From an uncultured Kangiella sp. (GTDB lineage Bacteria > Pseudomonadota > Gammaproteobacteria > Enterobacterales > Kangiellaceae): a stretch of 47,433 nucleotides of DNA. The notes beneath the pieces are model-generated. The model did no database searches. It saw only the letters and a list, made by a program, of their open reading frames with translations, and had not been told where the DNA came from. The stretch is taken from positions 1-47,433 of the forward strand of contig CATNCP010000023.1 in assembly GCA_950096615.1 (NCBI GenBank), written 5' to 3'. Both the position numbers and the translations under genes were made by a program. Below, in pieces: positions 1 to 47,433 of the stretch (position 1 is the stretch's first letter; the number at the start of each line of letters is the position of its first letter).

Positions 1-432
1 GTCATTGTGAGAGAAGTTGTACCAGTAGTTGATCATGCCCGGGAAGACAGCCAGCATACGATCAGTCGCTTCCTGCTGCTCATCGAAGCTTTCTTCGGTT
101 TCGAGGTTGCCGAGCATAGAACAACCGGTACGCATCACATCCATTGGATGAGCGGACGCAGGGATACGCTCAAGCACTTCTTTCAGCGCCTGTGGCAGGC
201 CACGCATTGCTTTCAGCTTGCTCTTGTATGCATCCAGTTCAGCCTGGTTTGGCAGCTCGCCTTTCAGGATCAGGTACGCAACTTCCTCAAACTCACAGTT
301 TGCAGCAAGGTCTTTAACATCGTAGCCACGATAGGTCAGACCAGAACCTGATTTACCTACGGTCGACAGAGCAGTTTTACCGGCGACCTGACCACGCAGG
401 CCCGCCCCAGAGAGTTCTTTTGCAGCAGCCAT
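1..432 (-). CDS. prpC: 2-methylcitrate synthase, N-terminal part (cut by window edge)
   Basis: This is the first 144 codons of a citrate-synthase family enzyme that condenses propionyl-CoA with oxaloacetate in the methylcitrate cycle. I translated it from the minus strand. It opens MAAAKELSGAGLRGQVAGKT and continues with GLTYRGYDV, a strong match to the N-terminus of PrpC proteins; the family is about 375 residues, so the catalytic half lies outside the window. An AGGAG Shine-Dalgarno sequence sits about seven bases before the ATG at 432. It follows prpB in the same direction after 86 bases, the usual prpBC order. The G/C-ending codon preference (many CTG, GGC, GCG) is stronger than in most genes of the window. 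The call rests on the N-terminal sequence and the prpB neighbour. Confidence 0.9.
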   Translation of the reverse strand, partial: MAAAKELSGAGLRGQVAGKTALSTVGKSGSGLTYRGYDVKDLAANCEFEEVAYLILKGELPNQAELDAYKSKLKAMRGLPQALKEVLERIPASAHPMDVMRTGCSMLGNLETEESFDEQQEATDRMLAVFPGMINYWYNFSHND

Positions 433-518
433 GTGCTTCTCCTATAACTTTAGATACTTAACGTAACTATCTGAAATTATTAATTTTTATAACAGGAGGA
501 ATATCTCCCATCGGCAAC

Positions 519-1397
519 TTACTTATTCTTTCCTTCTTCAAACAGCGCATCGAGCTTCTGTTCAAAATCGTGGTAGTTCAGGTAATCGTACAGCTCCATA
601 CGGGTCTGCATAATGTCGATCACCTTACGCTGATGACCCTCTTCAAGGAGGCTCTTGTAGACAGTTTCAGCGGCTTTGTTCATTGCACGGAAAGCACTCA
701 GTGGGTACAGAACCATAGCGGCGCCCCACTCGCCCAGCTGCTCGCGGCTCCACAGTTCGGTCTGACCGAATTCAGTGATGTTCGCCAGAATCGGCACATC
801 CAGCGCTTCAGCGAATGCGCGGTAGTGCACTTCAGTCTTCACAGCTTCTGCGAAGATGCCGTCAGCGCCAGCTTCAACACACGCTTTAGCACGGTCGATC
901 GCGGCTTCCAGACCTTCCTGAGCAAACGCATCGGTACGAGCCATGATGAAGAAATCCGGATCAGTACGAGCGTCTACAGCCGCCTTGATACGGTCAACCA
1001 TTTCTTCTTTAGAAACGATTTCTTTGTTCGGACGGTGACCACAACGCTTTGCTGCAACTTGATCTTCCATGTGGAAGCCCGCAGCGCCTGCTTTGATTAA
1101 TCCCCGTGTGGTACGTGCGATGTTAAAAGCGCCACCGAAACCAGTATCAATATCCACCAATAGTGGCAGACTGCACACGTCAGTAATACGACGTATGTCA
1201 ACTAATAGGTCTTCTGCGGTAGAAATACCTAGGTCAGGCATACCTAACGAGTTAGCAGCAACACCGCCACCAGAAAGGTAAACCGCTTTATGGCCTACCT
1301 GCTCAGCCATACGCGCCGCGTACGCTGTAATGGTACCCATTACTTGTAGCGGATTATTTTCTTCAACTGCTTTTCTTAATTTTAAACCTGCACTCAT
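519..1397 (-). CDS. prpB: 2-methylisocitrate lyase
   Basis: This 292-residue enzyme cleaves 2-methylisocitrate to pyruvate and succinate, the last step of the methylcitrate pathway for propionate use, in the cytosol. The isocitrate-lyase family signature KRCGH lies at residues 117-121 with the catalytic Cys119. The Mg-binding stretch VDIDTGFGG is at 81-89 and HMEDQ at 109-113. Length and motifs are typical of PrpB rather than of the longer isocitrate lyase. A GAAGG sequence precedes the ATG at 1397. It is the first gene of a prpB-prpC unit. No prpR regulator gene is visible upstream; the next gene upstream is a fumarase. Confidence 0.96.
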
Positions 1398-1416
1398 AAT
1401 TCTTTGCCTTCTTCTT

Positions 1417-1506
1417 TTTGTTGGGTTACGACTTTGTCTGGGGCTGCCCCCTTGGGTAAACCCAACCTATATAATTCTTGTCATTACCACCTTCGTAGGA
1501 ATGACT
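1417..1506. repeat. Short inverted repeats between prpB and the fumarase gene
   Basis: The 110-base gap holds two nested inverted repeats. GTTGGGTT pairs with AACCCAAC at its ends, with a GGGG-CTG-CCCC core inside, and next to it is an imperfect palindrome, CATTaCCaCCTtcgtAGGaATG. The second resembles interspersed REP-like units that begin GTCATTCC. Either hairpin could end fumarase transcription on the minus strand, but neither has a clear U-tract. Confidence 0.45.
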
Positions 1507-1507
1507 A

Positions 1508-3013
1508 CTAAGACGCTAGTTTCACTTTCCAAATCTGCGGGCCTGTTTTGTGCACTGACTCGCCCGACGAATCCACCGCAACTGTCACCGGCATATCTTC
1601 AACTTCAAACTCATACACCGCTTCCATACCAAGCTCAGGGAAAGCGACAACGCGTGAGTTTTTAATTGCTTTTGAAACCAAGTAAGCCGCGCCACCAGTT
1701 GCCATTAAGTAAACTGATTCGTGCTTTTTAATCGCATCAATCGCTTCATCGCCACGTTCAGCTTTACCAATCATGCCGAGTAGACCAGTCTTATCCAGCA
1801 TCATATCGGTAAACTTGTCCATACGCGTTGCGGTTGTTGGGCCAGCAGGGCCTACCGCTTCATCGCGTACCGCGTCTACTGGGCCAACGTAATAAATAAA
1901 GCGGTTATTGAAATCTAAGCCTTCTGGTAAGCCTTCGCCTGAATCCAGTAAGTCTTTAATCTTTTTATGTGCCGCATCACGGCCTGTCAGGATTTTACCG
2001 TTTAGCAATAAGACATCGCCCGGTTTCCAGCTGGCGACTTCTTCAGGCGTGACATTGTCCATGTCGACACGTTTAGCGTCAGCTGAGGCTTCATATTCCA
2101 TATCAGGCCAATCTTCGATAGACGGTGGGGTTAGCATAGCAGGACCCGCGCCGTCTAATGTGAAGTGTATGTGACGAGTGGCGGCACAGTTTGGAATCAT
2201 CGCTACCGGTTTTGAGGCTGCATGTGTTGGCCAGTCTTTAATTTTGACATCAAGAACTGTGGTTACACCGCCAAGACCTTGAGCACCAATGCCGAGTTTA
2301 TTCACGGCCTCGTAAATTTCGATGCGTAATTCTTCAACTTTATTGTTAGGACCACGCTTTAACAGCTCCTGCATATCGATAGGGTCCATCAAAGACTCTT
2401 TGGCTAAAACCATGGCTTTTTCAGCAGTACCGCCAACACCAATTCCTAGCATGCCCGGTGGACACCAACCCGCACCCATCTTAGGTACAGTTTCCACAAC
2501 CCAGTCAACAATCGAGTCGCTTGGGTTTAGCATGACAAACTTGGACTTGTTCTCAGATCCACCACCTTTGGCGGCACAGGTCACTTCGACTTTATCGCCT
2601 TTGACCATTTCGACATGAACCACGGCTGGCGTGTTGTCTTTTGAGTTTAAGCGTTTTCCCGCTGGGTCCATCAATACCGATGCACGAAGCGGGTTTTCTT
2701 CGTTGGTGTAAGCGCGGCGAACGCCCTCATCCACCATTTCTTGAATCGTCATGCCACCTTCAAAGGTTGCATCCATCCCTACTTTGACGAAGGCACACGC
2801 AATACCTGTGTCTTGGCAAACGGGACGATGGCCAGTTGCTGACATACGCGAGTTAACTAAAATCTGCTTCATCGCGTCTTTAGCCGCAGGACTTTCTTCT
2901 TTTTCATAAGCCGCGGACATGGCTTGGATGAAGTCTTTCGGGTGGTAATAGGAAATGTACTGGAAAGCGTCAGCAACGCTTTCGATAAAATCTTCGGCTT
3001 TAATTGTGCCCAT
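1508..3013 (-). CDS. Class I (iron-sulfur) fumarate hydratase
   Basis: This 501-residue enzyme interconverts fumarate and malate in the TCA cycle using a labile [4Fe-4S] cluster. The N-terminal alpha domain contains PVCQDTG with Cys66, the AKGGGSENKS loop, GAGWCPPG with Cys184 and IPNCAATRHIHF with Cys276; these three cysteines match the family's cluster ligands. The C-terminal beta domain contains LLNGKILTGRDAAHKKI and ends in the FPELGMEAVYEFEVED region. I chose the ATG at 3013, which has GGAGA before it; an upstream in-frame start at 3076 gives a 21-residue extension unlike the family. It lies upstream of prpBC on the same strand, which fits joint handling of C4 acids made from propionate. 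A tartrate dehydratase-like activity cannot be excluded. Confidence 0.92.
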   Translation of the reverse strand: MGTIKAEDFIESVADAFQYISYYHPKDFIQAMSAAYEKEESPAAKDAMKQILVNSRMSATGHRPVCQDTGIACAFVKVGMDATFEGGMTIQEMVDEGVRRAYTNEENPLRASVLMDPAGKRLNSKDNTPAVVHVEMVKGDKVEVTCAAKGGGSENKSKFVMLNPSDSIVDWVVETVPKMGAGWCPPGMLGIGVGGTAEKAMVLAKESLMDPIDMQELLKRGPNNKVEELRIEIYEAVNKLGIGAQGLGGVTTVLDVKIKDWPTHAASKPVAMIPNCAATRHIHFTLDGAGPAMLTPPSIEDWPDMEYEASADAKRVDMDNVTPEEVASWKPGDVLLLNGKILTGRDAAHKKIKDLLDSGEGLPEGLDFNNRFIYYVGPVDAVRDEAVGPAGPTTATRMDKFTDMMLDKTGLLGMIGKAERGDEAIDAIKKHESVYLMATGGAAYLVSKAIKNSRVVAFPELGMEAVYEFEVEDMPVTVAVDSSGESVHKTGPQIWKVKLAS

Positions 3014-3187
3014 GCAAGGTCTCTCCGAATCTTGGTTTGTCGAGCTTATGTGAGCTCCGCTATACAAGCTACACATAAACCTCTAAAATCGGTGCATCAT
3101 TATACAGGCTGGATCAGGCGTTTCCCAAATTTTGGGCTGGAATAAGCCAACCAGCGCTAGTTTTAGATTAATTTTTAATCAATCTGC

Positions 3188-4618
3188 ATGAAAAAAGAGC
3201 ACTCAGAATCATCATTTGTTGAATTACCCTATCGTGAGCCCGCTGGTGTCCGTGACCTATTTGGACACTTTGCGGACGAACCATGGTCACTATTATTCGA
3301 TAGTGGAAAAACGCTCCACCAAGCAGCTCAGTTCGACATTATTTTGGCTCGCCCAAGAGCAACCTTTGCATTTTCAGATCGCGAGTCAAAAATCACGGGC
3401 GCGGATATTCAGCCCAGCCATGATCCCTTTGAAACACTAAAGCGATTTTACGAGTTCGGCTTACAAGACGCTCAGCCATTACCCGAATCATTGTCTCAAC
3501 TACCGTTTCATGGCGGTATTGCGGGCTACTGCAGTTACGACGCAGGTCGCTACGTTGAGAAGCTTCCGAACACCGCTGAAGATGATATTGAATTACCCGA
3601 GCTAGCGTTTGGTTTGTATGAGTGGGCTTACATCAGCGATCATAAAAACCATAAAAGCTTTTTGATAAAGTTTTGCCAGTATTGCGATGCCTATTGGAAA
3701 GATATTATCGTCGAGTTCGAGAAGCTTTATGAAGAAGGCGTAAGCACAAAAAGTGATGCCTTTAGTTTAAAGAGTGCGTGGCAAAGCAACATGAACAAAG
3801 AAGGCTATATAAAGCGCTTCCATCACGTTCATGAGTACATTCATGCTGGTGACTGTTACCAAGTCAATTTGGCACAGCGTTTTTCCGCAGACTATCAAGG
3901 TCACCCGTGGAATGCTTATTTAAAGCTGACCGATCATAATCAAGCGCCCTTCTCCTCTTATATGAACTTGGAGCAGCAACAAATTCTATCTCTGTCGCCA
4001 GAACGCTTTATACAAGTATTCCCGCAAGGCAAAGGCCGACAAAAGAAGCTGCATGTGGTGACACAGCCAATTAAAGGCACGCGCCCACGCAGTAAAGATG
4101 ACGCCGAGGACAAGCGCCTATCCGAAGAGCTTCAGAACAGCGAAAAAGATCGCGCTGAAAATTTGATGATTGTCGACTTACTGCGTAACGACATTGGTCG
4201 CAATGCTGAAATTGGCTCGGTCAATGTGACCAAGTTATTTGAGTTACAATCTTTTATATCGGTTCATCATTTAGTTAGTACGATTGAAGCTGACTTAGCG
4301 CAAGATAGCGACGTGTTCACGCTACTAAAACACTGCTTCCCTGGCGGCTCTATTACCGGTGCGCCGAAAGTCCGTGCCATGGAAATTATTGAAGAGCTAG
4401 AGCCGCACCGCCGTAGTATTTATTGCGGCTCAATGATGTACTTAGACTTTCGAGGATTCTTAGACTCCAATATTGCGATTCGTACTTTAGTGACTGACGG
4501 TGGGAAAATTCATGCTTGGGGTGGCGGCGGTTTAGTTGCTGACTCAGACGCAGAAAGCGAGTACGAAGAAACCTTGCATAAACTTAGTAAAATATTGCCC
4601 GTGTTAAGCGATGAGTGA
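3188..4618 (+). CDS. pabB: Aminodeoxychorismate synthase component I
   Basis: This 476-residue chorismate-binding enzyme converts chorismate and ammonia (from PabA) to aminodeoxychorismate for folate synthesis. The diagnostic PIKGT motif lies at residues 294-298; its lysine (Lys296) marks PabB, whereas anthranilate synthase has PIAGT. Further chorismate-binding blocks are LMIVDLLRNDIGR, GGSITGAPKVRAMEIIEELE and the C-terminal GGGGLVADSDAESEYEE. The N-terminal lid-like domain is intact, so the protein appears full length. No strong Shine-Dalgarno precedes the ATG. The Nudix gene starts six bases after its stop, so they are probably co-transcribed. No pabA or pabC is present in the window. Confidence 0.94.
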   Translation: MKKEHSESSFVELPYREPAGVRDLFGHFADEPWSLLFDSGKTLHQAAQFDIILARPRATFAFSDRESKITGADIQPSHDPFETLKRFYEFGLQDAQPLPESLSQLPFHGGIAGYCSYDAGRYVEKLPNTAEDDIELPELAFGLYEWAYISDHKNHKSFLIKFCQYCDAYWKDIIVEFEKLYEEGVSTKSDAFSLKSAWQSNMNKEGYIKRFHHVHEYIHAGDCYQVNLAQRFSADYQGHPWNAYLKLTDHNQAPFSSYMNLEQQQILSLSPERFIQVFPQGKGRQKKLHVVTQPIKGTRPRSKDDAEDKRLSEELQNSEKDRAENLMIVDLLRNDIGRNAEIGSVNVTKLFELQSFISVHHLVSTIEADLAQDSDVFTLLKHCFPGGSITGAPKVRAMEIIEELEPHRRSIYCGSMMYLDFRGFLDSNIAIRTLVTDGGKIHAWGGGGLVADSDAESEYEETLHKLSKILPVLSDE

Positions 4619-4624
4619 TTTGTC

Positions 4625-5212
4625 ATGAGTATGATTACGCTAGAACAAATACAACAAGCATTGGATGCTGCAGATGAAATCACGCCGCGCACAGCTAAAC
4701 TCAGACCAAGCGCGGTTTTGGTGCCATTAATTCAAAAGTCAGATGGTCTACACATTTTGCTAACCCAGCGCTCAGAACATCTGCGCCATCATGCTGGGCA
4801 AATTAGTTTTCCCGGCGGCAGCATGGATGATACGGATGATAACTTGGTCCATACAGCGCTACGCGAAACCGAAGAAGAAGTCGGCATCCCACAAACTCAT
4901 ATCGAGGTTTTGGGTAAGCTACCTTTGCAACCAACCGGCTCAGGCTTCTTGATTCAGCCTGTGGTAGGCCTTTTACCCGACAATGTCGAGCTAACATTAT
5001 GCCAGGATGAAGTGTCCTCAGCTTTTGAAGCGCCGCTTGATTTTCTATTTAATCCAGACAACCAAATCCACTCTTACCGAGAGTATGGTGGCAAGAATTA
5101 TTCAATTTATTCAATACCTTATGACGGCTGGAATATCTGGGGCGCCACCGCGAATATTATCGTTAAATTCTCTCAACTGATTAACCACTCTGCATATATC
5201 GATAAGTTATAA
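4625..5212 (+). CDS. nudL: CoA pyrophosphatase-type Nudix hydrolase
   Basis: This 195-residue Nudix hydrolase is of the type that cleaves coenzyme A to 4'-phosphopantetheine and 3',5'-ADP. The Nudix box reads GGSMDD...ALRETEEEVGI, supplying the metal-binding RExxEE core. Before it is the CoA-specific block LLTQRSEHLRHHAGQISFPG. Length matches E. coli NudL (YeaB, about 192 residues). It starts six bases after pabB; in many gammaproteobacteria these two genes are neighbours, which supports the assignment. Substrate preference is taken from the family, not shown here. Confidence 0.88.
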   Translation: MSMITLEQIQQALDAADEITPRTAKLRPSAVLVPLIQKSDGLHILLTQRSEHLRHHAGQISFPGGSMDDTDDNLVHTALRETEEEVGIPQTHIEVLGKLPLQPTGSGFLIQPVVGLLPDNVELTLCQDEVSSAFEAPLDFLFNPDNQIHSYREYGGKNYSIYSIPYDGWNIWGATANIIVKFSQLINHSAYIDKL

Positions 5213-5312
5213 CAGACTGGTCAGATGACACCTGTCGTACCCCTTGCTTTCATAGCCAGTCGCACACATTACTATTACAATAGAGTTATCAATTTGAAAC
5301 GAGGAAAACACT

Positions 5313-6686
5313 TTGGCAATTAGCGTATTTGACATGTTCAGCATCGGAATTGGCCCGTCCAGCTCTCACACGGTTGGCCCAATGCGTGCAGCGCATCGTT
5401 TTATCGAGTTTATCACTGAGAAAGGGTTATTAGACTCGACGCACCGTGTTGCCAGTGAACTGTATGGCTCCTTGGGGGCAACAGGCAAAGGTCACGGCTC
5501 TGATACTGCCGTGTTGCTGGGACTTGAGGGTCACTTACCTGAAGAGATTAATCCAGACATTATTCCAGAGCGCTTAGAAGTGATCCGTGGCGATGGCAAG
5601 ATTCATTTGAACGAACAAAAAGTTATCGACTTTAACGAAGAAACCGACTTGGTACTTTACAAGAAAAAGTCTCTTCCAAAGCATGCCAACGGTATGATTT
5701 TTTATGCTTACGACAAAGACGGCAATGAAATCGCGCAAAGGACTTTTTACTCGGTTGGCGGTGGTTTTGTGGTTAATGATGATGTCGACGCCGACTCACC
5801 GATTATCGAAGACGATACCAAAGTTAAATACCCTTTCAGCAGCGCTAAAGAGTTAATTGATATTTGCGACGAGGAAGGAATCTGCATTTCGACCTTGATG
5901 ATGGAAAACGAAAAGTCGTGGCGTACTGAGGAAGAAGTTCGTAGCAAGTTGCTCGAAATCTGGCACACCATGGAAGAATGCATTAAGCGTGGTTGTAACC
6001 GCGAAGGTATTTTACCGGGTGGTTTAAAAGTGAAACGCCGCGCCCCAGGTATCTATCGCAAGCTAAAGTCTGAAAGTAATTCCACAGACACATTATCCAC
6101 AATGGACTGGGTGGATTTGTATGCGCTAGCGGTTAATGAAGAGAATGCTGCGGGTGGGCGTGTTGTCACAGCGCCAACGAACGGTGCCGCAGGTATTATT
6201 CCTGCCGTCTTGTATTACTTCATGCGCTTCAATCCAAACGCCGACGAAAAAGCCGTAGTTCGCTTCTTATTAACGGCTGGAGCCATCGGTGTTTTATACA
6301 AATTGAACGCTTCCATTTCTGGCGCAGAAGTCGGTTGTCAGGGCGAAGTGGGTACAGCTTGCTCGATGGCGGCAGGTGCCTTAACGGAAGTTATGGGCGG
6401 CTCTCCTCTGCAAGTGGAAAATGCAGCAGAAATTGGTATGGAACATAACTTAGGCTTAACCTGCGATCCTGTGGGCGGCTTAGTACAGGTTCCTTGTATC
6501 GAGCGTAATGCCATGGGCGCGATAAAAGCGATTAATGCTTCCCGTCTAGCCATGCGTGGCGATGGCCAGCATAAAGTCTCCCTCGACAAGGTTATTAAGA
6601 CCATGTGGGCGACGGGTAAAGATATGCGCGATAAGTACAAAGAAACTGCCCGCGGTGGTTTAGCGGTTCATATTATCGAGTGCTAA
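5313..6686 (+). CDS. sdaA: L-serine ammonia-lyase, iron-sulfur type, single chain
   Basis: This 457-residue L-serine dehydratase deaminates serine to pyruvate with a [4Fe-4S] cluster. The N-terminal domain begins [20 protein letters not shown], the family hallmark. The catalytic domain has [32 protein letters not shown] and [19 protein letters not shown], whose cysteines are the likely cluster ligands. Length fits the fused alpha/beta form (E. coli SdaA 454 residues). The start codon is TTG at 5313, supported by GAGGAAA at 5301-5307; there is no better ATG nearby. It is preceded by a 100-base gap and followed by a strong terminator, so it is likely a single-gene unit. Confidence 0.95.
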
Positions 6687-6710
6687 CCATTCAACTTACT
6701 TTATGCAATA

Positions 6711-6738
6711 AAAAAAGGCGCCTCGTGCGCCTTTTTTA
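6711..6738 (+). terminator. Rho-independent terminator of sdaA
   Basis: A GGCGC-CTCGT-GCGCC hairpin is flanked by a run of six A and a run of six T, so the stem extends to eleven pairs. It lies 25 bases after the sdaA stop and could act in both directions, though only the plus strand has a gene ending here. Confidence 0.92.
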
Positions 6739-6805
6739 TTGCCCCGAAACTTTTTTCACTTATTTAACAACTTCAACATCCTTCACTTAATCACGACAGT
6801 CAATT

Positions 6806-6826
6806 TGTTATAGTAGTTCTATAACA
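6806..6826. promoter_or_regulatory. Perfect inverted repeat upstream of yfcH-like gene (operator candidate)
   Basis: TGTTATAG, a 5-base spacer and CTATAACA form a perfect 8-base inverted repeat centred about 33 bases before the ATG at 6849. Its symmetry, size and position are those of a dimeric repressor or activator site overlapping a promoter. The cognate regulator is not identifiable in the window. Confidence 0.5.
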
Positions 6827-6848
6827 TAAACAACGTTGGGGTGTTGTC

Positions 6849-7745
6849 ATGTCACATATTCTAATTACAGGCGGAACAGGTTTTATCGGTCGTAACCTCG
6901 TTCCTGTGCTGAAAGAACAAAACTTTGATATAACGGTGCTAACACGCTCGCCGGATAAGTACCGCGCCTACCCTACGTTTAACGGCGTGACCTTGACCAG
7001 CAGTTTGTCAGAAGTTGCGCCCGCAGACTTCGTTGTCAATTTAGCAGGTGCTAATTTATCAGCCAAACGTTGGAGCGATAGCTATAAACAAGAAATAGTC
7101 GAAAGCCGCTTAAATCTAACAGAAAACTTACTCGAGTGGATCAAAGGACAGTCTAAAAAACCTCATACCCTAATCAGTGGCTCTGCAATCGGTTATTATG
7201 GCGCACGAGGTAATGAGGAACTCGACGAAAGTTCTACTTCAGGAAGCGCCTCTGAGTTTCAAGTAAGGCTCTGTTCTCAATGGGAAGACGCAGCATATAA
7301 AGCAGAATCATTGGGTATTCGCGTATGCTGCATCAGAACTGGCGTGGTGTTAGGTAACGAAGGTGCACTGCAACAAATGCTCACGCCTTTTAAGTTTGGG
7401 CTAGGCGGAAAGCTCGGCAGTGGCAACCAATATTTTTCATGGATTCATATTGAAGACCATATACGAGCACTGATGTACTTGATCAATAATCACGATCTGT
7501 CAGGTTCGTTTAATTTAACAGCACCCCACCCTGTCACTAATGAACGACTAACGAAAGCACTCGGCAAGAAGCTTGGCAGGCCGACCTTTGCAACCATGCC
7601 TCCATTTGCGCTTAAAATCGTTGTTGGTGAAATGGCAAACATGCTTTTAACGGGACAAAGGGTATTCCCTAAAAAACTTGAAGAGAAAGGCTTCACCTTT
7701 GAGTATCCAACCATTGATGAAGCCTTAGAAGATTTAGTTGATTAG
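6849..7745 (+). CDS. YfcH-like NAD(P)-binding epimerase (TIGR01777 family)
   Basis: This 298-residue atypical short-chain dehydrogenase/epimerase starts with the dinucleotide-binding loop ITGGTGFIGRNLVP at residues 5-18. It has the family blocks VNLAGANLSAKRWSD, LISGSAIGYYG and FSWIHIEDHIRALMYLI, and the C-terminal FPKKLEEKGFTFEYPTIDEAL. Length matches the TIGR01777/YfcH family (about 297 residues). Its physiological substrate is unknown. It stands alone on the plus strand behind a palindromic putative operator. Its stop overlaps the stop of the convergent amidohydrolase gene by four bases, with no terminator visible between them. Confidence 0.85.
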   Translation: MSHILITGGTGFIGRNLVPVLKEQNFDITVLTRSPDKYRAYPTFNGVTLTSSLSEVAPADFVVNLAGANLSAKRWSDSYKQEIVESRLNLTENLLEWIKGQSKKPHTLISGSAIGYYGARGNEELDESSTSGSASEFQVRLCSQWEDAAYKAESLGIRVCCIRTGVVLGNEGALQQMLTPFKFGLGGKLGSGNQYFSWIHIEDHIRALMYLINNHDLSGSFNLTAPHPVTNERLTKALGKKLGRPTFATMPPFALKIVVGEMANMLLTGQRVFPKKLEEKGFTFEYPTIDEALEDLVD

Positions 7746-9292
7746 TCCGACTCTTTTGCTTGCTCAACTAACTTTTTTACATCTTCTCTAAGCTGCTTCG
7801 CATCGAAAACAATGCCGTCTTTAATGGTGTATTTTACACCACCCACATACTCAGCTTTGTTATCAAGGCCTAGTCTGTAATGACCCGTTCCGTATAAGAC
7901 TTTAAAGTTGGCAATCGGGTTTTCTTCAACAATCACTAAGTCGGCTAACTTACCAGCCTGAATCGTGCCAATTTTATCGTCCATGCCTAAAGCTTCTGCA
8001 CCATTGATCGTTGCTGATTGAACGACTTCCAGAGGATGGAAGCCTGCTTCTTGTAACAACTCTAACTCGCGAATAAACCCGAAACCGAATATTTTATAAA
8101 TATAGCCAGTATCCGAACCTGTGGTGACGCGTCCGCCGTGATTCTTAAAATCATGCAGGAAGCTCATCCAGATTCTGTAGTTATTTTTCCAGTCGATTTC
8201 GTTCTGCGTAGTCCAGTCGAAAAAGTAAGAACCGTGCGATTCACGATTTGGCTCGAAAAAGGCCTTAAGTTTTGGATGAGTGAACTCTTCGTGCCATGGT
8301 GCATTGCGCGCACGCATGACGTCACGACTCGCTTCGTAAATAGTCAGCGTTGGGTTTAGCGTAAAATCCAACTCAATCAGCTCATCGCGTACAGTGTTCC
8401 ACTTCTCTGAACCTTTCTTGGCGGCTTGTTGCCACAAACGACCCGCTTCAGTAAAGCGGTGTGATTCGTTGTTGTAGTTATACTCTAGTGGATAGTCCTG
8501 AATCACTTTATCGTTAAACAAAGCTTCTGGCAGACCATACCAGTGCTCCATAGAAGTTAGCCCTAAACGCGCAGAGTCTAAAGCGTTGGTCCCCACCACG
8601 TTTAATTGGGCATGATGCATCATAGTGCCTAAGCCTTGTTTATTGGCCTCATCAAGAGCAGCCCCCATCATCTGACGCGGCAAACCAAAAAACTTAATAC
8701 CTTTCGCCCCTTTGTCAGCAACATGACGTACCCAACGACGGGTCTCTTTCGGGGTGGTAATTTCCTTATCCCAGTCCATATTGAAGCCTACATAAGGCAC
8801 AATCCGTGGCGCAGTGATCTCATTATCGTCACTCAACTCTTGGTGTTTTAATGTCCAGTCTAGACCGTTAAAACTACCCGGTTCACGTACCGTCGTGATT
8901 CCGTGGCCTAGCCAGAGCTTAAACGGATACTCGGCAGGCAGCCCATCAACACTGCCTGCAATATGTCCGTGCATATCGACAAAACCTGGCATTACATAAT
9001 GCCCACTTATATCGATCACCTTATCGCCAGGCCCGGCCTTAGGACGACTCAATTCTTTAATCTTGACACCAGGAGCACCGACCGATCGTACCGAGACAAT
9101 TTTATTGTCTTCAATAATAATATCGACAGGGCCGAAGGGTGGCGCACCTTTGCCATCTATCACAATGCCGCCACGTAAAATCAATCGCTCAAATGGCCCC
9201 TCACCTTCAGCGCGTTCTGGTGCATCCAAAGTGCGTGCAGATAAAGTAAGGCTTAATACACAAGATAGTACGAATAATATATAACGAATCAT
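7742..9292 (-). CDS. Exported metal-dependent amidohydrolase (imidazolonepropionase/prolidase-like)
   Basis: This 516-residue protein begins with a signal peptide, MIRYILFVLSCVLSLTLSA, so it acts outside the cytosol. The amidohydrolase fold is shown by the metal motif DMHGH in PGFVDMHGHIA, a lysine in KGAKGIKFFG that may be the carbamylated bridging residue, the histidines of MMHHAQ and SMEHW, and the catalytic aspartate in TTGSDTGY. The C-terminal beta-sandwich block GTIQAGKLADLVIVEENP is typical. I chose the ATG at 9292, preceded by GGGGA; a TTG at 9322 would place ten residues before the signal peptide. Related enzymes hydrolyse dipeptides or cyclic amides. It lies 176 bases downstream of the borosin methyltransferase on the same strand, so co-transcription is possible but unproven. 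Confidence 0.85.
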   Translation of the reverse strand: MIRYILFVLSCVLSLTLSARTLDAPERAEGEGPFERLILRGGIVIDGKGAPPFGPVDIIIEDNKIVSVRSVGAPGVKIKELSRPKAGPGDKVIDISGHYVMPGFVDMHGHIAGSVDGLPAEYPFKLWLGHGITTVREPGSFNGLDWTLKHQELSDDNEITAPRIVPYVGFNMDWDKEITTPKETRRWVRHVADKGAKGIKFFGLPRQMMGAALDEANKQGLGTMMHHAQLNVVGTNALDSARLGLTSMEHWYGLPEALFNDKVIQDYPLEYNYNNESHRFTEAGRLWQQAAKKGSEKWNTVRDELIELDFTLNPTLTIYEASRDVMRARNAPWHEEFTHPKLKAFFEPNRESHGSYFFDWTTQNEIDWKNNYRIWMSFLHDFKNHGGRVTTGSDTGYIYKIFGFGFIRELELLQEAGFHPLEVVQSATINGAEALGMDDKIGTIQAGKLADLVIVEENPIANFKVLYGTGHYRLGLDNKAEYVGGVKYTIKDGIVFDAKQLREDVKKLVEQAKESD

Positions 9293-9468
9293 TTTAATAT
9301 CCCCAAACTTAGGTAGGGACAAGATGCACTATGTACCACAAATAATCAAGGCTCGAGAGAAGTCTAGCTAGGTCATCTTGATTTTTATGGAAAGCTACAA
9401 TAACAGACAGTGGCAACAGCCTTAAGCTGAAATAGCTAAACGAGGTATAGACCTGCTTGGCCTAACAC

Positions 9469-10266
9469 TTAGCCAAAATCGGTTATATCCAAACCGAACT
9501 CATCTAACGACTCTCGATCTAATTTCAGTCCAGTCAACGGTGGGATCACCAGCGTGGATATCGAGGATATGTCCATATCAGGCAAATCTTTAAGCACAAA
9601 CGTATCAATTCGAGGCTTTTGAACTGGTATAAAAGGAGCTTCATACAAGATCATTTCATGCTCAAGTGGGAACCATTTATTCAAAATACGCACAGTCGCC
9701 TGAAGGTTTTGCTCCGTTGTTTTAAACGTTTTTAGCGTATGCTCCCCTGCTAGACCGATCTGCCATAAAATCGTATAAGCGGCCGTATTAAGAGGCACAC
9801 CACTAAATAAAAACTGAGTCGCCTCATAGGCTTGGCAGCCTGTCGTACCAGGATCAAACCCAAGATCCGCGTAAAGACAAGCGTCGGCAGAAACCCCAGG
9901 CAGCATCTGAGCTGGGTAACCTTCTTCATTTAAGCGCTCAATGGCGAAATGTCCAACGCAAGCAAAAATTCCCGGGTGACCATAAAGCGCCAGTACGACC
10001 TTCTTGCCATCGCGCACAGCCTGACAGACCACTTCAGTCATGTCTTGATAGGTTTGTCGACGAGACTTCCCTTCGGCATATAGGTATTGCAGACTTTGAT
10101 AGGAAGGGTTTAAAGATTTCACCCAATCCTCTGAGAGCTTATCAGGCAAAATACCAAAGACACTTTCAGCCTCTTCAAGGTAGTGTTTTGACAATGTTGT
10201 AATCTGACCGGCTAGCGTAATTCCTGTGCCAATGCAGGTTAAAGAGCCTGTAGCGTTATTATTCAT
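9469..10266 (-). CDS. Split-borosin peptide alpha-N-methyltransferase (SonM-like)
   Basis: This 265-residue protein belongs to the tetrapyrrole-methylase (class III SAM) fold. It resembles, as I remember it, the borosin N-methyltransferase SonM of Shewanella, which methylates backbone amides of a separate precursor peptide. SAM-binding features are IGTGITLAGQ at 12-21, LYGHPGIFACVGH at 94-106 and PGVSADACLYADLGFDPG at 123-140. Tyr63, Arg69, Tyr73 and Tyr95 have exactly the spacing (6, 4, 22) of the catalytic Tyr66, Arg72, Tyr76 and Tyr98 of fungal OphMA. The C-terminal STLVIPP block is also SonM-like. Unlike fungal borosins it carries no fused core peptide. It is the last gene of a three-gene operon with the precursor at 12003-12221. 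No strong Shine-Dalgarno precedes the ATG. A porphyrin methylase role is unlikely given the precursor partner. Confidence 0.88.
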   Translation of the reverse strand: MNNNATGSLTCIGTGITLAGQITTLSKHYLEEAESVFGILPDKLSEDWVKSLNPSYQSLQYLYAEGKSRRQTYQDMTEVVCQAVRDGKKVVLALYGHPGIFACVGHFAIERLNEEGYPAQMLPGVSADACLYADLGFDPGTTGCQAYEATQFLFSGVPLNTAAYTILWQIGLAGEHTLKTFKTTEQNLQATVRILNKWFPLEHEMILYEAPFIPVQKPRIDTFVLKDLPDMDISSISTLVIPPLTGLKLDRESLDEFGLDITDFG

Positions 10267-10276
10267 TTAATGATTC

Positions 10277-11995
10277 TTAATATATCTGTGTTTGGTTTCT
10301 GCCATTTCTTTTAGCTTGATACATAGCGTTATCAGCTTCAATAATTAGCTCTTCTAAGGATTCACCGTTACTTTTCGCTGCAACTCCAAAGCTGGCAGTA
10401 ATTTTAAAGTCGTTAGGTAATTTTGCATGCTCTATATTTTTAAAGGCTTCAGCGCAGCGCTCAATAAATTTCTTAGCATCATCACTCGTGCATTGAGGTA
10501 AGATCACTATAAACTCTTCTCCTCCAAGTCGACCAAACACGTCAACTGGTCGTGTTCGCTCTTTCACGCAGTCACTGACTTTTTTCAATACCCAGTCGCC
10601 CATTGCATGTCCAAAACGGTCATTAACGGTTTTAAAATAGTCCAGGTCGAAAATAATGACACAATATTGGTTATTATCGATAAGACTATTGTGATGAACC
10701 TCATGAGCAAGTTTTAACGCATACCTACGATTTAATGTGTTTGTCAGCGCATCCGTTTGCGATAATCTTTGGTAGCGTTCTTTTTGTTTCTTAACCCGCC
10801 ACGACCATAAGCAAATCCCCACTAGCAAAATTAAAACTATCGCTAAGAGTAACTGAAAGTTTCTTTTCGACTGCTCTTTAACTTGACCGGTCAGTTCAAG
10901 CAGTTTGTTTTTCTGGTCTAAAATTTTAATTTGCGCGTTTTGGTCCAAATGCGCATACTTCACTTTTTGATAGGCTAAGTTTTTACTTCCTTGATCAGCA
11001 AGCATCTCATCTTGAATCTGAACAAGCTTTGATAGCGCTTTAAAAGCTTCAATAGAGTTACCGTTCTTTTCATAATACTTAGCCAACAACTCTGTCGCAT
11101 CCTTTCTATTCACCCCAGATTCTTGTATTTCAGTTTCTTGCAAAACTTCATCAATATATACTTTGGCCTTCTCCAGCTCCCCAGTCTCTAAAAAAACACG
11201 CGCCAAACCCAGTTTGATTTGTAGAACATCAGGGAGATAGCCGTTATCAGAGGATATATTTAGTGCTGTGATATAGGCCAGCTCAGACTTTTCTATTAAT
11301 CCATGATTCAAGTAATTTTGCGCTAGATTTTTATACAGATGAGCATCGATGACCAATAGATGTAAACCTTTACAGTAATCGATAACTTCTTTGAGTCGTT
11401 CCTCGTGATTAATACTGCTATCTTGGCTTAAAAAAACACTGGCTACTAATGCCTTTGCATAGCACTGATTTCGATTATCATTCATGGCAACAGCGATTTC
11501 GTTTGCCTTGTGAACGTACTCTAAAGCTTCATCGTAAGCTTCTAGCTCTACAAAAACATTAGCCGCAGCATAGTAAGAATTAAACTGTAAGGATTTATCT
11601 TCAATCTTTGGAGTTATTGACAGACCATCAAATAAGTAACTAAAAGCCTTCTGATATTCATTCAGGCCCATATAAATTTGAGACAGCAAAGAATAAGCAG
11701 CTAGCCTTGAGTCCTCGGACACATCCGTTAGCTGTAACAATAACCTTAAGGGTCTTTTTGCTTTCTGGCTTTCTGCTTTCAATATATAAAAGTACGATTC
11801 TTGAATATAGAACCGTGCTTTCTGCTCATCGCTTTCAAACTCATCCCACCGATTTTGCAAGTCCTGAATCAATTGAAATGCTTGGCTTGAGTCTCTTGTG
11901 TTGCTTTCCCTTAGTAGCTTTAAGTCCTGCTCTATCTCCGCACTTGCCGTGTCGCATACAAAAAGCAGGACCAGGATAAATACAAGCTTCTTCAC
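10277..11995 (-). CDS. TPR-containing membrane diguanylate cyclase (GGDEF)
   Basis: This 572-residue protein has a signal peptide (residues 1-19), a long periplasmic helical TPR-like region (about 20-340), a coiled coil (about 340-378), one membrane segment (380-398) and a cytosolic GGDEF domain (412-572). The active site GGEEF is at 491-495, and FDLDYFKTVND supplies the metal aspartate. RPVD at 482-485, five residues before GGEEF, is an intact inhibitory I-site, so it should make cyclic di-GMP with product feedback. It starts with GTG at 11995, seven bases after the borosin precursor stop, and ends ten bases before the methyltransferase start, so it is embedded in that operon. Its role there is unknown; the periplasmic TPR part could sense a peptide or envelope signal. 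Confidence 0.88.
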   Translation of the reverse strand: MKKLVFILVLLFVCDTASAEIEQDLKLLRESNTRDSSQAFQLIQDLQNRWDEFESDEQKARFYIQESYFYILKAESQKAKRPLRLLLQLTDVSEDSRLAAYSLLSQIYMGLNEYQKAFSYLFDGLSITPKIEDKSLQFNSYYAAANVFVELEAYDEALEYVHKANEIAVAMNDNRNQCYAKALVASVFLSQDSSINHEERLKEVIDYCKGLHLLVIDAHLYKNLAQNYLNHGLIEKSELAYITALNISSDNGYLPDVLQIKLGLARVFLETGELEKAKVYIDEVLQETEIQESGVNRKDATELLAKYYEKNGNSIEAFKALSKLVQIQDEMLADQGSKNLAYQKVKYAHLDQNAQIKILDQKNKLLELTGQVKEQSKRNFQLLLAIVLILLVGICLWSWRVKKQKERYQRLSQTDALTNTLNRRYALKLAHEVHHNSLIDNNQYCVIIFDLDYFKTVNDRFGHAMGDWVLKKVSDCVKERTRPVDVFGRLGGEEFIVILPQCTSDDAKKFIERCAEAFKNIEHAKLPNDFKITASFGVAAKSNGESLEELIIEADNAMYQAKRNGRNQTQIY

Positions 11996-12002
11996 AGGAT
12001 GA

Positions 12003-12221
12003 TTACAAGTTATGCTCTTTTACATTGTGAACAACAACAGGGTACTCTCCACCATCCCCAGCTAACTGCTTCAATTTTGCTATATCAGCATTTTGAACAG
12101 CATCAATCTCGTCATCATTTAAACCAGCAGCTTTCATCGTACCAACAGGTTCAGCTTTATAGTCTTCCAGTAGTTTAGCGTTAGTGCCTAGCTCGGTTAA
12201 GAACTTATTTAAAATTGACAT
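12003..12221 (-). CDS. Split-borosin precursor peptide (SonA-like)
   Basis: This 72-residue peptide is the likely substrate of the N-methyltransferase at 9469-10266. Residues 1-53 form a helical recognition domain with the pattern LGTNAKLLEDYKAEP...AAGLNDDEIDAV, which resembles the borosin-binding domain of SonA from Shewanella. After a flexible AGDGGE linker (54-59), the tail has YPVVVHNV (60-67), a beta-branched hydrophobic stretch like borosin cores, then KEHNL. I chose the ATG at 12221 because GGGGAA lies seven bases before it; the in-frame ATG at 12233 has no ribosome site. It is the first gene of the operon, so it should be made in excess of the enzymes. No protease gene is evident. Other small leader families such as Nif11 fit less well because no CxxC or GG cleavage site is present. 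Confidence 0.82.
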   Translation of the reverse strand: MSILNKFLTELGTNAKLLEDYKAEPVGTMKAAGLNDDEIDAVQNADIAKLKQLAGDGGEYPVVVHNVKEHNL

Positions 12222-12233
12222 TTTATTCCCCAT

Positions 12234-12658
12234 AACGGTTGTTTATTATTTGCGCAACCATAAATAGTACAGATTTCAACGCATTATGCTACTGTTTTTT
12301 TATGCAAGGGAATATAAAATGTACGGCATTACGCCCTTTAGCTTGCAAAATAATTAGTTCTCGCCACCGATTCCTATATTCTATAGCCGGGATAATTACC
12401 TGCTTTTGTAACGGATTGGACTTTAATTAAGCAGTGTGGGCTATTGCTCTTGAGACAAAAGTAGAGCTGGAAATCGAGGATGAGGACTAACGATGTACGA
12501 AGCCTCACAACATATCAGTCGTGAAGCGCCCCTTTTGAATTGAAACCAAAACTTATAAGAAAAAACCCGAGTTCGCTAACGCTTGTCGAGGCTACGCTTG
12601 CTATTGCAGTATTGATACCAATAAATAATTTAGGAGTCCAATAACAATTTCCGATAAA
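12234..12658. other. Gene-poor stretch upstream of the borosin operon
   Basis: These 425 bases should hold the borosin operon promoter on the minus strand, but no near-consensus -35/-10 pair stands out. On the plus strand a short frame at 12429-12488, ending in ELEIEDED before a stop, looks like the tail of a decayed gene, but no body can be read upstream. I see no hairpin with a T-tract. Confidence 0.4.
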
Positions 12659-12676
12659 TGTACTCTGACCCCATTA
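12659..12676 (-). repeat. Left inverted copy of an 18-base repeat (TAATGGGGTCAGAGTACA)
   Basis: The reverse complement of these 18 bases is identical to 13487-13504 and differs by one base from 13340-13357. The copies face each other across the unknown ORF at 12696-13301, as terminal inverted repeats would. Similar GGGGTCAGAGTA motifs are, as I recall, dispersed in proteobacterial genomes, sometimes beside Y1-type transposase genes. No transposase is present here. Confidence 0.75.
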
Positions 12677-12695
12677 GTTCTGCATTAGTTCTGCG

Positions 12696-13301
12696 CTAAC
12701 CTTCAGACTCAGGCTCTTTATCTATGATAACTATTTCTTGTAATAAGCGGTTGTCAATGGCGCCAGCTTTTAATTTGTTAGAAAATTGTTTACTCCCAAA
12801 CCCATACTCACTTTCTAATAAAATAATACTCTTAAATGATAAGCTCCCATCAGCTTTTTTTTCTTCAAAGGAGTGTATAGCAACTAGTTCCTGCTCAACA
12901 ATTAAAAGGTACCTAATGTTTCCCGTTTCTAAGTCCTCGACTCTTATTGCTCGAGATCGCCCGCTGTATTTTTTTATGAACTCTTTACCAGTTTTACTCC
13001 CACTAAAGTCAATAACAGGAACCTCATTAAATCGCTGCTTATTAAAATCCCAACTTTTAAAACTTTCCTTTAGGGGAAAAGCCAAGCCACCAAAGCCAGT
13101 AGAGCAAAACCATTCCATACTCTTACAATAAAGGATACCGCCTGTAACTGAATCACCCATAGTGCTGTTACCAGACTGGGAATAAAAGACAGGCTGTACA
13201 ATCACAACATCATCTTTAATTGCAATGTACTTATAAGTTACGTCTTCAGGAGAGAGAGATAAAGACAGCGTCATAAGTGTGAATAAAATGTTACTTATCA
13301 T
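12696..13301 (-). CDS. Unknown exported protein inside an inverted-repeat-bounded segment
   Basis: I do not recognise this 201-residue protein. It begins with a signal-peptide-like hydrophobic stretch, MISNILFTLMTLSLSLS, and contains two cysteines close together (LYCKSMEWFCSTG) that could form a disulfide. The rest is mixed and predicted soluble (FPLKESFKSWDFNKQRF, ESEYGFGSKQF), with an acidic end DKEPESEG. A good ribosome site, AGAGGAA, precedes the ATG at 13301, so it is probably translated. It is AT-rich and bounded on both sides by the 18-base repeat, which suggests acquisition as a unit. A direct repeat of ATTAGTTCTGC lies just after its stop (12673-12694). Confidence 0.6.
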   Translation of the reverse strand: MISNILFTLMTLSLSLSPEDVTYKYIAIKDDVVIVQPVFYSQSGNSTMGDSVTGGILYCKSMEWFCSTGFGGLAFPLKESFKSWDFNKQRFNEVPVIDFSGSKTGKEFIKKYSGRSRAIRVEDLETGNIRYLLIVEQELVAIHSFEEKKADGSLSFKSIILLESEYGFGSKQFSNKLKAGAIDNRLLQEIVIIDKEPESEG

Positions 13302-13340
13302 ATATTCCTCTTAGTTTATTCATGTATTTGGAATAAGAGT

Positions 13341-13630
13341 AATGGGGTCAGAGTATAATATACACTTATTGTCTGCTAAGAACTTCATAACTAAAAGAGC
13401 CGCAGTAAATGCGGTCCTTAAATATTTAAGTTTAAGCTTAACTTCTACTTCAACCTAAACCTTACTGCTAAGGTTGCTAATAGGAATAATGGGGTCAGAG
13501 TACAATATACACTTGTTGTCCGCTAAGAACTTCATAACTAAAAGAGCCGCAGTAAATGCGGCCCTTAAATATTTAAGTTTAAGCTTAACTTCTACTTCAA
13601 CCTAAACCTTACTGCTAAGGTTGCTAATAG
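13341..13630. repeat. Tandem duplication of a 147-bp unit covering the 3' end of the GlyGly-CTERM gene
   Basis: Bases 13341-13487 and 13488-13630 are near-identical copies with a few substitutions (for example T/C at 13356/13503 and at 13415/13562). Each copy has the GGGGTCAGAGTA motif, a CCGC-AGTAAAT-GCGG hairpin, the palindrome TTAAATATTTAA and the reverse complement of the last codons of the large gene (ATLAVRFRLK plus stop). Only the second copy is joined to the gene; the first is an orphan tail. The motif at each copy's start suggests the duplication arose from the mobile or recombinogenic repeat. Confidence 0.88.
13538..13562 (-). terminator. Rho-independent terminator of the GlyGly-CTERM gene
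   Basis: On the minus strand GCCGC-ATTTACT-GCGGC is followed by TCTTTTAG, about 30 bases after the stop at 13592. The duplicated copy at 13391-13415 has a weaker stem, because its last pair is G-T instead of G-C, and would form a second stop signal. Confidence 0.7.
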
Positions 13631-16369
13631 TAATGACAGTAACCACCAGTCATTCGAACCACCGCCACCACCTGATGATGCTGAGTTAACCGTTATCTGA
13701 ACACTTGCTGTCGCAGAAGCATCATAAGGATCTGTGACGGTATATTGAAAACTGTCACTACCTGTAAAGCCTGCGTTTGGCGTGTATGTGAAGCTAGTGC
13801 CTGAGACGGTTAAGCTACCACTTGCTGGACTTGTGTTCTCAAACGCAAGTTCATCGCCATCTGGATCAGTAGCATTAAATGAACCTGAGACAGCTGTATC
13901 TATATCAGTGCTTAAGGTCACTGTATTAGCTATCGGTGTATTGTTAACAACAGTGATCATGACTATCGCAGAAGATTCAGCGCCGCTTGGATCTTTCGCA
14001 GTGTACTCAAAGCTATCTTCACCGCTAAAGCCGGAATCAGGCGTATAAGTGAAGCTGTCACCAGAAACTTCTAAACTTCCGTTAGCTGGAGCTGTATGCT
14101 CATAAGTGAGCTCATCACCATCCACGTCTGTCGCATCAAAGTTACCTGAAGTCTCTGTTTCAGTATTTGTAGAAAGGCTGACGTCATTAGTCACAGGGGC
14201 ATCGTTTACAGGGTTAACCGTTATAGTTACTATAGCTTCTGACTTCCCACCATGTACGTCTTCTACTGAAAAAGTAAATGAATCTTCGCCATAAAAGTTT
14301 AACTCTGGCTCATAAGTAAACTGTCCGTTGGCATCGATGGTAACTGTACCGTTATTAGCTTCAGTTACAATTTCAAAAGAAATATCATCACCTTCAGGAT
14401 CCGTAGCACTTACAGACTCTTCCAGAGAACTGTCTTCATCAATAGTGAACTCTGTGTCTGAGACAACTGGGTACAAATTATATTGATATAATCTCAGCTC
14501 GTTCTCAAAGCGGACAGCACCAGCAATATCTGAGCCATTAAATCCTAAACTTGATAATTCCGGCACCCCGTCTAACTGACTAATGACAGAAATATTAGCA
14601 GCGTCAGAGATATCAACGACCAACAACCCATTAGTTGAGCTCATCAAAATCGTGTCTGAATCGATTTCAGTAGCGGCCGTAACTATACCTAAACTTGGAA
14701 TCTGACCAATATAGCTCGCTGAAGACAAATCTGATATGTCAATTAAAGCTACACCGTACTGGCTTGCTGAGATCGCAGTATCGCCAGATACAAAAAGCTT
14801 TGCTTCTGTCGTGTCTGAAAGGTTTGGTACCGTTATGATCACAGGATTTGCTGTATCAGAAAAATCGATAGCTAATAACTCATCATCAAGGCTAGAAGCT
14901 AATACATAGTCACCATACGGAGTTATTTCGGTAATGTATTGCTTAGAACCTGACTCTGCCAGTGGAAGGTTTACTGATGAGGTTAATGCTTGAACATCAC
15001 TAGTTACATCATATAGAGCAATTGTCCCGTCATTAGTACCAACGTATAAAGTATCTTCTTTTTCTTTAATGAAAGAAATAAACCCATTAGCACTTGGTGT
15101 TTTGCTATCAAGGAAGGAGCTAGGGTTTAGTGTTGTAAAGTCATAAGTTTCAAGGTTTTTCTCAACGCCCAGCCAGCCAATATTATTTTTTATCTCACCA
15201 GCTTGAGTATTAATCCCAGCAGGAGTAGGCATTCGGCTTTTTGGTGTAAATGAATTATCAGCTTCAATATCAACAATATGAAACAAGCCTGTTTCATCAG
15301 ATATTAACAGTCTGTTGTCACTTAGACTTAAATCCTCAGGGATCATAGATTGTGAGTAATTTCCAAGTGGATCCATATGTGGCATTGCAGTAGCTGATAT
15401 ATCTAATGTACGTAAGCCATCAATACCATAAGCAACATACATAACATCTGCACTATTCGCGAAACCATATACTTCGTGCGTGCCTGCTCTAACGTCTCCT
15501 TCAAATGACGGTGAGTTTGGTGTGCTTATATCGAACTGGAAAATTCGACCGTTAAACTTACCTGCATAAAGGTTATCGTCAATGATATGGAGTGTTTTCA
15601 ACACATCTATCGGCTCAATGAAAGAGCCTGAATTTATGATCGATACGAAAGAGGGATTATTTATATCTGCAATATCATAGACGTGTAATCCATCACCCGC
15701 ACCGATATAGAGCGTATCGCCAGCAATTTCGCTATCGTAAAAGATCGTACTGGAAGCTTCCGCTAAGGTTGTTAGTTCGACAATCGAGCTCTCATCCGCA
15801 ATATCAAAAGCTCTTACCTTGTTAAAGTCGCTAACTAAGTATAAGTAATTGCCATTTTTTTTAAGCTCTGAAACATTACCTAAAGAACCGAAGGTTTGGG
15901 TATTAATGTTTTGAAGGTTAGACAAATCTGTCGCATTAAAAACAGTAATATCACTGTTTCCTCCAACCATATAAAATCGATTTCCATCGAGCTTCACACT
16001 ATTAACGGCATAACCTGAAGAATCATGAGTTCCAATTAACGCAGGAGCTGAGCTATCCGAAAGATCGAAAAAGTGCACTGCAAAAGCACATCGAACAACC
16101 AAGGTACTTCCATCCAACTCCAAGTCTGTAGAATCACAGCCGATCTCAAGTTCTTCAATCAAGGTAACATTTGAACTATCCAAAACATCCAAAACAACCA
16201 AGTCTTCATTACTATCTACAGCGTAGGCCACATTATTATAATATGCCACATCATAGAAAGGCCCCATTCCGTAAGAAGACTCTAAATCAATTAAAGTTCC
16301 AGGTTGGGCTTGACTAGTTACTGAAGTTAAAGATAAGGCGCAAGCAAACGTTGCTATCAATTTTTTCAT
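13592..16369 (-). CDS. Surface protein: LVIVD-type propeller, cadherin-like repeats, GlyGly-CTERM anchor
   Basis: This 925-residue secreted protein has a signal peptide (MKKLIATFACALSLTSVTSQA). A long region (about 25-630) of repeated units with patterns like LVVLDVLDSSN, VYDIADINNPSFV and LLVVDISDAANIS is typical of LVIVD-type beta-propellers. It is followed by three tandem cadherin/tandem-95-like repeats (about 634-720, 724-808, 812-895), each with DxDGDE-type calcium motifs and an SFTYTPNAGFTGSDSFQYT-like strand pair. The C-terminus has GGGGG at 900-904, a hydrophobic helix and the basic end RFRLK, a classic GlyGly-CTERM tail processed by rhombosortase and usually tied to type II secretion. 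No rhombosortase gene is in the window. AGGAA precedes the ATG. Ligand and role are unknown; adhesion is plausible. Confidence 0.85.
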   Translation of the reverse strand: MKKLIATFACALSLTSVTSQAQPGTLIDLESSYGMGPFYDVAYYNNVAYAVDSNEDLVVLDVLDSSNVTLIEELEIGCDSTDLELDGSTLVVRCAFAVHFFDLSDSSAPALIGTHDSSGYAVNSVKLDGNRFYMVGGNSDITVFNATDLSNLQNINTQTFGSLGNVSELKKNGNYLYLVSDFNKVRAFDIADESSIVELTTLAEASSTIFYDSEIAGDTLYIGAGDGLHVYDIADINNPSFVSIINSGSFIEPIDVLKTLHIIDDNLYAGKFNGRIFQFDISTPNSPSFEGDVRAGTHEVYGFANSADVMYVAYGIDGLRTLDISATAMPHMDPLGNYSQSMIPEDLSLSDNRLLISDETGLFHIVDIEADNSFTPKSRMPTPAGINTQAGEIKNNIGWLGVEKNLETYDFTTLNPSSFLDSKTPSANGFISFIKEKEDTLYVGTNDGTIALYDVTSDVQALTSSVNLPLAESGSKQYITEITPYGDYVLASSLDDELLAIDFSDTANPVIITVPNLSDTTEAKLFVSGDTAISASQYGVALIDISDLSSASYIGQIPSLGIVTAATEIDSDTILMSSTNGLLVVDISDAANISVISQLDGVPELSSLGFNGSDIAGAVRFENELRLYQYNLYPVVSDTEFTIDEDSSLEESVSATDPEGDDISFEIVTEANNGTVTIDANGQFTYEPELNFYGEDSFTFSVEDVHGGKSEAIVTITVNPVNDAPVTNDVSLSTNTETETSGNFDATDVDGDELTYEHTAPANGSLEVSGDSFTYTPDSGFSGEDSFEYTAKDPSGAESSAIVMITVVNNTPIANTVTLSTDIDTAVSGSFNATDPDGDELAFENTSPASGSLTVSGTSFTYTPNAGFTGSDSFQYTVTDPYDASATASVQITVNSASSGGGGGSNDWWLLSLLLATLAVRFRLK

Positions 16370-16545
16370 TAGGAATTCCTTTTTTAAGTATTGGCCTATT
16401 TTTATTTAAACTATATAAAGAATTACAATATAGGCGCTAGAACCATAATGCCTACGACTTATAAAAACAAGTATTCATGGAGAAAAAGGTTATAAAACAA
16501 CTCACCTAATGCAAGTATGACTTAAGAAGGTGACTTTTGGGATAT

Positions 16546-17445
16546 CTAAGAATTTATTACACCACTCGGCACATGTCCGCTGGCAACGTGGCCTTTGGCT
16601 CGGTCAATATGCCCTTCCTGGTCGTCGAAGAAGACGTCGGCGCCGAAGGCTTTGAGGAATTTGGTTTTATCCATACCGCCAAGGAACAGGGCTTCGTCGA
16701 TACGGATGTCCCAGTAGCGCAATGTACGGATGACACGTTCGTGAGCTGGTGCGGAGCGTGCGGTGACTAGCGCTGTTCGGATAGGACAGTTGTCTTGTGT
16801 GTATTCTTTTTGTAGCTTGTGAAGGGCTTGCAGGAAGTTTTTGAACGGCCCTCCTTCTAATGGCTTTTGGGCAGACTGTTTTTCAGAGCGGGTAAACTCT
16901 TCAAGGCCATCTTGTTGGAAAATTTGCTCCGCCTCATCAGAGAACAAAACAGCATCTCCGTCGAACGCAAACTTTATGGTGTCGCTGTCGCTATCTGCCT
17001 GAGTCGGTGAAACAATGGTTGCAGCTGCAATACCTGCGTTAATCGCCTGTAGAACATCTTTAGGGTTTGTCGATAAGAATAAGTGTGCGCCAAACGCTTC
17101 TGCATAAAGGTAAGGGCTATTACCAGATGTAAAAGCTGCACGGGTTATTTTTAGCTGATGATTCTCAATCGAATTAAAAACTCTAAGCCCTGTATCTGCA
17201 CTGTTTCGTGATAGCAGAATCACTTCAACTTTTGGCGTATCTTTTTTGGTTTCGTTTAAAGAAAGTAACTTTTTTACCAAACCAAAGGCAGCTCCAGGCT
17301 TAAGCATCTCGTCTTCGTGGTCAATTTGATACTGCGCATAGCTGTCGACACCACTTTCCATGTATATGCGGTGGCTTTCGGCAAGATCAAACAGAGCCGT
17401 TGACGATATCGCTATTACTAAAGTGTCATTAAATTCGATTGGCAT
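16546..17445 (-). CDS. Cytosolic 5'-nucleotidase, cN-I type
   Basis: This 299-residue protein resembles the 5'-nucleotidase family (PF06189) that dephosphorylates nucleoside monophosphates such as AMP. Recognisable blocks are VIAISSTALFDLAESHRIY near the N-terminus, EVILLSRNSADTGLRVFNSIE, TSGNSPYLYAEAFGAHLFLS and the haloacid-dehalogenase-like FAFDGDAVLFSDEAE, followed by GPFKNFLQALHKLQ and FFDDQEGHIDRAK. In this family the first SST/D segment and FDGDAVLFSDE contribute to catalysis. It starts 12 bases after mlaA on the same strand, with no strong ribosome site, so translation may be coupled. Substrate specificity is inferred from the family. Confidence 0.82.
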   Translation of the reverse strand: MPIEFNDTLVIAISSTALFDLAESHRIYMESGVDSYAQYQIDHEDEMLKPGAAFGLVKKLLSLNETKKDTPKVEVILLSRNSADTGLRVFNSIENHQLKITRAAFTSGNSPYLYAEAFGAHLFLSTNPKDVLQAINAGIAAATIVSPTQADSDSDTIKFAFDGDAVLFSDEAEQIFQQDGLEEFTRSEKQSAQKPLEGGPFKNFLQALHKLQKEYTQDNCPIRTALVTARSAPAHERVIRTLRYWDIRIDEALFLGGMDKTKFLKAFGADVFFDDQEGHIDRAKGHVASGHVPSGVINS

Positions 17446-17457
17446 AATGGTTTAGTT

Positions 17458-18183
17458 TTACCACTCTTCGCAGTCTTCCTCAAACTCACATTCATCTTCA
17501 ATCGGCGGGCGGCCATCGTAAATCAAGAACTCTCTGCGTTGTAAATAAGCATCACGTACCATTAGGTACTCATCTAACGCTTCTTCCAATTGCTCTTCAA
17601 GCGGTAATAGCTGCGCTCGAGTATCAATTAACCACAGGGAACGTAAAGTCCATTCTGTCTGCGAGTCATTTAATGAGTCATAGGGGCTATACACGCCAAA
17701 AGAATCTACAGCAAAACCAATGCCGTCTCTTGCGTTAGAAGGGCCTATCAGAGGCAGCATCAGGAATGGGCCTGATTCAAAACCCCAAACAGCAAGTGTT
17801 TGACCAAAGTCTTCATCTTGCTCCTCAATACCCATCTCAGTCGCGGGATCTAGTAAACCAGCGATTCCGATGGTGCTATTAATAAGGAAACGTCCTGTAC
17901 TTTTGCCAGCATCACCGAACTTGGCTTGCAATAAAGCGTTAACGATATTAGATATTTCACCTATATTATCGAAAAAATTAGAGACTCCAGTCTCTACGGG
18001 ATCGGGCGTGATGTATTGATAACCCTCTGCAACAGGTTTCAACAACGCTTTATCGATAGAACGGTTAAATTCCCAAACAGCCCTGTTTCGTTCCTCATAA
18101 GGGTCTTTAGGGTTATCACCTGTCGTGGCGCAGGCCGTCAGCAATGTTGCTAACAAAATTATAATAATATGGTTACTTTTCAT
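17458..18183 (-). CDS. mlaA: MlaA/VacJ outer-membrane lipoprotein
   Basis: This 241-residue lipoprotein is the outer-membrane part of the Mla pathway, which removes misplaced phospholipids from the outer leaflet. A lipoprotein signal ends LLATLLTAC with Cys18 as the lipidation site. The MlaA blocks follow: DPYEERNRAVWEFNRSIDK, VSNFFDNIGEISNIVNALLQ, GRFLINSTIGIAGLLDPA, EDFGQTLAVWGFESGPFLMLPLIGPSNARDG. The C-terminus is unusually acidic and ends CEFEEDCEEW. The remaining mla genes are not in the window, as is common because mlaA is often unlinked. It precedes the 5'-nucleotidase gene by 12 bases. Confidence 0.93.
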   Translation of the reverse strand: MKSNHIIIILLATLLTACATTGDNPKDPYEERNRAVWEFNRSIDKALLKPVAEGYQYITPDPVETGVSNFFDNIGEISNIVNALLQAKFGDAGKSTGRFLINSTIGIAGLLDPATEMGIEEQDEDFGQTLAVWGFESGPFLMLPLIGPSNARDGIGFAVDSFGVYSPYDSLNDSQTEWTLRSLWLIDTRAQLLPLEEQLEEALDEYLMVRDAYLQRREFLIYDGRPPIEDECEFEEDCEEW

Positions 18184-18273
18184 TCCTCAATAACCTTTCT
18201 ATGCTCAATATGCGCTAATCATAAAGCACCAAAACACTTATGACCAGCGCTAAAGAGTTTAGCTACGCTTAAA

Positions 18274-19050
18274 TTAGGCAGTCCCTAAAATGATGTCACG
18301 CTCTAGCAAACTGGTTAAGATTTGTAGCCCGCCATTCAGTAACTGTTCAGGGTTCGGGAACCCCGTTTCTTCGATGAGCTGTTCTAAAGCTTGCTTTCCA
18401 GTTATTTGTCGTCCTTGGTGCAAGTGTTCGATAAATATGTCCAAAAGCCGATAAGTCATTGAGTTACCTTCCATAAAGTCGACTTCATGTTTACGATTAC
18501 GACTGATCATCAAGAAGGTTGGTGTCTCAGGGGCTTCATCAGGAATGTAACTAGCACCAATTCTATGAACCGGGTACTCGTAGACTAAACTATGAGCCAA
18601 CGGAGACACCACTACTGGTTCATTGAATAAATCGCCGTTCCTTTCGTGAGGGATTTTTAGAATATCTTCTTTCGCTGAAACCGTTTTAACCTCCATCCAT
18701 TCCCAATGCGCCAGCTCTAACATAAAGGGAAAGTCGTCAGCCTCTGCCTTACGATGCTCAGAAAGGTAGACAAAGAACTCTTTCGATATATCAATAAAGT
18801 AAGGTGACTCAGCTCTAAAGTCCGTGAAAAAAGCACGAACCATACGATGCCACTTATCATCCGATGTGATTTTTCGTAATACTGGAAAGCTGTTTTTACA
18901 GAAGTTCTCGATGTTGTTATAAAACAAATCATGATAAACCTTCATTCTTCTGGCTTCTATGCCAGTAGGAGCCTCAAACTCGGATGGGTTCCTGAGGTTC
19001 TTAGAAAACTGATATTGGATTTCTTGAAACTTTGGTAGTGAATTAGCCAT
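18274..19050 (-). CDS. hvfC: HvfC-type partner protein of MNIO enzyme (DUF2063)
   Basis: This 258-residue protein is the DUF2063/BufC partner that works with HvfB-type iron enzymes to modify a peptide. The N-terminal domain has the family pattern RRMKVYHDLFYNNIENFCKNSFPVLRKI, then WHRMVRAFFTDFRAESPYFIDISKEFFVYL and LELAHWEWMEV; the C-terminal domain is winged-helix-like (MTYRLLDIFIEHLHQGRQITGKQALEQL). In characterised relatives this protein binds the precursor and presents it to the oxidase. It starts 12 bases after hvfB, in the standard order A-B-C. No DoxX-type HvfD gene follows; the next gene is mlaA after 90 bases. The function is inferred from the family and the locus. Confidence 0.86.
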   Translation of the reverse strand: MANSLPKFQEIQYQFSKNLRNPSEFEAPTGIEARRMKVYHDLFYNNIENFCKNSFPVLRKITSDDKWHRMVRAFFTDFRAESPYFIDISKEFFVYLSEHRKAEADDFPFMLELAHWEWMEVKTVSAKEDILKIPHERNGDLFNEPVVVSPLAHSLVYEYPVHRIGASYIPDEAPETPTFLMISRNRKHEVDFMEGNSMTYRLLDIFIEHLHQGRQITGKQALEQLIEETGFPNPEQLLNGGLQILTSLLERDIILGTA

Positions 19051-19062
19051 AGGTAGTTAGCC

Positions 19063-19908
19063 CTATGCAATCGCTGGTTGATGATTGTGATTGGTGCTGT
19101 ACTTATTCTGTAACTCTTTAATCTTGTCCACTTCTGCCAGAAGTTGTGGCATCGCAGGGATATTAAAGTCTCGCTCAAGTAATGTGGGGAACACTCCAAA
19201 GTGGTCATAGGCAGTTTCTAATAAAGACCACACATCGTCTTTAACATTCGCACCGTGTGTATCCACTTTTAAGTCATCAGCTTCATCGTAGTGTCCTGCG
19301 ATATGAGAGTAAGCTACTCTATCTTTAGGTAGCGCTAACAGGAAATCTTTAGGGTCGTAGCGATGATTGATGCTATTAACGTAAATATTATTGATATCAA
19401 GTAATATATCGCAGTCAGCCTCTTCGACCACTGCTTTAAAAAACTCTAATTCAGACATTTCTTGGCCAGGCGCAGCGTAGTAAGAAACATTTTCCATCGC
19501 AAGGCGCTGTCCGATAATGTCTTGTACTTGCTTAATTCGGTCCGCAACATAATGCACTGCTTCTTCGGTAAATGGAATCGGCATAAGGTCGTACATGTGA
19601 CCATCATCGCTACAGTAGCTTAAATGCTCGCTATAACAACGGATATTATGCTTTTTGATAAACTCTGCCACTTCTTTTACAAATGCCGTATCAAGAGGGC
19701 TGGGACTGCCAATCGATAAGGACAAGCCATGGATCACAAAAGGGAATCGCTCAGTATATTGGGCAAAAACTTGCTCTAAATGCCCACCAAAAGGTAACCA
19801 GTTTTCCGGAGCAACTTCCATAAAGTCAACGCTTGAAGCATCTAGCGCCTCAAACTCTCTCATGAAGTCACGTCTTAAACCAAGTCCTGCACCTGTTACT
19901 GGATACAA
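19063..19908 (-). CDS. hvfB: MNIO-family peptide-modifying oxidase (HvfB/BufB, DUF692)
   Basis: This 281-residue TIM-barrel enzyme is a multinuclear non-heme iron oxidase. Relatives convert cysteines of EGKCG motifs in HvfA-type peptides into oxazolone-thioamides or related copper-binding groups. Likely metal ligands lie in MEVAPENW, FVIHGLSLSIGS, CYSEHLSY, AMENVSYYA, DILLDINNIYVNS, VAYSHIAGH and TLLERDFN, and the N-terminal GAGLGLRRDF is characteristic. I prefer a TTG start at 19908, which has AAAGG about eight bases before it; an in-frame GTG at 19917 would add three residues and lacks a ribosome site. It lies between hvfA and hvfC. The exact product cannot be read from the sequence. Confidence 0.9.
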   Translation of the reverse strand: MYPVTGAGLGLRRDFMREFEALDASSVDFMEVAPENWLPFGGHLEQVFAQYTERFPFVIHGLSLSIGSPSPLDTAFVKEVAEFIKKHNIRCYSEHLSYCSDDGHMYDLMPIPFTEEAVHYVADRIKQVQDIIGQRLAMENVSYYAAPGQEMSELEFFKAVVEEADCDILLDINNIYVNSINHRYDPKDFLLALPKDRVAYSHIAGHYDEADDLKVDTHGANVKDDVWSLLETAYDHFGVFPTLLERDFNIPAMPQLLAEVDKIKELQNKYSTNHNHQPAIA

Positions 19909-19933
19909 ACAAATCACCTTTGAAGAGTTAATT

Positions 19934-19968
19934 AGTAGAAAGGAAGGGTGATGGAGAAACCACCACCC
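19934..19968 (-). terminator. Hairpin between hvfA and hvfB (attenuator candidate)
   Basis: In the minus-strand RNA, GGGUGGUGG-UUUCU-CCAUCACCC forms a nine-pair stem (one G-U pair) followed by a pyrimidine tract UUCCUUUCU. Placed between precursor and enzyme genes, it would let most transcripts stop after hvfA, giving excess peptide over enzymes. Confidence 0.6.
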
Positions 19969-19990
19969 TATGGTCTAAAAGCTTAGAAGA

Positions 19991-20374
19991 TTAAGCTACG
20001 CCGCATTTACCTTCGCCGCACTTGCCTTCTTTTTCAGTTTTGCCTTCACCGCATTTACCTTCGCCGCACTTGCCTTCTTTCTCGGCTTTATCTTCGCCGC
20101 ATTTGCCTTCACCGCACTTGCCTTCTTTCTCGGCTTTACCTTCACCGCACTTGCCTTCGCCGCATTTGCCTTCATTTTCTTTAGCGTGATCTTCACCACA
20201 CTTGCCTTCGCCGCATTTGCCTTCGCCTGCTTCGAATTTAGCAAGATCGTAACCAGCTTGAAGGTCATTTAATGCGAATGGGTTGTCGCTTGCAGCAGCT
20301 GTACCCATTGCAGCAGAAGCTGCAATTGATGCACCAACGATTACGGCTAATTTTTTCTTATCTTTGTTTAACAT
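19991..20374 (-). CDS. hvfA: HvfA/bufferin precursor with ten EGKCG motifs
   Basis: This 127-residue exported peptide is the substrate of the MNIO enzyme HvfB. It has a lysine-rich N-terminus and a hydrophobic signal-like segment (about 9-28, ending in an AAAS region), a short linker NPFALNDLQAGYDLAKFEAG and then a repeat domain. EGKCG occurs ten times as five tandem pairs (51-60, 68-77, 84-93, 100-109, 116-125), separated by charged spacers such as EDHAKEN and EGKAEK. The ten cysteines are 54, 59, 71, 76, 87, 92, 103, 108, 119 and 124. Bufferins are linked to copper binding and protection in the periplasm. AGGAG precedes the ATG at 20374. The near-identical DNA repeats suggest expansion by slippage. 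Confidence 0.93.
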   Translation of the reverse strand: MLNKDKKKLAVIVGASIAASAAMGTAAASDNPFALNDLQAGYDLAKFEAGEGKCGEGKCGEDHAKENEGKCGEGKCGEGKAEKEGKCGEGKCGEDKAEKEGKCGEGKCGEGKTEKEGKCGEGKCGVA

Positions 20375-20519
20375 AGACTTACTCCTAGGTTGCTTACTTT
20401 AGTTAAGTTATTCAGAAACTTAGACTTACCATATCTGAATTTGTTACAGATTTTTTTTGCATTGTCTAAATTTGGCGTTTTTTGAGACAAATGTCACGCA
20501 AAAAATCACCTTGATAACA

Positions 20520-21545
20520 CTATTCCACGTTTTCCGTGATTTCTATGTGAAAAGTTTCGCTGGGAGTTAAAGAGCTTTGTATGCTGGTCTGACCAAAGCG
20601 GTCACCTGGCTCGGGTTGTGCTAGGCCACTTTGTGATAAGCGGACTTGAATATAAATATTCTCAGCGTCCCACAGGTCAACACCTGGCAACATAACATCG
20701 CTTGGTGTAATTTTTTGAGGTGTATGAAGTTTAGAAATATCAATAGATTTTACCGCAACTGGAGGACCGCCTTTCTCGTTTCGAACAAGGAAGAACGCTT
20801 TTTTATAACGCGTCAACAAAAGTGTATCCACATTATCGATAACAACAGTGATGTGATTCAGCTGAGCAAGCTTAAGCTGTCGTTGAGCTTGTTCAATTTG
20901 CTTACTGATTAACTGGTGAGATTCGCTACCTGGCTCTCTATATTGCAACAATTGCTGCCAATAACTGATCGCAGCCTGATACTCCTGTTGTTTAAAATGA
21001 TTAATGCCCTGCATCAACAAAGCGCCTTCATGGTTTGGCTCATTCATCAGTACAAGATTGATATGTCGCTCGGCATTCTCAAAAGCTTCTGGGCTACCCT
21101 GCTCCATAAAGTAGCGAGCAACCTCAATTCTGGTTTCAGCCCTAGGATTAGCCGCAACAGCTCTGGTAAAGGCTTGATCCGCTCTTGCCACTTCACCAAA
21201 CCGCAAGAAAATATTGCCGAGTTCTCGCCATTTTTCAAAGTTTCCAGGGTCACTCTCGGTTCGCAATCTTAGTTCTGCCAATAGTTCTTGGATGGTAATT
21301 TCTTTCTGATCAGCTTTGTTCGCCAGTTGCTTAAGATCGAAGCCACTTAAACGCTGGTGCAACTCAGCTGTTTCTTCTAACTCTTGATGAGCGCCTTGAT
21401 AGTAATAAATTCCTAAAGAACTTAGGCTTGCCAGCACCAATAGTGACAAGTAAGCAATAATTCGATGCTTACCCGTAAAGACTTGCCCAAATAACCATGC
21501 AGCCCATACCAAGGCTATTAATACAAATGCGAACCATACCAACAT
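20520..21545 (-). CDS. ccmI: Cytochrome c maturation protein CcmI (TPR)
   Basis: This 341-residue membrane protein binds the C-terminus of apocytochrome c and passes it to the heme lyase complex. Two N-terminal membrane segments (about 1-19 and 30-49) are separated by a short cytosolic loop (GQVFTGKHR). A periplasmic TPR domain follows, with units such as FEKWRELGNIFLRFGEVARADQAF and HEGALLMQGINHFKQQEYQAAISYW. The C-terminal part (about 230-341) is beta-rich, as in E. coli CcmH's C-terminal portion and Pseudomonas CcmI. It is the last gene of the ccm operon, starting three bases after ccmH. Confidence 0.9.
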   Translation of the reverse strand: MLVWFAFVLIALVWAAWLFGQVFTGKHRIIAYLSLLVLASLSSLGIYYYQGAHQELEETAELHQRLSGFDLKQLANKADQKEITIQELLAELRLRTESDPGNFEKWRELGNIFLRFGEVARADQAFTRAVAANPRAETRIEVARYFMEQGSPEAFENAERHINLVLMNEPNHEGALLMQGINHFKQQEYQAAISYWQQLLQYREPGSESHQLISKQIEQAQRQLKLAQLNHITVVIDNVDTLLLTRYKKAFFLVRNEKGGPPVAVKSIDISKLHTPQKITPSDVMLPGVDLWDAENIYIQVRLSQSGLAQPEPGDRFGQTSIQSSLTPSETFHIEITENVE

Positions 21546-21548
21546 CAG

Positions 21549-21968
21549 TTACTCTTCCTCAGTTCCAGTTTGCTCAGGCTTTACTCGACGACGTCCAACC
21601 TTTAACAATACGGCAATTAAGATAACTAGAAACACTGCCAAAGGCGCAAACCACAAGAAGTAATTTGATGGTTTGACTGGCGGGTCGTAAAGCACAAAGT
21701 CACCGTAACGTTCTTGCATATAAGCTAAGATTTCTCGCTTGGTAGAGCCATTACTAACTTGCTGATAAACGATATATCGCAAATCTTCCGACAAACCAGC
21801 ATTAGACTCAGCAATGGTTTGATTCTGGCACTTTGGGCAACGAAGCTCATTTATAATGTCAGTATAAAGCTGCTCCTGCTCTTCTGTCTTGAACTCATAG
21901 GTTTCAATAACAGCAAAGGCTTGTAAGCTCATTAATATGGCTATTGTGGCAATCAACTGTTTCATCAT
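21549..21968 (-). CDS. ccmH: Cytochrome c maturation thiol protein CcmH
   Basis: This 139-residue protein helps keep the apocytochrome CxxCH cysteines reduced before heme attachment. It has a signal peptide (MMKQLIATIAILMSLQAFA), the conserved LRCPKCQNQTIAESNAGLSEDLR redox motif with CPKC, and one C-terminal membrane segment (YFLWFAPLAVFLVILIAVLL). Length fits the short CcmH form that pairs with a separate CcmI, as here. Its ATG overlaps the ccmG stop by four bases (ATGA), indicating translational coupling. Confidence 0.95.
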   Translation of the reverse strand: MMKQLIATIAILMSLQAFAVIETYEFKTEEQEQLYTDIINELRCPKCQNQTIAESNAGLSEDLRYIVYQQVSNGSTKREILAYMQERYGDFVLYDPPVKPSNYFLWFAPLAVFLVILIAVLLKVGRRRVKPEQTGTEEE

Positions 21969-22558
21969 TTCATTCCCTCACTATCATTCTCTGCTGCGTC
22001 TTTTTGCACTTGCTCTAAAGGATACCCTTGAACTTGCTCTATCACCGGTAATATTTTGCTATTCCACACACGATCATCAATAACACCGACGTATCGGAAC
22101 CTTACTTTGCCATCGCTATCCACGACAAATGTCTCAGGAGCACCGTAAACGCCTAGGTCGATACCCAACTGCCCGTCAACATCAGCGATGACCATTGAGT
22201 ATGGGTTACCTTTCTTCTCTAAGAACTCTAACGCATCTCTCGCTTGATCTTTATAGTTAACGCCAACAATAGGTACTGGATATTGCTGTGAGAACTTCAT
22301 TAAGTAAGGATGCTCTATATGACAAGGGCCACACCAAGTACCCCAGACGTTCAACAGAAACAATTTATTAGGTAAAGACTCTGATGTATAAACATGTTCA
22401 GGGTTTTGTAGCGCGGATAATTTAAAATCGGGCACGGGTTTATCGATCAAATTTGAGTTCAGTTTTTTAGGGTCTTTTTCTAACGCAAACCAAAAGAAAA
22501 TGACTAAAATGATAAAGGTAACTATTGGTGCTACCGCTAACACTAACTTCTTATTCAC
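21965..22558 (-). CDS. ccmG: Thiol:disulfide oxidoreductase CcmG/DsbE
   Basis: This 197-residue membrane-anchored thioredoxin reduces disulfides in the cytochrome c maturation pathway. An N-terminal membrane anchor (LVLAVAPIVTFIILVIFFWFAL) is followed by the DsbE-type region DKPVPDFKLSALQNP, the active site NVWGTWCGPCHIEHP and the conserved GVYGAPETFVVDSDGKVRFRYVG with its cis-proline. I chose GTG at 22558, overlapping the end of ccmF, because GGAGA lies eight bases before it; a TTG at 22573 would extend it by five residues. It is coupled to ccmF before it and ccmH after it. Confidence 0.94.
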   Translation of the reverse strand: MNKKLVLAVAPIVTFIILVIFFWFALEKDPKKLNSNLIDKPVPDFKLSALQNPEHVYTSESLPNKLFLLNVWGTWCGPCHIEHPYLMKFSQQYPVPIVGVNYKDQARDALEFLEKKGNPYSMVIADVDGQLGIDLGVYGAPETFVVDSDGKVRFRYVGVIDDRVWNSKILPVIEQVQGYPLEQVQKDAAENDSEGMK

Positions 22559-24539
22559 CCGAACTCTCCACAACGCTAGTTGTTTCTGATTTAGTCAGCT
22601 TTTTTTCACGGCGCCTTTGGCGATAGCGCTTATCTGAAACTGCTAACAAACCACCCAAAGCCATAAAAATTGAACCTAGCCATATCCAACGTACAAATGG
22701 TTTATAGTAAACACTAATAGCCCATGCACCATCATCTAGCGGCTCACCCATCACCACGTATATATCTCTGAATAAGCCAGCATCAATATCCGCTTCGGTC
22801 ATAACCATTTTAGACGCATTGTATTTACGTTTCTCAGGGTGTAAATCAGTGATCAACTCGCCCTCAGAATAAATACGGAAGCTGCCCGCTGATGAGATGT
22901 AGTTTGGCCCTTCGGTATTCTTGAAGTCGTAAAACTCAACATCTAAATCTTCTACCTGAACTGTCTCACCCTGGCTAATTTTAATGTTTTCTTCGATACT
23001 GTAATAAGAGGTCAACACAACCCCTAAAACCGTTACTGCTACGCCCAAGTGAGCGACCAGCATTCCCCAGTAACTACGACTAATTTTCTTCACGCCGATA
23101 GTGAAAGAAGTGCTTTTTGAGGCTTGCGCTAGCACATACTTAGCACAGCCGGCCAACACCCACAGCCCAAGAGTCGTTCCAACTAATGCCATAGGCTCAA
23201 TACCACCCATGATAATAACCACGGCTAAAGCAATTAAAATACTGCTTATAGCCCAGAGCCAATACTTTGTCAGCATGGGCTTCATCGATTCTTGTTTCCA
23301 ATTAATTTGCTGACCAATCGGCATCAAAATTAAAATTGGAATCATGAAAATTGAAAACATTAAATTGAAGTACGGAGGGCCAACCGAAGATTTATCACCA
23401 GTAAAGGCTTCTTGAATCAGCGGATGCAAAGTCCCTAACAAGACCATAAAAGTCACAACCGCGAGTAATGCATTGTTAAACAGCAGTGCGGTCTCACGAG
23501 AAAAGAGTCCAAAATTGGCTTTGGAACGTATCTTGCTCGACTGAATCGCGTAAATAAGTAATGAAGCGCCTACCACAATACCTAAGAACACTAAAATAAA
23601 GCGCCCTCTTACTGGATCATTTGCAAACGAATGAACAGATGTTAGAACACCTGAGCGTACCAAGAAGGTTCCCAGCAAGCTCAATGAGAAGGTTAAAATA
23701 GCCAGCAAGACCGTCCACGACTTAAACACACCACGCTTTTCTGTTGCCGCCAACGAGTGAATCAAAGCGGTACCTGCGAGCCAAGGCATAAAGGAAGCAT
23801 TCTCTACCGGATCCCAGAACCACCAGCCACCCCAGCCGAGCTCATAATATGCCCACCAACTACCCAGCGCGATACCTAGCGACATAAAAATCCACGCCAC
23901 GGTCGTCCATGGACGGCTCCAACGAGCCCAGTGGTGATCTAAATCCCCTTGAAGCAAACCAGCGATAGCGAAGGCAAATACGACCGAAAAACCGACATAG
24001 CCCATGTACAACATAGGTGGGTGTACGATCAAACCAAAGTCTTGCAGCAACGGATTTAAGTCAGAACCATCGATCGGAATAAACGGCAACACACGATCAA
24101 AAGGATTTGATGTAAATAAAGTAAAGGCGATAAAACCGATTGCAATAAAGCCCATCACTCCCAAAACACGGGTAATTAATGGCTTTGGTAGCGACTTGCT
24201 GAAGAGTGCCACAGCCGCCATCCAGCCGGTTAGGATAAGTACCCATAGGAGTAAGGAGCCTTCGTGAGCACCCCAGACAGCGGAAATTCGGTAATGAATC
24301 GGTAGCTGAGTATTAGAGTGGTTCGCAACGTAAGCAACCGAGAAATCATTATTGATAAAGGAAATCGTTAAGCAAACAAAGCTCGCAAGAATAAGAGCAA
24401 AAATACTGATCGATGCACGTTTTGAAAACTGCATCAAACCTTGGTGTTGGTAATGCGCACCAATAAACGAAAGCACACCTAAAAATATGGCGTTAATAAA
24501 CGCCATGATTAATAAAAAATTACCGAGTTCAGGGATCAA
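22551..24539 (-). CDS. ccmF: Cytochrome c heme lyase subunit CcmF
   Basis: This 662-residue polytopic protein takes heme from holo-CcmE and attaches it to apocytochrome c. The tryptophan-rich heme-handling signature WGWGGWWFWDPVENASFMPW is present, along with the N-terminal IPELGNFLL and GSLLLWVLILTGW blocks and about fifteen membrane segments. The large periplasmic domain near the C-terminus includes TEADIDAGLFRDIYVVMGEPLDDGAWAISVYYKPFVRWIWLG. The start is TTG at 24539: the aligned MPE-type N-terminus of relatives begins here and AGG lies nine bases upstream. It begins nine bases after the ccmE stop. Confidence 0.96.
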   Translation of the reverse strand: MIPELGNFLLIMAFINAIFLGVLSFIGAHYQHQGLMQFSKRASISIFALILASFVCLTISFINNDFSVAYVANHSNTQLPIHYRISAVWGAHEGSLLLWVLILTGWMAAVALFSKSLPKPLITRVLGVMGFIAIGFIAFTLFTSNPFDRVLPFIPIDGSDLNPLLQDFGLIVHPPMLYMGYVGFSVVFAFAIAGLLQGDLDHHWARWSRPWTTVAWIFMSLGIALGSWWAYYELGWGGWWFWDPVENASFMPWLAGTALIHSLAATEKRGVFKSWTVLLAILTFSLSLLGTFLVRSGVLTSVHSFANDPVRGRFILVFLGIVVGASLLIYAIQSSKIRSKANFGLFSRETALLFNNALLAVVTFMVLLGTLHPLIQEAFTGDKSSVGPPYFNLMFSIFMIPILILMPIGQQINWKQESMKPMLTKYWLWAISSILIALAVVIIMGGIEPMALVGTTLGLWVLAGCAKYVLAQASKSTSFTIGVKKISRSYWGMLVAHLGVAVTVLGVVLTSYYSIEENIKISQGETVQVEDLDVEFYDFKNTEGPNYISSAGSFRIYSEGELITDLHPEKRKYNASKMVMTEADIDAGLFRDIYVVMGEPLDDGAWAISVYYKPFVRWIWLGSIFMALGGLLAVSDKRYRQRRREKKLTKSETTSVVESSGE

Positions 24540-24548
24540 GACTAGTAC

Positions 24549-25004
24549 CTAATATTCTGATGATTTTGACTTACCGGGATGACCATACTTTTCCAGCGAC
24601 TGCTCAACCTCTGGAGGCATATACTTTTCATCGTGCTTGGCTAAGACTTTCGATGCGACAAATTCTGTCTTAGAAACCAGCTGACCTTCAGCGATCACGC
24701 CTTGGCCCTCTTTAAACAGATCAGGCAAAATGCCGTGGTATTGCACTCTTAGCGAGTTTTGGTTATCTGTCACAGTGAACTCTACATCAAGCCCATCGGC
24801 AGCGCGCTTGACCGAGTTATAGGCCACTAAACCACCAACGCGGATGGTTTTGTTCAAAGGTGCTTTGCCTTGGCTAACTTCTGTTGGTGGGTAAAAATGG
24901 TTTATGTTCGAGCTTAACGCATAAAGAATTAAGCCAACTGCTGCCGACAGCAGGGCTAAACCACCAATAATAGCGAATAATTTATTTCGACGATGTGCTT
25001 TCAT
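24549..25004 (-). CDS. ccmE: Heme chaperone CcmE
   Basis: This 151-residue periplasmic chaperone covalently holds heme delivered by CcmABCD and passes it to CcmF. It has a basic cytosolic start (MKAHRRNKL), one membrane anchor (about 9-31) and an OB-fold domain with FTVTDNQNSLRVQYHGILPDLF. The heme-binding His124 lies in LAKHDEKYMPPEV, with the conserved Tyr128. Length is typical. It follows ccmD after about 64 bases. Confidence 0.96.
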   Translation of the reverse strand: MKAHRRNKLFAIIGGLALLSAAVGLILYALSSNINHFYPPTEVSQGKAPLNKTIRVGGLVAYNSVKRAADGLDVEFTVTDNQNSLRVQYHGILPDLFKEGQGVIAEGQLVSKTEFVASKVLAKHDEKYMPPEVEQSLEKYGHPGKSKSSEY

Positions 25005-25068
25005 GAGTTCTACAGTTTAAATTCGTTTGGTTTTACAATGTCTCAACAGGAGTAACCACACAGTAGTG

Positions 25069-25278
25069 TTACTCAGTTGGTGATACCTTCAGCTTACGAG
25101 CTTTCGTTCTTTCGCCGCTAGGCGCTTTAGCTTCTTGCTGCGCTTTTTGCTTCAAAGATTTCAGCATCATACGAAAGCCAATAAAGAGACCTAGTAACAC
25201 GATTAAGGTCATAAGGTAGCTCGACCATACATAAGCGCCATGCTTGCCCATAAAGATAAATTCATGCCAACTGCTCAT
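25069..25278 (-). CDS. ccmD: Heme exporter protein CcmD
   Basis: This 69-residue protein has the FMGKHGAYVWSSYLMT block and one membrane segment (AYVWSSYLMTLIVLLGLFIGF), followed by a basic cytosolic tail rich in lysine and arginine, as in CcmD. It is needed to release holo-CcmE from the CcmABC complex. Its ATG overlaps the ccmC stop by four bases. The tail is somewhat longer than in many CcmD proteins. Confidence 0.9.
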   Translation of the reverse strand: MSSWHEFIFMGKHGAYVWSSYLMTLIVLLGLFIGFRMMLKSLKQKAQQEAKAPSGERTKARKLKVSPTE

Positions 25279-26042
25279 GCATCACCTCTTTCTGTCGATT
25301 GTCCTGTTGCCCACTCGGTTACCCAGCGTGCTTTTTGGTTTCGTAAAATAATTTCAGCTCTCAATCGCATGATGACCAGAGCCGCGAAAAGTAGGTACAT
25401 CGCGCCCAGCATCAAAAACAGCGGTGTCTGAAACGCAGGATCAAGTGCACCTTCTTCTGTCACAGAGTAACCCTGATGCAACGTATTCCACCACTTCACT
25501 GATAAGTAAATAATGGGAATGTTAATCACGCCGACAATCGCCAAGATAGCACCGGCTTTATCCGCTTTTGAGCGATCTGAAAACGATGCGTGTAAAGCAA
25601 TATAACCTAGGTAGAGGAACAATAATAACAACTCAGACGTCATACGAGCGTCCCATTCCCACCAAGTTCCCCACGTTGGCTTACCCCATACGGAGCCTGT
25701 AAACAGTGCCAAAAAAGTCATGGCTGCGCCTACTGGCGCGATAGACCGTACGGCTGCGAAAGCCATCTTCATTTTCCAAACCAAGCCCACCGTAGCTGCA
25801 ATCGCCATTGCTATATAAGCAATCATAGACAATGCCGCCGCAGGCACATGCACATACATGATACGGACCGTATGGCCTTGGCCTTGGCGTACCTCAATTG
25901 GCGAAGCCCACAATGAGTAATACAAGCCAACAGCCAGCAGTATCAACGTCGCTCCCCATATCCATGGAAGCCACTGACCTGTTTTTTGGAATAAATATTT
26001 TGGAGAACCTAGCTGGTGAAACCAGCGCCAAGCGTTTGCCAT
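25275..26042 (-). CDS. ccmC: Heme-handling membrane protein CcmC
   Basis: This 255-residue protein has six membrane segments and the WWD heme-handling signature WGTWWEWDARMTSELLLLF. The external-loop histidines of VHVPAAALSM and KWWNTLHQGYSV fit the axial heme ligands. CcmC loads heme onto CcmE. It begins six bases after ccmB and overlaps ccmD. Length and motifs are typical of proteobacterial CcmC. Confidence 0.96.
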   Translation of the reverse strand: MANAWRWFHQLGSPKYLFQKTGQWLPWIWGATLILLAVGLYYSLWASPIEVRQGQGHTVRIMYVHVPAAALSMIAYIAMAIAATVGLVWKMKMAFAAVRSIAPVGAAMTFLALFTGSVWGKPTWGTWWEWDARMTSELLLLFLYLGYIALHASFSDRSKADKAGAILAIVGVINIPIIYLSVKWWNTLHQGYSVTEEGALDPAFQTPLFLMLGAMYLLFAALVIMRLRAEIILRNQKARWVTEWATGQSTERGDA

Positions 26043-26048
26043 TAAACC

Positions 26049-26720
26049 TTAACCTACTGAAATTTTAAGTGCGCGACCCGATGCGAAAGGCGCAAATACA
26101 ATTGCTATCAATAAAAAAGCGCCCAAGATGGCGAGTTCGCCATTATAACGCATATTTTCTAGGGATGCTGTAACTGTCGAAGCCCCAAATATCAAAATTG
26201 GCACATACAAAGGAATGATCAAAATTGAAACTAACAGCCCGTTTCGGCTGGCCGCCAGAGTGAGGCTCATGCCCACAGCACCCAGCAAACACAAAGTTGG
26301 AGTACCCAGTACCAAGCTCAGCATAAGCACCCATGTATGAGATGAGCCGGCACTGCCATAGTTAATTTGCATCAATACCGCCAATAATGGCGATAAAATG
26401 ACTAGTGGTAGTCCTGTTAATAACCAATGAGCCAATATTTTGCTGATGGCCACCGAGGTCGGCGAGCTCATTAAAAGCAGTTGCTCAAGCGAACCATCTT
26501 GATAATCACTGCGGTAGAACTGTTCCAATGACAATAACATAGCTAACAGTGCCGCGACCCATATCACGCCTGGAGCAAGCTTTTGTAGTACTGGAGCCTC
26601 TGGGCTTACTGCAAAAGGAAATAAACTGACCACAATGATGAAAAATAGCAATGGAATGGCTAGGCCAATCCAGTTACGGCGTGCGACTTTCAATTCTCGT
26701 TTCAGCAGAGTCAAAATCAT
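26049..26720 (-). CDS. ccmB: Heme exporter ABC permease CcmB
   Basis: This 223-residue permease has six predicted membrane segments and the CcmB blocks LLKRELKVARRNWIGLAIPLLFFIIVV near the N-terminus and YRSDYQDGSLEQLLLMSSP. With the ATPase CcmA it drives release of holo-CcmE from CcmC. Its start overlaps the ccmA stop by four bases. Confidence 0.95.
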   Translation of the reverse strand: MILTLLKRELKVARRNWIGLAIPLLFFIIVVSLFPFAVSPEAPVLQKLAPGVIWVAALLAMLLSLEQFYRSDYQDGSLEQLLLMSSPTSVAISKILAHWLLTGLPLVILSPLLAVLMQINYGSAGSSHTWVLMLSLVLGTPTLCLLGAVGMSLTLAASRNGLLVSILIIPLYVPILIFGASTVTASLENMRYNGELAILGAFLLIAIVFAPFASGRALKISVG

Positions 26721-27379
26721 TCGTGCTCTACTCCAACGTTTTGGTCGACCGGCAGCTCGTCAATGTGATGGTGCGAGGTAAACAGTACCACCCCGCCCTG
26801 TTCTTTAAACGCTAAGGTTTTATCGGCCAGCCAGCCTCGCGTCTTTTGATCAAGGTTGACGAAAGGCTCATCTAAAATCCAAATCTTCGCTGGCTCAAGC
26901 ATGAGTCGTGCCAAGGCCACTTTATGCTGCTGTCCTGCCGACAATTCTGCAAACATACGGTTTTCCAGACCACCAATGCCTAATTCCCTCAACACACCTG
27001 AAATATCATTAGAAAGACTTTTCTGGTGAACCCGCCCTTTTAAGCGCAAGTTAGCGTAAAAACGTAAGTTTTCAGCAATCGTCAGCTCGTTTTTCATCGA
27101 CAAGCTGTGCGCCAGGAAAATTAAATCTTGGAAATAACCAGAGTCAGGGTGATTAATTGGTTTTTTGTTCCAGTAGACCACACCATGGTCTTCCGGTAAT
27201 AGCCCCGCTAAACAGCGCATCAGGCTGGTTTTGCCAGCGCCATTTTCACCATAAAGGTAAGTAATGGTTGAAGGAGCGAGATGCAGATCAGCATCTTCTA
27301 GAAGAACTTGCTCAGATCGAGAAACCGTTAGCTCATGGGCATATAGTCCATCGAATTGTATGTCTTGAGATTGAGACAT
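26717..27379 (-). CDS. ccmA: Heme exporter ABC ATPase CcmA
   Basis: This 220-residue ATPase powers the CcmABCD complex. The Walker A loop GENGAGKT is at residues 44-51, the ABC signature is LSAGQQHKVALARLML, and Walker B is IWILDEPFVNLD; the switch histidine lies in LFTSHHHID. It is the first gene of the ccmABCDEFGHI operon and lies 37 bases downstream of a near-consensus promoter. The Shine-Dalgarno before its ATG is weak. Confidence 0.95.
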   Translation of the reverse strand: MSQSQDIQFDGLYAHELTVSRSEQVLLEDADLHLAPSTITYLYGENGAGKTSLMRCLAGLLPEDHGVVYWNKKPINHPDSGYFQDLIFLAHSLSMKNELTIAENLRFYANLRLKGRVHQKSLSNDISGVLRELGIGGLENRMFAELSAGQQHKVALARLMLEPAKIWILDEPFVNLDQKTRGWLADKTLAFKEQGGVVLFTSHHHIDELPVDQNVGVEHE

Positions 27380-27415
27380 CTGAGCTGCGGCTTGGCATAA
27401 GTTGCTTTGCCCTGA

Positions 27416-27444
27416 ATTATAGTGGGCTTAGCGCCTTATGCCAA
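27416..27444 (-). promoter_or_regulatory. Sigma-70 promoter of the ccm operon
   Basis: On the minus strand TTGGCA (27444-27439) and TATAAT (27421-27416) are separated by exactly 17 bases, a near-perfect vegetative promoter. Transcription would start near 27408, giving a leader of about 30 bases before ccmA. Confidence 0.82.
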
Positions 27445-27474
27445 TGATTTTACGTATATTTACCTAAGCTCAGC

Positions 27475-28551
27475 TTATGCCAATGCTTTCAGTACAGCGT
27501 CGCCCATCTCAACCGTCGAGACTAGCTTATCACCTTCAGTATGGATATCCGCTGTGCGGTAACCTTGATCCAGTACCGTCGAAACAGCTTGGTCAATTTT
27601 GTCCGCTAATGCACCTTCGCCGAAGCTATGGCGCAACAACATTGATACTGACAAAATAGTAGCCAGTGGATTAGCTTTGTCCTGACCAGCGATATCAGGC
27701 GCTGAACCGTGAATCGGCTCGTACATACCTTTACCGTTCGCGTCCAAGCTCGCCGAAGGCAACATACCAATAGAGCCCGTCAACATCGCTGCACAATCTG
27801 ACAAGATATCACCGAACATATTGCCCGTTACCATCACGTCAAACTGTTTAGGCGCGCGAACTAACTGCATAGCCGCGTTATCAACGTACATGTGAGTCAA
27901 TTCAACTTCAGGGTACTCCTTGCTCACACGATCCATCACTTCGCGCCATAGCTCAGTCGCTTCAAGAACATTCGCCTTGTCTACTGAACATACTCGCTTA
28001 TCGCGTAACATCGCAGCTTTAAACGCCACGTGAGCAATACGCTCAACTTCGCTTTCCGAGTAAACGTAAGTGTTAAAGCCTTGGCGATCGCCATTCTCAA
28101 GTGTGCGAATACCGCGTGGTTGACCGAAATAAATACCGCCGGTTAACTCACGAACTATCAAAACGTCTAGGTCAGACACAAGTTCAGGCTTCAAGCTCGA
28201 AGCGTCAGCCAGTTGCTTATATAAAATCGCAGGACGCAAGTTACCAAACAACTCTAACTCGGAACGTAACTTCAACAACGCCTTCTCTGGGCGCACTGAA
28301 ATATCATACTGTTCCCACTTAGGGCCGCCTACAGCGCCCAAAAGAATAGCGTCAGCCTCTTTCGCCTGACCTAATACTTCGTCAGTTAAAGGCGTTTCGT
28401 GCGCATCATACGAAGAGCCACCCACCAACGCAGACTCATAAGTCACGTCCAAGCCGTGATTCTCTATCAACGCATCCAACACACGCGTTGCCTGCCCTAC
28501 AATCTCAGGGCCAATACCGTCACCCGGTAATACCAATACTTTTTTAGTCAT
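27475..28551 (-). CDS. leuB: 3-isopropylmalate dehydrogenase
   Basis: This 358-residue NAD-dependent enzyme oxidatively decarboxylates 3-isopropylmalate in leucine synthesis. It starts [14 protein letters not shown] and has the substrate loop [17 protein letters not shown], the REL block [16 protein letters not shown], the metal site [25 protein letters not shown] and the NAD-binding [23 protein letters not shown]. Length is typical. It lies downstream of leuC and leuD but is separated from leuD by 233 bases filled with repeats, so expression may depend on read-through or an internal promoter. Confidence 0.96.
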
Positions 28552-28577
28552 GTTTAATCCTACTATTAAATTTTTCT

Positions 28578-28648
28578 GTCATTGCGAGGCAGTAAGCCGA
28601 AGCAATCTCCTACAGATTGCCACGGATTCTTCGAATCCTCGCAAAGAC
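28578..28648. repeat. Interspersed REP-like element A (between leuD and leuB)
   Basis: The element starts GTCATTGCGAGG and ends CCTCGCAAAGAC, its near-exact reverse complement. It contains an inner perfect repeat GCAATCT-CCTAC-AGATTGC (28602-28620). This architecture is, as I recall, that of a widespread bacterial interspersed repeat. Confidence 0.8.
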
Positions 28649-28680
28649 ACGAATCTACTATTCTTAATACGAGAGAAATT

Positions 28681-28775
28681 GTTTCCTGGCGCGGCTTTTT
28701 GCCTAATTTGATGCGGAGTTTACAAACAGTAAATGAGCACGCAAATTAGGCAAAGTAACAAAGTCAGGGAATAAT
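28681..28775. repeat. Interspersed element B with 13-base inverted repeat (between leuD and leuB)
   Basis: TTTGCCTAATTTG (28698-28710) and CAAATTAGGCAAA (28742-28754) form a perfect 13-base inverted repeat around a loop with an inner TTTAC-AAACA-GTAAA hairpin. An outer pair (GTTTCCTG / CAGGGAAT) extends it. A shorter relative with the same ATTAGGC/GCCTAAT core lies at 37194-37218. Confidence 0.8.
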
Positions 28776-28784
28776 TTAGCCGTA

Positions 28785-29429
28785 TTAATTAGAGCTGAAA
28801 AGCCAAGGTGCTCGCTTCGCACGCTCCTCTTCATATTTACTGATCGCATCTTCTTGCTGCAACGTAATACCAATATCATCCAAGCCGTTGTACAAGCTAT
28901 GCTTACGATCTGACTCAACCTCAAAGCCAATCACATCACCATTCGGCATCGTGACCGTTTGTTTATCTAGGTCGATATCTAGCTTAAAACCTTCATTCGC
29001 TTCAGTTTGCTCGAACAAGGTATCCATCGTCGCGTGATCTAATACGATCGGCAAAATACCGTTCTTGAAACAGTTGTTGAAGAAAATATCAGCATAACTC
29101 GGCGCGATGACCGCTTTAATACCATAATCTTCCAGCGCCCAAGGAGCGTGCTCACGGCTTGAGCCACAACCAAAGTTCTCACGCGCTAATAAAATCGAAG
29201 CGCCTTGATAGCGTTCTTTATTCATCACGAAGTCAGGGTTTAAAGGACGTTTTGAGTTGTCCATGCCTGGCTCGCCATGATCCAAATAACGCCACTCGTC
29301 GAATAAGTTCGGGCCAAACCCAGTACGTTTAATCGACTTCAAAAATTGCTTAGGAATAATCGCGTCCGTATCAACGTTAGAGCGGTCTAAAGGTACGACT
29401 AAACCTGTGTGTTGCGTAAAGGCTTCCAT
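28785..29429 (-). CDS. leuD: 3-isopropylmalate dehydratase small subunit
   Basis: This 214-residue swivel-domain subunit works with LeuC to isomerise 2- to 3-isopropylmalate. Key blocks are [35 protein letters not shown] and [23 protein letters not shown]. Length fits the bacterial LeuD family. Its ATG overlaps the leuC stop by one base (TAATG), so the two subunits are translationally coupled. Confidence 0.97.
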
Positions 29430-30871
29430 TAGTGCACCTCCGAAGCTTTTGCTAATTCTGAATCTAACTCGAGTTCACGCACGTCAACAAAGTGACCGTG
29501 AACCGCTGCCGCCGCTGCCATTGCAGGGCTGACTAGGTGTGTACGCCCGCCCTGGCCTTGACGACCTTCGAAGTTACGGTTTGAAGTTGATGCGCAGTGC
29601 TCGCCCGACTCTAAACGGTCAGCGTTCATGGCTAGACACATGGAACAACCCGGCTCACGCCACTCGAAACCTGCTTCAGTAAAGATGGTGTGTAAGCCTT
29701 CAGCTTCCGCTTGTTCTTTTACCAAACCAGAACCCGGAACCACCATCGCCTGCTTGATGCTTGGTGAGACTTTGCGACCTTTAGCGACAGCTGCCGCTTC
29801 GCGTAAATCTTCGATTCGTGCGTTAGTACAAGAACCAATAAACACTTTATCTAGCGGAATCGACGTAATCGGCGTATCCGCTTTCATGTCCATGTACTGA
29901 AGTGCGCGCTCGATGCCTTCTTTCTTAACAGGGTTTGATTCTTTTTCAGGGTTAGGAATATTACCAGTCACCGGCTTCACCATCTCTGGCGACGTGCCCC
30001 AAGTGACTTGAGGAATAATGTCTTCCGCTTTCAGCTCAACCACGCGATCAAATTGTGCATCAGCATCGCTGTGCAAGTCTTTCCATGCCTCTACCGCCAT
30101 GTCCCACTGCTCGCCTTTTGGCGCAAAAGGACGGCCTTTAACGTATTCGATAGTTTTGTCATCCACAGCTACTAAGCCAACGCGCGCGCCCGCTTCGATT
30201 GCCATGTTACAAATCGTCATACGACCTTCCATTGATAAGCTTTCGATAGCTGTACCAGCAAACTCAATCGCATGGCCATTACCGCCAGCCGTGCCGATTT
30301 CACCGATAACCGCCAAAACGACGTCTTTCGCCGTAACACCAGTGCCCAGCTCGCCATCAACGCGAACTAGCATGTTCTTCATCTTTTTCTGGCGCAAACA
30401 TTGAGTCGCTAAAACGTGTTCAACTTCTGACGTGCCCACACCAAACGCCATCGCGCCGAAAGCGCCGTGTGTTGCAGTGTGCGAATCACCACAGACCATG
30501 GTTAAGCCCGGAAGCGTATAGCCTTGTTCAGGGCCAACGATGTGCACGATACCTTGGCGGATATCGTCCATCTTAAATTCTGTTACGCCGTAACTGTCAC
30601 AGTTATCATCCAAGGTTTGGACCTGAATACGTGACACTGGATCCGCGATGCCGTTAGTACGGTCAGTCGTCGGTACGTTATGGTCCGGCGTCGCTAAGTT
30701 TGCTTCTAAGCGACGCGGTTTACGGCCAGCAATACGCAAACCTTCGAATGCCTGCGGAGATGTTACTTCGTGTAATAATTGACGGTCAATATAGATCAAT
30801 GCTGATCCGTCGTCGTTTTCTGCGACAAGATGGTCTTCCCATAGCTTGTCGTAAAGCGTTTTTCCAGCCAT
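29429..30871 (-). CDS. leuC: 3-isopropylmalate dehydratase large subunit
   Basis: This 480-residue aconitase-family subunit carries the [4Fe-4S] cluster for isopropylmalate isomerisation. It starts [16 protein letters not shown] and has [19 protein letters not shown], the cluster ligand in [14 protein letters not shown] and the CxxC pair in [11 protein letters not shown] chose the ATG at 30871, with GAGG upstream; the longer frame to 30967 runs through the promoter region. It is the first gene of the leuCDB set and is divergent from a LysR regulator. No leuA is in the window. Confidence 0.96.
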
Positions 30872-30947
30872 TAACTGTGCCTCATTTGGTCTTTTCACAT
30901 AATTAAAATAGCCGCACATTCGCAGCAAAGTGGAACAAGTGTAGACC

Positions 30948-30958
30948 TTCTTGTAGAA
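30948..30958. promoter_or_regulatory. Inverted repeat in the leuC-lysR divergent region
   Basis: TTCT-TGT-AGAA sits in the 157-base gap between leuC and the LysR gene, overlapping a plausible minus-strand promoter (TTGGAG, 18 bases, TACACT). Position and symmetry fit a LysR-type binding site. Basis is sequence symmetry only. Confidence 0.4.
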
Positions 30959-31028
30959 TAACTCCAATTCATTATTTTTATAAAACCCATAACCATTAGG
31001 AATGCGCCAAACTTAAGCAAGTTATATT

Positions 31029-31931
31029 ATGGATATCGAACTACTGAAAACATTCTTAAGCGTTGCACGGCTTAAATCCTTTACGCTTGCCGCGAAAGAG
31101 TTGCAGTTGACACAACCCGCACTAAGCAAGCGCATCAAGCGGTTAGAAGCCATGGTCGATAGCCAGCTCTTTGACCGAGTTGGCAATCATGTAGTGGTTA
31201 CGGAGGCTGGCCAACTATTACAGCAGCAAGCACCAAAAATCATCAGCGATATCGAAGACGCAGTGCAGAATATTCGTGACTTGAGCGGCAAAGTTAGCGG
31301 CGAGCTTCATATCGGTACCAGCCATTACATTGGCTTGCATCTACTTCCCAACTACTTAGAGCAGTACGTCGATACCTTTGAGCAAGTAGATGTAAACATT
31401 GAGTTTATTGATTCTGAGCTAGCCTACGAGCGTGTATTAAGCGGTGATCTCGAATTAGCACTGCTAACATTTCCAGCACAAAAAGATCCTCGCCTAGAGC
31501 ATCAACTTATTTGGAAAGAGCGACTGGCAATCGTCTGCCACCAAGATTACGCCCTTGCCCATGAAGAAACGCCATTAGAACAATTGCAGCACTATCCCTG
31601 TATTCTACCTCCTGCCCACACCTTTCCACGCGAGCTGTTTGAGGTACAACTAGAAAAAGCAGGCGTCATTTTAGGCAAAGTAAAAACCGCCAACTACCTG
31701 GAAGTTATCGCTAAACTCGTCGCCTGTAAAATGGGCTGGACGTTACTCCCTACGCGGCTATTAACCGAACCGCTAGTGAGTTTGTCTTCAAAGCAGTTTC
31801 TATCAGACCGCGATATGGGTATTATTTACCGAACCAATAAAACCCTTTCTAACGCATCACAAGAACTGGTTAAATTGCTCAAAAGCGAAAAACCGGCTCA
31901 CGTAAAAGAACAGGCATCTTTAAGGAGGTAG
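31029..31931 (+). CDS. LysR-family transcriptional regulator
   Basis: This 300-residue regulator has the N-terminal helix-turn-helix of the family (MDIELLKTFLSVARLKSFTLAAKELQLTQ region, then PALSKRIKRLEAMVDSQLFDRVG). A substrate-binding domain starts around residue 90 (GELHIGTSHYIGLHLLP). It is transcribed away from leuC across 157 bases, the classic layout of a LysR protein controlling the divergent operon, so leuCDB is the most likely target. The effector cannot be read from the sequence; a leucine-pathway intermediate is a guess. It overlaps the ribosome site of the next gene. Confidence 0.9.
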   Translation: MDIELLKTFLSVARLKSFTLAAKELQLTQPALSKRIKRLEAMVDSQLFDRVGNHVVVTEAGQLLQQQAPKIISDIEDAVQNIRDLSGKVSGELHIGTSHYIGLHLLPNYLEQYVDTFEQVDVNIEFIDSELAYERVLSGDLELALLTFPAQKDPRLEHQLIWKERLAIVCHQDYALAHEETPLEQLQHYPCILPPAHTFPRELFEVQLEKAGVILGKVKTANYLEVIAKLVACKMGWTLLPTRLLTEPLVSLSSKQFLSDRDMGIIYRTNKTLSNASQELVKLLKSEKPAHVKEQASLRR

Positions 31932-31932
31932 T

Positions 31933-32454
31933 ATGAAACGACTTATTATGACCGCGCTCAGTGCACTTGCTCTACTAGCCAGTAACAACGCCGAAGCCAT
32001 TGTCAGCGCTCAAAGCAAACAGCATTTTTCAGTAAAAATCGAAACCACCATCAAGGCTCCTGCTGAAGAGGTCTACCAGCAATTTATCAATGTCGGCGAC
32101 TGGTGGGAATCCAGCCATACGTGGTTTGGCGATGCCTCGAAAATGTACATCGAACCACGAGCCAACGGTTGCTTCTGTGAAGTTAATGGCGATAAAGAAG
32201 CGATGCACATGACGGTTAGCATGGTCATGCCGAATAAAAATGTTCAGATGGTCGGTGGCTTAGGGCCACTGCAAAGCATGGGCGTTTATGGTCATATGTC
32301 ATGGAACTTCGAAGAAAAAACCAAAGGCCTGACAACACTAACCATGACCTATTTAGTTAAAGGGCTTGTCGGCGAAGAGTCTAACATGATGGCAAAAGCC
32401 GTGGATAGCGTACTAAACACCCAAGTGAAAAACTTAGAATCTAAATTTAAATAG
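31933..32454 (+). CDS. Exported SRPBCC/START-fold protein
   Basis: This 173-residue protein has a signal peptide (MKRLIMTALSALALLASNNAEA) followed by an SRPBCC-like domain: ETTIKAPAEEVYQQFINVGDWWESSHTWFGDASKMYIEPRANGCF is the typical opening, and GHMSWNFEEKTKGLTTLTMTYLVKG the beta-sheet return. Such domains bind hydrophobic ligands. It starts one base after the LysR stop with a strong AAGGAGG ribosome site inside the end of the LysR gene, so the two are co-transcribed. Its ligand and its link to the LysR regulator are unknown. Confidence 0.72.
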   Translation: MKRLIMTALSALALLASNNAEAIVSAQSKQHFSVKIETTIKAPAEEVYQQFINVGDWWESSHTWFGDASKMYIEPRANGCFCEVNGDKEAMHMTVSMVMPNKNVQMVGGLGPLQSMGVYGHMSWNFEEKTKGLTTLTMTYLVKGLVGEESNMMAKAVDSVLNTQVKNLESKFK

Positions 32455-32470
32455 CACTTTAATCACACAT

Positions 32471-32500
32471 AAAAAAGCCCGCAAAATGCGGGCTTTGCTT
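32471..32500 (+). terminator. Rho-independent terminator after the SRPBCC gene
   Basis: GCCCGC-AAAAT-GCGGGC with flanking AAA/TTT gives a nine-pair stem, preceded by a run of A and followed by TTTGCTT. It could also serve the convergent gene on the minus strand. Confidence 0.85.
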
Positions 32501-32513
32501 ATAATCTATACTA

Positions 32514-32930
32514 CTAGTCCGTTAATTTATTCAATGTGATAACTTCTTCCTTAAAAGACTCCATTGACTCATCTTTTGAAACAACTCCACCACACCACAT
32601 GGTGTTCAGTCTACCGTCATCTTCAAAAGCATAAATCAAATATTCTTTCGACTTTTCAAACCAATAACCATAGCAGCCTGCGGCATTATAAGCGGTATGG
32701 AGAGTGCTTTCCTCTTTCCCGCCCTTCCATTGGTTTTGGATAGAAAAGCTAACAACAATCTTTTGATCACCAAATACATTGGAGCTTTCTAAATACTGTA
32801 TTTCTTTTACAGAGCCAACAAATACGCTTTTTGAGCTCTCCAACTTCTGAGATACCTCTCCCATACTGCAGCTGCAAGAAAAAACGGGGGCTGAGAAAGT
32901 GAGTACTAATAAAAGTATAAACAGTTTCAA
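32514..32930 (-). CDS. Exported NTR/TIMP-like small protein
   Basis: This protein of about 138 residues has a signal peptide (MKLFILLLVLTFSAPVFS) and a mature N-terminus beginning CSCS. The C-x-C start, VFVGSVKEI strand, VVSFSIQNQWKG strand, AGCYGYWFEKSKEYLIYAF block and a further Cys in MWCGGV resemble bacterial netrin-like/TIMP-like OB-fold proteins. I prefer the TTG at 32930 with AAAGG just upstream; a TTG at 32954 would add eight charged residues before the signal peptide. Function in bacteria is unknown. It lies alone between a terminator and a small membrane protein gene. Confidence 0.6.
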   Translation of the reverse strand: MKLFILLLVLTFSAPVFSCSCSMGEVSQKLESSKSVFVGSVKEIQYLESSNVFGDQKIVVSFSIQNQWKGGKEESTLHTAYNAAGCYGYWFEKSKEYLIYAFEDDGRLNTMWCGGVVSKDESMESFKEEVITLNKLTD

Positions 32931-32998
32931 TGATGACCTTTCCTTAATAATCAATTCAGAAGCCGGTTAGCTGGCTCCTGAATTGAGGTTATGACAAA

Positions 32999-33205
32999 TT
33001 ACTTCTTACCGATAACCAGCTGCAATAAACCAATAAGACCTAGTGCCCCGCCACCAATCATCAACCATGTGGCTTTGTCAGAGAAAGACCCAGTAAAGGC
33101 TTCTTTAACTTCCTCACCGACCGACTGAGTCATGTTATAGCCCCAGAAGAACAAGGCAATACCTACTGCTAACAATACAATTCCAATAATTTTCTTATTC
33201 ATCAT
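32999..33205 (-). CDS. Small membrane protein, DUF3185-like
   Basis: This 68-residue protein has two membrane helices (IIGIVLLAVGIALFFWGY and ATWLMIGGGALGLIGLLQLVIG) joined by a short acidic loop VGEEVKEAFTGSFSDK. The layout and sequence match the DUF3185 family, whose function is unknown. GAGAGG-like purines precede its tandem ATG codons. It stands alone. Confidence 0.75.
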   Translation of the reverse strand: MMNKKIIGIVLLAVGIALFFWGYNMTQSVGEEVKEAFTGSFSDKATWLMIGGGALGLIGLLQLVIGKK

Positions 33206-33256
33206 TTTTCCTCTCTTTTTTTGCTAGTAAACCTTATTGAATCTTAAACCACAAAA

Positions 33257-34489
33257 TTACTTTGCAGCGTGATTTTCAACTTGTGCCCATACTCGCATCA
33301 AATTCCCAGAAAGCATTTTCTCAATATCTTGCTCTGAGTAACCTCTTTCCAATAAACCTTTAATCAGGTTTGGATAAGTCGATACATCCTTAAGTCCCGT
33401 TGGTAAGCTGTCGCCCACCCCATCATAATCCGAACCTAATCCAACATAATCAACACCGACCAAGTTAACCACATGGTCAATGTGATCTAACACATCTTCA
33501 CGATCTGCAAATAGGAATGGTGTTTTCTGACGATAACTTTTTCTGAAACTTTCAATCGACGGTGCATCTTTCTTAGGGTCTAAGTTATTAGACTCGATGT
33601 AATTTTTTACTGCTTCTTTATAAGCATTATTGTTCTCGATTGAGTCCTGCGAAATAAACGTCGAGCCAAAATTAATAAAAATGACGCCGCCTTTCTCAGC
33701 CATGTCTTCAATCATATCGTCGTCCATATTACGCTCAAAACCTGGAGTGTAATAACGTGCAGACGAATGGCTGGCGATGACTGGAGTCTGCGACACTTCT
33801 AAAACATCATAAAACGCATCATCAGACAGGTGTGACACATCAACCATAATACCTAGGCGATTCATTTCTCGAACCACGTCTTTACCAAAATCACTCAAGC
33901 CTTCATTCGGGCGAGCTTCATCGTAAGAAGAATCCGACAAATGATTACTGCGAGAGTGCGCTAGGGTGATGTAGCGAATACCACGCTCATAAAAGTATTG
34001 GACGTTTTCTAGCTTACCTTCTATTGGTGAGCCGTTCTCCATCCCCAAAGGCAAAGATATTAAACCGTTCTTAAAGTTCTCTCGAACCTCAGCCGGACTC
34101 GTTGCTAAAGCAAACTTATTCGGGTTATTAGCCACAATCGATTCAACATTATCAATCAGCTCATTCGCTAACTTATAACTCTCACCTTCTGCTTCGAACT
34201 CCAAGTTCGCAGGAATATAAATCGACATGAACGGAGCGTCTAAACCACCTTTAACTGCGCGCGGATAATCAAAATCACCGCCCTCAGTCGCCACGCTAAT
34301 ATCTTCATTAGAATCATGCAGGCGATGCGGTACATCAATATGCAAGTCCGCAATAATATACTTTTTACTTATGGCCTGGGCTTGCTTTGCATAATCTGGC
34401 GCAGCCTCCTCTACAACAGGAGCCGAGCCGCAAGCTACTAAACCGAGCGCTACCGATGCAACAAGCGATGCAATCATTGTTTTTTTCAT
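33257..34489 (-). CDS. Lipoprotein membrane dipeptidase (M19 family)
   Basis: This protein of about 410 residues is a renal-dipeptidase-type zinc peptidase anchored as a lipoprotein: MKKTMIASLVASVALGLVAC ends in a lipobox cysteine. The metal ligands are recognisable in ADLHIDVPHRLHD, LPLGMENGSPI, MVDVSHLSDDAF, VIASHSSARYY and VGLGSDYDGVG. Such enzymes cleave dipeptides, including D-containing ones, in the periplasm. Two ATGs (34492 and 34489) follow AAGG; the second has the better spacing. An earlier start at 34531 would break the signal peptide. It is a single-gene unit divergent from the DUF3820 gene. Confidence 0.9.
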   Translation of the reverse strand: MKKTMIASLVASVALGLVACGSAPVVEEAAPDYAKQAQAISKKYIIADLHIDVPHRLHDSNEDISVATEGGDFDYPRAVKGGLDAPFMSIYIPANLEFEAEGESYKLANELIDNVESIVANNPNKFALATSPAEVRENFKNGLISLPLGMENGSPIEGKLENVQYFYERGIRYITLAHSRSNHLSDSSYDEARPNEGLSDFGKDVVREMNRLGIMVDVSHLSDDAFYDVLEVSQTPVIASHSSARYYTPGFERNMDDDMIEDMAEKGGVIFINFGSTFISQDSIENNNAYKEAVKNYIESNNLDPKKDAPSIESFRKSYRQKTPFLFADREDVLDHIDHVVNLVGVDYVGLGSDYDGVGDSLPTGLKDVSTYPNLIKGLLERGYSEQDIEKMLSGNLMRVWAQVENHAAK

Positions 34490-34575
34490 CATAATTGCCT
34501 TTTTAATAATAATTTGAGGTAATAGCATCATAAAGCGTCCAAAAATAATTGCAAAGACAACCTTATTCCAACCTT

Positions 34576-34785
34576 ATGAACCAAGAACTCCTTCTCGAAT
34601 CCATTAACCAAACCATGCCCTTCGGTAAATACAAAGGCCGTAAGCTTCTCGAACTCCCCGAGCCCTACCTCGTATGGTTCCACAAAAACGGCTTCCCCGA
34701 AGGCAAGCTCGGCAAACAGTTGGCGCTCATGTACGAAGTAAAGCTCAACGGACTAGAAGGCATGTTACGGCCGCTACTGAAATAA
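34576..34785 (+). CDS. DUF3820 family small protein
   Basis: This 69-residue protein has the family core TMPFGKYKGRKLLELPEPYLVWFHKNGFPEGKLGKQLALMYE. The ATG at 34576 is preferred over a TTG at 34549. The PFGKYKG..PEPYLVWF pattern is also found in exonuclease-associated modules, but no catalytic residues are present here. Function is unknown. It precedes the DEAD-box helicase gene by 103 bases on the same strand. Confidence 0.8.
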   Translation: MNQELLLESINQTMPFGKYKGRKLLELPEPYLVWFHKNGFPEGKLGKQLALMYEVKLNGLEGMLRPLLK

Positions 34786-34888
34786 AGATTACTGGCTATA
34801 ACCGTGAAATAGTAACAGTCGCTCAAAGATAGTGATAGAATTGGGCACAGATTAAACCGCCACAACGACCAGAGACATCCCAAGCCAC

Positions 34889-36226
34889 ATGAGCATATTC
34901 CAAGAACTCAACCCAAAGTTAGTCAAAGCCCTTGATAAATTAAATATCACGGAGCCAACCGATATTCAGCAGGAAGCGATTCCTGTGGTGTTAGATGGTT
35001 TGGATGTAATGGCTAGCGCTGAGACGGGCTCGGGTAAAACGGCGGCGTTTGTTTTGCCCATTCTGGAGCGTTTATTGGCTAAGAAAGCGCCGAACTCTGG
35101 AACTCGCGTGCTAATCTTAGCGCCGACTCGTGAGCTGGCTCGTCAGATCCATAAACAAACCATGGATTTAGCCAAGTTCACAGGCATTCAAGCAGGCTTA
35201 ATCACGGGTGGCGAAGAGTTCAAGGTTCAACGCGCTGCCATGCGCAAAAACCCTGAAATTATTATTGGTACACCTGGCCGTATCCTCGACCATAGCCAGC
35301 AAGGCGCGACTGAGTTTGAAGATTTAGAGTTTTTAGTGTTGGATGAAGCCGACAAAATGCTGGATATGGGCTTTAGCGACGATGTTATCGCTATTGCTAA
35401 TTATTGCTCTAGTGACCGCCAAAGCCTGTTGTTTTCAGCGACATTACAAGGCGCAGGCATACGCCATATCACCAAAACTCTGCTCAAAAACCCAGAGCCT
35501 ATCACGCTCAACACCTATGAAGACGCCCAAGCGAACATTCATCAGTCGATTATTACAGCGGATAATTTAGAGCACAAAGAAAAGCTGACGGGGCAATTAC
35601 TACAAAACGAAAAATATCGCAAAGCCGTGGTTTTCTGTAATACCAAGACTCAGGTTGAACGCTTAAGTGGCCTTCTCCGTTACCACAAGTTACGAGTCGG
35701 CCACATTCACGGCGATATCAAGCAAGACACCCGTAACCACATCATGGTGCAATTTCGCGACGGAAAGTTCGACGTTTTGATTGCCTCGGACGTCGCCGCT
35801 CGTGGCCTAGACGTCAAAGACGTTGACCTCGTCATCAACTTCGACATGGCGCAAAGCCTTGAAGATTATATTCACCGTATCGGGCGTACCGGCCGCGCAG
35901 GCGCAGAAGGCGCCGCCATATCCCTAATTACCCACAAAGACTGGAACCTCATGGTTACCATTCAAACCAAACTCGGCGCACGATTCGACGTCAAAACCGT
36001 CAAAAACCTCGTCGCCAAATACCAAGGACCACAAAAACTCAAAAAAAGTGGCAAAGCCGCCAGCAATAAAAAACGCAAACCCGCCGGCAAAAAAGGCATG
36101 ACGAACCGTGACAAAAAACGCTTAGCGAAGAAACAAGACAAGAAACAAGACAAGAAACAAGAAAAGAAAGATTCCAACATCAGCTCAAAGCCAAAGAAAA
36201 AATTTGGTGGGATAAAGAAAGAATAA
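34889..36226 (+). CDS. DEAD-box RNA helicase
   Basis: This 445-residue RNA helicase has all family motifs: the Q motif (EPTDIQQEAIP), motif I ASAETGSGKT at 42-51, APTRELARQ, GG, TPGRILDH, VLDEADKMLDMGF, SATLQ, then domain 2 with VVFCNTKTQVERL, HGDIKQDTRN, VLIASDVAARGLDVKDVDLVINFD and HRIGRTGRAG. The C-terminal tail is strongly basic, with a KKQDKKQDKKQEKK repeat, and probably binds RNA. It resembles the SrmB/RhlE group, linked to ribosome assembly or RNA decay, but the exact subgroup is uncertain. It appears monocistronic. Confidence 0.93.
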   Translation: MSIFQELNPKLVKALDKLNITEPTDIQQEAIPVVLDGLDVMASAETGSGKTAAFVLPILERLLAKKAPNSGTRVLILAPTRELARQIHKQTMDLAKFTGIQAGLITGGEEFKVQRAAMRKNPEIIIGTPGRILDHSQQGATEFEDLEFLVLDEADKMLDMGFSDDVIAIANYCSSDRQSLLFSATLQGAGIRHITKTLLKNPEPITLNTYEDAQANIHQSIITADNLEHKEKLTGQLLQNEKYRKAVVFCNTKTQVERLSGLLRYHKLRVGHIHGDIKQDTRNHIMVQFRDGKFDVLIASDVAARGLDVKDVDLVINFDMAQSLEDYIHRIGRTGRAGAEGAAISLITHKDWNLMVTIQTKLGARFDVKTVKNLVAKYQGPQKLKKSGKAASNKKRKPAGKKGMTNRDKKRLAKKQDKKQDKKQEKKDSNISSKPKKKFGGIKKE

Positions 36227-36227
36227 C

Positions 36228-36497
36228 TTATAATTTTTGTTTAAGCGTTTCCAAGCTTCCACCTGCCTTTTGTATAGCTTCTAATAAAGAGGTGCTTGAA
36301 GTTTCTGGCTTTTTTAACTGATAAAAATAAGCACCTTTATATGTCATGTAATAGTCCCCGCTAGATTTTTTTGTTAATAAATCCAAATTAACAAGTTCCA
36401 CTAACTCAGCATCACTGATACTATTCATAGCTTCTGAAGGCTCTCTATTAACTAACTGCTCAACAGCATTTTCTAATGCTTTTATTACTTTGTACAC
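36228..36497 (-). CDS. Unknown small protein, possibly the 3' part of a frameshifted gene
   Basis: I do not recognise this 89-residue frame. It contains SISDAELVELVNLDLLTKKSSGDYYMTYKGAYFYQL, which reads like a short winged-helix-type segment (helix-helix-beta hairpin). The start at 36497 is GTG with only GGCAGA nearby. It overlaps the end of the upstream membrane ORF by 38 bases in another frame. The overlap and weak start suggest that the two could be one gene of about 250 codons with a frameshift. It ends right beside the convergent helicase stop. Confidence 0.45.
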   Translation of the reverse strand: MYKVIKALENAVEQLVNREPSEAMNSISDAELVELVNLDLLTKKSSGDYYMTYKGAYFYQLKKPETSSTSLLEAIQKAGGSLETLKQKL

Positions 36498-36969
36498 TCT
36501 GCCAACTTTTTTGCCAACTAGAAATCATCTTTGCGGCTCTTTCGTCAATTACAGCATGCTTTAATGTTTCTTGCACAAAAGAACTATTTGAAACTACGTA
36601 GAAGGCTGTGCTGTAAATATCGTATTGAGAGTTAAGGTATAAGTCTCTTTTCTCAACTTTCGAATCAATTTTAGATAGCGCAAATTTAAACCAGCTATAA
36701 ATAAAGTGCGCTACCAAACTAACCAGCAGATATAAAATAAAGATAATCAGAGATTTTAAAAGTGGAAGCCATAATAGGTCTGCATGGTTGAAAAAAGTCT
36801 CAAGCCTTCCTACAAACTCATAGTATGGTAGTTTTAGGGTAAATATAGCCGTTATAAGTTTCCAATTATGAAATATCCATGTTGTAACAAAAAAAGCTAA
36901 CAGTGGGCTTGCCAACCTTGCTTTTGCTGAATTTAGCAACTCAGAAGTAATTGAGTCATTAGTATCCAA
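36460..36969 (-). CDS. Unknown membrane protein
   Basis: This frame encodes about 169 residues from a TTG at 36969 that follows GGAGAG; the frame is open to 37029. It begins DTNDSITSELLNSAKARLASPLLAFFVTTWIFHNWKLI, a pattern I recall from small accessory membrane proteins, and has a second hydrophobic stretch LLWLPLLKSLIIFILYLLVSLVAHFIYSWF. The rest is a soluble helical tail. It is AT-rich compared with the flanking genes. With the 89-residue ORF it forms an isolated pair of possible foreign origin. Function is unknown. Confidence 0.5.
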   Translation of the reverse strand: MDTNDSITSELLNSAKARLASPLLAFFVTTWIFHNWKLITAIFTLKLPYYEFVGRLETFFNHADLLWLPLLKSLIIFILYLLVSLVAHFIYSWFKFALSKIDSKVEKRDLYLNSQYDIYSTAFYVVSNSSFVQETLKHAVIDERAAKMISSWQKSWQSVQSNKSIRKCC

Positions 36970-37084
36970 ATGCAACTCTCCAATAGTATTATTTCCATGA
37001 GTATGCTCAATATTACAACAAGTTAGCAATCAAACCTAATATGATATTAGAGACAGTTATTTATTAGTTTTGTTGTAGTAAATT

Positions 37085-37347
37085 GCAGTTACGGGATCCC
37101 GCGGTCAAGCCGCGGGATGACGCGAATCAAGAATGTTCAGGCTGACGCCCATTCCCCATAAACATCAGCCGATGTAATTTAAAATTGTAGTGCAAATTAG
37201 GCAGGGATAGCCTAATTTAATCAAAACGAAACAGGATGTTTCGTTTGATGGCACGTTATAATTTTAAGTTACGAGGGTAACCGTTAGGCCTGATGTTTGG
37301 AGTGTCTTTTCTTTTCGCCCTTTTCTTTGGACAAGCAAAGAAAAGGG
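37085..37347. repeat. Mosaic of four perfect hairpin-forming repeats
   Basis: This gene-free stretch (37030-37367) holds four inverted repeats in a row: ATCCCGCGG-TCAAG-CCGCGGGAT (37096-37118), AAATTAGGC...GCCTAATTT (37194-37218, related to element B at 28698), AAACGAAACA-GGA-TGTTTCGTTT (37224-37246) and CCCTTTTCTTTG-GACAAG-CAAAGAAAAGGG (37318-37347). The first and last resemble widely dispersed bacterial repeat units. No ORF or transposase lies here. Confidence 0.8.
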
Positions 37348-37367
37348 TAAATCACATAACTACAAAC

Positions 37368-37604
37368 CTAACTCTGATACAAATCATACAACACCATAAA
37401 AAATCCCCCCATCATACTCACCAGGCCAGCGACAACGATAAAAATCGAGACTAATCCTAAGGTGGTCTGTAAAGCTCCTGCTGCGATAAACGAAGCTAGG
37501 AACATGAGTGGTAAGCCAATAAATGCAGCAAGGAGAAAGCTAAGAATTACTATTTTCCAGCCACGTTGAATTTTTGCTTTTAGAATAAAGTTTAATGGTT
37601 TCAT
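37368..37604 (-). CDS. Small membrane protein downstream of pdxB
   Basis: This 78-residue protein has a basic start (MKPLNFILKAKIQRGWK) and two membrane segments (IVILSFLLAAFIGLPLMFLASFI and TTLGLVSIFIVVAGLVSMMGGFFMVLY). I do not recognise a family. It begins three bases after the pdxB stop, so it is probably co-translated with it. No link to vitamin B6 synthesis is evident. Confidence 0.6.
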   Translation of the reverse strand: MKPLNFILKAKIQRGWKIVILSFLLAAFIGLPLMFLASFIAAGALQTTLGLVSIFIVVAGLVSMMGGFFMVLYDLYQS

Positions 37605-37607
37605 AAT

Positions 37608-38672
37608 TTATAGCGTATCAAGAAATTCGAGTCGTTGTGGGTAGGTTTTGCGTAAATGATCAAACTTTTGAAGAATATCGGCCTTAACCTCGCGCATGCG
37701 TTGGTCATCAGCTTCAATATCATAGTAAGGCTTGAGACTTTGGTATAACCCATCTAATGAACCGCTCCATTGCCACTTAGGGGCTTCAGGAAGTAACTCG
37801 TCAAGGGCTGTCTCACCTTGAAATCCTTGCCATTGATTAAAGGCTTGATACAGTTGATAGGTACCGCGGATTTTGCCTTCTTGCGAATATCCTGCAATAT
37901 GAGGCGTGGCGATCATGGTATGTTCAAACAGATCGATATTTACGTCGGGTTCGCCTTCCCAAACATCAAGGATATAGTCGATGGCTTTGCCTGCCAACTT
38001 TATTTCAAGTGCTGCTTTATTATCGACCACTGCTCCTCGTGAGCTATTAATTAATAAACTGTTGTCAGGCACTCTTTCTAAGAAGGTGTCATCAACGAGG
38101 TGGTAAGTGGCATATTGGCCTGATTTCTCAAATGGTACATGGCAGGTCACCACATCGCATTGTTGTATTTGTTCAATACCAACAAAGTCTCTGGGATCAC
38201 CAGCATCTGCCAATGGTGGATCATTAAGAACATAATCAATGCCAAGACGTGTAAACACCTTGGCTACGCGGCTACCGACATTGCCCGCTCCGATAATCCC
38301 CACCTTAATCTTTGTTAAGTCGATACCGCGTTGTTCTGCCCAGTAAGCGATACTGGTTAAGACATATTCGGCGACACCTTGCGCGTTACAGCCTGGCGCG
38401 TTGGAAAATTGAATGTTCTGTTGAGCCAGGTAGTCTAAATCAATGTGATCCGTGCCAATAGTTGCGCTGCCTACAAAACGAACGTTTGAGTCCTGAAGTA
38501 AGGATTGATTAACCTGTGTGACCGAGCGCACCAGTAAAATATCGGTATTTTGGAGATCGCTCGAAGTGATACTACGCCCCGCCAATTGCTTGATATGCGT
38601 TGGCTTTCCATTGATATTAGTAAACAGTTGTTCCACTAACGGCATATTTTCGTCGGCAACAATATTCCACAT
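37608..38672 (-). CDS. pdxB: 4-phosphoerythronate dehydrogenase
   Basis: This 354-residue D-hydroxyacid dehydrogenase carries out the second step of DXP-dependent pyridoxal phosphate synthesis. It opens IVADENMPLVEQLF, as in PdxB, followed by LLVRSVTQVNQSLL, VGSATIGTDHID and the NAD loop GIIGAGNVGSRVAKVF. The catalytic residues are in NSSRGAVVD (Arg), WEGEPD (Glu) and ATPHIAGYS (His). The extra C-terminal dimerisation part (about 290-354) is PdxB-specific. I chose the ATG at 38672 by comparison with family N-termini; an in-frame ATG at 38684 is possible. It is divergent from folE. Confidence 0.94.
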   Translation of the reverse strand: MWNIVADENMPLVEQLFTNINGKPTHIKQLAGRSITSSDLQNTDILLVRSVTQVNQSLLQDSNVRFVGSATIGTDHIDLDYLAQQNIQFSNAPGCNAQGVAEYVLTSIAYWAEQRGIDLTKIKVGIIGAGNVGSRVAKVFTRLGIDYVLNDPPLADAGDPRDFVGIEQIQQCDVVTCHVPFEKSGQYATYHLVDDTFLERVPDNSLLINSSRGAVVDNKAALEIKLAGKAIDYILDVWEGEPDVNIDLFEHTMIATPHIAGYSQEGKIRGTYQLYQAFNQWQGFQGETALDELLPEAPKWQWSGSLDGLYQSLKPYYDIEADDQRMREVKADILQKFDHLRKTYPQRLEFLDTL

Positions 38673-38759
38673 TGGTATTAACATAATCGTGATATTTATT
38701 TGGGTATTGTAGCGATATCCATTAGAATTACGACTGAAATTGAAACGGGAAATGGCAAG

Positions 38760-39317
38760 ATGTCCGATAAGTTAGCAAATTTATATAAAGATGTGTTGAT
38801 TGAGCTTGGTGAAGATGTTTCACGTAACGGCATTCTCGATACACCAACTCGCGCCGCAAAAGCAATGCAGTTTTTAACTCAGGGCTATGATCAGGACTTA
38901 AACACTGTGGTCAATGGTGCAATTTTCGATTCTGACAACGACTCGATGGTGATCGTCAAAGATATCGAGCTTTACTCTATGTGCGAGCATCACATGTTGC
39001 CATTTATCGGTAAAGCCCATGTAGGTTATTTACCAACGGGCAAGGTTATCGGCTTATCTAAGATTGCTCGTATCGTTGATATGTTTGCGCGCCGCTTACA
39101 GATTCAAGAGAACCTTACTAAGCAGATTGCTGAGGCAATCCAAGACGTCACTGGCGCTGCTGGCGTTGGCGTCATTATCGAAGCAAAGCATATGTGCATG
39201 ATGATGCGTGGCGTCGAAAAGCAAAACTCAGTCATGACCAGCTCTACCATGCTCGGACAATTCCGCTCGTCTCAAAATACGCGTAACGAGTTCCTAACGC
39301 TTATCGAAAAGAAATAA
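38760..39317 (+). CDS. folE: GTP cyclohydrolase I
   Basis: This 185-residue enzyme converts GTP to dihydroneopterin triphosphate, the first step of folate and pterin synthesis. Zinc ligands are in [10 protein letters not shown] and the later [32 protein letters not shown] and [14 protein letters not shown] complete the active-site blocks. I chose the ATG at 38760, where family proteins begin; the longer frame to 38700 extends into the pdxB promoter region. It is followed by mnmC after six bases. Confidence 0.96.
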
Positions 39318-39323
39318 CCTCGT

Positions 39324-41210
39324 ATGCATAATGCTTTTCTGGGCGTAAAACCCGCTGTTATTGAGTGGCGCCAATACGACTCAGAAAAGCATCAATGGTT
39401 AGCCGCTGATGACTCACAGGACCAAACAGGACAGCTGGCTCCCTACTCTCCTTCCTTTGATGATATTTATTACAACCCACAAGACGGTATCGCTGAAAGC
39501 ACACACGTGTTTCTAGACGGCAACGATCTTGAGCCGAGATTCATCGAACGTCATAAGCTGCCAGAAAGTTCTGAGTTCCATATTTTTGAAACCGGCTTTG
39601 GCACAGGGCTCAATTTCTTGCTGACGGCGAAGCTATGGCAACAAACAGCGACGCGAGACTCAAAAGCTAAACTCCACTTTTGGTCAATCGAGCAATTCCC
39701 TCTGCACCCTGACGACTTAAAAAAGGCTTATCGCATACTCGGGGTCGAGTCAGAATATTCGGACAAGTTGTTAAGTCGTTACCCTGACGCTCTGCCAGGA
39801 TTTCATCAGCTGCAAATATCAGACAATATCGTGCTTCATTTATTGTTTTATCCAGCTGACAAAGCTCTTAAGGAATTGGCGTTACCAGAAAGCCACACTT
39901 TCGACGCTTGGTTTTTAGACGGTTTCGCCCCTAGTAAGAACCCCGGCATGTGGGCTAAAAGCTTATTACACTTCATGGCGCTTCACAGCGATCATGGCAC
40001 CACACTATCGACCTTTACCGTAGCAGCAGCGTTAAGAAAGCCCCTACCGCACTATGGCTTTAATATCGAAAAGCGTCCGGGCTTTGGTCGCAAACGTGAA
40101 ATGTTAACGGCTAAGTTTAGCGAAAAAGAACTCTCCACACCCAAGCCCACATTAGCTACTGACTATATCGTGGCGCGCCCCAAGCCCAATAAAGTCGCTA
40201 TCATTGGTGCAGGATTAGCGGGCTGCTCCTTGGCGCATGAGTTACATCAACAGCATGTTGAAGTACACCTATTTGATGAACACGGAATTTGTGGCGGTGC
40301 TTCCAATATGCCTTCATTGGTCGCCTTGCCGGTGTTATCGACGGACCATAATGCCTATAGTCAGCTTACCTTTCATGGTTTCCGTAGCTTAAAAGCCTAT
40401 ATCGATAAACATCCCGAGTTAGCTCAAAGTTACTTTGCGCACCAACTGAGCAATAAAAAATACTCGCAGCACCACCTAGAGCAGTATCAAGAGGTTTACG
40501 CGAAGCAAAACTGGCATAGAGAAAAAAGCTGGTTTCAATTTCAAACGTTACAAGTGGCTGAGCAATCCGTTCAAGCGCTCAAGCTCCCGGCTATTCAAGT
40601 GAACGGAAAACAGTTTTGCCAACACTTGGTCAAAGACTTAGGCCAACAACAGCTTCACCTTAACACCAAAATAGACCACTTAAGTCAACTAGCAGAGTTC
40701 GATCACATCGTCATCACCAGCGGTTATCAGAGCTCTAGCTTTAGCTGCTTTGATAACCTGCCGCAGATAGCGCCAATGCGAGGGCAACTAACGACATTAA
40801 AGGCTAAACATAGCCATACAACCCCCATCAATCACGATGGTCATATAGCCCATTATAATGGTCGTTTAGTTATTGGAGCGACCTTTGAGAATAGTTCAGA
40901 CGACTCTATTCGACGTGAGAATTCATTAAAAAATATAGAGCAGGTCAATCGACGTTTCGGGTTCCATTTTACTGAAAAGGATATCGCTGCAGAGCATCCC
41001 GGCGTTCGTGCCACCAGTTATGATCGTTTCCCTTTTTGTGGTTATTTCAATCAAATTGGGCATCAAACTCTTTGGCTTAACTACGGCTTTGGCGCTCGTG
41101 GACTTTGCTTCTCCATGCTGTGTGCAGAAGTGATTGCAAACGCTATTAACCAGCGCCCTTCGCCGCTTCCGAAAACACTACTAAGTCGAATATCTCCTTT
41201 AAGGGTTTAG
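39324..41210 (+). CDS. mnmC: Bifunctional tRNA mnm5U biosynthesis protein
   Basis: This 628-residue fusion finishes the 5-methylaminomethyl-2-thiouridine modification at the wobble base of several tRNAs. The N-terminal methyltransferase half has the SAM loop GFGTGLNF (91-98) and FDAWFLDGFAPSKNPGMW (193-210). The C-terminal FAD half, which removes carboxymethyl, has GAGLAG (295-300), GGASNMPSLVALPVL, APMRGQLT and GVRATSYDRFPFCG. Domain order and length match E. coli MnmC. It starts six bases after folE. No mnmE/G is in the window. Confidence 0.95.
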   Translation: MHNAFLGVKPAVIEWRQYDSEKHQWLAADDSQDQTGQLAPYSPSFDDIYYNPQDGIAESTHVFLDGNDLEPRFIERHKLPESSEFHIFETGFGTGLNFLLTAKLWQQTATRDSKAKLHFWSIEQFPLHPDDLKKAYRILGVESEYSDKLLSRYPDALPGFHQLQISDNIVLHLLFYPADKALKELALPESHTFDAWFLDGFAPSKNPGMWAKSLLHFMALHSDHGTTLSTFTVAAALRKPLPHYGFNIEKRPGFGRKREMLTAKFSEKELSTPKPTLATDYIVARPKPNKVAIIGAGLAGCSLAHELHQQHVEVHLFDEHGICGGASNMPSLVALPVLSTDHNAYSQLTFHGFRSLKAYIDKHPELAQSYFAHQLSNKKYSQHHLEQYQEVYAKQNWHREKSWFQFQTLQVAEQSVQALKLPAIQVNGKQFCQHLVKDLGQQQLHLNTKIDHLSQLAEFDHIVITSGYQSSSFSCFDNLPQIAPMRGQLTTLKAKHSHTTPINHDGHIAHYNGRLVIGATFENSSDDSIRRENSLKNIEQVNRRFGFHFTEKDIAAEHPGVRATSYDRFPFCGYFNQIGHQTLWLNYGFGARGLCFSMLCAEVIANAINQRPSPLPKTLLSRISPLRV

Positions 41211-41429
41211 TTATCGTGGCATGAACCACAATACATATCGGCAGTCATAGCAAATATAACAGTTAGCCGTTTTATTAGCCCAGTCCCAGCCTAAGAATGC
41301 AAAACCGGGCGTGTTCATTAATGTTTCTCTATAAGTGAATGTATGGAAACCACAAATAGGGCAATTCACAACATTCCCTTTAACGGTTAACTCTTGTGGT
41401 TCGCTCTCTTTAAACCTTTTCCAAAACAT
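41211..41429 (-). CDS. Small zinc-ribbon protein
   Basis: This 72-residue protein has two CxxC pairs, CPIC at residues 23-26 and CYDC near the end, with a spacer containing TFTYRETLMNTPGFAFLGWDWANKT; this is a zinc-ribbon arrangement. I do not recognise a named family. Its start lies 20 bases inside the end of the fetB-like gene, so it is translationally coupled to it. A role in metal handling is suggested only by that neighbour. Confidence 0.6.
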   Translation of the reverse strand: MFWKRFKESEPQELTVKGNVVNCPICGFHTFTYRETLMNTPGFAFLGWDWANKTANCYICYDCRYVLWFMPR

Positions 41430-42135
41430 TATTGTTTTCTCTGTCCTTTGTTCTAATCAATATATACCATGCTGTTGAAAATGCTGATGAACACAATATC
41501 GCGACCATAATCACAATTTGATAACGCACCGCGACCAGCGGACTAACGCCCGACAAAATCTGCCCTGTCATCATACCGGGCAAGGCCACTAGACCAACGG
41601 CCAGCAAGCCATTAATTTGTGGAATCATCGCTGTGTAAAAAGCCTTATTGCGAGCAGCTTCGAGCAGCGCCCCAGCTTTTACCTCAGTATCAAAGCGCTC
41701 ACCGGATAAACTAAGGCTATTCATAGTGTTTGCTAGCAACATACCGGCTAATGGAATCACAAACCGAGGCTGATACCAGGGTGATAAATCCAATACAAAA
41801 ACAATGACCAGCCCTAAAATTGAGCCACACCCAAGCAACAAAGCGGATGAAAGCTGTGCAATGTGTTTAAAACTTTTATCAACCAAGGGCCTCATGGCAA
41901 TCCAGCCCGCCGCAACGAGCATAAATGACATGACGAGTAATCCTAACCAACTGGAAGTCTCTTTGAATAAATAGACCAGTACGAAGCCAATCGCAATCAA
42001 CTGCCCCACCATACGCAAGGTAGCGAAGATTAACTCTTTGCTGTTCGCTTTCCAACGATAAAAAATAACCGCCACTAACATAACCGGAAAACAGCTAATT
42101 AATAATTCGAAATAGCCAATCTCGGGTAAGGTCAA
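41410..42135 (-). CDS. fetB: FetB-like (UPF0014) membrane permease
   Basis: This 241-residue protein has about seven membrane segments and the UPF0014 blocks ATLRMVGQLIAIGFVLVYLF, PRFVIPLAGMLLANTMNSLSLSGERF and GLVALPGMMTGQILSGVSPLVAVRYQIVIM. E. coli FetB works with the ATPase FetA in iron export and peroxide resistance. No fetA partner is adjacent; the ATPase may be encoded elsewhere. It starts two bases after kefB, in the same transcription unit. The function is inferred from the family. Confidence 0.82.
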   Translation of the reverse strand: MTLPEIGYFELLISCFPVMLVAVIFYRWKANSKELIFATLRMVGQLIAIGFVLVYLFKETSSWLGLLVMSFMLVAAGWIAMRPLVDKSFKHIAQLSSALLLGCGSILGLVIVFVLDLSPWYQPRFVIPLAGMLLANTMNSLSLSGERFDTEVKAGALLEAARNKAFYTAMIPQINGLLAVGLVALPGMMTGQILSGVSPLVAVRYQIVIMVAILCSSAFSTAWYILIRTKDRENNNVLEKV

Positions 42136-42137
42136 AA

Positions 42138-44096
42138 CTAAGGCTTCTCTTCTTGAGTTGAGTCTTGTGGCGTGCCTTGTGAGGAGCCGTGAATAGTAGC
42201 TCCCTGTGTCGAGCCAGAGTCATTTCCCTCATCCTCTGAATCATCACCCTCTTCTTCGTGTGATACAGGAGTATTCCATGCACGGCGCATTGCTTTAGAG
42301 TCTCTTTGGTCAGCTTTCAAAACAGCTTCCAGCATTTCTGCACGCTCAGCGGCTTTAATCACATACTGCTTATCGCCCCACAATTCAGCTAGCTCCTCCA
42401 AGTGCTGTGAGTCATAGTGATAAAAAGCAGTTGCCGTTCTGTGTGCCTGATACTTACGATAACCAAGTCCCATCAAAGCTTCGCGACCTAGAACTACCGC
42501 AGAGCCCAACGTTTCCCGCATGACGAAGTCTGCCCCTGCTTTTTTCTGCTCGTAAGCTTCACGCCGACCCTTAGCCCGTGAATAGATTTTCAAATGGGGG
42601 AAATGTTTATGGCAAAGGTCGATAACTTTTAAAGTCTTCTCTTGATTCCCCACAGCAATGACCATCATTTTCGCATCGTCAGCACCAGCAGCTCTTAACA
42701 CCTCTTCATTGGTGACATCGCCATAGTAAGCCTTAGTACCAAACTTTTTAACCAAGTCAATTTGGACTGCGTCGTATTCTAGCAACGTCGTATCAAAACC
42801 CTGCGAGCGTAGTATGCGCGAGACGATCTGACCAAAACGACCATAGCCAGCGACGATAACCGGCGTTTCACCATCATCAACCTTGTCGAAAGCACGACGT
42901 TCTTTGCCGAAAGACAAACGAGGGATAATCAGTTTCTCACAAGCAATCAGCAATACTGGTGTTAGCGCCATAGAAAGCGCCACAACCACAGTCAGTAAGG
43001 AAATAATTTCGTTGCTCAAAACACCGTTTTGAGAAGCAAAACTAAAGAGAACGAAGGCGAACTCACCACCTTGTGCTAAAGCAAACGAAAACAACATATT
43101 TTCAATCAATGACATCTTAAATTGCTTAGCTAATATCATGAGTACGATAATTTTAATCGCAATCAAAGATACCAATAACAGCGCAATAAGACCTGGAGAC
43201 TGCATTAGCATTTCAAGGTTAATGCTAGCGCCAACAGTAATAAAGAAAAGCCCCAGCAATAAGCTTTTAAAGGTGACTAAGCCGACTTCTAGTTCGTGTC
43301 GATACTCACTCTCCGCCAGTACAACCCCCGCTAAGAAAGCACCTAACGCTGGCGACAGGCCAATCTCTTGCATTGCAATGGTAATACTTAATACCAATAG
43401 CAAGGAGGTCGCGATAAAAATTTCACGAAGTCCTGTGCGGGCAATCCAATTGAAAATCGGTCTGACCAGATAACGCCCAACGATAATAATGCCACTGATG
43501 ACAGCGAAGACCAGCGCTGCTTGTTGCCATGCTTCTAACTCGGTATGGCCGAGCGATTGTGAGCTCTCCACTGGCAACGTTGCCAATAGAGGTAGTAATG
43601 TCAGCATGGGGATTACTGCAATATCTTGGAATAACAGCACTGAAAAAGCGGATTTGCCAGCATCCGTGCGTAATAAATCTTTCTCCGACAAGGTTTGCAA
43701 GACAATCGCGGTTGAGGATAGCGCTAAAATCATGCCAATCGCTAGTGCCATTTTCCAGTGCAGATCAAACGCTAAAGCCAACAATGTGAGCAGGACCATG
43801 GTGATGATGACTTGCAGCCCCCCCAACCCCAAGATAGGCATTCGCATTTTCCACAATTTTTTTGGCTGAAGCTCTAAACCAATTAAAAATAGCATCATGA
43901 CCACTCCAAACTCAGCGAAGTGCATGATGTCTGTAACATCCTGCCCCACCAACCCTAAGGCAAAAGGTCCAATGATAATACCTGCGATTAAATAGCCGAG
44001 AACGGAGCCTAGGCCTAAGTGCTTAGCAATCGGAACGCCAACTACCGCAGCGAGAAGGAAAACAAAAGCTTGATAAAGAATACTCGCTTCTTCCAC
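42138..44096 (-). CDS. kefB: Glutathione-regulated K+/H+ antiporter, KefB type
   Basis: This 652-residue CPA2 antiporter has about twelve membrane segments with the family blocks GSVLGYLIAGIIIGPFALGLVG, FLIGLELQPKKLWKMR, LALSSTAIVLQTLSEKDLL and FQDIAVIPMLTLLPLL. A cytosolic RCK_N (TrkA-N) domain from about residue 410 opens VIVAGYGRFGQIVSRIL. The C-terminus ends in an acidic, Ser/Gln-rich tail. In E. coli, KefB is held shut by glutathione and opened by its conjugates, protecting against electrophiles. The start is GTG at 44096, directly after the kefG stop and under a strong GGAGGG ribosome site. It lies between kefG and fetB. Confidence 0.92.
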   Translation of the reverse strand: MEEASILYQAFVFLLAAVVGVPIAKHLGLGSVLGYLIAGIIIGPFALGLVGQDVTDIMHFAEFGVVMMLFLIGLELQPKKLWKMRMPILGLGGLQVIITMVLLTLLALAFDLHWKMALAIGMILALSSTAIVLQTLSEKDLLRTDAGKSAFSVLLFQDIAVIPMLTLLPLLATLPVESSQSLGHTELEAWQQAALVFAVISGIIIVGRYLVRPIFNWIARTGLREIFIATSLLLVLSITIAMQEIGLSPALGAFLAGVVLAESEYRHELEVGLVTFKSLLLGLFFITVGASINLEMLMQSPGLIALLLVSLIAIKIIVLMILAKQFKMSLIENMLFSFALAQGGEFAFVLFSFASQNGVLSNEIISLLTVVVALSMALTPVLLIACEKLIIPRLSFGKERRAFDKVDDGETPVIVAGYGRFGQIVSRILRSQGFDTTLLEYDAVQIDLVKKFGTKAYYGDVTNEEVLRAAGADDAKMMVIAVGNQEKTLKVIDLCHKHFPHLKIYSRAKGRREAYEQKKAGADFVMRETLGSAVVLGREALMGLGYRKYQAHRTATAFYHYDSQHLEELAELWGDKQYVIKAAERAEMLEAVLKADQRDSKAMRRAWNTPVSHEEEGDDSEDEGNDSGSTQGATIHGSSQGTPQDSTQEEKP

Positions 44097-44672
44097 TTAG
44101 CCCTCCTTTTCTTTTTCAGTGTCTTTAAGCAACTCTAAAGACTGGGCTAGCGAATCCACATAATCACGATAACGTTGAGCTTCTTTTTCGACTGCGCTGT
44201 GACTCAATGTTTCAGCTTCATACATCACGAAGGGCTCGACATAGTTCATGCCACAAAAATCAGCAGTTTGCTCAAACGGTCTCAGCAATTCGGTCGTTGA
44301 AAACTTATTGAAGCCATGAGGGGTATAGCTATCTTTAGCCGCACCAGCGGTGATAGCGTTTAGCCAATAGCGCCCAGCCAACTGGTAGCCACCTTCACCA
44401 TAAGCAAAACCTTCCGCAAGAACCAAGTCCTGCCACTCCTTTAACAAAGAGGGAGAGCTGTACCAATAAAAAGGGTGTTGGAAAATGATTAAGGAATGCT
44501 CGAGTAGCAGCTTTTGCTCACGCTTAATATCGACAAAGTAATCGGGGTACTCTTCATACAAGTCGTTCACTCGAACATAATCCAGATCCTTTATAGCCTC
44601 AAGCATCACCTGATTAGCCCAGGATTTTTCAAAAATAGGATGTACTAAATTTAGCAGAACACGAGTCGTCAT
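44097..44672 (-). CDS. kefG: KefG-like flavodoxin-fold ancillary protein
   Basis: This 191-residue protein matches the KefF/KefG quinone-oxidoreductase family needed for full antiporter activity: VRVNDLYEEYPDYFVDIKREQ, IIFQHPFYWYSSPSLLKEW, GFAYGEGGYQLAGRYWLNAITAG and LRPFEQTADFCGMNYVEPFVMYEA. The pattern is closer to KefG, which pairs with KefB. I chose the ATG at 44672, where the first beta strand of the family begins; a GTG at 44726 would add 18 residues. Its stop abuts the kefB GTG start. Confidence 0.9.
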   Translation of the reverse strand: MTTRVLLNLVHPIFEKSWANQVMLEAIKDLDYVRVNDLYEEYPDYFVDIKREQKLLLEHSLIIFQHPFYWYSSPSLLKEWQDLVLAEGFAYGEGGYQLAGRYWLNAITAGAAKDSYTPHGFNKFSTTELLRPFEQTADFCGMNYVEPFVMYEAETLSHSAVEKEAQRYRDYVDSLAQSLELLKDTEKEKEG

Positions 44673-44876
44673 AAACGTTTTGCACTTCTTGTTATGTACC
44701 CCAATAACAAACATAGCGTTTGTCACATTCTTACCTTGAGTCTACACAAGTTTAAGCTAAAAAAGAAATGAAGGTTTTACGATAAGCCAATGAATGATAT
44801 ACGAAAATATCGCATGATGATAAGTTTTGAGAGAGTGGGTTTCAAGAGAGTGAGTCTCCGGGAAATGTTGCAGGCA

Positions 44877-44901
44877 AAATAAAAGCGGCCAAAGCCGCTT
44901 T
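44877..44901 (-). terminator. Rho-independent terminator of the putative small RNA
   Basis: On the minus strand AAAGCGGC-TTTG-GCCGCTTT is followed by TATTTT. No protein gene ends just upstream on this strand, so it most likely ends the putative small RNA read from about 45040. Confidence 0.75.
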
Positions 44902-45040
44902 CAATATAGGATGAGTCCGTCCCACAGTTTTCCGATATCCAGCCTTGGATGATACGTCCGTTTAATATGTCCTAAATTATTATTCCATAACCTATCGTTA
45001 GATAGTCGATTTGTAGATAGTGTGTTCTCCCTGAACACGG
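44880..45040 (-). ncRNA. Putative small RNA with GGA-loop hairpin (CsrA-sponge candidate)
   Basis: A minus-strand promoter (TTGTTC at 45073-45068, 16 bases, TACAGT at 45051-45046) would start an RNA near 45040 that ends at the terminator at 44901-44877, about 160 nt. The RNA opens with a perfect hairpin GTGTTC-AGGGA-GAACAC (45038-45022) whose loop shows GGA, the classic CsrA-binding display. Seven more GGA triplets follow (ATGGAAT, TAGGACA, ACGGACG, CTGGATA, TCGGAAA, and two in GGGACGGAC), plus a CTATC-TAAC-GATAG hairpin. No ORF fits. It could be a CsrB/RsmZ-type regulator or another RNA; not every GGA is in a clear loop. The call rests on promoter, terminator and motif density only. Confidence 0.42.
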
Positions 45041-45203
45041 AAGATACTGTAGCAAATCTTTTACTTGGAACAATCGCCTTTTTTAGGTTCTATTACGGGA
45101 GAAAACCCGCCACAAAAGGTAAAGCCTATACTTTTCAATCACTTACTAAAGATGTATTTTTTATGAGGCATTAGTCGGAGAGCTTTTTAAGAGTATGCTT
45201 AGG

Positions 45204-45229
45204 ACTTTGTGCGAGATCTCGCACAAAGT
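45204..45229. repeat. Perfect 26-base palindrome downstream of the AcoX-like gene
   Basis: ACTTTGTGCGAGA is directly followed by its exact reverse complement with no loop. It lies 22 bases after the stop at 45251 (minus strand) without a U-tract, so it is not a standard terminator. It could be a protein-binding site or a cruciform-type signal. Confidence 0.7.
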
Positions 45230-45250
45230 AGCCAGCCAAATGCTTAACTG

Positions 45251-46393
45251 TCAGGAATTCTCAATACCGACCGGGTACAAAATAAAGTCTTCGTACCCTG
45301 TAATAACTCGCATCACGCCGGATAAACGTTGATTTAACTCAGGGTCATCGCTATCAACGATAAGCGGCTTTCCCTCAAGCTCCTTAAGTTTAGTTTTGGT
45401 CGCGATGATATAAATATCGTCTTTATCGAGCTGCGATAGCACTTTAGCACTTAATTGTTGATTGCCTCGACCAATGATATGGCCCTGCCCACCAATCACG
45501 GTAATAACCAGTCTGACTTTGCCCTGGTGTTGTGACATTAACTCTAGAATATCCGCTTCAGTCATATCGCTAGCAATAACCTTGCCATCATGAACACAAT
45601 CGAGCCCCAGCAAAGTATTGTCTAACCCCATGCTTTCCATCAGAAAAGCACAGGTTGAACCGGATCCAATTAAATAATAATCGTCCTCATCCATGTTGTC
45701 GGTGATAAAGTCGGTAATATCCTGCAATACCAACTCTTCTAGCTCACGCCCACCTGACTTAGTCGCTTGCACATAACGATGCTCCGCTGGAACCTGCATC
45801 TCGCCATACTGCTTCGCTCGAACCACGCCTTTCCTGAACGCATCTTCATCAATGTCCATTACCGACGTTTCAAGCAGGCTCACTAGCTCTTTATTGATCA
45901 TCTTCTCTATCACTAAGCCCGCAGCATGCGGCGTTACCGCATAAACTCCAGAATGAATCTTCACTCCGGCTGGAATACCGAGAACAGGAACGGCGCCATC
46001 AACAGCCTCATAAACATTTCGAGCAGTGCCATCCCCTCCGGCAAATAATAAGACATCAATATTGTGCGATTCTTCACTGAGTCCAGCCATGACTTTGGCT
46101 GCTGTAATGGTGTCTTCATGAGTCGAGGGTTCGTGCGCCTGATGCACAACCTTAAACTGGAACCCCATCTCTTTTAGAAGGTTCTCCCCCATATCACCCG
46201 AGGCCGTTAATATATGGAGTTGCTCTTTGTATGGCATTAAAGCTTCCAGAGCAATTTTCGCGCGCTCAACGGCCTGCGGTTTCGCCCCACGAGCGAAAGC
46301 TTCTGTGCGAATGGCCTCGCCATCACTCCCCTTGAGCCCTACTTTGCCACCAATACCGGCAAAAGGATTAATAATAAAACCTAAAGTAAACAT
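45251..46393 (-). CDS. ATP-NAD kinase/AcoX-like family protein
   Basis: This 380-residue protein belongs to the NAD-kinase superfamily group related to AcoX. It starts MFTLGFIINPFAGIGGKVGLKGSDG and has the phosphate-binding GGDGTARN motif at 119-126, then GIPAGVKIHSGVYAVTP and LIGSGSTCAFLMESMG. It is longer than the usual NAD kinase (about 290 residues), as AcoX proteins are. Its substrate is not established. I chose the ATG at 46393, which overlaps the end of epmC by 13 bases; the frame open to 46444 runs deep into epmC. No acetoin genes lie nearby. Confidence 0.8.
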   Translation of the reverse strand: MFTLGFIINPFAGIGGKVGLKGSDGEAIRTEAFARGAKPQAVERAKIALEALMPYKEQLHILTASGDMGENLLKEMGFQFKVVHQAHEPSTHEDTITAAKVMAGLSEESHNIDVLLFAGGDGTARNVYEAVDGAVPVLGIPAGVKIHSGVYAVTPHAAGLVIEKMINKELVSLLETSVMDIDEDAFRKGVVRAKQYGEMQVPAEHRYVQATKSGGRELEELVLQDITDFITDNMDEDDYYLIGSGSTCAFLMESMGLDNTLLGLDCVHDGKVIASDMTEADILELMSQHQGKVRLVITVIGGQGHIIGRGNQQLSAKVLSQLDKDDIYIIATKTKLKELEGKPLIVDSDDPELNQRLSGVMRVITGYEDFILYPVGIENS

Positions 46394-46995
46394 GATTCTA
46401 TGTGCGGTTGATGAATAGGATGTTGCTTTCGATAGAGTCTGCATAAAAGCTGAATCATTAATAGCGCTCGTGTTGGAAAGCCTTGTAAGAAATACCGCTC
46501 AAGCTGGCGATATACCTCATCACGGAATGTATATGCTTGCGTGAAAGCCTCAGCACCGCCATCAAGATTATCGATGCTCAGCCTAAAGGGAATACCGGCT
46601 GCAAGGCTAAAGGCCCACTCCAAAGCTTGTGGTTTCACCTCGACCTTAAAAAATTCTGCCTGCTGCTCAGGGCTGCGTCCATCAGGCTCATACCAGTAAC
46701 CATAATCGTCTAATTGACGGCGCTCAGCGCCTGCAATACACCAATGCGCGATCTCGTGGAGTGCGCTGGAAAAATAATCATGACTGGAAAATATGGTGGC
46801 AACGTCATCAAGGGACTTTGCAGCCTGATAAAACGGCTCGGTGGCACCTGGAGTTAGTTGGGTTTGGTGTTTTACAAAGTGCCTATTGAAGGCTATTGCC
46901 AAGTGCTGAACACTTGGCTGATCAAGACAGCTACCAAAAGAGGAGCTGTCTATCGGTGTAGTTTCAAGCTGTTGTAACGGTGCTTCAAATAACAT
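46381..46995 (-). CDS. epmC: Elongation factor P hydroxylase
   Basis: This 204-residue protein matches EpmC (YfcM), which hydroxylates the beta-lysyl-lysine of elongation factor P. The metal-site motif SALHEIAHWCIAGAERRQLDDYGYWYEPDGRS is very characteristic, with HEIAH at residues 80-84, followed by FFKVEVKPQALEWAFSLAAG. Length is typical. It follows prmB by three bases and overlaps the AcoX-like gene, so the three probably form one operon. The epmA and epmB partners are not in the window. Confidence 0.93.
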   Translation of the reverse strand: MLFEAPLQQLETTPIDSSSFGSCLDQPSVQHLAIAFNRHFVKHQTQLTPGATEPFYQAAKSLDDVATIFSSHDYFSSALHEIAHWCIAGAERRQLDDYGYWYEPDGRSPEQQAEFFKVEVKPQALEWAFSLAAGIPFRLSIDNLDGGAEAFTQAYTFRDEVYRQLERYFLQGFPTRALLMIQLLCRLYRKQHPIHQPHIESCLL

Positions 46996-46998
46996 GAA

Positions 46999-47433
46999 TT
47001 AACTGAAATATTCCAGCAGCTGCTTTTTGGTCAAGACAAAAACGCCATCACCGCCCTGTTCAAACTCAATCCAGTTAAACTCGATCTCAGGGAAGCTTTC
47101 TTCAAGTGCCGGCCAACTGTTTCCAACCTCAACAATAAGAACACCTTGGTCACTCAAGTAGTGCGCTGCATTTTCCAGAATTTGACGTGTAATATCCAAC
47201 CCATCAAGTCCTGAACCCAAACCAATCTCAGGCTCATGGTGATACTCTTGTGGCATATCAGCTAAGTCGTCAGCATCAACATAAGGTGGGTTTGAGACGA
47301 TTAAATCAAAGACCTCGCCCTTTAAGCCATCAAATAAGTCGGACTGCACCGCACGAGCTTTATGATACAAGCCTAAACGCTCAATATTGATTTCAGCTAC
47401 CGTTAGCGCATCTTCTGATATATCAGACATCAC
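46999..47433 (-). CDS. prmB: Ribosomal protein L3 glutamine methyltransferase, C-terminal part
   Basis: The last 145 codons of a HemK-family N5-glutamine methyltransferase are present; the N-terminus lies beyond the window. The catalytic [36 protein letters not shown] marks PrmB, rather than PrmC, by the PPYVDAxDxAxxPxEYxHEP pattern, and the end [16 protein letters not shown] is typical. PrmB methylates a glutamine of ribosomal protein L3. It is followed three bases later by epmC. Confidence 0.92.

Follow-up and report, generated by a model that had tools for sequence, protein, structure and literature searches.

A three-gene operon in a marine Kangiella genome is, by the features testable in its sequence, a type IV split borosin cassette, and it encodes a TPR-GGDEF membrane sensor between the precursor and the methyltransferase. 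A sensor gene of this kind is a near-constant partner of SonM-like enzymes, and its product is probably a receptor. We consider the chances evenly balanced that the cassette is coupled to its own receptor, with the methylated peptide as the presumed ligand. Put more tentatively, bacterial SonM-type borosins may be primarily peptide signals rather than antibiotics, read by a dedicated periplasmic TPR receptor with a cysteine pair and exchangeable outputs (cyclase, kinase or none), a widespread and so far unrecognised system of Gram-negative bacteria.

Organization of the cassette

In the window (the whole stretch of DNA analysed, 47,433 nt), the precursor, sensor and methyltransferase genes are all located on the minus strand within 9469-12221, with intergenic gaps of 7 nt (precursor/sensor) and 10 nt (sensor/methyltransferase). 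The gene calls and this spacing bear out the three-gene operon described at this position in an earlier note made from the sequence. The features are:

12003-12221, minus strand: borosin precursor, SonA-like, 72 aa (phmmer match to SonA)
12060-12221, minus strand: leader, residues 1-54, counterpart of the SonA borosin binding domain (SonA alignment)
12006-12047, minus strand: putative core and tail, residues 59-72, EYPVVVHNVKEHNL (SonA alignment)
10277-11995, minus strand: TPR-GGDEF membrane sensor, 572 aa, GTG start (Pfam GGDEF, weak TPR families, model)
11939-11995, minus strand: signal-peptide-like N terminus, residues 1-19 (by eye and hydropathy)
11057-11938, minus strand: TPR solenoid of ~8 helical hairpins, predicted to be periplasmic (structure model)
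11462-11464, minus strand: TPR-domain Cys178, conserved in all 46 partners aligned
11372-11374, minus strand: Cys208 of the TPR domain (alignment of 46 partners; model)
10805-10858, minus strand: transmembrane segment, residues 380-397, inside a long helix, 314-413 (hydropathy; model)
10292-10759, minus strand: GGDEF diguanylate cyclase domain, residues 413-568 by Pfam (E 6.2e-40)
9469-10266, minus strand: backbone N-methyltransferase, SonM-like, 265 aa (SonM homology; invariant Y63, R69, Y73 and Y95)
9479-9497, minus strand: weak terminator-like hairpin at the 3' end of the methyltransferase gene (hairpin scan)

The region contains three terminator-like hairpins, with 2.7 expected, and a promoter scan, which returned three candidates versus 8.0 expected and none on the strand of the operon, was uninformative. 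There is no exporter or protease gene within the cassette, which counts against a receptor function for the sensor.

Methyltransferase and precursor

Almost the full length of the enzyme (residues 7-265) aligns to SonM (phmmer, E 4.8e-84); OphMA-type fungal enzymes are matched at E 2.8e-44 to 1.3e-42, and the protein matches Pfam TP_methylase. Y63, R69, Y73 and Y95, invariant in 17 of 17 aligned Kangiella enzymes, are presumably the counterparts of the catalytic Tyr66, Arg72, Tyr76 and Tyr98 of OphMA, as numbered in the earlier note, and the N-methyltransferase of tetrapyrrole-methylase fold proposed there is borne out by these matches and residues. The first three align with Y58, R67 and Y71 of SonM, as these residues are given in the sections consulted of PMC8429565. 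The precursor is the SonA-like 72-residue peptide that had been predicted in the operon (best entry 8t1s, phmmer E 7.6e-14); starting at an in-frame ATG that lies 12 nt further upstream, it would be 76 aa long, and GGGG lies directly before the start of the 72-aa form. The homology of both proteins is far beyond chance, as judged from sequence, and relatives are identified by a precursor profile at 134 of 146 loci.

The C terminus of the precursor is hydrophobic, with the core EYPVVVHNV, and the peptide is probably backbone-methylated. The predicted methylation sites are likely to be V62-V64, judging by the alignment to SonA, in which L63 and I65 are reported as methylated (PMC8429565); P61 is without a backbone NH. 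Among five close Kangiella species, 16 of the 18 columns from 55 to 72 are identical while synonymous codons differ, which argues that the window-type core is under purifying selection; 37 of 54 leader columns are identical in these precursors. The core is not better conserved than the leader at the second Kangiella locus (14/19 versus 44/54 columns), an observation to the contrary.

The separate chains, the SonM-type enzyme and the binding-domain leader with a hydrophobic C-terminal core place the cassette among the type IV split borosins. Homology to SonM/SonA, the catalytic residues and the gene order sustain the split borosin operon of the earlier note, whereas its suggestion that the class is known from few organisms fails for the genes, because enzyme matches are present in 20 of 20 genomes searched within the genus and a strong match in 47 of 197 genomes of the order (of 93 enzyme matches in the order search, 22, all <26 bits, were dropped to leave 71). 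The same genome has a second borosin locus, absent from that note.

The sensor protein

The middle gene had been named as a diguanylate cyclase, with no role assigned. The name is appropriate, as the Pfam GGDEF domain has an intact active site, with GGEEF encoded at 10511-10525 and an RxxD motif at R482-D485. Hydropathy maxima of 2.13 and 3.04 occur within the first 60 residues and in the stretch preceding the GGDEF domain, respectively. An AlphaFold2 model of the full sensor has a mean pLDDT of 90.4 and a pTM of 0.62. The best 50 PDB matches listed for this model are all GGDEF structures, and the TPR part was therefore folded alone (residues 20-345; pLDDT 94.6, pTM 0.88). In the model, Cys178 sits early in helix 174-191 and Cys208 ends helix 198-208, making a predicted disulfide between them, across one hairpin, likely. 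For the TPR-domain model, Foldseek ranks a Rap-pheromone complex first (E 3.2e-8, TM ~0.6), with NprR also high and further peptide-binding TPRs matched as well; against a particular likeness, Rap, NprR and the eukaryotic LGN score alike against the window domain, the only TPR domain folded, because TPR domains resemble one another.

Sensor linkage across SonM-like loci

With enzymes identical over their last 150 residues merged, and matches of <150 residues or <100 bits excluded, there are 152 distinct SonM-like loci, for which the partner is a GGDEF protein in 109, a histidine kinase in 14 and a TPR-only protein in 18. The latter are 16 Kangiella gcvP-syd loci plus L104, where a short frame of its own encodes the GGDEF part of the sensor, and L183, which reaches a contig end. 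No partner was called for the remaining 11, four of them at contig edges; at L127 the kinase first recorded is the upstream one, and the likely partner is at 10063-12918. Within 3 kb of an enzyme there are 119 GGDEF domains in 879 kb versus 22 in 982 kb at >4.5 kb, with domains near two enzymes counted twice. Of 398 genomes sampled evenly across the phylum, 15 contained such loci, 18 in all, and 17 of these have an adjoining sensor.

The linkage was also tested in reverse, a test that, like the cysteine contrast below, is partly circular because the TPR profile was built from enzyme neighbours: 52 of 53 TPR-profile matches of at least 200 bits, and 75 of 91 of at least 100 bits, have an enzyme gene no more than 7 kb away. 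A chance neighbourhood is rejected by the near/far GGDEF density and by linkage in both directions. Against the association, 16 of the 91 matches have no enzyme nearby, and no sensor was matched to L241 or to six enzyme loci that are more distant.

A cysteine pair is present in 118 of 122 GGDEF partners and 24 of 25 TPR-only partners. Away from enzymes, it is present in 15 of the 16 TPR-profile matches of at least 100 bits versus 3 of 28 TPR sensors below 100 bits (0/20 in a first set, 3 in the other 8), the remaining 25 lacking it. We propose cysteine-pair TPR sensors as a grouping, into which the window sensor fits by C178 and C208. Against the receptor reading, 13 of 15 histidine kinase partners are without the pair. 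Kinase partners L125 and L136 retain a cysteine-pair TPR, and the enzyme tree (161 rows, with L067, <200 residues, L237, the same record as L176, and L241 excluded, and L055 and L145 labelled TPR by hand) places their loci amid GGDEF loci. Outputs are swapped among partners while the TPR stays. At the gcvP-syd site in Kangiella there are 1-4 TPR-only copies, in tandem and variable in number, and in three Kangiella genomes the TPR gene is present at this site with the enzyme and precursor missing.

Sequence co-variation was evaluated only where a locus has a single precursor and a single GGDEF sensor, leaving 73 loci. In a mirror-tree comparison, which gave a weak result, co-variation with the precursor core beyond that with the enzyme is 0.32 for the TPR, hardly above the 0.27 for GGDEF, which counts against a peptide-receptor pair; with the whole precursor the values are 0.21 and 0.04, the sole comparison that separates the two. 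Mean identity at these loci is 20% for the TPR versus 51% for the enzyme.

Possible functions of the sensor

The peptide may be a signal, because close relatives so often keep sensors beside these genes. The methyltransferase would bind the helical precursor leader and N-methylate two or three core valines, most likely among V62-V64. The trimmed peptide, from the same cell or from neighbours, would then enter the periplasm and occupy the groove of the TPR solenoid, and binding would alter the long transmembrane helix and so switch the cytoplasmic GGDEF domain, with the resulting change in c-di-GMP probably affecting attachment or motility. Here we infer methylation, processing, export, binding and the direction of the cyclase response.

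Alternatively, and with appreciably lower probability, the sensor could read some other periplasmic cue, with c-di-GMP timing the making or release of the borosin and the peptide being an ordinary secreted product rather than the ligand. A GGDEF partner with intact motifs in the same operon is consistent with this, as is the documentation, in the part of PMC12282931 consulted, that the TPR of RcbB represses its cyclase until relieved by a protein partner. The loss of the output from TPR proteins that are nevertheless kept and multiplied at the gcvP-syd site argues against it, as do the exchange of outputs while the TPR persists and a search for a c-di-GMP riboswitch in which neither the window nor L031 had any Rfam family at gathering score. 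It is unlikely, if only slightly more so, that the borosin is antimicrobial, with TPR proteins that confer immunity or sequester it and a sensing arm added in the GGDEF and kinase forms. The variable TPR-only tandems, the enzyme- and precursor-free sites in three genomes and the fast divergence of the TPR would all fit such a role; the window-type core is, however, conserved rather than diversified (with 14/19 at the second locus), and partners at 123 of the 152 loci bear signalling outputs. A TPR protein that aids maturation or export, for example by holding the methylated precursor in the periplasm, with the cyclase secondary, is improbable: TPR proteins commonly hold protein partners and the sensor is nearly constantly present, but TPR genes also occur without adjoining enzyme and precursor. 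An ordinary tetrapyrrole methylase beside an unrelated small protein is rejected with near certainty, since, although TP_methylase is common to both, the SonM match compares with E 7.5e-4 for 2ybo, the only other methyltransferase among the PDB matches listed, and the precursor matches SonA.

Relation to known systems

A peptide gene adjoins the receptor gene in RRNPP systems. The TPR solenoid predicted here resembles that of Rap and NprR, which are among the top-ranked PDB matches to the modelled domain, and, if the peptide is a signal, the cysteine-pair TPR receptor would be a membrane-bound counterpart of these pheromone receptors. RRNPP receptors are cytoplasmic proteins of Firmicutes (PMC9765709, sections consulted), whereas the window sensor has a signal-peptide-like N terminus, a membrane helix and a cyclase. 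RcbB of Vibrio vulnificus is similar in that an N-terminal TPR controls a C-terminal GGDEF domain, but it is partnered by another TPR protein, RcbA (PMC12282931, in part), and the text of that paper never uses the word methyltransferase. The cassette and SonM/SonA of Shewanella oneidensis (PMC8429565, in part) share a separate methyltransferase, a leader-plus-core precursor and catalytic residues. They differ in the core and in gene order, the window sensor gene lying between precursor and enzyme; four named Shewanella loci (L158, L163, L211, L215) likewise have a TPR-GGDEF gene, 316-914 nt downstream of the enzyme.

The sections of PMC8429565 (2021) covered here name neither a cluster function nor a GGDEF protein, and state that for no type IV borosin pathway was the final product known. 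In the portion of PMC11395268 consulted, GGDEF is confined to the Figure 1 legend on borosin architectures, which explains the domain, and its role is not discussed in the text; the legend suggests some earlier notice of the link. A literature search for borosin with diguanylate cyclase found nothing, and no signalling or other role of a borosin peptide was stated in the literature searched, with earlier notice elsewhere possible. A bacterial borosin natural product was reportedly described in RSC Chem. Biol. in 2023. If the peptide and TPR receptor do form a pair, Shewanella would allow a direct test of what the peptide does, and c-di-GMP signalling would gain a novel type of input, a ribosomal peptide with backbone methylation.

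Flanking genes

The three cassette genes are retained across relatives despite changing flanking genes. The amidohydrolase gene downstream (7742-9322) was rejected as a member of the operon, being missing from the stretch around the cassette in L036-L039; it adjoins the cassette in L032-L035.

The borosin cassette

The three genes of the cassette (9469-12221, minus strand) are arranged head to tail with intergenic gaps of 7 and 10 nt:

12003-12221, minus strand, SonA-like precursor, 72 residues
10277-11995, minus strand, TPR-GGDEF protein, 572 residues, encoded between the precursor and methyltransferase genes
9469-10266, minus strand, SonM-like methyltransferase, 265 residues

The methyltransferase matches SonM from Shewanella oneidensis over almost its full length (E 4.8e-84), fungal OphMA-type enzymes (E 2.8e-44 to 1.3e-42) and, as the sole further PDB methyltransferase among the matches listed, one at E 7.5e-4. 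The genome belongs to Kangiella; among the relatives listed, the nearest with a name is K. taiwanensis, with 92% identity in the methyltransferase. Y63, R69, Y73 and Y95, matched by spacing to catalytic OphMA residues in an earlier note, are invariant in all 17 aligned Kangiella enzymes, and the first three are the counterparts of SonM Y58, R67 and Y71; PMC8429565 presents both the kinetics of mutants and a mechanism for these SonM residues. The precursor matches SonA (E 7.6e-14). As SonM methylates L63 and I65 of SonA (PMC8429565) and the stretch aligned to these sites here is PVVV, V62-V64 are the likely methylation sites. With both matches and the invariant residues in place, the assignment of the cassette to the type IV split borosins is genuine as far as sequence tells.

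In the precursors of this type from five close species, columns 55-72, which contain the core, are 16/18 identical versus 37/54 in the leader, with synonymous codon differences in both regions. The precursor at the second Kangiella locus has 14/19 identical core columns versus 44/54 in the leader, and so the core there has no special conservation. Upstream of the cassette, here (13592-16369, minus strand) and in locus L034, is a gene for a 925-residue protein with tandem-95/VCBS repeats and weak adhesin matches.

Linkage of sensor and enzyme genes

The middle protein has a signal-peptide-like start, approximately eight TPR hairpins, one membrane helix within a 100-residue helix, and then a GGDEF domain in which the GGEEF and RxxD motifs are both intact. 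In total, 16 GGDEF domains are encoded in the 2.57 Mb of this genome. SonM-like enzymes, at least one per genome, are present in all 20 Kangiella genomes searched, with strong matches in 47 of 197 genomes of the order (71 loci); the enzyme is present in 15 of 398 genomes sampled across the phylum and, as 11 loci, in 10 of 369 in a class sample.

A GGDEF protein is encoded on the same strand within 2.5 kb of the enzyme at 109 of 152 distinct loci, which were collected by similarity to the window enzyme and so are neither random nor independent. The partner is a histidine kinase at 14 of the remainder and TPR-only at 18, with none called at 7 and none at 4 that end at a contig edge. For two of the 7 (L055, L145), Pfam does detect a TPR protein; in three more (L040-L042), the enzyme is followed in tandem by a second one, which has the sensor. 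Pfam identified TPR families in all ten partners checked, weakly in L055, and HisKA plus HATPase domains in eight of these; two further kinase partners have no TPR family at E 0.001, yet both weakly match the window TPR domain. All 109 nearest GGDEF partners have a hydrophobic segment ahead of the GGDEF domain and, at the cut-off chosen, 95 also have one at the N-terminus. GGDEF density is about six times higher near the enzyme than farther out in the same loci (119 in 879 kb versus 22 in 982 kb).

In the even phylum sample, a sensor adjoins the enzyme in 17 of 18 loci, the exception being L241, a count that includes L115, with the sensor on the opposite strand, and L240, counted on a kinase match alone. 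In the class sample, all five loci scoring at least 298.7 bits have a sensor and none was matched in the six at or below 262.7 bits; the link is therefore a feature of SonM-like borosins rather than of all borosins.

Several loci have unusual organizations. The L241 enzyme domain is within a 1174-residue reading frame (6839-10363, minus strand), perhaps a fused borosin. The L104 sensor gene, in a genome of the order, is apparently broken, with 413 aa of TPR and 154 aa of GGDEF in separate frames. In L245, a single enzyme and a precursor-like peptide are accompanied by both a kinase and a GGDEF protein, each matching the window TPR domain. In L247 and L248, distant borosin-like enzymes have neighbours that, by eye, are probably membrane proteins; no TPR sensor was matched there.

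A cysteine pair in the TPR domain

C178 and C208 are the only invariant TPR-domain residues in 46 aligned TPR-GGDEF partners. Both are present in 118/122 GGDEF, 24/25 TPR-only and 2/15 kinase partners. The structure model places both at one end of a single helical hairpin, a placement that would suit a disulfide and hence a periplasmic TPR domain.

A TPR-domain profile gave 126 hits in the 197 genomes of the order, with a hit near 66 of the 71 enzyme loci. An enzyme gene lies no more than 7 kb from 52/53 hits at 200 bits or above, 21/30 at 150-200, 2/8 at 100-150, 2/11 at 80-100 and 5/24 below 80. Among the 44 hits away from any enzyme gene, the cysteine pair occurs in 15 of 16 at or above 100 bits versus 3 of 28 below, and therefore marks one TPR-sensor subfamily, with the qualification that the profile includes both cysteine columns, so that score and signature are not independent. 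Cysteine-pair TPR-GGDEF genes with no borosin enzyme nearby (L284, L287, L288, L290; L289, L291-L293) have two recurrent settings, beside transporter-like genes, or in tandem or singly near a recurring 312-322-residue gene. Other orphan TPR genes, in genera besides Kangiella, have unrelated neighbours.

The TPR domain as putative peptide receptor

On an enzyme tree constructed by a quick method (161 rows), the four partner labels require 15 changes versus 47.9 in shuffles, a clustering that near-copies in the tree favour. L125 and L136, within the GGDEF part of the tree, have kinase outputs and retain the cysteine-pair TPR, and the Kangiella TPR-only group is also nested there; in this part of the tree it is the TPR domain, rather than the output, that stays constant as partner. 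In the other kinase partners, the TPRs lack the pair.

Folded alone, the window TPR domain has pLDDT 94.6 and pTM 0.88. Foldseek ranks highest a phage Rap receptor in complex with its pheromone (E 3.2e-8, TM about 0.6); most of the best 50 matches are further Rap structures, NprR and LGN, a eukaryotic peptide binder. In a sequence-profile search, designed TPRs, LGN and kinesin light chain rank ahead of a Rap protein and AimR, which appear among many other TPR proteins. Since TPR folds are generally alike and the comparison covered the window domain alone, the predicted Rap-like fold supports, but does not prove, a peptide receptor.

The TPR domain diverges fastest: mean identities are 20% (TPR), 42% (GGDEF) and 51% (enzyme). 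Beyond the enzyme, core distances have a partial rank correlation of 0.32 with TPR versus 0.27 with GGDEF distances (73 loci); for the whole precursor the values are 0.21 (p 0.0005, the floor for 2000 permutations) and 0.04 (p 0.20). This co-variation is weak evidence of precursor-TPR pairing.

A peptide-receptor pair with c-di-GMP output would be the simplest account of the cassette. Neither a protease nor a route to the periplasm is encoded in the cassette, and flanking genes vary between species; general cell proteases and transporters, or membrane permeability conferred by N-methylation, could fill these gaps. Type IV borosins were already known (PMC8429565), and a GGDEF domain is explained in the Figure 1 legend of PMC11395268. 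Among the papers searched, none joined a borosin with a diguanylate cyclase, and the only match for a borosin with a histidine kinase was a review. Given that legend and the limited set of papers searched, what we consider new is confined to a further borosin whose layout couples it to a sensor, together with a signalling hypothesis that can be tested; the gene neighbourhood itself is not claimed as a discovery.

A second borosin site in Kangiella

The second enzyme in this genome, 46% identical to the first, lies on another contig together with a separate precursor and a pair of TPR proteins; no GGDEF domain is present there:

C20, 5124-8334, locus L031, flanked by gcvP and syd, with genes for the precursor, the enzyme and two TPR-only proteins

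The gcvP-syd site has a precursor, an enzyme and one to four TPR genes in 15 other Kangiella loci, or 16 with L047, cut by a contig end, in a comparison covering 19 of the 20 genomes (all but G014). Across Kangiella, it looks like a variable cassette site. In L283, L285 and L286, the TPR is retained at this site with no enzyme or precursor matched there, and each of the genomes concerned encodes two borosin enzymes at other places. Such retention is not expected of a biosynthetic helper; a receptor or an immunity protein might persist in this way.

Small proteins adjoin the borosin enzymes in some Kangiella. One (L040, 6711-7235) is a GNAT acetyltransferase by Pfam and two (L040, 9156-9695; L043, 2286-2822) are similar by eye; these proteins may modify the peptide further.
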